This document shows, piece by piece, positions 1 to 32,335 of a stretch of DNA of 32,335 nt. The DNA comes from a virus, in IMG/VR virus record IMGVR_UViG_3300028823_000248, positions 1 through 32,335 of that record. One strand, 5' to 3'. How positions within the stretch are numbered: the first letter of the stretch is position 1; every line of letters starts with the position of its first letter. Under the pieces are notes generated by a model, which did not search any database, was not told where the DNA came from, and saw nothing but the letters and a program-made list of their open reading frames with translations. The translations under genes were made by a program, and so were the position numbers.

Positions 1-144
1 CCCCTCTACACTAAAACCGGTGACCTGTTTATTGACCACCCGTTCCCAAATGTCGGGGTTGTTTACCTTCATCGAAATGATCCAACTACCTTTGGGATAA
101 GAAAACCCATATACGGTGGACTTATCACGTTCCGGGTCTTCCAC
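1..144. repeat. Terminal direct repeat, left copy (circular overlap)
   Basis: These 144 bases are identical to the last 144 bases of the window. They lie inside the coding sequence of the prohead protease, and the reading frame continues perfectly when the two copies are merged. This is what an assembler leaves at the ends of a circular or circularly permuted genome; it is not a separate genetic element. A true short direct terminal repeat packaged in virions is possible but less likely, because it would sit inside an essential gene. Confidence 0.95.
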
Positions 145-501
145 GATCCAACTCTCCACGACTGTAAGTCCGTTGAGCGTGTCCAAATGCTCAATGGTGG
201 CAGAATTGATCTTTCCGTCCAAGAAAAATTTCTCGGCTACCCTGCGGATAGTATCTTCGGAAAAGTAAACAAAAAATTCTTCGTCATCTTCCTTCCTATA
301 AATTTGCTTATTAGGAATCAAAGCGGCACCCATTATGATGTGCTTCGCTTCATCGACGGTTGTAAATTGAACCAATTTTTCCATTTTCCCTTCCTTATGA
401 AATGCAATGAAAGTTTCTTCGAAGGCGGGATTTTCGACCAGTGAAATTGCGGTAATGCCGGATTCTTGGTCATCGGTCATTTTCAGTTCATATATTTTCA
501 T
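1..501 (-). CDS. Prohead protease, XkdF-like (N-terminal part; continues at 32191-31622)
   Basis: This is the first 167 codons of a 356-residue protein that crosses the window ends. It starts at ATG 501 (MKIYELKMTDDQ), ten bases after the tape measure stop. The pattern of a His (IEHLDTLNG, about residue 120), then VVESWIVEDP, then PKGSWIISMKV and VTGFSVEG fits the phage serine protease XkdF family (Peptidase_S78_2), where a His and a Ser in GFSxEG are thought to be catalytic. Its job would be to trim scaffold and capsid proteins during head maturation, in keeping with the major capsid gene immediately downstream. The protein motifs are seen in the sequence; the enzyme role is family knowledge. 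Confidence 0.85.
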   Translation of the reverse strand, partial: MKIYELKMTDDQESGITAISLVENPAFEETFIAFHKEGKMEKLVQFTTVDEAKHIIMGAALIPNKQIYRKEDDEEFFVYFSEDTIRRVAEKFFLDGKINSATIEHLDTLNGLTVVESWIVEDPERDKSTVYGFSYPKGSWIISMKVNNPDIWERVVNKQVTGFSVEG

Positions 502-511
502 GGCATAAATA

Positions 512-2341
512 TTAAATTGATGCTTGTGCTTCTATTCTACGATCCAGTTCTTGTTGAGTGCTCATTTCAGTGCTGACCACATATGCTTTCATGGGCGGTG
601 CGTTTGGATCAATAATTGCGGTCAGAGGGCCGGATACCGGAACCGATGCAACCGTCTCGGCAAATGAAACGGGAGAAGAACCTATTGCCCCGGTTGATGG
701 CATGCCCACCTCACCACGCCCCGGTACTTTGGTTGAAACGATCTTACGAACTTGTTGCAACCCGGCGGCTATCGTGGTCGCCATTCCTATAAAATTCCAC
801 GGCGGGGGTGCGCCTGTTAATGCCTTTGCCGCCGCTTGCCATGTTGAAATTATTGCCTGTGCTATTGCCGCCGCCTTCCCCGCCACGCTTGATTCCCCGA
901 CTATGTCAATGAATGTAGCCAAACCTTCTTTTTGGATGGCATCTTTCGCCTTCGCTTCTTCCTCGGCAATTTTTTTCCTTTTTTCCGCTTCCTCTTTGTC
1001 GGTTTTGGTTTTATCCGCCTCAAATTTCTTTTTGGTCTGATCCGCTAACCAAAGATAATATTCTTCGATTTCCAATCGTTGCATCGCCTTGGTTTCTTCG
1101 GTCAATTTCGATTGGTCAATTGCCATCTGATCCAATTCCTTCTGTTGCTCAAGTTTTGCCAGTTCACGTTCAAGTTCGTTTTCGATCATGGCGATCTGCC
1201 GATCCTCAGATGCCTTGGCGAATTGTTGTTCCAGAGTATCTTGTTCCTTCATTATCGCTTGGCGGCGCCGTTGCAAACGGATAGAAACTGCGGCATTTTC
1301 TTCCTCTTTACGGGCAATTTCTGCCCTGAGTTGTGCAAGTTGATCCAAAGTTTCTGCCGAAGAATCGGAAAGTGCGGCAAGTGCTTCTTCGGCGGCAAGT
1401 CTGGCTCTCAACGCTTCGAGTTCACGGGCAAGTAAATTTTCCTCGGCGGCTTGAACTTGATCTATGGCGGCAAGGCGATTTTGGTATGTTTCATTGATAT
1501 CTTCAATGACCAGCCTCTGTTGTGCAAGATCACGATTTTGCTCGGCACGTAAAACATTGAGTTCACGTTGAAGGTCTCGGATATCCTGCAATTGTGCGGT
1601 AAGCATGGCGGCCATACGGGCTTCTTCGGCGATCTCACGACCTATATTCTTGAATTCAGTCGCTATCGCCTTCAGACCATTTTTAATTTGTTCAGGGGTG
1701 AATCCGGTTCCTACCTGAACAAGTGCGGCACCGAATTCTTTGGCACCCGCTTTTACACCTTCCCAATCCAATTTGAATGCAGAGCCGATAATTTTACCAA
1801 CCGCCCGAACCGTATCTATAAGACCTTGCAAACGGTTTATAAATTGGGCCTTGATGAATTCCCATAAATTCTTGATCGCCTCTTTTGGATCTTTAAATAT
1901 TTTTACCAATGTTTCACCAACTTTCACCGCCACATCCCGAAGAACATCCATCACGGCACGGAAACCCGCCATGAATTGTTGCAATTTTTCACCGCCCTCT
2001 TTCGTGCTGGTAAATGCTTTGAATAGTAGTGCCAGTGCGCCTATGATTGCGGTTATCACCAACACCACCGGATTGGCGAGTAATGCCTTGAATGCTGCGG
2101 ATAATCCCTGAACTGCCCCCTGCGCCCTACCAACCGGGCCGGGCAAAGCGCCCATGCTTTTGGTGGTTTCTTTCGTAGATGTGCCAGTATCCTCTAATGT
2201 TTCGTTCGCCTTATCAAGTTCCTGATCCAATTCCTGAGTGGATTCCCCCACCGCATCCATTTCCTTGGACAAAGCCTGAAGGTTTTCTATTGATTCCTTC
2301 GTTTGGACATCTACAATTTCTATCGTGACATTTTTAGGCAC
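512..2341 (-). CDS. Tail tape measure protein
   Basis: A 609-residue protein with the usual tape measure layout: a polar N-terminal helix region rich in Glu, Gln and Ser, a hydrophobic stretch at about residues 88-112, a long Glu/Lys/Arg/Gln coiled coil at about 240-460, and a hydrophobic Ala/Ile-rich segment near residue 490-545. Tape measure proteins set the length of long phage tails and are ejected with the DNA. At about 1.5 angstrom per residue the tail would be near 90 nm (inference). It is preceded by an unusually long gene-free gap containing an inverted repeat element, and is followed closely by the protease gene, which is an odd neighbour: tape measures normally sit after the capsid and tail-tube genes. 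Confidence 0.85.
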   Translation of the reverse strand: MPKNVTIEIVDVQTKESIENLQALSKEMDAVGESTQELDQELDKANETLEDTGTSTKETTKSMGALPGPVGRAQGAVQGLSAAFKALLANPVVLVITAIIGALALLFKAFTSTKEGGEKLQQFMAGFRAVMDVLRDVAVKVGETLVKIFKDPKEAIKNLWEFIKAQFINRLQGLIDTVRAVGKIIGSAFKLDWEGVKAGAKEFGAALVQVGTGFTPEQIKNGLKAIATEFKNIGREIAEEARMAAMLTAQLQDIRDLQRELNVLRAEQNRDLAQQRLVIEDINETYQNRLAAIDQVQAAEENLLARELEALRARLAAEEALAALSDSSAETLDQLAQLRAEIARKEEENAAVSIRLQRRRQAIMKEQDTLEQQFAKASEDRQIAMIENELERELAKLEQQKELDQMAIDQSKLTEETKAMQRLEIEEYYLWLADQTKKKFEADKTKTDKEEAEKRKKIAEEEAKAKDAIQKEGLATFIDIVGESSVAGKAAAIAQAIISTWQAAAKALTGAPPPWNFIGMATTIAAGLQQVRKIVSTKVPGRGEVGMPSTGAIGSSPVSFAETVASVPVSGPLTAIIDPNAPPMKAYVVSTEMSTQQELDRRIEAQASI

Positions 2342-2503
2342 GTGCAGATATATTTGAAATTTTTGAACAATTCACGAAAATTAGATGGCAATTTTCTACA
2401 CTGGACATCTTCGGGTCTTGCCGTGGAAAGTGACCGAATTATGGTCGGCAATGTTGCCAATATCAATAGATCATTAATCATAGTTCATTCTATGCATTGG
2501 TTA

Positions 2504-2654
2504 CAGGACACGGGAGGATTGATCCTCCTGCATCCTCCTGCATTCGGCACGTATCCGTGTATATCCGTATCACTCATGCTGTGATCACCTAATTAATTGA
2601 GTATCAATCACTTGGAATGATGAAGTATGTAAATATTTACATCTGTCGCATACG
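2504..2654 (-). repeat. 151-bp imperfect inverted repeat element, copy A
   Basis: The reverse complement of this segment aligns without any gap to plus-strand 20271-20421; by hand count 115 of 151 positions match. Conserved blocks are spread along the length: ATATACACGG with flanking ATACGG, TTAGGTGATCACAG, a TTCATCA block next to ATTTACATAC, TGCAGGAGGATCAATCCT and TGTCCTG. Many mismatches are C/T or A/G exchanges. The gap-free match with separated conserved blocks suggests a multi-protein binding site with fixed spacing (origin, regulatory region or recombination site) and not a coding sequence. Confidence 0.85.
2512..2543 (-). promoter_or_regulatory. GGAGGAT/ATCCTCC palindromic motif, site 1
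   Basis: On the minus strand this reads GCAGGAGGATGCAGGAGG followed by ATCAATCCTCCC, so a direct repeat of GCAGGAGGAT runs into the palindrome AGGATCAATCCT. Similar motifs occur at 12303-12329, 15932-15960, 16008-16035 and 20381-20411, all in regulatory gaps or just overlapping a gene end. An operator for a phage DNA-binding protein is the simplest reading (inference). Confidence 0.5.
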
Positions 2655-2693
2655 TGGAATCTAAACAAAGTTCTGAAAAAAAATTGATATTTC

Positions 2694-5399
2694 TCACACT
2701 CCATACTTATTTCTTTCGTTGCCATAGATATATCCCATTTCCAGTATGTCCATTTCCTTTGTGAAAAATCTCAGCCGATCCATCCTGAAGGCACCGGAAT
2801 AGTTGGTTCCTGACCACAATTCTCCGGTTCGTGGCGTATCATATCGGGCAATGCCATAAAAAGTTCCGGTGCTGATCGAAATGGTTGTCTGAAGAACGCC
2901 GTTCACGTAAATCTTCATCCCTGCATCGTCATCATAACCATCTCCGTCATATGTGATAGTCACCAATCGCCATTCAGTTCCCCATCCCGCTATACTGGCT
3001 CGGCGACCAACATAATTTGAAGAATCATCGTATATGATGAAATAAATATTCTCGGCGAATATCGTGACTTGGAATTCCAGATCAGATGGCAAAAATCCTT
3101 TGTTCAATAAAAATATTTCACTCAATGACGAAAATTCCACCCATGCCATGACCGTAAATGGAAATTCGTGGTTACGCATTGAATAATCCAAGCCGGGATA
3201 ATACAGGTAATTCCCCGATGAACCATCGTTGTATATGATCCTTCTGCCAAGCAAGGTTTGGGTCACGAAACCATTATTAGTGACCGGGGTTTTATCCTGA
3301 CGATCCACTATTTGGGAACCATTTGCACGAATATCCATTAATAATTCAGCCATAGGATAAGCGCCGATATATGCCTTGGTCATTTGGCATTTAGTTGAGG
3401 TAATCCGCCGGGTCAAGTAATTATTTATTTTTTGAATTCTCCAAAACTGTGGTGACCCTTCCATGTCTATCGCAATAATATCATTGAATTGAATTTCTGC
3501 AACCTCTGTCGGGGTCAATTTGAAATTGATATCCAGAATCCTATTTAAAGGATTGTAGAGTTCCTGAAAATATTTTTCCCAAAATAATTTGAATATGTTG
3601 TTCCTCGGAATCCCTGTGATAGTCCAAGTATTTGCGAATGGCGGGGAATATCCGAAATTGATATCCTTGGAAATGTATGTAACGTTGCCACCTATCAGTT
3701 GAAAATTCGCACACCTCGGCCACGTACTCATCAATGATGCGCCGCCGGATGAACCATAACGGATGAAATAATTTCCTGAAGTCCCTACCCCATTATAAAA
3801 AAACAATTGATAACCGGACGGCTTCTGCAATGATATTTCCGTGTAGGACTTCAGCCACTTGGCTATGAATATATCCGGGCGATCAATCAAATAATCGGTG
3901 GGATAGGGGGCAAATAATTTGGATTTCTGAACGAATTCTTCTGCGTTGCTTATATCAAGGTCACCCTGATACGTGCCATAATTAAAGCCATATTCGTCAC
4001 GAAAGAATTTATTCAAATAATCTTCAGAATCCTTCCATTGCATATTGACATTCCGCTTTATCAATTCATTGGTGGGAGATATGACCGTTTCCTTGCTCTT
4101 ATCCCAAATTTCTGACCAATTTTTTCTGACGCCTTCCTCATACCAATCTTCCAAAAATCTGAAGTAGAATTTATATTGATCCTCTTGATCCGGCACGATG
4201 ATCATGTTGAAAGTTTCCTGTATTGCTTTCAGAAAATCCTTTTGTTTCAGATTGTTCATCATGAGGATTGGATTGTAATAGGCAGGAACAAGGTCGGTAG
4301 TCTGAACATATGCCAGATTCCAGAAATCTCCTGCCCCGGCGACAATTTTATTCAGCGGGTTTGCCACCGAAGTAATCATAGTCCACCAACAGATGTCACC
4401 CGCTGTTAAGGATGTTTGCCAATCATTGTTGAATTCCGCATTGCTTTGAGAAACGTTTGCTGTAATTTGAGCGACACTATTCACGTAGAAAATCCATGTA
4501 TTCGTATAACCCGGGTTGCCCGAACCGGATAATATCCTGATTGAAAAAAAATAAGTGCCGGTATATGGCGCTGTATATTCATGGTTCGGATTGTCGAAAT
4601 ATGGATTCGGCGATGTAAATGGTATCTTTGTTTCAACGGTAGGAATGGGTGTATCTGCCATTGCTTCATCATATACAGCATTGAATGAATCGTTGGCGGG
4701 ATTTCCTACCGGAATTTCTTCAATCAGTTGCATGAATATGCTTTGTAGTGTCGATTGCAACTCAGTGTAGTTGCCGAGTACCAATCCATTGGAAACGAAA
4801 ACGTCATGGATCAGTTCAACAAGTTTTAGTGCGGGTGGGGTTTTATGTACCTGTACAGGATTTGCCGCATTCGTGATCGTCCATCCACCATATCCGTATC
4901 CATATCCGTAGTCAATAAGTGGATAAACGACCTTTCCACTAACTATCCCCAATGACCATGAAGCAATTATATTGGTCAGGTCATGGGTATGGTTCCACAA
5001 ACTGGCCCCGGCAATTTCATCCATCGTCTTTTCACGCAAGATATTTGCCAAAAGATTCAGTGTTCCATATATCACGATTTCATATATCCGCTTATCCCGA
5101 TGGAATGATAACAATGATAGATTGCCATTTAAGATCAAAGAACCGGATTCGAAAAGTAAACATGGTGTCCTCGCATATTGACTGAACTTAGTTCCCTGAT
5201 AGCCGGGGTCATACCATTTTCCGAAGAAATCAATATTCGTCTGCGTGGCTGGTAACATGAATTGGCGGGTGAAATCGCCCCGCCTTGTGGTGATCTCTTT
5301 GAGATCCATCAATTGTTTGGTCAGGGTGATCGTTTCATTTTGATCTATGTCCAATTTCACATGCGATTCGTCAGGCAATGCGACATAAAGTTCGATCAT
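2694..5399 (-). CDS. Large tail protein with C-terminal LamG-like domain
   Basis: A 901-residue protein. The N-terminal part (about 1-160) has the pattern RGDFTRQFMLPATQTN and a following Phe-rich stretch that I recognise from large tail proteins of Bacteroidetes phages and prophages; a Gly/Tyr repeat (YGYGYGYGG) lies near residue 170. Residues about 735-900 look like a concanavalin A/LamG-type jelly roll: TVMAWVEFSS, LVTITYDGDG, MKIYVNGVLQ and AFRMDRLRFF are the classic strands. Such domains bind sugars, so the protein probably combines a tail-tip or hub role with host surface binding. Its ATG overlaps the stop of the upstream tail gene by four bases. Tail role is inferred from family pattern and context; the LamG call is strong. 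Confidence 0.7.
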   Translation of the reverse strand: MIELYVALPDESHVKLDIDQNETITLTKQLMDLKEITTRRGDFTRQFMLPATQTNIDFFGKWYDPGYQGTKFSQYARTPCLLFESGSLILNGNLSLLSFHRDKRIYEIVIYGTLNLLANILREKTMDEIAGASLWNHTHDLTNIIASWSLGIVSGKVVYPLIDYGYGYGYGGWTITNAANPVQVHKTPPALKLVELIHDVFVSNGLVLGNYTELQSTLQSIFMQLIEEIPVGNPANDSFNAVYDEAMADTPIPTVETKIPFTSPNPYFDNPNHEYTAPYTGTYFFSIRILSGSGNPGYTNTWIFYVNSVAQITANVSQSNAEFNNDWQTSLTAGDICWWTMITSVANPLNKIVAGAGDFWNLAYVQTTDLVPAYYNPILMMNNLKQKDFLKAIQETFNMIIVPDQEDQYKFYFRFLEDWYEEGVRKNWSEIWDKSKETVISPTNELIKRNVNMQWKDSEDYLNKFFRDEYGFNYGTYQGDLDISNAEEFVQKSKLFAPYPTDYLIDRPDIFIAKWLKSYTEISLQKPSGYQLFFYNGVGTSGNYFIRYGSSGGASLMSTWPRCANFQLIGGNVTYISKDINFGYSPPFANTWTITGIPRNNIFKLFWEKYFQELYNPLNRILDINFKLTPTEVAEIQFNDIIAIDMEGSPQFWRIQKINNYLTRRITSTKCQMTKAYIGAYPMAELLMDIRANGSQIVDRQDKTPVTNNGFVTQTLLGRRIIYNDGSSGNYLYYPGLDYSMRNHEFPFTVMAWVEFSSLSEIFLLNKGFLPSDLEFQVTIFAENIYFIIYDDSSNYVGRRASIAGWGTEWRLVTITYDGDGYDDDAGMKIYVNGVLQTTISISTGTFYGIARYDTPRTGELWSGTNYSGAFRMDRLRFFTKEMDILEMGYIYGNERNKYGV

Positions 5400-6622
5400 G
5401 GTATGAATAAATTTAGCGACCGTTCCATATTGAAATTGTATTGAATGATTCCATTATTCCGTGAAGTTTGCCTTTGCCATTGCGTTTCACGCAAAGTATG
5501 GCGGTCAAGCAAATCAAAATTTCCATTGAATGAATTTCCTATGGCGTATATCTCATTACTCATGAATAAATCCTCGAACCAATAATTCCACAATTCAGGA
5601 CAAAGATCGCTATTCACTCGAATGGATTCTATTCCTTTGCGATTGTATGAATATCTACCCGTTTCCTGACCTTCGAATATTTCACGTTCTTTGACGATGG
5701 AATAGTAATTCTTCATCGGAAAATCCATGAATGACCATTGGAAAAATCTATCTTTATACATCAATGTGATCAAATCCTCACAAGCATCCACCCCCTTATT
5801 CAACCAAATGTATTCAATCGGTGATCCTGCCGGGGTGGTCGTATCGCTTTCATAAACGTACATCGTGATCCATTGGAATGTCGGTTTGTTCGTGTAAGTA
5901 TTCCAGTATAGAGGGATATAGGCAACCCATTTATTGATATTCGTATCAATGACCATATCCGGTGACATTGTGGTGTCCGTAGCGCCATGTTTCACATGAA
6001 CCTGAATGATGATGTATCGTTTTCCAGTTCCCAATCCCATTAATCGCTGAACATTGACAGGATAGGAATGTAACCCATATCCTGAATAGGGCCAAAGCGG
6101 TTTATAAAGCCTGACCGCCGGGAGTATGTTCGGGGTTCCCTGTACGTAATAATCATACCAATTCGTGAATTGGAAAAGATAATCGTCATCTTCGGTATAT
6201 CCCCTTGTGGCTATCCATGAAAAACTACCCCCGGTTATATTGTTGAAAACGCCGCTGCTGTAATAAACTTCCCCAGTATTTATGGTAACATTTACCCTTA
6301 GATCGGGATCAAGTTCAAGCGCAAGTGGATAGCTGCACAGCCTTGGCAAAATGATTTGCCCCTGAACCGGATGATCCACCAGATTACTCAAAATAACATA
6401 GTCACGAACCACTTTTGCCATATCTGCGGTAGCCTGGTTTCCGCTGATGACTACGAAATATTTCGTTCCTACCAGTGTTCCATCAATGATGAATTCCAGA
6501 TAAAAACGATGCTGTGTAATTCCCGGATCACCCACTATATCGCTTGAAAGGGTTACCCCAATGGGATAAGAAACCGAATACAGGTCGGTGCTATTTGGTT
6601 TGTCAATGATCGTTACTGCCAT
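5396..6622 (-). CDS. Tail/baseplate protein (distal-tail-like position)
   Basis: A 408-residue, beta-rich, aromatic protein without membrane segments. The middle part IEYIWLNKGVDACEDLITL followed by Phe- and Arg-rich strands resembles a Bacteroidetes phage tail family whose members carry a pattern like NxxGGxDxFTF; here the Gly pair is changed to KGVD. It lies between the neck/tail-completion gene and the large LamG tail protein and overlaps both by one to four bases, so the three are co-translated. A distal tail or baseplate component is the best guess; I cannot exclude another tail role. Confidence 0.55.
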   Translation of the reverse strand: MAVTIIDKPNSTDLYSVSYPIGVTLSSDIVGDPGITQHRFYLEFIIDGTLVGTKYFVVISGNQATADMAKVVRDYVILSNLVDHPVQGQIILPRLCSYPLALELDPDLRVNVTINTGEVYYSSGVFNNITGGSFSWIATRGYTEDDDYLFQFTNWYDYYVQGTPNILPAVRLYKPLWPYSGYGLHSYPVNVQRLMGLGTGKRYIIIQVHVKHGATDTTMSPDMVIDTNINKWVAYIPLYWNTYTNKPTFQWITMYVYESDTTTPAGSPIEYIWLNKGVDACEDLITLMYKDRFFQWSFMDFPMKNYYSIVKEREIFEGQETGRYSYNRKGIESIRVNSDLCPELWNYWFEDLFMSNEIYAIGNSFNGNFDLLDRHTLRETQWQRQTSRNNGIIQYNFNMERSLNLFIP

Positions 6623-7179
6623 TATGCTGTTTTTTTAAGTTTAAATATTTCACGGTTCATAAATGTTTGGACATCCCGATGAATGGCAATACCAATGGCT
6701 TGACGAAATTCCGGAAGATTTTTTTTGAGTGAATCGGTCATAAAATTGGTTGGTTTGAGACCGAACCGCCCTGCGGATCGTGCCATCAAAAATGCGCTTG
6801 ATTTCTCAGACATGAATTTGCCGGTTTTCGGGTTGCGGGGTTGTATGCCCTTTAATCTGATCCAATTCCTGAAAACATCGGGGGGCGGCCCCCATGATTT
6901 AAAGGAAAAAGGACTGTTTGGTGCCTGTTGCCTTTTGGGTCGGTATGGTTTCCAATTTCCCCGCCCGTGACCTTTTACCCCCTGATCCACGAATGCCCCA
7001 TAGAATTCAGCATTGATATCCACTTCAACGCCGCCTGAATATTCGATGACCTTAAAAGTGATTGAATTGGAAAGATTATTTGATGCTATCGCCTGTTTTT
7101 TTGATAGATTATTCCTTGCATCCTTTTGGACGCTTTGACCGAATTTTCGGCATGCCAGTGTCAATGCCGGGAATTTCAT
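6622..7179 (-). CDS. HK97 gp10-like neck/tail completion protein
   Basis: A 185-residue basic protein. Residues 1-75 read like the gp10 fold: an N-terminal helix with SVQKDARNNLSKKQ, then beta strands SITFKVIEYSGGVEVDINAE ending in YGAFVDQGVKG, which corresponds to the typical YAxxxExG strand of this family. A Pro/Arg/Lys-rich loop follows, then a C-terminal helix (FRQAIGIAIHRDVQTFM). In HK97-type phages this protein joins head completion proteins to the tail tube. It is directly followed and preceded by other putative neck/tail genes with one-base overlaps. Confidence 0.65.
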   Translation of the reverse strand: MKFPALTLACRKFGQSVQKDARNNLSKKQAIASNNLSNSITFKVIEYSGGVEVDINAEFYGAFVDQGVKGHGRGNWKPYRPKRQQAPNSPFSFKSWGPPPDVFRNWIRLKGIQPRNPKTGKFMSEKSSAFLMARSAGRFGLKPTNFMTDSLKKNLPEFRQAIGIAIHRDVQTFMNREIFKLKKTA

Positions 7180-7604
7180 CAGTCGCCTATTTCATTGTGG
7201 CATTCTAAACCTTTGTCGGTAAATAAAGTGATGGGAACTCTCCATCCCGAACTTTGAGCATCTTGAAAAGCATAAATGGGTTCGCAAATCACACCAATGG
7301 GATCAAGAATGTTCTGATAATTTAATTCAGAAATGATGTCCTCAAGTATGGATTTCGTCAAACTCATTGCATCAATCAAATTACTCAGATCATTGTTTAT
7401 CCGTTCAAGGCAAAGTAACTCAAATTCATATTCCCATCTGCCATTGTATTCAGAATTTACCGTTTTGATGAATACCCGGGGAAACAGGACATCCTTATCT
7501 ATGTCGAATTCCAATTCCCTGCCATCATCCACGGACATTACTTGTGGTCGCAATTCACAAACCTCTTTGAGATTTTCGATTACCGATGCGTAGGAATTTT
7601 TCAT
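7179..7604 (-). CDS. Putative tail terminator/completion protein
   Basis: A 141-residue acidic protein. It has the layout of small Bacteroidetes phage proteins usually found next to the gp10-like gene: an N-terminal YPRVFIK-type strand (LFPRVFIKTV), a strand YEFELLCLERIN, a helix with SLTKSILEDIISELNY, and a C-terminal strand SSGWRVPITLFTD. That layout fits a tail terminator or joining protein. It shares one base with the gp10-like gene. Identification is by pattern and position only. Confidence 0.5.
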   Translation of the reverse strand: MKNSYASVIENLKEVCELRPQVMSVDDGRELEFDIDKDVLFPRVFIKTVNSEYNGRWEYEFELLCLERINNDLSNLIDAMSLTKSILEDIISELNYQNILDPIGVICEPIYAFQDAQSSGWRVPITLFTDKGLECHNEIGD

Positions 7605-7617
7605 TTGATTTTGCTAT

Positions 7618-8331
7618 TTAGGACGGTTTCGTAGGCGTAGTGTTGGAGGGCTTGGAGGATCGGGATTTCGGTGATCGCTTCGACTTTGGTGATGTCCCCT
7701 TTGGCGAGTCCGTGAATGAAGTTGAACCACCCCCATCCTTCGAGGTCTGCATCGGGACTTCCTTTGATTCGGATTCTACCACGGAGGAATTCGTATGCTT
7801 CTTCACGGCTTCGTAAAAAAAATTCACCGCACCCCTGACATAACTATATGGCATATATTTCAGGAAAACGGAACGGCGGTGATCACGTTGCCACAATGGT
7901 TCGGTGATGTAATTCGTTATCTGATAAAATTGTTTTTCTTTGACAGTCACCGGGCGGTAAAGTATCGCCATGATCTTATGCAGGTTTTTGTTCAGATCAT
8001 TCACGTATTCATCAAGGTCAATGAATGCGCCGGTGCTTATTTGCCTTACATCTGGTTCGAAACCGTATTCCACCCTGCCATATTTGAAGAATCGGATCAG
8101 TTCAACCTGTTCGTCCTCTTTAAAAAGCAATTCCATCAATTGCGTATAGATGTCTTGTATTTCTGAGATGTCCGCATTTTTCAGATCGTCCACCGATTTG
8201 TTGGCGAAGGTTGCCACGCCATGCAACCATTTCATATTATCGGATATTTTTTCATTGTTTTCGATCACCCAAAATCTTTGGACTTGGTGCAGATAGATTT
8301 CGGATAAATCTGTCGGAATTTTAAGTTTCAT
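7618..8331 (-). CDS. Conserved phage protein with disordered basic tail (tail chaperone-like position)
   Basis: A 237-residue protein. Residues 1-190 are a folded, mostly helical domain containing ISTGAFIDLDEYV, a pattern (TxGxFIDLxxY) I have met in Bacteroidetes phage proteins encoded between terminase and tail genes. The last 45 residues are Ser/Thr/Lys/Pro-rich and probably unstructured (SPKSKRSPKSRSSKPSN). Its first codons overlap the upstream 76-residue gene. A tail assembly chaperone or head-tail assembly factor is possible, but I see no frameshift site typical of siphovirus chaperones. Confidence 0.4.
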   Translation of the reverse strand: MKLKIPTDLSEIYLHQVQRFWVIENNEKISDNMKWLHGVATFANKSVDDLKNADISEIQDIYTQLMELLFKEDEQVELIRFFKYGRVEYGFEPDVRQISTGAFIDLDEYVNDLNKNLHKIMAILYRPVTVKEKQFYQITNYITEPLWQRDHRRSVFLKYMPYSYVRGAVNFFYEAVKKHTNSSVVESESKEVPMQTSKDGGGSTSFTDSPKGTSPKSKRSPKSRSSKPSNTTPTKPS

Positions 8332-8551
8332 CGTTCATTTTTTTGGTGAATGCTTGTATAATTTTCTTTTTTTGAAATTCTCGCCACCAATCGGCAATGA
8401 ATAATTTGAAGGTGCAGCGATTGCTTAATAATCTCGATTCCAATAGCATCAATTGTTCATCCTGAAGGCTGTTTTCACTTTCGAGTTCCTTTATTTTATG
8501 TTTCAATGCCCTGACCTGACCTTCCAAATATTTCCTTCCTGCGTTTGTCAT
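8321..8551 (-). CDS. Small coiled-coil protein of unknown function
   Basis: A 76-residue basic protein. Residues 5-42 form a clear heptad-type coiled coil (YLEGQVRALKHKIKELESEN and following), then a Trp-containing segment FKLFIADWWREFQKKK. It lies 19 bases after the large terminase and overlaps the next gene by 11 bases, so it belongs to the packaging/neck operon. I do not recognise a family. Confidence 0.6.
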   Translation of the reverse strand: MTNAGRKYLEGQVRALKHKIKELESENSLQDEQLMLLESRLLSNRCTFKLFIADWWREFQKKKIIQAFTKKMNDET

Positions 8552-8570
8552 ATCAAAGTTATTAAAAAAT

Positions 8571-9752
8571 TTAATGTACGGAATATTTACCCGAACCAGA
8601 ATATTTTCTTTTATAGATCACCACGCCACGAATGGCATCAATACTGTGGTTCCAACTATCGTTCGGCTTGTTCAAAAATTCGCCATGATGGTCGGTGGCA
8701 TAACTGTAATTTCTTAATTCCTTGATCAAATTGATACTGTCCTTCGTGACCTTCATTTTTAGTTGCTTCATCAATCCGATCCCGAAATTGACCGAATCCG
8801 GCCCCTTCAATGATCCCACTATTTTTACACTTTGTCGGCGTATTTCTTCGATTGATTTAGGTTCTGAACTGTCGGCAATGACCAATTCCCTGTCTTGGTT
8901 CAATTTCAACAATTCATTGGATAATTCATCATTCGTCATCCCTGTTTTATATAAATGTTCCCGCACCCATAAGGTTCCATCCTGGTATCTCACTTCGACA
9001 ATACTGCTTGGATCAATTGTGAAACCGAAATCCAATCCATAAGCTTTCCATTGGTAAATTTCTTTTCCTTTTTCATCGGTGGGGAAATCATCCACAAGTT
9101 CCCAGGCTTCACCCTGCTTGAAAATGAGGCCCTGAACCGTTCCATACTGCCCAAGGACATAAACACGGTAGAAATCGGGATCACGCAAAGCCCTCATCTC
9201 AAGCGTCCGAACAATTTCGCTATCCAAATATGGATTATCCTTGTAGGTGGAATGGATCATGGCGCAGTCGGATCGTTGTTCGAGGTCGGTTGCCCAAAAT
9301 GGTGAAATAGGGTTCCAAGTCAGTAGTATTTTCCTGCGGGTTCGTATTTCCACCTGATCAAATATGGTTTTTTTGATATTGTAGGCTTCATCGAATAAGG
9401 AATAATCCTGCCGTGGCCCATGAAAACGTCCCGGATCGTCTGCGGGAATGAATTGCATAATGGCGCCCGTATCAAAATAATAGGTCAAATCGACCCGGTT
9501 GAATTGTGCCGGGTTGTAGAATTCCTGCATGACGAATATCTGCCAATCACGGATCACGGAACGCTTCAAAACGGGAATGGATTCACCAATGACTGAAATA
9601 ATAGGCTTACTGAAATCATTCATACAGATAAGGGTCAGGTATTGCAATGCGGATATGGTTTTTGATGAACCCGAACCGCCCCATAAGGCAATGATGCGCT
9701 TATTATTATTTTTTCTGATGTTCCTCAGAACATTGGTCGGACGTAGTATCAT
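8571..9752 (-). CDS. terL: Terminase large subunit
   Basis: A 393-residue terminase motor. The ATPase half has Walker A GGSGSSKT (residues 25-32), Walker B SLFDEA (118-123) and a coupling motif LLTWNPIS. The C-terminal RNase H-like nuclease half shows the acidic positions GLDFGFTIDP (near 240), VIADSSEP (near 285) and NHSIDAIRG (near 370). It cuts and pumps phage DNA into proheads. The pattern is closest to the PBSX/Terminase_3 group. It follows the small terminase by about 100 bases, with a small overlapping frame between them. Confidence 0.95.
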   Translation of the reverse strand: MILRPTNVLRNIRKNNNKRIIALWGGSGSSKTISALQYLTLICMNDFSKPIISVIGESIPVLKRSVIRDWQIFVMQEFYNPAQFNRVDLTYYFDTGAIMQFIPADDPGRFHGPRQDYSLFDEAYNIKKTIFDQVEIRTRRKILLTWNPISPFWATDLEQRSDCAMIHSTYKDNPYLDSEIVRTLEMRALRDPDFYRVYVLGQYGTVQGLIFKQGEAWELVDDFPTDEKGKEIYQWKAYGLDFGFTIDPSSIVEVRYQDGTLWVREHLYKTGMTNDELSNELLKLNQDRELVIADSSEPKSIEEIRRQSVKIVGSLKGPDSVNFGIGLMKQLKMKVTKDSINLIKELRNYSYATDHHGEFLNKPNDSWNHSIDAIRGVVIYKRKYSGSGKYSVH

Positions 9753-9912
9753 TCAAGAATACATTTTTAAACGATTCAATGGCAGTTTTGGCATCGAAAT
9801 ATTTACGGCTATAAACGGCATGGCATTGTTCACGACCACCCCGGATGACCTCAAATATCTGAATCGTCTGCGGTGTCAATTTCACCCGATATTTGAATTT
9901 TTGCTTCTTCAT
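9706..9912 (-). CDS. Possible small gene bridging small and large terminase
   Basis: A 68-codon frame starting MKKQKFKYRVKLTP that overlaps the 3' end of the small terminase by 62 bases and the 5' end of the large terminase by 47. The composition is protein-like (alternating basic and hydrophobic residues, one run FEVIRGGREQCHAVYS), and the 98-base space between the terminase genes would otherwise be empty. Overlaps this large are unusual for this genome, where most are 1-20 bases. I give it even odds. Confidence 0.4.
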   Translation of the reverse strand: MKKQKFKYRVKLTPQTIQIFEVIRGGREQCHAVYSRKYFDAKTAIESFKNVFLNDTTSDQCSEEHQKK

Positions 9913-10318
9913 CAATGATATCCTGAACCAGTTCGGCATCTTCGGAATCCTGAACCACTATCTGCGGTTGTGCAAATTGGTGGATGGCGGATATTTGCTG
10001 TTTCGGTTTTCCTTCAATGCGGTCAAATATGAATTCCGTGGCACGGATATCCCCGCCAACGGCTTTTTTTATCGCCGCAAGAATGACCACATCCAATTTT
10101 GGCAATAGTATCCTTCCAATTTTGAATACCCGCCCCGTTGGATTCCCATTTTCATCCGTTTCCTGAATGTTTTCAATGGTCAAATAACCTTCACTATCGA
10201 CCAATTCACGCAATCGCTTCGTGAGACCTTTCATCCCGGCAGGTCGTCCGGTTGGATTTCTGATTTCACCTTTTTTTATGGGTTTCAATCCGGAAGTATC
10301 AGGGTTTGGGTTTGCCAT
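9851..10318 (-). CDS. terS: Terminase small subunit (DUF5681-like N-terminus)
   Basis: A 155-residue protein beginning with the DUF5681-type motif IRNPTGRPAGMKGLTKRLRE, typical of small terminase or packaging-associated proteins, then a helical body and an acidic C-terminal tail (QISGEIDTADDSDI). Small terminases recognise the packaging start site and hand DNA to the large subunit. The start codon overlaps the stop of the glycosyltransferase gene by one base (TAATG), and the large terminase follows, which supports the call. Confidence 0.75.
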   Translation of the reverse strand: MANPNPDTSGLKPIKKGEIRNPTGRPAGMKGLTKRLRELVDSEGYLTIENIQETDENGNPTGRVFKIGRILLPKLDVVILAAIKKAVGGDIRATEFIFDRIEGKPKQQISAIHQFAQPQIVVQDSEDAELVQDIIDEEAKIQISGEIDTADDSDI

Positions 10319-11643
10319 TATCTGATGAATTTTTCTTGGCGAATATCATATGAGAATCCCAATTGATTCAATAATACGGATATTTTTTGCATCGGCATTG
10401 CCTGAGTTCCGAATTCCTTCGTTGCAATAACCATCGCATCATGGAACCCGATTGATTTCTTGGAATTGAATGAATTCAAGATCCGGTTCTGTTTCGGTTG
10501 ATCTTTCATTTTGTCTATCAAATCACCATAATCCATATACAATGATTCAAATTGATTCGCAAGATATTCACAATGGTTTTCCAATTTAAGTCTTTTCGTA
10601 TCATGCTTGTATGTCCTTATATTTTCATCCAGGCATCTGAGCATCATTGAATGCTGTTGTTCCTCATTATCAAATAAAAAAGGGTAACTATCTCCCAAAA
10701 GTTCGGGAAAAGTTACCCCATTGGGTGCTATAATCACATGGTCGTGGAACATGGATTCCGCAATTGAAATGCAATAGGTTTCATGCCGGGAGTTCGTGAC
10801 ATTGGCGTGGCATCGGGATAATTCACGAAGGTAGTCGTTGTGATCATTCAATTCTTTCACGATGACAAATGGATATTTCATCACCCGGGAAACCTTTTCA
10901 TTGTTGCCGGTTATCACCACCCGAAAATTGCGACCTTCAATATGCAACCGCTCGAACATGGCAAAAGTATCCATATAATTTTTGTAACCGTCAAGACGAT
11001 GGTTGTATATGAAAGTGAACTCATCATATTTTTTCTCATTGAAGCGTGTATCACAATAACCGCCGAGGTGAACGTGAGAATTCTTTTCGAGTTGCGCCAT
11101 CAATTCGGTGGATAGGATTTTTTTCGCTTCATGCATCAGCATATCGTAACAATGTTGCGTATGGAAATAATTAAAATCCACGTAGCATGAACTGATCACC
11201 TGAAGGTTTCGTATATGAATCCGGGGAAGGTATTGGGATGCGGTTTCAAGGCTGTCGTGAATGACATAATGGTGATAATTGAATATTTTGTGGCGCACGT
11301 ATTCCACGATATTGTCGGAAGTATATTTGAGATTCATGCCTTGCTCGGTGACATTGTTCCAGATTATTTGAATGGGATATTTCCTGAATATCTCATGAAA
11401 CAATAAAGGGTTGAAGTATATCACCTGTTTTGCTTTGCCCTTCGGCATCGGAATGAAAAGATATTTCACGTTTGGGATCATGGATCGTGGATGCGGTTTT
11501 CTATTCTGATCCAGTATGTAGAAAAAATTGAAGCGGTCTTTCAGCCTTGCGACTATTTTATTGATCAATACAAAATTGGAATCCAGATTGATATTGTCCA
11601 CCGAAAACATCGGATAAATCAATATGTTTATTTTCGGTTTCAT
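10318..11643 (-). CDS. GT-B fold glycosyltransferase with C-terminal extension
   Basis: A 441-residue protein. The start at 11643 gives a four-base ATGA overlap with the ParB-like gene and is chosen over an upstream ATG. The N-terminal half has Rossmann-type strands (KINILIYPMFSVDN, VKYLFIPMP). The C-terminal half has the family 4 glycosyltransferase pattern: FIYNHRLDGYKNY, FRVVITGN, then SRHETYCISIAE, where the two Glu seven residues apart contact the nucleotide sugar, and ELLGDSYPF. The last 60 residues (ISVLLNQLGFSYDIRQEKF) look like an extra winged-helix-type segment. Likely targets are phage DNA or virion proteins; no base-hydroxylating enzyme is present to prepare DNA. It sits between a ParB-like gene and terminase. 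Confidence 0.75.
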   Translation of the reverse strand: MKPKINILIYPMFSVDNINLDSNFVLINKIVARLKDRFNFFYILDQNRKPHPRSMIPNVKYLFIPMPKGKAKQVIYFNPLLFHEIFRKYPIQIIWNNVTEQGMNLKYTSDNIVEYVRHKIFNYHHYVIHDSLETASQYLPRIHIRNLQVISSCYVDFNYFHTQHCYDMLMHEAKKILSTELMAQLEKNSHVHLGGYCDTRFNEKKYDEFTFIYNHRLDGYKNYMDTFAMFERLHIEGRNFRVVITGNNEKVSRVMKYPFVIVKELNDHNDYLRELSRCHANVTNSRHETYCISIAESMFHDHVIIAPNGVTFPELLGDSYPFLFDNEEQQHSMMLRCLDENIRTYKHDTKRLKLENHCEYLANQFESLYMDYGDLIDKMKDQPKQNRILNSFNSKKSIGFHDAMVIATKEFGTQAMPMQKISVLLNQLGFSYDIRQEKFIR

Positions 11644-12200
11644 TTCACACGGAATTGGATTTCGTGTTTCAGGCAAATTTTCTGCAATTCATCAATGGTG
11701 GATTTCTTTGCTTCCGGCACCATGGCAATGAATAATTGATCTGTTTCGGCATATTCGCCATCGCCTATCATTTCTTCGGTTGTGAATTCATCAATGTTCC
11801 GGAAATTCAGTTCTTCAGGCTGAAATCCGAACTGCATCAATATTTCGCTGTCAAATTGCGTTGCAATGGTTTCCAGATTGAAATGCGAAAGGTCGGTTGC
11901 CTTGTTGTCCACCACCGCCAAAAGATTGCGTTTTGGATCATCCGTTTTCAGGTCGGTTCTTTTCACGGCAATCAATTCGCTTCCATCCGATTCGATGACC
12001 TTCACTTTCAACCCGAGTTTTTGCGCCTGTTCATATACCCCGTTCCCTGCAATAATGACATTTTCGCCGTCAATGAGTATGGAACGTCCTGCACCAAAAT
12101 CCGCCAGTGACTTTTCAATGACCTGTTGGTTCAGTTCATCATGGATTCTTGCATTGTTCGGATCAGTGGTGATTTGATCCATTTTTTCTGTCTGTTTCAT
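11640..12200 (-). CDS. ParB/sulfiredoxin-fold protein
   Basis: A 186-residue protein with a ParB-type N-terminal domain: ITTDPNNARIHDELNQQVIE, then SLADFGAGRSILIDGENVII, the loop AGNGVYEQAQKLG in place of the GxxR box of chromosomal ParB, and LLAVVDNKATDLSHFNLE. This is the short phage-type ParB domain often found beside terminases and DNA methyltransferases. The missing Arg in the GxGxxxxA loop suggests it is not a classical CTP-switch partition protein. It starts the late operon and is joined by a four-base overlap to the glycosyltransferase. A role in DNA recognition or modification is inference. Confidence 0.75.
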   Translation of the reverse strand: MKQTEKMDQITTDPNNARIHDELNQQVIEKSLADFGAGRSILIDGENVIIAGNGVYEQAQKLGLKVKVIESDGSELIAVKRTDLKTDDPKRNLLAVVDNKATDLSHFNLETIATQFDSEILMQFGFQPEELNFRNIDEFTTEEMIGDGEYAETDQLFIAMVPEAKKSTIDELQKICLKHEIQFRVK

Positions 12201-12311
12201 TTTTATATCATTTTTAAAACAATTAAAATAAGGCGATTTAAGACACGATAACCATAAGGTGATAGTACCCCTTCACTAATGGTCTGATCGTTCAGGAGGC
12301 ATAGGGAGGAT
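12201..12311. other. Intergenic gap before the ParB-like gene
   Basis: This 111-base gap separates the middle operon from the packaging and late genes and is the natural place for a late promoter. I see A/T-rich sequence before the ATG, but no TAnnTTTG box. The GGAGGAT/ATCCT motif at 12303-12329 overlaps its upstream edge and the last codons of the preceding gene. Confidence 0.5.
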
Positions 12312-12329
12312 TCATCCTGATTCATCCTT
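12303..12329 (-). promoter_or_regulatory. GGAGGAT/ATCCTCC palindromic motif, site 2
   Basis: On the minus strand this reads AAGGATGAATCAGGATGAAT then CCTCCCT: two AGGATGAATC units, the second forming the palindrome AGGATGAATCCT. It overlaps the last codons of the 88-residue gene. About 30 bases upstream (inside that gene) there is also ATACGGATACACA, resembling the conserved ATACGGATATACACGG block of the 151-bp element, so this may be a degenerate third copy. Confidence 0.4.
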
Positions 12330-12578
12330 TGCTTGACCGTTATCCCCGGGTCTTGTGTATCCGTATGGAACATATTTTTTACTGAAAAAATCCCGGTTTA
12401 CGGTATATCGGTTTATCTGTAATTTGTGAAATATGAAACCGCCATAGGCAAATGGGAATTTCAGGTTGAAAACATGGTTATAGTTAATGTTTTTCTGTTT
12501 GCAAAGGTGAACCAATGAGGAATGCGCTTCGAGTTCTCCCATGTTCGTCTCATCTTGCAGGATAATAATGTTATTCAT
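12312..12578 (-). CDS. Hypothetical protein, 88 aa
   Basis: Unrecognised small protein with an N-terminal strand (MNNIIILQDETNM), a His/Asn-rich middle and a polar C-terminus (RPGDNGQAKDESG). It overlaps the upstream gene by eight bases and is the last gene of the middle operon. The C-terminal codons double as a palindromic motif (site 2), so part of its sequence may be under DNA-level constraint. Confidence 0.6.
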   Translation of the reverse strand: MNNIIILQDETNMGELEAHSSLVHLCKQKNINYNHVFNLKFPFAYGGFIFHKLQINRYTVNRDFFSKKYVPYGYTRPGDNGQAKDESG

Positions 12579-12768
12579 CGGTGTTGGTTTTTCCGTTGGT
12601 TATTTCATTCATCAATAATCGCAAAATGGATTGACTGATCTTTGATGCATACAATAAGCATGTAGTTTTATCTTCACTTTCGGGTAAAGTGTCCTTCATC
12701 CTTTTGATGAAGTGAATGGATTCCTGGTGCAAATCCTCGAGGTGTTTCATGTTTGGCGTTGGATTCAT
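12571..12768 (-). CDS. Hypothetical helical protein, 65 aa
   Basis: Mostly helical small protein (MKHLEDLHQESIHFIKRMKD, later CLLYASKISQSILRLLMNEI). I place the start at 12768 because it follows the upstream stop at 12773 and has the A-rich AAAACT leader directly before ATG that is common in this genome; an upstream ATG at 12804 would overlap the previous gene by 32 bases. Function unknown. Confidence 0.6.
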   Translation of the reverse strand: MNPTPNMKHLEDLHQESIHFIKRMKDTLPESEDKTTCLLYASKISQSILRLLMNEITNGKTNTDE

Positions 12769-12772
12769 AGTT

Positions 12773-13012
12773 TTACTTTTTTGGTTTAAGTCCGAACAAT
12801 CCACGACCTGTTTCGTCGGTCATGTATTTATTCACGATGCGGTGATACGTCCATGTCCTGACAACCACCCCGGTAGCATATCCGAATGCGAGGTATATGA
12901 TCCCGCCATGGCATCGGTCAAAGAACAATGCGATGATCGTGAAAATGAGGAACAAAATTACAAAAATCGCATCAATCGTTCCTCTAGATATAATGAATCG
13001 AATCAGTTTCAT
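12773..13012 (-). CDS. Small membrane protein, 79 aa
   Basis: One strong membrane segment at about residues 14-31 (IDAIFVILFLIFTIIALF), a second weaker hydrophobic stretch at 35-50 (HGGIIYLAFGYATGVVV), and a basic C-terminus (GLFGLKPKK). Probably an inner membrane protein made early or mid infection. It overlaps the upstream zinc-ribbon gene by 29 bases. Function unknown; superinfection exclusion or holin-like roles are possible but unsupported. Confidence 0.6.
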   Translation of the reverse strand: MKLIRFIISRGTIDAIFVILFLIFTIIALFFDRCHGGIIYLAFGYATGVVVRTWTYHRIVNKYMTDETGRGLFGLKPKK

Positions 13013-13196
13013 TTCGTTTGGTTTTATTTATTTTTTTCCAACATTTCGGGCAAAAATGCATACAGCCATCCACGAACCACCCTGCATTTTGCGCCATTAC
13101 GGTCAATGCATTGGAACTTCTTGAGCGCCTCCGCATGACTTGAGGACAATTGTTACAACTCATTTCTACCATCCCATTTTTAAGCGGCGTTATCAT
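12984..13196 (-). CDS. Small zinc-ribbon-like protein, 70 aa
   Basis: Contains MSCNNCPQV near the N-terminus and FCPKCWKK near residue 49, i.e. two CxxC pairs about 35 residues apart, the spacing of a treble-clef or zinc-ribbon fold. Rich in Arg/Lys between the pairs, so nucleic acid binding is plausible. Joined to the upstream HYR-domain gene by an ATGA overlap. Confidence 0.6.
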   Translation of the reverse strand: MITPLKNGMVEMSCNNCPQVMRRRSRSSNALTVMAQNAGWFVDGCMHFCPKCWKKINKTKRNETDSIHYI

Positions 13197-14185
13197 AATT
13201 CAACCGGAATTCTCAAATATGTTTTGGTCGTGGCTGTACCGCCCACAATATCCCAACCAAAACGACTGATGAAAAAATTGAGGTCATATCGCAACCGCTT
13301 TTCGAATTGCAGATACATTTGTGCGATCATTTCCGGGGTATATGCAAGGTCGTCCAATTTGCAAACGGCATAAATTGAATAGTTGTAATTTGAAATGGAC
13401 GAAGGGCCGAAATCCGAAGGCATGCCATCCGCCCAAAATTTTCCATCGGCCCTTGCCCTGTTCAGTTTGCCATCCCCGGGTTGGGTTCGAATGCCCGGAT
13501 TTTTCTCATATACCCAAGACAGCCAGTAACGATTGCCTTTCGGTATGAAAACATCAGGGACATTCCATTCCTCATTTCCAGACGATTTATTTACGGTGAC
13601 GATCCCGGTTGAGGAAATCGTTTTTCCCGGTCTGTGCTGTGAATTGATCAATGTATCACGATGAACGGCAAAGATCGCCCGGGTTCCCGTTCCTGATTCA
13701 TGCCATTGTCCGATGAAATCAATAATGATGTCTTTTTTGGCAATGTATTCCTGCGCCCTTCGTTCACCTACGTCGGTGGATTCACGGAAAGGATCTACAA
13801 AACCGATCAGTGTATCGGTATATGGCAACAATGTAGGCCCAACCGTATCCCATAAGTGAACATTGAAACGCACCACGGTAGTATTTCCACTGGCATCACG
13901 TGCCGTTATGGTCGCCGGATTCGTGATGGCGGTCAATATTGTTCCGGGGGGAGGAAATTGCACCTGTGAAATTTGACCGGGGCAATTATCCCGCCATCTG
14001 ACCTTTGCGGTATAGTCGGGCATTATGCCTTCGCAATTTTCATTCACCTGAATGTACTGGTCGGATATTTGCCCACGGCATGGAGTACAGGCCACGAACA
14101 AAAGCAGGATCACGATGATCCAAAATAATGCGGTCAGGGTCATGAGCCACATACAGCCTTTTCCCTGTTCAGATACTTTTTTCAT
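13193..14185 (-). CDS. Exported protein with HYR (hyalin repeat) domain
   Basis: A 330-residue protein. Residues 1-40 are an export signal: polar start, hydrophobic core WLMTLTALFWIIVILLLFVA, then a Cys (FVAC) that could be a lipoprotein acylation site, or cleavage near CRGQ. Residues about 45-120 match the HYR pattern: VRWRDNCPGQISQVQFPPPG, then ATITARDASGNTTVVRFNV. HYR is an Ig-like fold common in Bacteroidetes surface proteins. The remainder (120-330) is beta-rich and unrecognised. The gene sits among small middle genes, away from virion genes, so it may be displayed on the infected cell, for example to alter adhesion or block superinfection (inference). Confidence 0.7.
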   Translation of the reverse strand: MKKVSEQGKGCMWLMTLTALFWIIVILLLFVACTPCRGQISDQYIQVNENCEGIMPDYTAKVRWRDNCPGQISQVQFPPPGTILTAITNPATITARDASGNTTVVRFNVHLWDTVGPTLLPYTDTLIGFVDPFRESTDVGERRAQEYIAKKDIIIDFIGQWHESGTGTRAIFAVHRDTLINSQHRPGKTISSTGIVTVNKSSGNEEWNVPDVFIPKGNRYWLSWVYEKNPGIRTQPGDGKLNRARADGKFWADGMPSDFGPSSISNYNYSIYAVCKLDDLAYTPEMIAQMYLQFEKRLRYDLNFFISRFGWDIVGGTATTKTYLRIPVEL

Positions 14186-14289
14186 TGTTGAAATAATTTA
14201 AAGTGGATAAAACATATCAGTAAAAAAATAATGATGGCAATAATTGATATTGTCACCAACGGCAACCATCGGGGTTTTTTAATCTTCAT
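14182..14289 (-). CDS. 35-aa single-pass membrane microprotein
   Basis: ATG at 14289 overlaps the end of the upstream gene by 11 bases, and the TGA stop overlaps the ATG of the HYR gene (ATGA). The product has a basic start (MKIKKPRW) and a strong membrane span (VTISIIAIIIFLLICFI) with a short C-terminal tail. Coupling on both sides and the ideal membrane profile make a real gene likely. Function unknown. Confidence 0.6.
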   Translation of the reverse strand: MKIKKPRWLPLVTISIIAIIIFLLICFIHFKLFQQ

Positions 14290-14494
14290 CGTCCAAAATT
14301 TTATAATTACTTTTTTTTGGTTTTTCAAATCTTTTCAACAAGGTTTTGAATTCAATCTCACCGAGTATATGTTCAAGAATCCGTTGCAATTTTTGGCGCT
14401 CATGCGTTTTTATCACCCTGCGGATCACGTCAGAGACCAAATCCCTGAACCGTTCAAGTTCATCAATGTTGAAAATTTTGAGGATGTTCTTCAT
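14279..14494 (-). CDS. Hypothetical basic helical protein, 71 aa
   Basis: Almost entirely helical and rich in Arg/Lys (ELERFRDLVSDVIRRVIKTH, LQRILEHILGEIEF), ending with acidic DDED. It could be a small DNA-binding or dimerising protein. It overlaps the upstream gene by four bases and the downstream microprotein by 11. No family recognised. Confidence 0.6.
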   Translation of the reverse strand: MKNILKIFNIDELERFRDLVSDVIRRVIKTHERQKLQRILEHILGEIEFKTLLKRFEKPKKSNYKILDDED

Positions 14495-14805
14495 AACTTT
14501 ATCTGTTTTATTTCCCGGCGCATGTAAACTTCTTCGTCCATACGGGCACGATATTTTTTGCCCCGGAACAATGGATTCAACTCCTGAAGTTTTTGGCGGG
14601 TTCGCCTGATGCTTTCAGGGTCGGCATACTTGCCCGTTTTGAAATCAATGGCGAATTCCAAAAATGAAGTTTCGGTTTCACGCAACCGGGGATTCTGGTG
14701 CGCCCATACCTTCAATATCAGCAAACGGTCATTGTCCCGGGTGTCGGCGGCATGTTCGAGCAAATAGGCGACCAGACGTTTTATATTTTTTACTTTTTGT
14801 ATCAT
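14491..14805 (-). CDS. Conserved phage protein, 104 aa
   Basis: Contains a pattern I recognise from small replication-region proteins of many phages: RDNDRLLILKVW in the first half and SIRRTRQKLQELNPLFRG in the second. Highly basic C-terminus (RMDEEVYMRREIKQIKL). Position within the replication gene cluster fits a DNA-binding accessory role, but no specific function is established. Overlaps its neighbours by four bases on both sides. Confidence 0.65.
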   Translation of the reverse strand: MIQKVKNIKRLVAYLLEHAADTRDNDRLLILKVWAHQNPRLRETETSFLEFAIDFKTGKYADPESIRRTRQKLQELNPLFRGKKYRARMDEEVYMRREIKQIKL

Positions 14806-15083
14806 GGCATGGCATATTTAGAGTTGGCAATGGGAATATCTTTCGGGATTCGCATGACGATTCGCAATTCAGATGCGGTAATCGTTCCGTTCGATTTTAC
14901 CATCATTGGCAAATTATCCCGTAGTTCATTTATGCATGTATCATAACCAATGCCATAAGCCATGCCAAGGTATATCATAATGAGTTGCTGAAGTTTGGGC
15001 GCCATTTTCTCTTTAGGAAAATGTTCATTGAATTCGTCACAAAATTTGAGAAAAATCTCATGTGTTTTGTCAATTGTTTCCAT
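14802..15083 (-). CDS. Hypothetical protein, 93 aa
   Basis: Unrecognised, helical in the first half (THEIFLKFCDEFNEHFPKEK, LIMIYLGMAYGIGYDTCI) with a beta-like C-terminal half. It follows the replication initiator with a 14-base overlap, so it is probably co-translated. Helper or loader function cannot be shown from sequence. Confidence 0.55.
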   Translation of the reverse strand: METIDKTHEIFLKFCDEFNEHFPKEKMAPKLQQLIMIYLGMAYGIGYDTCINELRDNLPMMVKSNGTITASELRIVMRIPKDIPIANSKYAMP

Positions 15084-15861
15084 GATTCATAGTTTTTATA
15101 TTTCGTATAATTTGATTGATCACCCGAAAACCCTCTTTTGGTATTTCTTTGAATTCGCTGTAAGCCTGGGGCGGGTAATAGGAACCCATTGCCCATTTAC
15201 GCAATATTGAACCCATATTTCTGTTTTCACGGTCGAATCCTCTTACTTGAAAAATATATTTTTTTTGTCGGGTGCTGTATTGACAATGCCAATTGATGAA
15301 TGTTCTTTTATGTTCATCACTGACTGCATTGCTTTTCATAACCGAAGAAATAAATCGTTCCATGCTTAAACGATTAAATTGGTCAAGAATCGGTTTTTGT
15401 ATCAATTCATCATTTAAAAAATTTTCACCATTTTTCTTATTCTTATTATCATTTATATTTTCATTTTCATTTTCATTTTCATAATTGCATTGCAATTGCA
15501 TATCCTTTTGCATATGCACCTGCATGGAAACGCTTTGTTCATCAATGTTTCCTGACCATCGTTTTTCAGCATTTTTTTTCATTTTTTTGCGAAAATTTTC
15601 ACGTTTTTTTGATTCATTGCGTAACCGCTCATTGAAATAATTGCCATTTTTTGTCTTGACAAATTTTGTCAATATTTTCTTATTCAATTTGCCGCCGCAA
15701 ATTTTCAAAACATCCGATTCCGATAAATCGCCCTTTTGGTGTTGCAAACATAAAAGCCTGACATATTGCCCCACCTCGGCATCGGACATCATTAACGTGC
15801 CTACCAAAAAATCAGCTGAATAAAAAAGGAATGCCGGGTCTTTTGTTTTTTTCGTTTTCAT
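15070..15861 (-). CDS. Replication initiator-like protein (DUF1376-type N-terminus)
   Basis: A 263-residue protein. Residues 6-50 match the DUF1376/replisome organiser N-terminal winged-helix domain: KDPAFLFYSADFLVGTLMMS then AEVGQYVRLLCLQHQKG. A low-complexity linker follows (ENENENENINDNKNKKNGEN, about 130-150), and the C-terminal half carries DEHKRTFINWHCQYS and RGFDRENRNMG, like helicase-loading domains of lambda O/DnaD-type proteins. It would bind the phage origin and recruit the host helicase; no phage helicase or polymerase is present. A good TAnnTTTG promoter lies just upstream, so it opens the middle operon. Confidence 0.75.
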   Translation of the reverse strand: MKTKKTKDPAFLFYSADFLVGTLMMSDAEVGQYVRLLCLQHQKGDLSESDVLKICGGKLNKKILTKFVKTKNGNYFNERLRNESKKRENFRKKMKKNAEKRWSGNIDEQSVSMQVHMQKDMQLQCNYENENENENINDNKNKKNGENFLNDELIQKPILDQFNRLSMERFISSVMKSNAVSDEHKRTFINWHCQYSTRQKKYIFQVRGFDRENRNMGSILRKWAMGSYYPPQAYSEFKEIPKEGFRVINQIIRNIKTMNHGNN

Positions 15862-15877
15862 AGTTTCAAATGTTAAT

Positions 15878-15911
15878 CAAATTTAATCATTAAGATAATA
15901 TGATCGGCAAA
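15878..15911 (-). promoter_or_regulatory. Bacteroidetes-type promoter for the replication operon
   Basis: On the minus strand, TTTG (15911-15908) is followed after 22 bases by TAAATTTG (15885-15878), matching the Bacteroidetes primary sigma consensus TTTG / TAnnTTTG. Transcription would begin near 15871, leaving only about ten bases before the ATG of the initiator gene. It lies downstream of the early terminator and next to two GGAGGAT-type motifs. Confidence 0.6.
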
Positions 15912-15931
15912 AAAATAATTATTACTTTTTT

Positions 15932-15960
15932 CAGGATTGATTTTCCTGCGCTTTCCCGCA
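15932..15960 (-). promoter_or_regulatory. GGAxxAT/ATCCTG palindromic motif, site 3
   Basis: On the minus strand: GCGGGAAAGCGCAGGAAAAT followed by CAATCCTG. It matches site 5 (20381-20411) closely in layout, with A replacing G at several positions. It lies about 20 bases upstream of the -33 box of the replication promoter, a place suited to an activator or repressor. Confidence 0.45.
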
Positions 15961-16007
15961 TTTTGATATATGAGATAAGGGGTAAGATCAGACAATAGAT
16001 GACCTCA

Positions 16008-16035
16008 CGGGAGGATGCGGGAGGATGCGGGAGGA
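16008..16035. repeat. 10-bp tandem repeat CGGGAGGATG
   Basis: Nearly three exact tandem copies of CGGGAGGATG, the same motif core as in the palindromic sites (site 4 of the family). It lies between the early terminator and the replication promoter. A protein binding once per DNA turn would see all copies on one face (inference from the 10-bp period). Confidence 0.6.
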
Positions 16036-16037
16036 AC

Positions 16038-16069
16038 AAAAAAAAAGCGGAGCCATTAGACCCCGCTTT
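16038..16069 (-). terminator. Intrinsic terminator of the early operon
   Basis: On the minus strand AAAGCGG pairs with CCGCTTT across a 12-base loop and is followed by a run of T (A run at 16038-16046 on the plus strand). It lies 12 bases after the stop of the 164-residue gene, in the right orientation to end the early transcript. Confidence 0.75.
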
Positions 16070-16080
16070 CAATCCATTGA

Positions 16081-16575
16081 TCATTTTATATCCTTACAAT
16101 CCGTTTCATATATGATTCGCATCCTGCGTTTTTTCTTTACAACGCATCCATCCACATTGGAAACATTTTTCAGGATCAGGACATAATAAACCCATTTTAT
16201 TTTTCTAGTGAGTTCATATGAAAATTCCCCGGTGTATTCATCGAAGAATTTTTCAAGTTCCCATTTTTCGCCTGAATTGTCCACCAATTCATGGGCAAAG
16301 GCAACCGCTTTTATCGTATTTTGCTCATCGTTTTTGCAATTGCCTAAGAACCGGATATAATCTTCCATATAATCTTCCCAGTAGGTGCCGATCTGGAATT
16401 CCATAATTTCGATCAGGTCTGATGGCATTATTTTTTCCAGATATTTCTTAAAAGCTGAATGACGGCGCAACTGTTTTCGTGCATTCGTTTTAAGTAAATC
16501 CGCTTCATGTATGGTTGATTCATACTTTTTCTGCGGATCGTGATTAAACGCAAAATTCAGTTCCATGTCATTCAA
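16081..16575 (-). CDS. Hypothetical protein, 164 aa
   Basis: Charged, helix-rich protein (DLLKTNARKQLRRHSAFKKY; EFQIGTYWEDYMEDYIRFLG) with a basic C-terminus (VVKKKRRMRIIYETDCKD). Last gene of the early operon, overlapping the upstream gene by eight bases. The basic tail could bind nucleic acid, but no family is recognised. Confidence 0.65.
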   Translation of the reverse strand: MNDMELNFAFNHDPQKKYESTIHEADLLKTNARKQLRRHSAFKKYLEKIMPSDLIEIMEFQIGTYWEDYMEDYIRFLGNCKNDEQNTIKAVAFAHELVDNSGEKWELEKFFDEYTGEFSYELTRKIKWVYYVLILKNVSNVDGCVVKKKRRMRIIYETDCKDIK

Positions 16576-16999
16576 ATTTTATGGTATAGAAATCGGTGAT
16601 CTTTATTTCCGGTCTTTGTATCACCTCGCCGTCAAGCGTTATAATTTCCTCGGATTTGGGGATATTTTTCAACAATGCTTCCCTTTCCTTCAATTGCTCA
16701 CGCAATGCCACCCAGCGGGGATCGGTTGAGAAATCATAGTTTTTCCGTTCGCCTTTCGTAATCACCGCACCGTCAAATGAGAAACTTTTTTCCTCATATT
16801 TCGATATTTCATCAATCACGGCTTCACGAAAACGGTCATCCTTGCGTACAAGATTGATCACGTTTTCCAATGATTTCATGAGCAATTCCGTGCCGAGGGG
16901 ATTGACGTCACCACTCAGGGCGAACCTTAATATTTCATTTGCCAGATCAATTTGCTTTACTGCGGTATCCGGCACATGGGATAATAATTTTATTTTCAT
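16568..16999 (-). CDS. Conserved phage protein beside the ERF recombinase
   Basis: A 143-residue protein whose C-terminal half shows SFDGAVITKGERKNYDFSTD followed by a coiled stretch ALREQLKEREALLK. This KYDFS-Asp-Trp pattern followed by a Glu/Lys helix is one I know from phage recombination/replication operons next to annealing proteins; its biochemical role is not established. It starts with the TTTGAACC leader, 11 bases after the ERF gene. Confidence 0.6.
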   Translation of the reverse strand: MKIKLLSHVPDTAVKQIDLANEILRFALSGDVNPLGTELLMKSLENVINLVRKDDRFREAVIDEISKYEEKSFSFDGAVITKGERKNYDFSTDPRWVALREQLKEREALLKNIPKSEEIITLDGEVIQRPEIKITDFYTIKFE

Positions 17000-17010
17000 G
17001 GTTCAAAGTT

Positions 17011-17583
17011 TTAAATGGATTCAGATAACAATAATTCCCGGTTTTTTCGTGACATGCGGTATTTTTCGCTAATGCGTTCAATCGTGCCGCCTTCATTGAG
17101 ATATTTTATGGCTTGTAGCCATTGTTCACTTCCGGGGTTCAGCCACGGTTTTTCAGATTCAGTTTCCTCAAACTGAACATGGGCGGGTTTTTCATCGTCA
17201 CTCACATCAATATCCTCTTCGGTGACAATGCCAAGGATCGATGAAAAAGTATAGCGCCTGAAATAAGATATACCTGCCCCAACGGATTGGTATTTATTCA
17301 TGTTCTGGAAATTCACGTCAGGAATGGGCGTTTCCATTTCAATTTGTTCCCCGGATTCAGTATGAAACAGGACAGTCTTGAGTCGCAGGGAATCGGATTT
17401 CTCGCCATTGATCAATTGCGTTACTACCAATTTATGTTTAATCAGCAACGGTTGAGCAACGGCATAAATTTGATCCAGCGAAGCATATTTGTACGAAAAT
17501 TTCGCACCTTTTGCCTCGGTTTCTCGCTTGATCTGAGGACATTCTTTTTGGAATGCACTCAAAGCCAACATGAGTTCTTTCAT
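17011..17583 (-). CDS. erf: ERF-family single-strand DNA annealing protein
   Basis: A 190-residue protein with the ERF superfamily core: KFSYKYASLDQIYAVAQPLL, KHKLVVTQLIN, ETPIPDVNFQNMNKYQSVGA and GISYFRRYTFSSILGIVTEE. ERF proteins anneal complementary single strands, circularise or recombine phage DNA and act without RecA. The acidic EEDIDVSDDE end of the core is typical; the last 50 residues look like a small helix-turn-helix (GTIERISEKYRMSRKNRELL). It lies downstream of the DUF932 gene, after a hairpin that may tune its expression. Confidence 0.9.
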   Translation of the reverse strand: MKELMLALSAFQKECPQIKRETEAKGAKFSYKYASLDQIYAVAQPLLIKHKLVVTQLINGEKSDSLRLKTVLFHTESGEQIEMETPIPDVNFQNMNKYQSVGAGISYFRRYTFSSILGIVTEEDIDVSDDEKPAHVQFEETESEKPWLNPGSEQWLQAIKYLNEGGTIERISEKYRMSRKNRELLLSESI

Positions 17584-17614
17584 AGTAAAAAGTGTTTGGT
17601 TATAAATAAAAAAT

Positions 17615-17642
17615 AAAGATGATCCGTTGCCGGACCATCTTT
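17615..17642 (-). terminator. Hairpin/partial terminator between DUF932 and ERF genes
   Basis: On the minus strand AAAGATGGTCCG pairs with CGGATCATCTTT around a GCAA-type loop (two internal mismatches), followed by ATTTTTTATTT. The position, 12 bases after the DUF932 stop, and the T-rich tail fit an intrinsic terminator or attenuator inside the early operon. Confidence 0.55.
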
Positions 17643-17653
17643 AAATATAATCA

Positions 17654-18754
17654 TTATTTTGCACGTTTCAAAAGCATTTTTGAAGCGATATCCTCGAGTT
17701 CCCGTCCCCTTTCGCCATCCTTTTCAGAACGGTTACGGGCAACGGCGGTCATGCCCTGTGCCAATTTCAATAGGGTGGGTTTCCCCTCAACCCCGTCCTC
17801 GGCTTTGCCATTCATCAAAATTGCTTCCAATTCGGTGATTTCCCCGCTTGAAATTCCCATTTTCGGCAATTGCTCAATTTCCTTGGGAATCTCAATTTCA
17901 ATCAGGTCGGCGGCCTGTAAAAGTTTGACCTGATTCTCAACATTTGACGGATCATAAATCGTATCCACGGTGTCGGTGACGATGGCGGCTATGGCTTCCG
18001 TATCCTTCCGGACTGTGGATTCACTGATGCGGATATTATCCGGAATCCTTGCGCCAAGGTGAACTTCACGGATCATATTTTCACCCACCATCCCATTCGT
18101 ACATCTCAGGTTGATGGTGAAAGTCTGCAATTGCAATGCCGATTTCCCGAAATTTGAATTCCGAAGCCTTGCACCGAAAATTTGCCATAATGAAGGGGCA
18201 TTTTTCAGGGGGACGTGTACCAGTTCAGGACTGACCACTTCGATGAAATCAATATCGTCATTGGAATAGGCATCGACCAGAACCGCTTCTTTGTTCATGG
18301 CGGCCATCAAATAAGCCTGAAAGATCAATGCTGTATTCAGTCGGCGATAGCGCTCACTCAAAACGCCCCGGATTTTCTCATCCACCAACCTGACCAACAC
18401 TTTTTCATTTTTGACGTTTTCGGCATGAGTATTCAGATTGAAAACGGCGAGTTCACGTTGCCATAGTTTCCCCTCATCGTTTAGTATGTTCATGTATCGG
18501 GAAGGAATGCCCAACCTTTCACTCATTTGACCGAATGCATAGCGTGAGAATTCGTTATTGTCGCCATTGAACCCGGCAACTTTGATTTTCCCGGCATCAT
18601 TCAATCCGAACTTGAGTTGTTTGAAATAAGGAACGTAATCATTCAAAAGTTCCCCATCGTGTTGGATTTTGGCGATGGTGTCGCCTATCGAAATTTGCCT
18701 TTTGCTTAACAAATTGTCCAACTTCGATTCCATAATTGCTTTTTCTGTTTTCAT
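17654..18754 (-). CDS. DUF932 family protein
   Basis: A 366-residue protein recognisable by VDEKIRGVLSERYRRLNTAL, FTINLRCTNGMVG and REVHLGARIPDN, the central pattern of DUF932 proteins found in many phages and plasmids. Family function is unresolved; members often sit beside recombination genes and may be involved in DNA maintenance or anti-defence. Its start overlaps the upstream 53-residue gene (ATGA). A central domain of about residues 60-260 is followed by a helical tail ending in basic residues (MLLKRAK). Confidence 0.85.
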   Translation of the reverse strand: MKTEKAIMESKLDNLLSKRQISIGDTIAKIQHDGELLNDYVPYFKQLKFGLNDAGKIKVAGFNGDNNEFSRYAFGQMSERLGIPSRYMNILNDEGKLWQRELAVFNLNTHAENVKNEKVLVRLVDEKIRGVLSERYRRLNTALIFQAYLMAAMNKEAVLVDAYSNDDIDFIEVVSPELVHVPLKNAPSLWQIFGARLRNSNFGKSALQLQTFTINLRCTNGMVGENMIREVHLGARIPDNIRISESTVRKDTEAIAAIVTDTVDTIYDPSNVENQVKLLQAADLIEIEIPKEIEQLPKMGISSGEITELEAILMNGKAEDGVEGKPTLLKLAQGMTAVARNRSEKDGERGRELEDIASKMLLKRAK

Positions 18755-18912
18755 TTTTCTAAATTTTTAAGTCTTGATGCTTCCATCCATGCTTTCATAA
18801 CCGATGGAAATGGCCCTTTCAATTCATAACCTCTTTTTAATTTAGGTTCTTTATTGAAGGGATAGGCGATCCATCGTTTTTCGCCTTTTTTACGGACTAT
18901 ATACCATGACAT
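18751..18912 (-). CDS. Hypothetical protein, 53 aa
   Basis: Begins MSWYIVRKKGEKRWIAYP and ends in a basic helix (MKAWMEASRLKNLEK). The ATG at 18912 is preceded by a good CGGAGGA ribosome-binding site, rare in this genome, and the stop overlaps the ATG of the DUF932 gene. The compact basic, Trp-rich sequence looks like a small beta-strand protein. Unknown function. Confidence 0.7.
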   Translation of the reverse strand: MSWYIVRKKGEKRWIAYPFNKEPKLKRGYELKGPFPSVMKAWMEASRLKNLEK

Positions 18913-18926
18913 GATCAGTCCTCCGT

Positions 18927-19148
18927 TTAATAATCAATAATTTCCCCGTCAATATCCTCGAGCAATTTGTCGAGGTTCGGATCATTTGTAAGATATCCAT
19001 GATCGTCAGAACAATATATTTTCAGTTTGGTCAGCAAATAAGCATCGTAATAGGAATTCTCAGGAATGATTTCGTCAAGAATGCTGATAACTTCATTGAG
19101 CATATCCTGTGCCTGTTGTATTTTCTCCAATTTATCATATTTATTCAT
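18927..19148 (-). CDS. Hypothetical acidic protein, 73 aa
   Basis: Start placed at 19148 (MNKYDKLEKIQQAQDM), just after the upstream stop; longer frames would overlap the preceding gene. Helical first half, very acidic end (LDKLLEDIDGEIIDY). Small acidic early proteins can be DNA mimics or inhibitors, but nothing specific supports that here. Confidence 0.6.
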   Translation of the reverse strand: MNKYDKLEKIQQAQDMLNEVISILDEIIPENSYYDAYLLTKLKIYCSDDHGYLTNDPNLDKLLEDIDGEIIDY

Positions 19149-19158
19149 GGCGCAAAAT

Positions 19159-19422
19159 TTAAGATTGTTTGGCGTAGAATTCCAACTGAGCGATCCTTTG
19201 CACAGCATTGGAATAATGGGAACAAAGCGCACCGGCTACAGATGCCCATGCCCGAGCCGTTATCCAACCGAGTGAATCGTTTTCGTCCTTTGATTCATTT
19301 TTTTTCTCGGCTACCATAGCATCGACTTCATCATCCACGATTTTAGCAATAGCATGGATGGAAGGGGGGCCGTAATTGGATTCATTCTCCAATTCTTTCA
19401 GTATTTCCTTGTAAGTTTTCAT
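19159..19422 (-). CDS. Hypothetical helical protein, 87 aa
   Basis: Contains IAKIVDDEVDAMVAEKKNES and WASVAGALCSHYSNAVQRIA, predicted mainly helical, acidic overall. The leader before the ATG (GATTAACATTTTGAACT) is nearly identical to that of the replication initiator gene. Function unknown; second gene of the early operon. Confidence 0.65.
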   Translation of the reverse strand: MKTYKEILKELENESNYGPPSIHAIAKIVDDEVDAMVAEKKNESKDENDSLGWITARAWASVAGALCSHYSNAVQRIAQLEFYAKQS

Positions 19423-19433
19423 AGTTCAAAATG

Positions 19434-19751
19434 TTAATCGTTAATTTTTCGTTTCATCATTTCTTCGAGGTAATCCTCGTCATATTTCATGGGAATCATA
19501 TCGCCTTCGTCATTAAAAAAAGTAATCCAGAATTCACATAGGCGGGTGTCATATTCCCGTGGTTCACTGAAGCGGGTATATCGTTCATCGTATCGTATGA
19601 CCACGTGACCATCATAATTCAATATCCGGTCTATACATTTATGATCAATGATTTGGAACGGGATCAACTCCGTATCAGGATCCAAAGGTGAAATTTCCTG
19701 AAGTATTTTTCCGGCAATTTCACGAAGATGGAATTCATTTAAAGTTTCCAT
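19434..19751 (-). CDS. Hypothetical early protein, 105 aa
   Basis: First gene of the early operon, acidic (FFNDEGDMIPMKYDEDYLEE), with a beta-like centre (HVVIRYDERYTRF). It follows the 315-base structured leader, so it would be the first protein made after infection. First-expressed genes often take over or disarm the host, but no motif identifies a target. Confidence 0.65.
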   Translation of the reverse strand: METLNEFHLREIAGKILQEISPLDPDTELIPFQIIDHKCIDRILNYDGHVVIRYDERYTRFSEPREYDTRLCEFWITFFNDEGDMIPMKYDEDYLEEMMKRKIND

Positions 19752-20066
19752 AGTTCACAAATTAAAATTTTTAAAATTCGGTCGCCGGTATCCTCGGAAT
19801 GTAGGTCATGAAAACATGCTGAACATATCCCAGTCTTGACGTCATGGCGATGGCGCTCGGTCATCGGGTGCGCCCATACATATATATACGGTAACCCCTA
19901 CTTCTGTCAATGTCACTGCCCACTTCATTGGTTCACTTACTTTCCCGGCTCTCATAAAACTGATCGACCTTCTTCATCCATTCTACTCCCGGTTTGCAGT
20001 CCCGGTTTCCAGGCTCAACCCGCCTCGCATGTGCGGTTCAAGTGGTCGTCAGCATGTCAAAGAACT
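19752..20066 (-). ncRNA. Structured early leader RNA / possible ncRNA
   Basis: A 315-base transcribed gap between the early promoter and the first early gene, with no plausible minus-strand gene. It is visibly more GC-rich in parts than other gaps and forms strong hairpins on the minus strand: AACCGC/GCGGGTT (20038-20017) and ATGGGCGC/GCGCCAT (19877-19850). Two AAACCGGGA repeats lie at about 20008-19988. It starts with a boxA-like sequence. Candidate roles are an antitermination leader, a riboswitch-like element or an independent small RNA. I do not recognise a known RNA family; some group II intron-like flavour (CCGCACATGCG) was considered and not accepted. Confidence 0.45.
20055..20065 (-). 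promoter_or_regulatory. boxA-like antitermination sequence
   Basis: GTTCTTTGACA on the minus strand matches nine of eleven positions of the bacterial rRNA boxA GCTCTTTAACA. It lies within a few bases of the predicted early transcription start and just before the hairpin-rich leader, the arrangement expected for a NusB/NusG-dependent or phage nut-like site. Confidence 0.4.
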
Positions 20067-20072
20067 ACATTT

Positions 20073-20103
20073 CAAATATAAACATTATACTTCATTCTAC
20101 AAT
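20073..20103 (-). promoter_or_regulatory. Bacteroidetes-type early promoter
   Basis: On the minus strand ATTG (20103-20100) is followed after 19 bases by TATATTTG (20080-20073), an exact TAnnTTTG -7 box. An A/T-rich stretch lies upstream (about 20105-20135). Transcription would start near 20066 and run into the early operon. Confidence 0.6.
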
Positions 20104-20270
20104 GGAAAAAAATAATAGTTACTTTTTTTAATATGTTTGGTAACACGTTCTTTTCCAATAATTTGGAACAGGTCTGAAATTATTCAGATCGGTTTTCGTG
20201 CCGCCGAACATGGTTCTATTTCCTGAAATTTTTGGACATCAAATATAGAATGGTTCCTTGATCCGATCAA
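20104..20270. other. Gene-free segment upstream of the early promoter
   Basis: A/T-rich sequence with several short inverted repeats (for example CAATAATTTGGAACAGG and CTGAAATTATTCAG). No gene or known element recognised. Together with the 151-bp repeat next to it, this is one of two good candidates for the replication origin. Confidence 0.35.
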
Positions 20271-20421
20271 TACATGCGACATATACAAATATTTATATAC
20301 TTCATCACGGTAAGTTATTGACCACTACATATTTAGGTGATCACAGTGTAAGCAATACGGATATACACGGATGCATACTGGATGCGGGAGGGTGCAGGAG
20401 GATCAATCCTGAAATGTCCTG
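20271..20421 (+). repeat. 151-bp imperfect inverted repeat element, copy B
   Basis: Plus-strand partner of 2504-2654, the same length with no gaps and about 76% identity by hand alignment. It sits between the late terminator and the early promoter, so it is not between any gene and its own promoter in the coding direction. The palindromic GGAGGATCAATCCT core is at its right end (20381-20411). See copy A for the conserved blocks. Confidence 0.85.
20381..20411 (+). promoter_or_regulatory. GGAGGAT/ATCCTG palindromic motif, site 5
   Basis: Reads GATGCGGGAGGGTGCAGGAG then GATCAATCCTG: a direct repeat of TGCRGGAGG leading into the palindrome AGGATCAATCCT, 20 bases before the terminator A-run. Confidence 0.5.
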
Positions 20422-20430
20422 AAAGAAATG

Positions 20431-20454
20431 AAAAAACCCCGCTTGGCAGCGGGG
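20431..20454 (-). terminator. Intrinsic terminator of the late operon
   Basis: On the minus strand CCCCGC TGCCAA GCGGGG forms a six-base-pair GC stem followed by TTTTTT. It lies about 90 bases after the u-spanin stop and ends the late transcript in the correct orientation. Confidence 0.85.
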
Positions 20455-20545
20455 CGAAAAAGCATTCCTTGGCTGGGGACACTTTGAACTATGAATCGAA
20501 CCCAAATATACCGAAAAATGTCCAAATTGGCAAACTATTTTGCCT

Positions 20546-21055
20546 CTAATTTTTAAGGATTCCCCTCAATAAAATGAGCAAAATGATCAATACAAGCGCA
20601 CTGATCAATATTTTCGTCCACAGCGGTATGAATCGTTCCGGCACAGTATGAACCTCGGTGATGTATAATCGTTCCCAATGATCAGACGCCCTTAATGCAG
20701 AATCCAACCTGAATTGCAATGTAGTGTCCTTTTGAATCAATATGACATTGACTTTTGAAAATCGACCCCGCACATCAACCCAAGCCTTTGCCAATGCAAG
20801 ATCAGTTTCCGCAAAGGCGGTATCCGGGGGATATAATTCAGGTTCAGTATTGATTTCAACCGTATCGAAAATATACCGCCACGAATAAACGGTATCCCCC
20901 GGCAAATACCGGGAGATCACCGTGTCACGATAAATCGTGGTATCTCGAATGGTAAGGACACTATCAATATCAGGCGGGAATTTTTCAAGGCATTTCCTCT
21001 GTGTAACGCAAGAAACCGATAGCAAAATAATCAATATGGCAAACCCGACTTTCAC
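20546..21055 (-). CDS. Unimolecular spanin (u-spanin)
   Basis: A 169-residue protein with an N-terminal lipoprotein signal (MKVGFAILIILLSVSC, acylated Cys at 16) and a C-terminal membrane span (about residues 147-165, ILISALVLIILLILL), joined by a beta/coiled periplasmic linker of about 125 residues. A lipid anchor at one end and a membrane span at the other is the diagnostic layout of u-spanins such as T1 gp11, which fuse inner and outer membranes in the last lysis step. It is the last late gene, after endolysin and membrane proteins, which supports the role. Confidence 0.8.
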   Translation of the reverse strand: MKVGFAILIILLSVSCVTQRKCLEKFPPDIDSVLTIRDTTIYRDTVISRYLPGDTVYSWRYIFDTVEINTEPELYPPDTAFAETDLALAKAWVDVRGRFSKVNVILIQKDTTLQFRLDSALRASDHWERLYITEVHTVPERFIPLWTKILISALVLIILLILLRGILKN

Positions 21056-21618
21056 GGACTGTAACTGAACAATGCCTCTGCGGAATCAATCGTCAGGTCT
21101 GCGGTGTCACCTTCATACTTGCATCGTGCCACCAAAGTGATCACATCAGCACTGGTTCCGGGAATGGCTACGACCCAAGTGAAATATTCACTTTCATCCA
21201 CGTTCTGAAATTCTACCGGCATGACAGAAACGGATGTTCCCTCCAAAAGAATGTCGATCAGGATGGGAACCAGAGTATCTATCTGCATGTGCAGTCGTAA
21301 AGTGAGATATGCAATGCCATCCTCGTCAAAGGCGACTTCCTGACCAAGCAACGTTTCGGTGAATACATCGCCTAAATCCATATCCGTGGAATCGAAATAC
21401 GTCAGCAAAGTATCTTCATCATCCAAGGAAAGAGGGGTTAATGCGCTACCCGAAAGCAATAGCATCTGCATATCTTTTAAGGGATGCAGTCCCCAACGAT
21501 CAATGTAACAGAATCGCCCTCCATTATGGATTATCGCACCATTTTCGAGATTGATCCCGCCGAGTTTTTCATCCCGCCCTGCCTTTATTTTATAGGCGGT
21601 GTTTTTTAATTTTCCCAT
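21052..21618 (-). CDS. Hypothetical protein between endolysin and spanin, 188 aa
   Basis: An acidic, beta-rich soluble protein (GGINLENGAIIHNGGRFCYI; ITLVARCKYEGDTADLTIDS) with no signal peptide. The alternating hydrophobic strands and Asp/Glu/Thr-rich loops resemble a virion or baseplate-associated domain more than a lysis protein, but no family is recognised. It overlaps the spanin gene by four bases. Confidence 0.6.
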   Translation of the reverse strand: MGKLKNTAYKIKAGRDEKLGGINLENGAIIHNGGRFCYIDRWGLHPLKDMQMLLLSGSALTPLSLDDEDTLLTYFDSTDMDLGDVFTETLLGQEVAFDEDGIAYLTLRLHMQIDTLVPILIDILLEGTSVSVMPVEFQNVDESEYFTWVVAIPGTSADVITLVARCKYEGDTADLTIDSAEALFSYSP

Positions 21619-21630
21619 TTTTTAAAATAT

Positions 21631-22089
21631 TTAGGTTTGTAATTTTCTCAATTGCCGGACTGCCAGAATCCTTTCTTTCGGGTAATCCTTGAAGCATACG
21701 GAATTGTCCTGATTCCCCCCCAACAAAAGCACATTGTTTCCCCGGTAACGTGAAAAGATGCCCACATGACCTTTCCAAGAATTGGGATCATCCCGCCACG
21801 TAACGACAATTTGCCCCGGTTCGGCATCGGCAATCTCAATAAACCTGCCAATCGTAAGCCATGACCGGGCATTTAATTGTCCTGAATTTTCCAATCCGAG
21901 TTCGATGGCAACCCAATTTATAAAGGCCGAACACCACGCCGTTTCATCCGTCTTTACCCAATCGAATGGCAATACCGAAAAATAACTCAATATTTCCGGG
22001 GAATTATCCTCCGGCCCTGCCATTTCACGAACCCCCAATTGCGACATGGCTTTTTTTAATATCCGATAGTTCAGGACTTCTTCGTTCAT
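21631..22089 (-). CDS. Endolysin, TIGR02594-type CHAP/NlpC-like amidase
   Basis: A 152-residue enzyme with start chosen at 22089 (ATGA overlap with the upstream gene; an in-frame ATG at 22104 is possible). The Cys-His pair is AWCSAFINW (Cys53) and KGHVGIF (His108), followed by GGNQDNSV (Asn126), the pattern of the TIGR02594 family of NlpC/P60-like peptidoglycan hydrolases. It cuts the cell wall at the end of infection. There is no signal peptide, so it needs the holin to cross the membrane. Flanked by membrane proteins and a spanin. Confidence 0.85.
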   Translation of the reverse strand: MNEEVLNYRILKKAMSQLGVREMAGPEDNSPEILSYFSVLPFDWVKTDETAWCSAFINWVAIELGLENSGQLNARSWLTIGRFIEIADAEPGQIVVTWRDDPNSWKGHVGIFSRYRGNNVLLLGGNQDNSVCFKDYPKERILAVRQLRKLQT

Positions 22090-22283
22090 TGTTTCGGCTT
22101 CCACAATCCTAATGTGATCCCTTCAAGCAACGAATCCTTCGCCGTGATCAGCGCCCACGACAAAACCCATAATGGCATCACTTCGGCAAGTGCCAATTTT
22201 TCCTTCCATAATAGAAAACCGCCGAATAATGCAATGAGTATTCCCAATGCCGTGGTAATCCAATTTTGTAGTCTTTCTTTCAT
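22086..22283 (-). CDS. Small membrane protein, holin candidate, 65 aa
   Basis: One clear membrane span (about residues 11-27, TALGILIALFGGFLLW) and a second hydrophobic stretch (LAEVMPLWVLSWALITA), with a charged start and basic end. Size, position directly before the endolysin and four-base overlaps fit a class II holin. Confidence 0.6.
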   Translation of the reverse strand: MKERLQNWITTALGILIALFGGFLLWKEKLALAEVMPLWVLSWALITAKDSLLEGITLGLWKPKQ

Positions 22284-22468
22284 AGGTCAAAATATTTAAA
22301 GGCTTTCAATCCCATGACGAATACGTATATCACCGCCCAAATCCCTGCCAACCATATGTCATTTTCCCATTTCCCGGCATATAGCAAAAATAAAACAGGG
22401 ATGGTGGCAATGATGACTACCCAAAAAACCAATTTCAGGTAGATAGGTGCTTTATCATTTTTTGCCAT
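22280..22468 (-). CDS. Small two-span membrane protein, 62 aa
   Basis: Two membrane segments (about 10-30, YLKLVFWVVIIATIPVLFLL, and 38-53, WLAGIWAVIYVFVMGL) with a short loop between them; four-base overlap with the next gene. Either this or the next gene could be the holin, with the other as antiholin or accessory protein. Confidence 0.6.
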   Translation of the reverse strand: MAKNDKAPIYLKLVFWVVIIATIPVLFLLYAGKWENDIWLAGIWAVIYVFVMGLKAFKYFDL

Positions 22469-22832
22469 TTGTACTAGAATAAAGTTTGTTTAATCGTCTT
22501 TGCATACTGCCAAGGCTGACCGGACAACGTGTCGTCAATGGTGCCTGGGCGTGGAATTTTTCATTAAAATCCCTGATGAGTGCTACCCGCAATCTGTCGT
22601 TCCTTTTCGAAAAGGATTTGACTGTCAAATATTCCGGGATGGTAGATTTCTTTGTCGCTTTTTTTGTCGGCGTTTCAACGACTTCAGAAATGGTCTTCGG
22701 TTCAGGCTCGGCGACTATTTCAGTCTTCGGTTCAGGCTCGGCGACTATTTCAGACTTCACCGATGCGGTTTTTTTGGGGGCGGTTTTTTTCGCCCCTGTT
22801 TTTTTTGGTTGTGCCTTTTTCTGTGCTGTCAT
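22455..22832 (-). CDS. Lys/Pro-rich protein with tandem repeat, 125 aa
   Basis: The N-terminal half is disordered and histone H1-like (KKTGAKKTAPKKTASVK), followed by two identical copies of the decapeptide EIVAEPEPKT and another Lys/Thr cluster. The C-terminal half (about residues 68-125) is a compact basic domain (YLTVKSFSKRNDRLRVALIR). It may bind DNA or another polyanion. It lies just before the lysis genes, with small overlaps on both sides. No known family. Confidence 0.6.
   Translation of the reverse strand: MTAQKKAQPKKTGAKKTAPKKTASVKSEIVAEPEPKTEIVAEPEPKTISEVVETPTKKATKKSTIPEYLTVKSFSKRNDRLRVALIRDFNEKFHAQAPLTTRCPVSLGSMQRRLNKLYSSTNGKK
22693..22752. repeat. Two perfect 30-bp tandem repeats
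   Basis: Units 22693-22722 and 22723-22752 are identical and code for EIVAEPEPKT twice. The identity at all codon third positions shows a recent duplication. Confidence 0.9.
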
Positions 22833-23005
22833 TTTTCTATTTTTATGATTCGTTTTTCGTGATCTTCGACCTTTTTTTGAAGGTCACAAATGTCTTTTTC
22901 CTGATTCTCCTGCTGCCGCTTAAAAAAATATGCGATCAGCGATAGCAGGAATATTATAATGCCATTGAAGATAGTAATTAAAAATGTATTCAGGTTTGCT
23001 TCCAT
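22829..23005 (-). CDS. Small membrane-anchored coiled-coil protein, 58 aa
   Basis: ATG at 23005 overlaps the stop of the upstream fibre gene by one base; the TGA overlaps the ATG of the next gene. Residues 7-28 are a membrane span (TFLITIFNGIIIFLLSLIAY) and residues 29-58 a charged coiled coil (QENQEKDICDLQKKVEDHEK). The layout resembles holin-associated or XhlA-like proteins, though XhlA has the opposite order. Likely the first gene of the lysis cassette. Confidence 0.65.
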   Translation of the reverse strand: MEANLNTFLITIFNGIIIFLLSLIAYFFKRQQENQEKDICDLQKKVEDHEKRIIKIEK

Positions 23006-24021
23006 TATTGGTCGGTTTCAATATATACCCTCTGCATACGGATGTTTCTGGCTACGGCATTGACCGATTGCACCTGAAATCCGCAACGCATCAAAACAGT
23101 ATTAGTCGGAAGGTTCAACGTGACTTCCCCTTCTGCCGTTGTTCCGGCTGTTATATCATCTATCCTCCAGTATATCTTATTTGATCCAACCGGATATGTG
23201 AATGAATAAAAGTCATAAACATGCTGAGAAATAAACGGCAATCCGGTGTCCACCCGGTTTTGTGTCGTGCCGTCCCGGGTAGAAAAGAACCAGTTCGTAT
23301 CCTGTGTAGCACCGTTTACGTGAAGTCTGTGGAATCCTGCCCTGTTCCCTGCCGGGTTGTCTGCCCCCACGCTTACAGCCATAGTCTGGTCGGTCATGCC
23401 CACGAATATCCGTGATCCAGTGGATGCGCCCGATTCATTGTAACTTGAGTCAGGAAATCCCAGGCGCATGAATGAAAACCACCCGTTAGACCCGATCACC
23501 GTTCCACGCAAAAAGTTCAGGTTTGCATTTCCCGTCCCGGCTGTTGCCGTTGCCGTTCCCGCCGTAACAAAGTTGGCCATGCGCCCATACAACTCCGTAA
23601 CTGTAGGATGCGAGATCGTTCCAACACTTGTGACCGAATCACCAATACTGGAGATCGTGGTGGTGGTGTTGGTGTTAATCATATAGACGTTATTCTGGAA
23701 GAAGGCCGGTTGGATTGGAACGGACAATCCACTCGCCCCCTGTATTTTTAGCATCATCCTTCCGGAGATCGCCTTTGCGTACAGGTTCAGCTTCCCGGAG
23801 GCCGGTGCCGAAGGATCAGATTGCCCTTCAAACAGCATTATCGTTGCATTATCTACCTGACGAAGTGCGTTATACGCCAAACTGTTCCATGCCGTTGAAC
23901 CGTTGCCTATCTTATACAGCCATGTATCAGTTTCTATGCCGATCTCACCGATTGCCAGTACTGGATTGGCCGCTACCCATTCTGCGGCGGTGCCACGCTT
24001 GAGTTGAATTACTACAGACAT
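23005..24021 (-). CDS. Tail fibre with Mtd-like N-terminal domain
   Basis: A 338-residue protein. Residues 1-55 match the phage fibre N-terminal repeat: IQLKRGTAAEWVAANPVLAI, GEIGIETDTWLYKIGNGSTA, WNSLAYNAL, as in Mtd/hyaluronidase-type fibres that attach to the baseplate. The rest is beta-rich with Ser/Thr/Gly/Asn loops, ending in a strand-rich tip (RNIRMQRVYIETDQ), the likely receptor-binding part. No C-type lectin variable motif and no reverse transcriptase are present, so this is not a diversity-generating target. Sampled lines in this block are near 50% GC, above the replication region. Confidence 0.75.
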   Translation of the reverse strand: MSVVIQLKRGTAAEWVAANPVLAIGEIGIETDTWLYKIGNGSTAWNSLAYNALRQVDNATIMLFEGQSDPSAPASGKLNLYAKAISGRMMLKIQGASGLSVPIQPAFFQNNVYMINTNTTTTISSIGDSVTSVGTISHPTVTELYGRMANFVTAGTATATAGTGNANLNFLRGTVIGSNGWFSFMRLGFPDSSYNESGASTGSRIFVGMTDQTMAVSVGADNPAGNRAGFHRLHVNGATQDTNWFFSTRDGTTQNRVDTGLPFISQHVYDFYSFTYPVGSNKIYWRIDDITAGTTAEGEVTLNLPTNTVLMRCGFQVQSVNAVARNIRMQRVYIETDQ

Positions 24022-24033
24022 AATTTTTTATTT

Positions 24034-24405
24034 TTAAATATTTCCACCATCTATGACTAATCCGAAAACAGGAACATCAGAAGGACTTCCACCGTCAATG
24101 TTCTGCGCTGATGAAATCACCTGCCATACCGTATCAAAGTCCGTAGCTGAAGATTTGACCAATGCCGTACCCGCACCACCGCCCTTCGGTACCGCCGTCA
24201 TTGAGGACAACTCCCAATCCAGATCGGAAACGCCGCCGATCAGTTGGTAGGCTTTTTCTATGTCCTTTACCCATACGATCATCCCCTCAGACCTCACCTC
24301 GGAAGGAATGGTCAATAATTCAGGCAATGATCCCACTATATGGACGCCGCCCTTATGATAATCAGCATCCAGAGCCAGGTCAAAATTAAGGCGGGTTTTT
24401 GTCAT
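24034..24405 (-). CDS. Short tail-fibre-like protein, paralogue of the spike N-terminus
   Basis: A 123-residue protein starting MTKTRLNFDLALDADYHKGG. Residues about 18-70 (PSEVRSEGMIVWVKDIEKAY then QLIGGVSDLDWELSS) copy the second N-terminal unit of the upstream spike (PSALRYYGMLVWIRDEGRFY then QLIGGLADINFVEWI). The end is Gly/Ser/Asp-rich. It may be a fibre adaptor or connector. Start and stop overlap the spike gene by one base. Confidence 0.65.
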   Translation of the reverse strand: MTKTRLNFDLALDADYHKGGVHIVGSLPELLTIPSEVRSEGMIVWVKDIEKAYQLIGGVSDLDWELSSMTAVPKGGGAGTALVKSSATDFDTVWQVISSAQNIDGGSPSDVPVFGLVIDGGNI

Positions 24406-26420
24406 CAGCTATACCTCATTATACGGTTTACATTATATCGCATCACGGTTGTGCTGCCCGAGTTGTCAGACGTTGCAACCAATTGAATCGTGTTCCCGGA
24501 GTATTGAACCGAAAACGCAACCCCGACAGCCGTTCCTGCGTTCTGGAATGTCTGAGTTATAAACAGGCTCGTTCCGGTTGATAAAATACTCAGTTCCCCT
24601 TGCTCGTACCTGCCTACGGGCCTCGCCAATGCGTAGTGTATTTTTATGGCCCGGGTGTAAGTCAGGTCGCCTATGTTGATATACGTTACTGCATTGTTCA
24701 GGATGCTCGGCTCAACCAGTGTATTCTCGAACTCAGGATACGTCCCGGGAAGTGCGATCCAGAAGGCCCTGCCAGGCTTTATGAACCTCGTTAACGTCAA
24801 GTTTGAGAAATACGGCAAAGAATCCGTGTTCTTATAAAATTCGTTTACGAATAAATAGAACCCCGCATCAGATGTCCCGACTGAAATATCAGCAATAAAT
24901 ACCTTGCTACCTGAGTATGACGGAAACTTATAGCATTGCAGGTTCGAGTAGTCGAGGCCCCTGAATACAGAACCGACCGTATATTGGATCATGCCGGTAA
25001 AGTCGATCAATGAGAAAAAGTCCGTCACTTCAATCGTGCCAAAATACGTGAACGTGAGGCCTGATCCCGCACCGGCGTCCGAGGCCATAGCAAAGCGGTT
25101 TGTGCGGAAGCCGATTGACTTTTGAAGTTTCAGTGCGTTCTGATTGGTGAAAATACCCGAGCGGTTCCAACGCAATGTATTCAGTCCGCTTTCATTCGCA
25201 TTAACTAACGCCCACTGCCCTGAATTACCGGTACACATGACCAAACTCTCTATGAACGTGCATACCTTCGTGCGTTTGTTCCCATCATCATCCTGGCCGT
25301 TCATTTCAAGGTTCGTCGCTGTCGTAACGTTGATAAAACGATAGACGCACCTTCGGAACGTCTGCGCCAGACGGGAGGGGTTGTGAAATTGCTTGACATT
25401 TGGAGTTAGCCAGAAATTATAAAAACCGATCTCCCCGTCAGCGTTGAGTGGCCGGAATACAAGCCAGGTCGAATCATTGTCTGAATTGTTCAGCGTGGTC
25501 TTGTTCTCGTATATGGTCGTATAGTTTCGGCCTTCCCGTATTGTGAACATGGTGCAGGAGTCCGACCCTGCGGTGTTGTAAATAATGGGATCATAGTTCG
25601 ACCCGTTCGAGTGGAACTTCCCTGTCAGTTCGTTTTTCGTGAATGTTCTGGCCGCCTTCGTCAATGTATATTCTCCATCCTGCGTTGCCGCTACGGCTGT
25701 GAACCCGCTTTCCCAAAGGCCCATCTGACCCTCGAAGTTCAATAGCGCATTGTTCACGAAGTTGAAACGGTCAATTTTTGTTCGACATGCCGTAGTGAAA
25801 TCAAATGTTCCGGTGCCGAGTGATATTGTGATCGTGCAGCCGTAGATCGTTGGCTGTAAGTCCTGTAAGGCCCTGAAGATCGTCAGGAATGGATTGCCCA
25901 CCGATCCGTCACCGGTGGTATCGTTCCCGGTCGTTGCCACGTAGATCGTGCGGCTGACTTCCTCCCGTCCTGCAGAAATGATCCATTCCACGAAGTTGAT
26001 GTCTGCCAATCCACCGATCAATTGGTAGAACCGCCCCTCATCCCGAATCCATACCAACATGCCGTAATATCGAAGCGCCGATGGTATGGCATACATTTCG
26101 GCCATAGTATTGAATGAATGCAGTCCTCCCTTCAATTCATTTGCGGCGGTGACCCCGCTGGTCATCCGTTGCCACGAAATGATGTTCGTATAGTTCAGAG
26201 CATCAAGCAAAATATAAATTCCATTGTATTCGGGCGTGGGATCATCCCCCACTGCCACGATCATGCCGTTGTATAGGTAGGAAAGTCCACCGACCTTCTC
26301 CCAAGTAGCCGAATCTATCAGGTCAGACCTCAAGGCGACTTTCATCCGGGCGTCGATAGGCCCTGCTATAAGACCTTCAAGATTGGCGGCGAAATCGAAT
26401 GTTCCCTTAATTCTTGGCAT
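24405..26420 (-). CDS. Tailspike with right-handed beta-helix
   Basis: A 671-residue protein. Residues 1-150 hold attachment units (TFDFAANLEGLIAGPIDARM; GMLVWIRDEGRFYQLIGGLA). From about residue 158 the pattern TIYVATTGNDTTGDGSVGNP followed by FLTIFRALQDL is the start of a DUF1565/pectate-lyase type beta-helix, continuing to about 560 in short hydrophobic rungs. The C-terminal 110 residues are a separate beta domain, perhaps for trimerisation. Such spikes bind and often degrade capsule or surface polysaccharide; I cannot pick out catalytic acids with confidence. Confidence 0.75.
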   Translation of the reverse strand: MPRIKGTFDFAANLEGLIAGPIDARMKVALRSDLIDSATWEKVGGLSYLYNGMIVAVGDDPTPEYNGIYILLDALNYTNIISWQRMTSGVTAANELKGGLHSFNTMAEMYAIPSALRYYGMLVWIRDEGRFYQLIGGLADINFVEWIISAGREEVSRTIYVATTGNDTTGDGSVGNPFLTIFRALQDLQPTIYGCTITISLGTGTFDFTTACRTKIDRFNFVNNALLNFEGQMGLWESGFTAVAATQDGEYTLTKAARTFTKNELTGKFHSNGSNYDPIIYNTAGSDSCTMFTIREGRNYTTIYENKTTLNNSDNDSTWLVFRPLNADGEIGFYNFWLTPNVKQFHNPSRLAQTFRRCVYRFINVTTATNLEMNGQDDDGNKRTKVCTFIESLVMCTGNSGQWALVNANESGLNTLRWNRSGIFTNQNALKLQKSIGFRTNRFAMASDAGAGSGLTFTYFGTIEVTDFFSLIDFTGMIQYTVGSVFRGLDYSNLQCYKFPSYSGSKVFIADISVGTSDAGFYLFVNEFYKNTDSLPYFSNLTLTRFIKPGRAFWIALPGTYPEFENTLVEPSILNNAVTYINIGDLTYTRAIKIHYALARPVGRYEQGELSILSTGTSLFITQTFQNAGTAVGVAFSVQYSGNTIQLVATSDNSGSTTVMRYNVNRIMRYS

Positions 26421-26423
26421 GGT

Positions 26424-27950
26424 TTAAAATTTTAGTCTGATTTGTATGGCTCCCCGGGTCAATCCATTAAAGGTGAAACGAGTATAGTTTATCACATTGC
26501 CCTGAACGGTTTCAGTTACAGGGGAAGTAGTCCATTCACTCAATCCAGTTGATTCCCAGTTTTCCGTCAGGGTGTTGTACGTTTCAACATCCGCAAGTGG
26601 ACGGAGTGCTAACCAATTTACTGCCACTTCAAAAAATTGCTTATTGCCTCCCGATTCCGCAACCATTGAAAATACGATATTGTTTGCGTATAACATGCTG
26701 ACCAATGTTTGCTTTGTGGCCACCGTGATTGATGCGGTTGTTCCGAACAATGGATAAACCCCTTCCAGTTGCACCTGTTCTGGCCCTACCGATCCTGCCG
26801 GAAGTGGCAATCCATAGGGATTACCTTTATTGTCAAGCGGCTGTGGGCCTTCATCATAATCGACCCATGATTCCCAAATATTGAGGCCAAGTGTCACGAC
26901 ATGCCCGATTAGATTGTATATGTCGGTGAGTGATGTGGAAGGAACACTTGCAGGGATTCCCGGCCCGGAATATCGGTAGGTATTTGGAAGTCCGCTTCTG
27001 TCCTGAGTTTTTATTCCCCGGATCTGGATTTCTCCACGATTGAACGTGGCAGTGAATGTTATGGAAAGTACGTCGGCAATTTCATAATATAGCGATGCAT
27101 TCTCGACAAATGAACTGGATGGGGCCACGAATGTTGGAAGCACAAGTGGGTAGAACATTTCTTCCATAGTTTCAGCAAACGATTTTCCCCCTGCGAAGAA
27201 CGGATTCCCGGCCACAATTCCACCTACGGTTTCCTCAACCGCTGTGGGATTGGTATATTCTGCCGGAATCACCAATGCCTCTATCGCCTGTCTGACCCTT
27301 TCAGGAGACCAGGCCCGTGAAAACGTGACCGTTCCTTCTTCCGCTTCCGTTTGAGTTACCAGGTCTAAAAGCTTGTGCAGATATTCGGATAACACCGGAT
27401 CAGGAGTGGCAGGGGCGCCCCCACCGGCTCGTGGTTCGCCACCTCCGAGGTTCAATCCCCCTGACCAGTTAGATGTTTCTGGCCGAATATCACCGGGAGC
27501 CGCCACCTTATAATCCGGATAATCGGCCTCATGAGTGCATAGGAAATCTATCAGCCGCTGAGTGTACCATTCCGCATTTTCACGTTCTTGCTTTGCAAGG
27601 TCTTTCGCATCGGATAAAGTTACGGGTGTTCCATCATCCACAACCCTTTGAACCACCCCGCTGTTTACTATTTTTACGGAAAGGAATTGCATTGCTTCAT
27701 AGAATGTCCAATGAACAAGAGCCTTGGCGATATAATCATCCAGAAGAAGTTCATTCACGGGCGACAGCGTATGATCCTTGATCTGTTTCATCAGCCGTTC
27801 GTAGAGTGCCGTTCCGAGTTTCGGCTGTATCCATTTATCCTGTGCCGTATATAGATGCGGAGTGATAAAATCCATATCCAAATTGCCTGAAACGGGCGAC
27901 AATTTTCTCAGTAATTCCTCGGAAATTAAAAATGATACAGTTCGTGCCAT
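26424..27950 (-). CDS. Head-tail connector (DUF6712-like) fused to a fibre-like C-terminal domain
   Basis: A 508-residue protein. Residues 1-160 match the connector family of Bacteroidetes phages: LLRKLSPVSGNLDMDFITPH, LYTAQDKWIQPKLGTALYER and a helical remainder. A Gly/Pro linker (GGGEPRAGGGAPATPDP, about 172-190) joins this to 200-508, which looks like a virion surface domain: GNPFFAGGKSFAETMEEMFY, PLVLPTFVAPSSSF, then Ig/beta strands. Connectors are usually 150-200 residues, so the extra 300 residues are exceptional. It shares its first base with the portal stop. Confidence 0.65.
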   Translation of the reverse strand: MARTVSFLISEELLRKLSPVSGNLDMDFITPHLYTAQDKWIQPKLGTALYERLMKQIKDHTLSPVNELLLDDYIAKALVHWTFYEAMQFLSVKIVNSGVVQRVVDDGTPVTLSDAKDLAKQERENAEWYTQRLIDFLCTHEADYPDYKVAAPGDIRPETSNWSGGLNLGGGEPRAGGGAPATPDPVLSEYLHKLLDLVTQTEAEEGTVTFSRAWSPERVRQAIEALVIPAEYTNPTAVEETVGGIVAGNPFFAGGKSFAETMEEMFYPLVLPTFVAPSSSFVENASLYYEIADVLSITFTATFNRGEIQIRGIKTQDRSGLPNTYRYSGPGIPASVPSTSLTDIYNLIGHVVTLGLNIWESWVDYDEGPQPLDNKGNPYGLPLPAGSVGPEQVQLEGVYPLFGTTASITVATKQTLVSMLYANNIVFSMVAESGGNKQFFEVAVNWLALRPLADVETYNTLTENWESTGLSEWTTSPVTETVQGNVINYTRFTFNGLTRGAIQIRLKF

Positions 27951-29737
27951 TATGTTCCTCTTTTACGTGGTTTAGGATTTTTGGTGGTCGCCTGATCATC
28001 TGCGGGTGCAAAAGCACTTGGCAATTCTGTAACTCCAATTTTCCTCGTTTCCGGGATTATTTGAGTGGCTACCCGTGTACCTGTTTTGAAAAATACCAAT
28101 CGTGCCCACCGATGGCGGCAACCATACGAACCCTTATAATTGAATATAGAATAGGTGCCGAATTCCGAATTTTCACTTCTGAAACTCATTTGGTCAATAT
28201 CCTCTTTGCGAAATATCAGGTTCATATCCAACACTTCGGCACAAAAGCGGCGATTTTTTTCGTCACGGGGGCCGGAATATCGGTAACGAATTTTATATAA
28301 TCCTTGGTCTATGGATGAAGGTTGTTCCGGGTCGGATTGGATCGCAAAGGATAATTTTTTCACTTTTAATTTCCTGCCTTCATCCGTGAGTTCCTCGTCC
28401 ACTTGCACCAATACATAGCCTTCATCCGTCAATTCCTTGATGTCTTTCCCTTTTTCCTTCAATTGATCAAGCGTTGGTTGTATCATATCTTCACTGAGGA
28501 CAGATCGTTTGTCCTGTGCAATCTTTGACATTTGCACTTCTGCGCTTGATTCATCGGGATTGGTGCCTTCGAGGAATTGGGCGGGTTGCAGGGTTTCTAT
28601 TGATATGTCGATCCGCAAATTGTTAGTGCGTAGGATTTTGGTCAATGTTCGCAAAATGACCAATTGGTATGGAAATATGACCACTTTATTGAATAATACG
28701 AACGCATTTTTGATCTCATCGGCATTATTGCCCCATCCCGTCTGATCTTTTATGCCGAAAAGCATGGGCGAAACCACCCGATGGCCCACCATGATCTTTT
28801 GAGTGATCTCCGGCATCAATTCACGAAAACGCTGATCCAACCGGGCGGGTTCAAATGTATCAAAACGAACCGCAGTTTCAGGCGTATCATTGTAAACGAA
28901 AACCAATTTATGAGATGCTTTGCCTGTAAATTTCGTCCTAAATTTCGATTCTATGGCATCCTTTTCGGCCTGGGGCGGTTCACCATTGAAGAACTGGATT
29001 AATGCGGACGGGAAAAATCCATTTTCAATATTGTTCAAATGAAATTCCGAAACACGATTATCCAAAAGGATCCAGTTCATGGCTCCGATATAATCGGGCG
29101 TGGAATAGTAAAATTGGGATGGTCGGTATTGCTTGACAAATAAAACTTGCCGGGATTCGCTTCTGTCGGTTATGTCGAATGCCCTTATTTTTTTTGGATG
29201 GAATTTTTTCTGGCGATATTTTTCCCAATTCGTGGAATAGTAATAATATTTTATTTTGTTATCCGCTTCATCAAATTTACCCGATCTGATTCCTTCGGCG
29301 GGTAAGTGATATATTTCAACGATTTCGGTTCGTGCCTGATTCCAGATCAGTTCCCATGCAAAATAACCTTGCAGGTACAGATCAAAGGCGGTGCGATCAA
29401 TGATGTCCTTCATCGTGTCGCCATTGCGGTTCACCCGACTTATGAATGTATTGAACTTAAGCAAAGTTTCGGTATCGGGTTGGTTTTCGGCAATAATATT
29501 CTCGCCGCCGATCATAGCGCTGATCCCATTCACCAATGCATTGTGGATAGCGGATTGTTGCCAAGCGAGTATCAATTGCTGTGGATATAGATTGTCCTCG
29601 CCATACAGAATCCATTCATTGTAGGCGGTTTCGATGACTTCGGGAACGTCGGCTTCGCTAAAATTGACGATGCTAATTGTACTCGCCTTTTTCCCCTTCG
29701 ATGGATGGATGATATCCTGTTGGTTCTTGGTATCCAT
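27950..29737 (-). CDS. Portal protein with C-terminal MuF-like domain
   Basis: A 595-residue protein. The portal part shows EWILYGEDNLYPQQLILAWQ, AIHNALVNGISAMIGGENII, TMKDIIDRTAFDLYLQGYFA and GHRVVSPMLFGIKDQTGWGN, the typical order for Bacteroidetes phage portals. Residues about 478-555 form an extra domain (KIRYRYSGPRDEKNRRFCAE, then GSYGCRHRW) with Cys and His spaced as in the zinc-binding end of MuF-type minor head proteins. The portal is the DNA gate of the head. The start overlaps the upstream gene by 65 bases, which is large for this genome. Confidence 0.8.
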   Translation of the reverse strand: MDTKNQQDIIHPSKGKKASTISIVNFSEADVPEVIETAYNEWILYGEDNLYPQQLILAWQQSAIHNALVNGISAMIGGENIIAENQPDTETLLKFNTFISRVNRNGDTMKDIIDRTAFDLYLQGYFAWELIWNQARTEIVEIYHLPAEGIRSGKFDEADNKIKYYYYSTNWEKYRQKKFHPKKIRAFDITDRSESRQVLFVKQYRPSQFYYSTPDYIGAMNWILLDNRVSEFHLNNIENGFFPSALIQFFNGEPPQAEKDAIESKFRTKFTGKASHKLVFVYNDTPETAVRFDTFEPARLDQRFRELMPEITQKIMVGHRVVSPMLFGIKDQTGWGNNADEIKNAFVLFNKVVIFPYQLVILRTLTKILRTNNLRIDISIETLQPAQFLEGTNPDESSAEVQMSKIAQDKRSVLSEDMIQPTLDQLKEKGKDIKELTDEGYVLVQVDEELTDEGRKLKVKKLSFAIQSDPEQPSSIDQGLYKIRYRYSGPRDEKNRRFCAEVLDMNLIFRKEDIDQMSFRSENSEFGTYSIFNYKGSYGCRHRWARLVFFKTGTRVATQIIPETRKIGVTELPSAFAPADDQATTKNPKPRKRGT

Positions 29738-29999
29738 TTTTTATGATTAATATGCCGGTTTCTAAAACATTGTCGCTATTATCCACAACCCTGTAAATAT
29801 GCTCACCGATTTCAAAATCCGAACCATCCAAACGAAACACTATCCACCGGTGATCTTGGTAAATGATCAAAATGGCAATTTCTACCTCTACGTCCGTATT
29901 TTTCCTGATGGCAATAAACCTTAAGGCGGCAACTGTCAGGCAATCCACCGCCCCAAGGTTCATATAAACCAATTGGTCTGTCGAGTGATTCAGTATCAT
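29673..29999 (-). CDS. Hypothetical virion-associated protein, 108 aa
   Basis: Small beta-rich protein with strands VEVEIAILIIYQDHRWIVFR and a Gly-Glu-x-x-Tyr turn (EIGEHIYRVVDNSDNVLETG). This layout occurs in small Bacteroidetes phage proteins near fibre and neck genes; an adaptor or completion role is possible. It shares one base with the major tail gene and overlaps the portal gene by 65 bases. Confidence 0.5.
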   Translation of the reverse strand: MILNHSTDQLVYMNLGAVDCLTVAALRFIAIRKNTDVEVEIAILIIYQDHRWIVFRLDGSDFEIGEHIYRVVDNSDNVLETGILIIKNGYQEPTGYHPSIEGEKGEYN

Positions 30000-30565
30000 T
30001 AATAAGCCGGGGTAATGGTAACGCCAGCCATATTATCAAAAGGTTCTGATGTGAATGCTTCGCAAAATGGTGCGAAATCATTTTCACGTGCGGTGAAAAT
30101 AATATTTGCTTGTTTCGGATCGGCGGGTGCCGTACCACTTGCGGAGTCGCCCCCGGTTGCAGTTGCACCGTTATACATGCCGAAGCAACGAATATTATTC
30201 TGATAATCCATTGCGAAAATGATGAATCGCCCTTTTATCATTGCATTTAGATCAGCAAGGTCCTCCTGTAATATATGCTGCTCAACCAAAGTTAGAACCT
30301 GTTCTACGTAAGCCACCCCGGATTCATCTGAACTGATCACGTTCTCCACGTAATTGCCAACGCCATTTGCCATTTCAAAGCGGAATAATTCAACCGTTCC
30401 GATGTCATCAATCTCCCCGCTAACGCCATCAATCGTATAGGTCAAATTGGTATAGGGGGTAAGAAACAATGTTTTCACCCCACTCATCCCGGCTTTGCAA
30501 TCTGCAAGTAAACGTCCATTGGTCAATTCACATGGGCTCAGTTGTCTGTTCTTCAAGAATCTCAT
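29999..30565 (-). CDS. Major tail (tube) protein
   Basis: A 188-residue protein that follows the major capsid gene. Features are an N-terminal CELTNGRLLADCKAGMSGVK, acidic linker GVSGEIDDIGTVELFRFEMA, a central VLTLVEQHILQEDLADLNAM helix, strands FIIFAMDYQNNIRCFGMYNG and a final TARENDFAPFCEAF, a pattern I know from major tail proteins of Bacteroidetes phages (Cys/Gly start, then long central helix, then GMYNGA turn). It would form the tail tube around the tape measure. The strong hairpin just upstream probably sets its level relative to capsid protein. Confidence 0.65.
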   Translation of the reverse strand: MRFLKNRQLSPCELTNGRLLADCKAGMSGVKTLFLTPYTNLTYTIDGVSGEIDDIGTVELFRFEMANGVGNYVENVISSDESGVAYVEQVLTLVEQHILQEDLADLNAMIKGRFIIFAMDYQNNIRCFGMYNGATATGGDSASGTAPADPKQANIIFTARENDFAPFCEAFTSEPFDNMAGVTITPAY

Positions 30566-30582
30566 TTTTATAGGTATTTAAA

Positions 30583-30611
30583 AGTGGCGGGGGCAAAAAC
30601 CCCCATCCACT
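30583..30611 (-). terminator. Strong hairpin after the major capsid gene
   Basis: On the minus strand AGTGG-AT-GGGGG pairs with CCCCC-G-CCACT around a TTTTTG loop: ten base pairs with small internal loops, 18 bases after the capsid stop. It is followed by TTTAAA and not a long T-run, so it may be a leaky terminator or an RNA-stabilising hairpin that raises capsid output above downstream genes. A smaller CCCC/GGGG hairpin spans the capsid stop (about 30624-30637). Confidence 0.6.
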
Positions 30612-30629
30612 TGGTTAAACTTTCCCCTT

Positions 30630-31583
30630 TTACGGGGCCACAATATCAGGATGACAAATGACCAGTTCCTCACTCCAACCGTAATTCACCCCAAGTGAAA
30701 ACTCGGCAAGGAAACGAACATTGTTCGACAGGTCAATTTCGGTCATATCCTTTAGGATTACCGTATTCATGTCACTCAATGCATCCATGCCAACATACAG
30801 GTTGGACTTCAGGGTGCAAATTATGGTATCGACAGGTAAACCGGGTGCTACAAAAATGGGAATTCCAAGATAATCCCACGGTTTTGCCCCAACGGTGGCA
30901 AGGTTGGAATATCCAAGTCCGGTACCAACAAGACCCAATGCCAATTGATATGCGGCACCCACGTTGCGGGATACATAGAGTTGCAGATCGGGTTTGTTGT
31001 ATATATTCATAGCGCTGACCGCTTCAAAGACATCCTCGAGATATTCAAAGACATTAGCTGAATCAATGACAGCGCCCGGAACTCCAACCACTCCCCCATC
31101 GGCGAGTGCCAGGGTGACGATGCCATCGAAACAGTCCGTTCCTCCCGTATCTGCCTGCCACATCAATCTTTCGATGTTTTCACCTACGGACAATAGGATT
31201 TCACTGATCACCGCCTCGGCAACGTCAGGGGCAAGAGATTTATTGGTCATTCCCCTTCCCATACGCACAGATGACCAATCACCGAAGAAATCCTTTTTGC
31301 AAAGCTGAAGGTTCACTTCAAATTCGCAAACATCCAGAGAGCGTTCGTCAATATTGATCTCCCCGGCTGGGGTGAAATCACAAGTCTTGGCGGCCAGAAG
31401 GTCGGTTGATCCAATTCGCCGTATTTTCCAAGAACGGTGTACGTTTTCCTTTACCGTCACCATTCCATCACCGATGGTTTTCGAAGCCAGGAATGCCTGA
31501 TGGATCAATTCCATTGCCGCTTCGCCAACATACGATGAGGTGAGGTTAAGGTTGGTATCGAATTTAAAAAGTTTCTTTTCCAT
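30630..31583 (-). CDS. Major capsid protein (HK97-like fold, probable)
   Basis: A 317-residue protein. It starts KLFKFDTNLNLTSSYVGEAA, then a region with GMVTVKENVHRSWKIRR, CDFTPAGEINIDERSLDVCE and FEVNLQLCKKDFFGDW, and a C-terminal part LGIPIFVAPGLPVDTIIC, KSNLYVGMDALSD and DLSNNVRFLAEFSLGVNYGW. That order of an N-terminal arm, a spine helix and a P-domain ending in a receptor-like VxxGxA strand is typical of capsid proteins in Bacteroidetes siphophages. It lies directly after the protease/scaffold gene and is flanked by a strong hairpin, as expected for the most abundant protein. Confidence 0.8.
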   Translation of the reverse strand: MEKKLFKFDTNLNLTSSYVGEAAMELIHQAFLASKTIGDGMVTVKENVHRSWKIRRIGSTDLLAAKTCDFTPAGEINIDERSLDVCEFEVNLQLCKKDFFGDWSSVRMGRGMTNKSLAPDVAEAVISEILLSVGENIERLMWQADTGGTDCFDGIVTLALADGGVVGVPGAVIDSANVFEYLEDVFEAVSAMNIYNKPDLQLYVSRNVGAAYQLALGLVGTGLGYSNLATVGAKPWDYLGIPIFVAPGLPVDTIICTLKSNLYVGMDALSDMNTVILKDMTEIDLSNNVRFLAEFSLGVNYGWSEELVICHPDIVAP

Positions 31584-31621
31584 TTCGATTAATTTTAGAT
31601 TGTTTATAAACGGTTAATAAC

Positions 31622-32335
31622 TTAACCCTGCCCTTTTTTCCGTTCGGCAATTTTCTCCTTCAGCGTTTTGAACTCGTGGACTTTCGTTTCGGGATTCCTG
31701 CGGATCGGATCGGCACCGGGTTTTTTGAACTCGGCACGGAATGTTTCAAGTTTTTCTTCCGTGAATTGTTCCTGAGCCGCCTTGAACTGGGTCATGAATT
31801 CATCCAAAAGGGCGGTAACGGCATCAAGGATTTCGTCTTTGTCAATCGCATCCTTTTCCATCTCTTCGGCTTCGGGTTCGGTTATTTCACCTACAACCCC
31901 TTCTTCAGCGCATACGAGTATCCGTCCGTCTGCCAGTACATATTCTCCGGTCGGCAATGGAACCATTTCCCCGTCCATTTCGAGAAATGCGGGGGTTCCG
32001 GGGGCAAGTTCTTCGCCTTCGTAATTGATCACGACTGCGGTTTCATCGGCTCGGTTGGTTGCTTCTACAGTAGCAAACTTTTCCGGGCCGGATGTCGGTT
32101 GAAAGATCGTCTTAATTTTCTCGGCGACCACTTCAGCAAGTTTGTCAAAATCCATTTGGTTAGAATTTTTAATTAATTGATTAGCGAAAACCCCCTCTAC
32201 ACTAAAACCGGTGACCTGTTTATTGACCACCCGTTCCCAAATGTCGGGGTTGTTTACCTTCATCGAAATGATCCAACTACCTTTGGGATAAGAAAACCCA
32301 TATACGGTGGACTTATCACGTTCCGGGTCTTCCAC
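31622..32335 (-). CDS. Prohead protease / scaffold, C-terminal part (joins 1-501)
   Basis: C-terminal part of the 356-residue protein whose first part is at 1-501; bases 32192-32335 are the repeated overlap. Just after the FSVEG motif comes FANQLIKNSNQMDFDKLAEV, then a Pro/Glu-rich region, and a long acidic coiled coil (EILDAVTALLDEFMTQFKAA) ending in basic residues (KTLKEKIAERKKGQG). The acidic, helical C-terminus looks like a scaffold fused to the protease, as in many XkdF-type proteins, and would be cut away during head maturation. The major capsid gene follows after 38 bases. Confidence 0.85.
   Translation of the reverse strand: MEDPERDKSTVYGFSYPKGSWIISMKVNNPDIWERVVNKQVTGFSVEGVFANQLIKNSNQMDFDKLAEVVAEKIKTIFQPTSGPEKFATVEATNRADETAVVINYEGEELAPGTPAFLEMDGEMVPLPTGEYVLADGRILVCAEEGVVGEITEPEAEEMEKDAIDKDEILDAVTALLDEFMTQFKAAQEQFTEEKLETFRAEFKKPGADPIRRNPETKVHEFKTLKEKIAERKKGQG
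32192..32335. repeat. Terminal direct repeat, right copy (circular overlap)
   Basis: Identical to 1-144. Merging the copies gives a 32,191-bp circle with an unbroken protease gene. See the left copy. Confidence 0.95.

Follow-up and report, generated by a model that had tools for sequence, protein, structure and literature searches.

A ParB-fold protein and a GT4-like glycosyltransferase beside phage terminase genes: a likely DNA-glycosylation cassette in a putative Bacteroidota phage

Why would a phage keep a glycosyltransferase gene between the gene for a ParB-fold protein and its terminase genes? This arrangement is found in virus record IMGVR_UViG_3300028823_000248, whose 32,335 bases were analysed in full and are referred to here as the window. 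As the record carries a terminal repeat of 144 bp, it most likely represents a complete circular phage genome of ~32.2 kb. The closest large terminases among phage isolates (36-37% identity) belong to Bacteroides, Parabacteroides and Phocaeicola phages, and relatives of the ParB-like protein in bacterial genomes are mostly from Bacteroidales, making a gut-type Bacteroidota the probable host. In the reading we consider likely, ParB and the glycosyltransferase (GT) form a phage DNA-glycosylation cassette, with the tail of ParB recruiting the GT. The relevant features of the locus are as follows.

12200-11640, minus strand: ParB-like protein, 186 aa (phrog_620, AF2 model)
11826..12200, minus strand: conserved ParB N-domain, residues 1-125, kept in all relatives
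12021..12050, minus strand: AGNGVYEQAQ, lacking the GxxR arginine at the Box-II position
11643..11825, minus strand: variable tail of ParB (residues 126-186), proposed to dock its specific partner
11643-10318, minus strand: predicted GT-B glycosyltransferase, GT4-like, 441 aa (PF00534 above cut-off; relative of gp97)
10756..10782, minus strand: EX7E catalytic motif ETYCISIAE, GT residues 288-296 (motif)
10318-9851, minus strand: putative small terminase, 155 aa (position plus weak DUF5681 and phrog_26239 matches)
9752-8571, minus strand: large terminase, 393 aa (Terminase_3C E=7e-20, Terminase_3 E=3e-12)

Coordinates and family matches agree with the chain of ParB, GT, small and large terminase described in an earlier note on this DNA. 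The GT gene starts with the ATG at 11643 and overlaps the ParB gene by 4 bp (ATGA) and the putative small terminase gene by 1 bp; the two terminase genes are separated by 98 bp, and a 77-aa ORF (9939-9706) overlapping both of them is probably spurious. The note had taken the overlaps as a sign of coupling. Since 14 of 42 neighbouring gene pairs genome-wide overlap by 1 or 4 bp, however, such overlaps do not by themselves indicate coupling.

The ParB-fold assignment was borne out by matches to phrog_620 (E=4e-17) and phrog_498 (ParB-DNA methyltransferase; E=6e-16) and by an AlphaFold (AF2) model with a pLDDT of 86, in which all blocks up to residue 130 except the first exceeded 90. Within residues 1-106, this model is similar to sulfiredoxin and to the N-domains of ParB proteins, ParB structures reaching a modest VIA Z of at most 6.2 across residues 3-76, and viral ParB/sulfiredoxin proteins were likewise similar. 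Foldseek comparison with the PDB gave only hits with E > 0.1, and PDB sequence searches returned no match for either the ParB-like protein or the GT. Helix-turn-helix (HTH) and dimerisation domains were not recognised in the 186-aa protein, of which the N-domain alone was matched; this domain is 56% identical to that of one relative (L006). At Box II, the sequence GNGV stands where the GxxR phosphate motif, as defined in PMC12704722, would be expected. The missing arginine pointed out in the earlier note is thus real, but rather than being peculiar to this protein it is common to the whole ParB subfamily, whose loci were partly retrieved by this very motif. Arg39, invariant in the subfamily, sits in the Box-I loop region. 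Because an Arg-to-Ala exchange in the GxxR motif of characterised ParB-fold proteins abolishes nucleotide binding (PMC12704722), the replacement by GNGV suggests that nucleotide switching may have been lost in the subfamily. A canonical ParB function in partition (ParABS, CTP clamp) was rejected, given the missing HTH and GxxR motif and a ParA that profile searches did not recognise within the window.

Assignment of the second gene product to the family 4-like glycosyltransferases also stands: it scores 27.4 bits against PF00534 (Glycos_transf_1; cut-off 26.4, E=2.9e-6) and contains an EX7E motif (E288-E296), the second glutamate of which is invariant in the family and the first kept in six of eight members. 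PF00534 and PF13692 were its only Pfam matches, the profile of the TET-associated glycosyltransferases (TAGT, PF20691) not being among them, and a single-sequence AF2 model of the predicted two-Rossmann GT-B fold reached a pLDDT of 33. Among 50,697 phage records, the GT had a single match (E=3e-8), the gp97 protein of Arthrobacter phage DanielleIgnace, which aligns over half the protein at 20% identity and whose gene overlaps a ParB gene. The gp97 family extends over 17 phage records, and all 17 also hold the ParB family of Stenotrophomonas phage DLP3, itself present in 27 phage records in all. As in the window, a GT-B enzyme is encoded beside a ParB-fold protein in DLP3 and in Rhodobacter, Rhizobium, Agrobacterium and Arthrobacter phages. 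In DLP3 and the other proteobacterial phages the pair also lies next to the terminase (GT, ParB, a small gene and terminase, in this order, in Stenotrophomonas, Agrobacterium, Rhodobacter and Rhizobium phages), while in the Arthrobacter phages the GT gene lies close to the ParB gene with no terminase shown. As the closest phage relatives of the GT always have a ParB gene, usually beside the terminase, the GT appears to belong with ParB.

These relatives are distant, sharing 13-18% identity with the window GT, and DLP3-type phages differ from the window in having the GT upstream of ParB, a ParB of another subfamily with a GHHR-type motif, and extra sugar-nucleotide genes, which lie near several of the gp97-family GTs. 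No sugar-nucleotide genes were recognised in the window, so its GT would need a sugar donor from the host. Close GT relatives were found neither in viral contigs searched with peptide patterns, nor in 198 genomes from the Dysgonomonas order, nor in plasmids. An alignment of the GT family proved too divergent for pattern searches.

The company kept by the ParB protein itself bears on what the GT might act on. Profile searches yielded 126 viral and 42 genomic ParB relatives; 80 viral loci were kept, and removal of near-duplicates left 93 loci. In ~80 of these 93, ParB is fused to, or encoded directly upstream of, a DNA-modification-type enzyme. Partners comprise methyltransferases (28 in one cluster, plus other methylase types), TAGT (20), Mom-like (9), radical SAM (5), DpdA-like (4) and QueD-like (3) proteins and a few singletons; another 12 loci are unclassified, of which at least five lie at the end of a contig. 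Profiles confirmed representatives of the TAGT (PF20691), Mom (PF25680) and N6/N4 methylase (PF01555) partners and, weakly, of the radical SAM partner, the remaining classes being assigned by sequence clustering and inspection. One locus (L026) encodes DpdA together with QueC, QueD, QueE and FolE, all profile-confirmed. A large terminase follows within 6 kb downstream of ParB in 69 of the 81 loci with enough sequence.

Sequence comparison therefore supports this ParB family as the mark of a terminase-adjacent slot occupied by DNA-modification enzymes, and the window fits the layout, with a ParB of the subfamily directly upstream of an enzyme and the terminase downstream. Since the family marks such a slot, the GT most likely acts on DNA. 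The link between glycosylation and DNA proposed in the earlier note is thereby strengthened, on grounds of the slot and of the ParB genes accompanying the GT relatives. The arrangement of ParB, enzyme and terminase is conserved; a single orthologous gene pair, the form of conservation that the note had suggested looking for, is not. The outcome named there as refuting, two genes not conserved together, did not arise in this sense. A GT4-type enzyme is absent from all other loci of this exact ParB subfamily, which, like the distance of the GT relatives, speaks against the cassette reading. More generally, a ParB gene next to the terminase may serve as a marker for finding unknown DNA modifications.

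How can one ParB family accommodate so many enzymes? Partner labels mapped onto the N-domain tree required at least 36 changes, a count to be read with a short and partly unresolved tree in mind. Some exchanges can be seen directly. Loci L015 and L017 are 95% identical over 6.3 kb, ending at about ParB codon 116. Identity returns, at 96%, over a 4.7-kb stretch that includes the terminase genes; between these flanks they carry different ParB tails and different enzymes, namely a C5-methyltransferase and a Mom protein. The pairs L101/L104 and L107/L104 show the same swap boundary; L104 and L107 represent Parabacteroides prophages with Mom and C5-methyltransferase partners that are nearly isogenic in the surroundings of the cassette. 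Across 43 loci, with neighbours restricted to those with divergent N-domains, the nearest tail gave the correct partner class in 37 cases, against a mean of 11.7 under permutation (none of 2000 permutations as high), whereas the nearest N-domain did so in 10, which is chance level. The N-domain therefore appears to be generic and the tail to belong with the enzyme, from which we infer that the tail docks the partner enzyme. The window's own tail had no clear match among known tails.

Alternatively, tail and enzyme might travel together merely because the conserved ParB and terminase sequences act as recombination arms, the tail having no docking role. The swap boundary does coincide with the end of the conserved N-domain, as homologous recombination would produce. 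Yet the tail predicts the enzyme class across divergent loci where the N-domain does not, and many partners are fused directly to the N-domain, so that we regard this explanation as rather doubtful. The boundary and the tail-partner match also favour a partner-specific adaptor over the unexpected chemistry by ParB that the earlier note had entertained, and the naturally occurring exchanges of enzymes offer a direct way to test the adaptor hypothesis.

If ParB recruits the GT, which target would it be recruited to? GT4-like enzymes mostly act on glycans, and the substrate could be a protein of the virion or, for superinfection exclusion, a glycan on the host surface, with the position in the operon being due to chance. 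Lipopolysaccharide has indeed been proposed as the target of the DLP3 relative (PMC7326821), and the sugar-nucleotide genes of DLP3-type phages fit surface glycans as well. However, nearly all classified relatives hold DNA-modification-type enzymes in the slot, and a ParB gene was present in every phage record with this GT family, which makes a target other than DNA unlikely. DNA of DLP3 resisted all 15 of 15 restriction enzymes (PMC7326821). The same authors tied the DLP3 ParB genes to the phagemid state, and together with the ParB fold this could speak for a plasmid-type partition protein that maintains the prophage as an episome and is unrelated to the GT. Its length of 186 aa, the three missing elements named above and the fusion of relatives to methyltransferases argue against this, and we consider such a role very improbable.

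With DNA as the preferred target, the nature of the acceptor base becomes the central question. In agreement with the earlier note, no base-hydroxylating enzyme of known type is encoded: profiles for TET/JBP oxygenases (PF12851) and thymidylate-synthase-type hydroxymethylases (PF00303) detected nothing in the seemingly complete window. They were equally negative in 15 further, mostly partial virus records of the group, a complete TAGT-bearing Porphyromonas phage and six GT-B/ParB phages. As positive controls, PF12851 was recovered in Nonlabens phage P12024L (E=3e-29) and the PF00303 family in phiAS5. The ParB loci thus bring together phage lineages that have a DNA-type glycosyltransferase and lack any known supply of acceptor bases.

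Methyltransferases, Mom and DpdA belong to families acting on unmodified DNA bases. As these are among the other partners of this ParB family, direct glycosylation is plausible as well, and we tentatively propose that the ParB-recruited GT, as one of many tail-coupled interchangeable enzymes, might place a sugar directly on a canonical DNA base without prior hydroxylation. A somewhat stronger case, though still short of probable, can be made for a GT acting on hydroxylated bases that stem from the host, from a co-resident element or from an unrecognised enzyme family, in the manner of T-even or TET-type systems. To our knowledge, all characterised phage DNA glycosyltransferases use hydroxymethylated pyrimidines, and TAGT, the commonest GT in the slot, lies elsewhere beside TET and a methyltransferase, as in Nonlabens phage P12024L. 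In addition, two Bacteroides-type genomes with ParB-TAGT prophages contain short thymidylate-synthase-like genes (E 9e-20 and 5e-17), albeit on contigs other than that of the prophage. The negative profile searches weigh against hydroxylated acceptors.

Taken as a mechanism, the ParB N-domain would serve as the generic phage-side platform, probably located on phage DNA or the replication/packaging complex, to which the variable tail would bring the modifying enzyme. The GT, a retaining GT4-like enzyme, would then move a sugar from a host nucleotide-sugar onto phage DNA bases, presumably late in infection and ahead of packaging, and the sugar could block restriction and other DNA-targeting defences.

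Several known systems share parts of this design. TAGT, e.g. of phage P12024L, is likewise a phage DNA glycosyltransferase, but belongs to a GT-A type family that the window GT does not match, and its TET companion in P12024L was not found in the window. T-even glucosylation of hydroxymethylcytosine (hmC) features an encoded dCMP hydroxymethylase of the thymidylate-synthase family, the profile missing here. A parallel within the slot is offered by the phage ParB-DNA methyltransferase fusions (phrog_498), already described in PMC12704722 (Kaljevic et al. 2025) and PMC12783734, which have the same ParB fold and the same position beside the terminase and include close relatives of the window N-domain; in contrast to these, the window enzyme is GT4-like and encoded by a separate, overlapping gene. 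The text of PMC12704722 names neither a glycosyltransferase nor a terminase. ParBc-domain proteins also occur in the gene contexts of the CmoX carboxymethylcytosine pathway, which differs from the window in relying on an AMP-forming ligase and a carboxymethyl group derived from SAM; a GT was not found in the text of PMC12783734. That paper states the function of these proteins in DNA modification to be unknown, and a widespread phage ParB family hereby gains a functional hypothesis. Our literature search, from which key subscription papers were missing, returned no paper on the interchangeable slot, on the match between tail and enzyme or on ParB-linked DNA-modifying GTs. Related gene neighbourhoods were reportedly described by Iyer et al. 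in 2013, likely for the first time. ParB and GT genes are already present in some phage annotations.

Among loci with relatives of the window's ParB protein, radical-SAM proteins serve as the ParB partner, i.e. the enzyme fused to ParB or encoded directly downstream, at five loci (L011, L029, L032, L070 and L119). Profile searches returned a weak match to PF04055 and a match to phrog_13321, a family of unknown function; these partners are candidate DNA modification enzymes of unassigned type. At L068, L071, L073, L118, L120 and L121, the gene directly downstream of a ParB–methyltransferase fusion was identified by eye as S-adenosylmethionine synthetase-like, and at L129 a following gene, also judged by eye, as S-adenosylmethionine decarboxylase-like. 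These neighbouring genes hint at a non-methyl, SAM-derived hypermodification at these loci.

Two Mom-like genes, both assigned by eye, follow ParB in tandem in phage locus L003 (4519–6512), with the small and large terminase genes downstream; the large terminase of this phage shares 34% identity with that of the window. The 307-aa ParB partner of L085 (6543–7466) had no match in Pfam or PHROG, and its N-terminal start resembles T4 beta-glucosyltransferase, as judged by eye only.

Genes for an epimerase, aminotransferase, PIG-L deacetylase or WbqC-like protein lie near the glycosyltransferase–ParB pair in L155 and L157 (upstream of the glycosyltransferase) and also in L161, suggesting that these phages produce their own amino sugar donor. 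Two Bacteroides-type genomes (L149:7753–9299 and L148:2594–4223) carry, on contigs other than that of the ParB–glycosyltransferase prophage, a thymidylate-synthase-like gene that is short, at about 230 aa, and precedes a Dam-like one; the former could encode a nucleotide hydroxymethylase on a mobile element.

Other features of the window comprised:

1–144 and 32192–32335, exact terminal repeat of 144 bp
23005–24021, major tropism determinant N-terminal domain protein (PF18454, E=4e-15)

The repeat represents either a real terminal repeat or the assembly overlap of a circular genome, and the 23005–24021 product is probably a receptor-binding tail protein.
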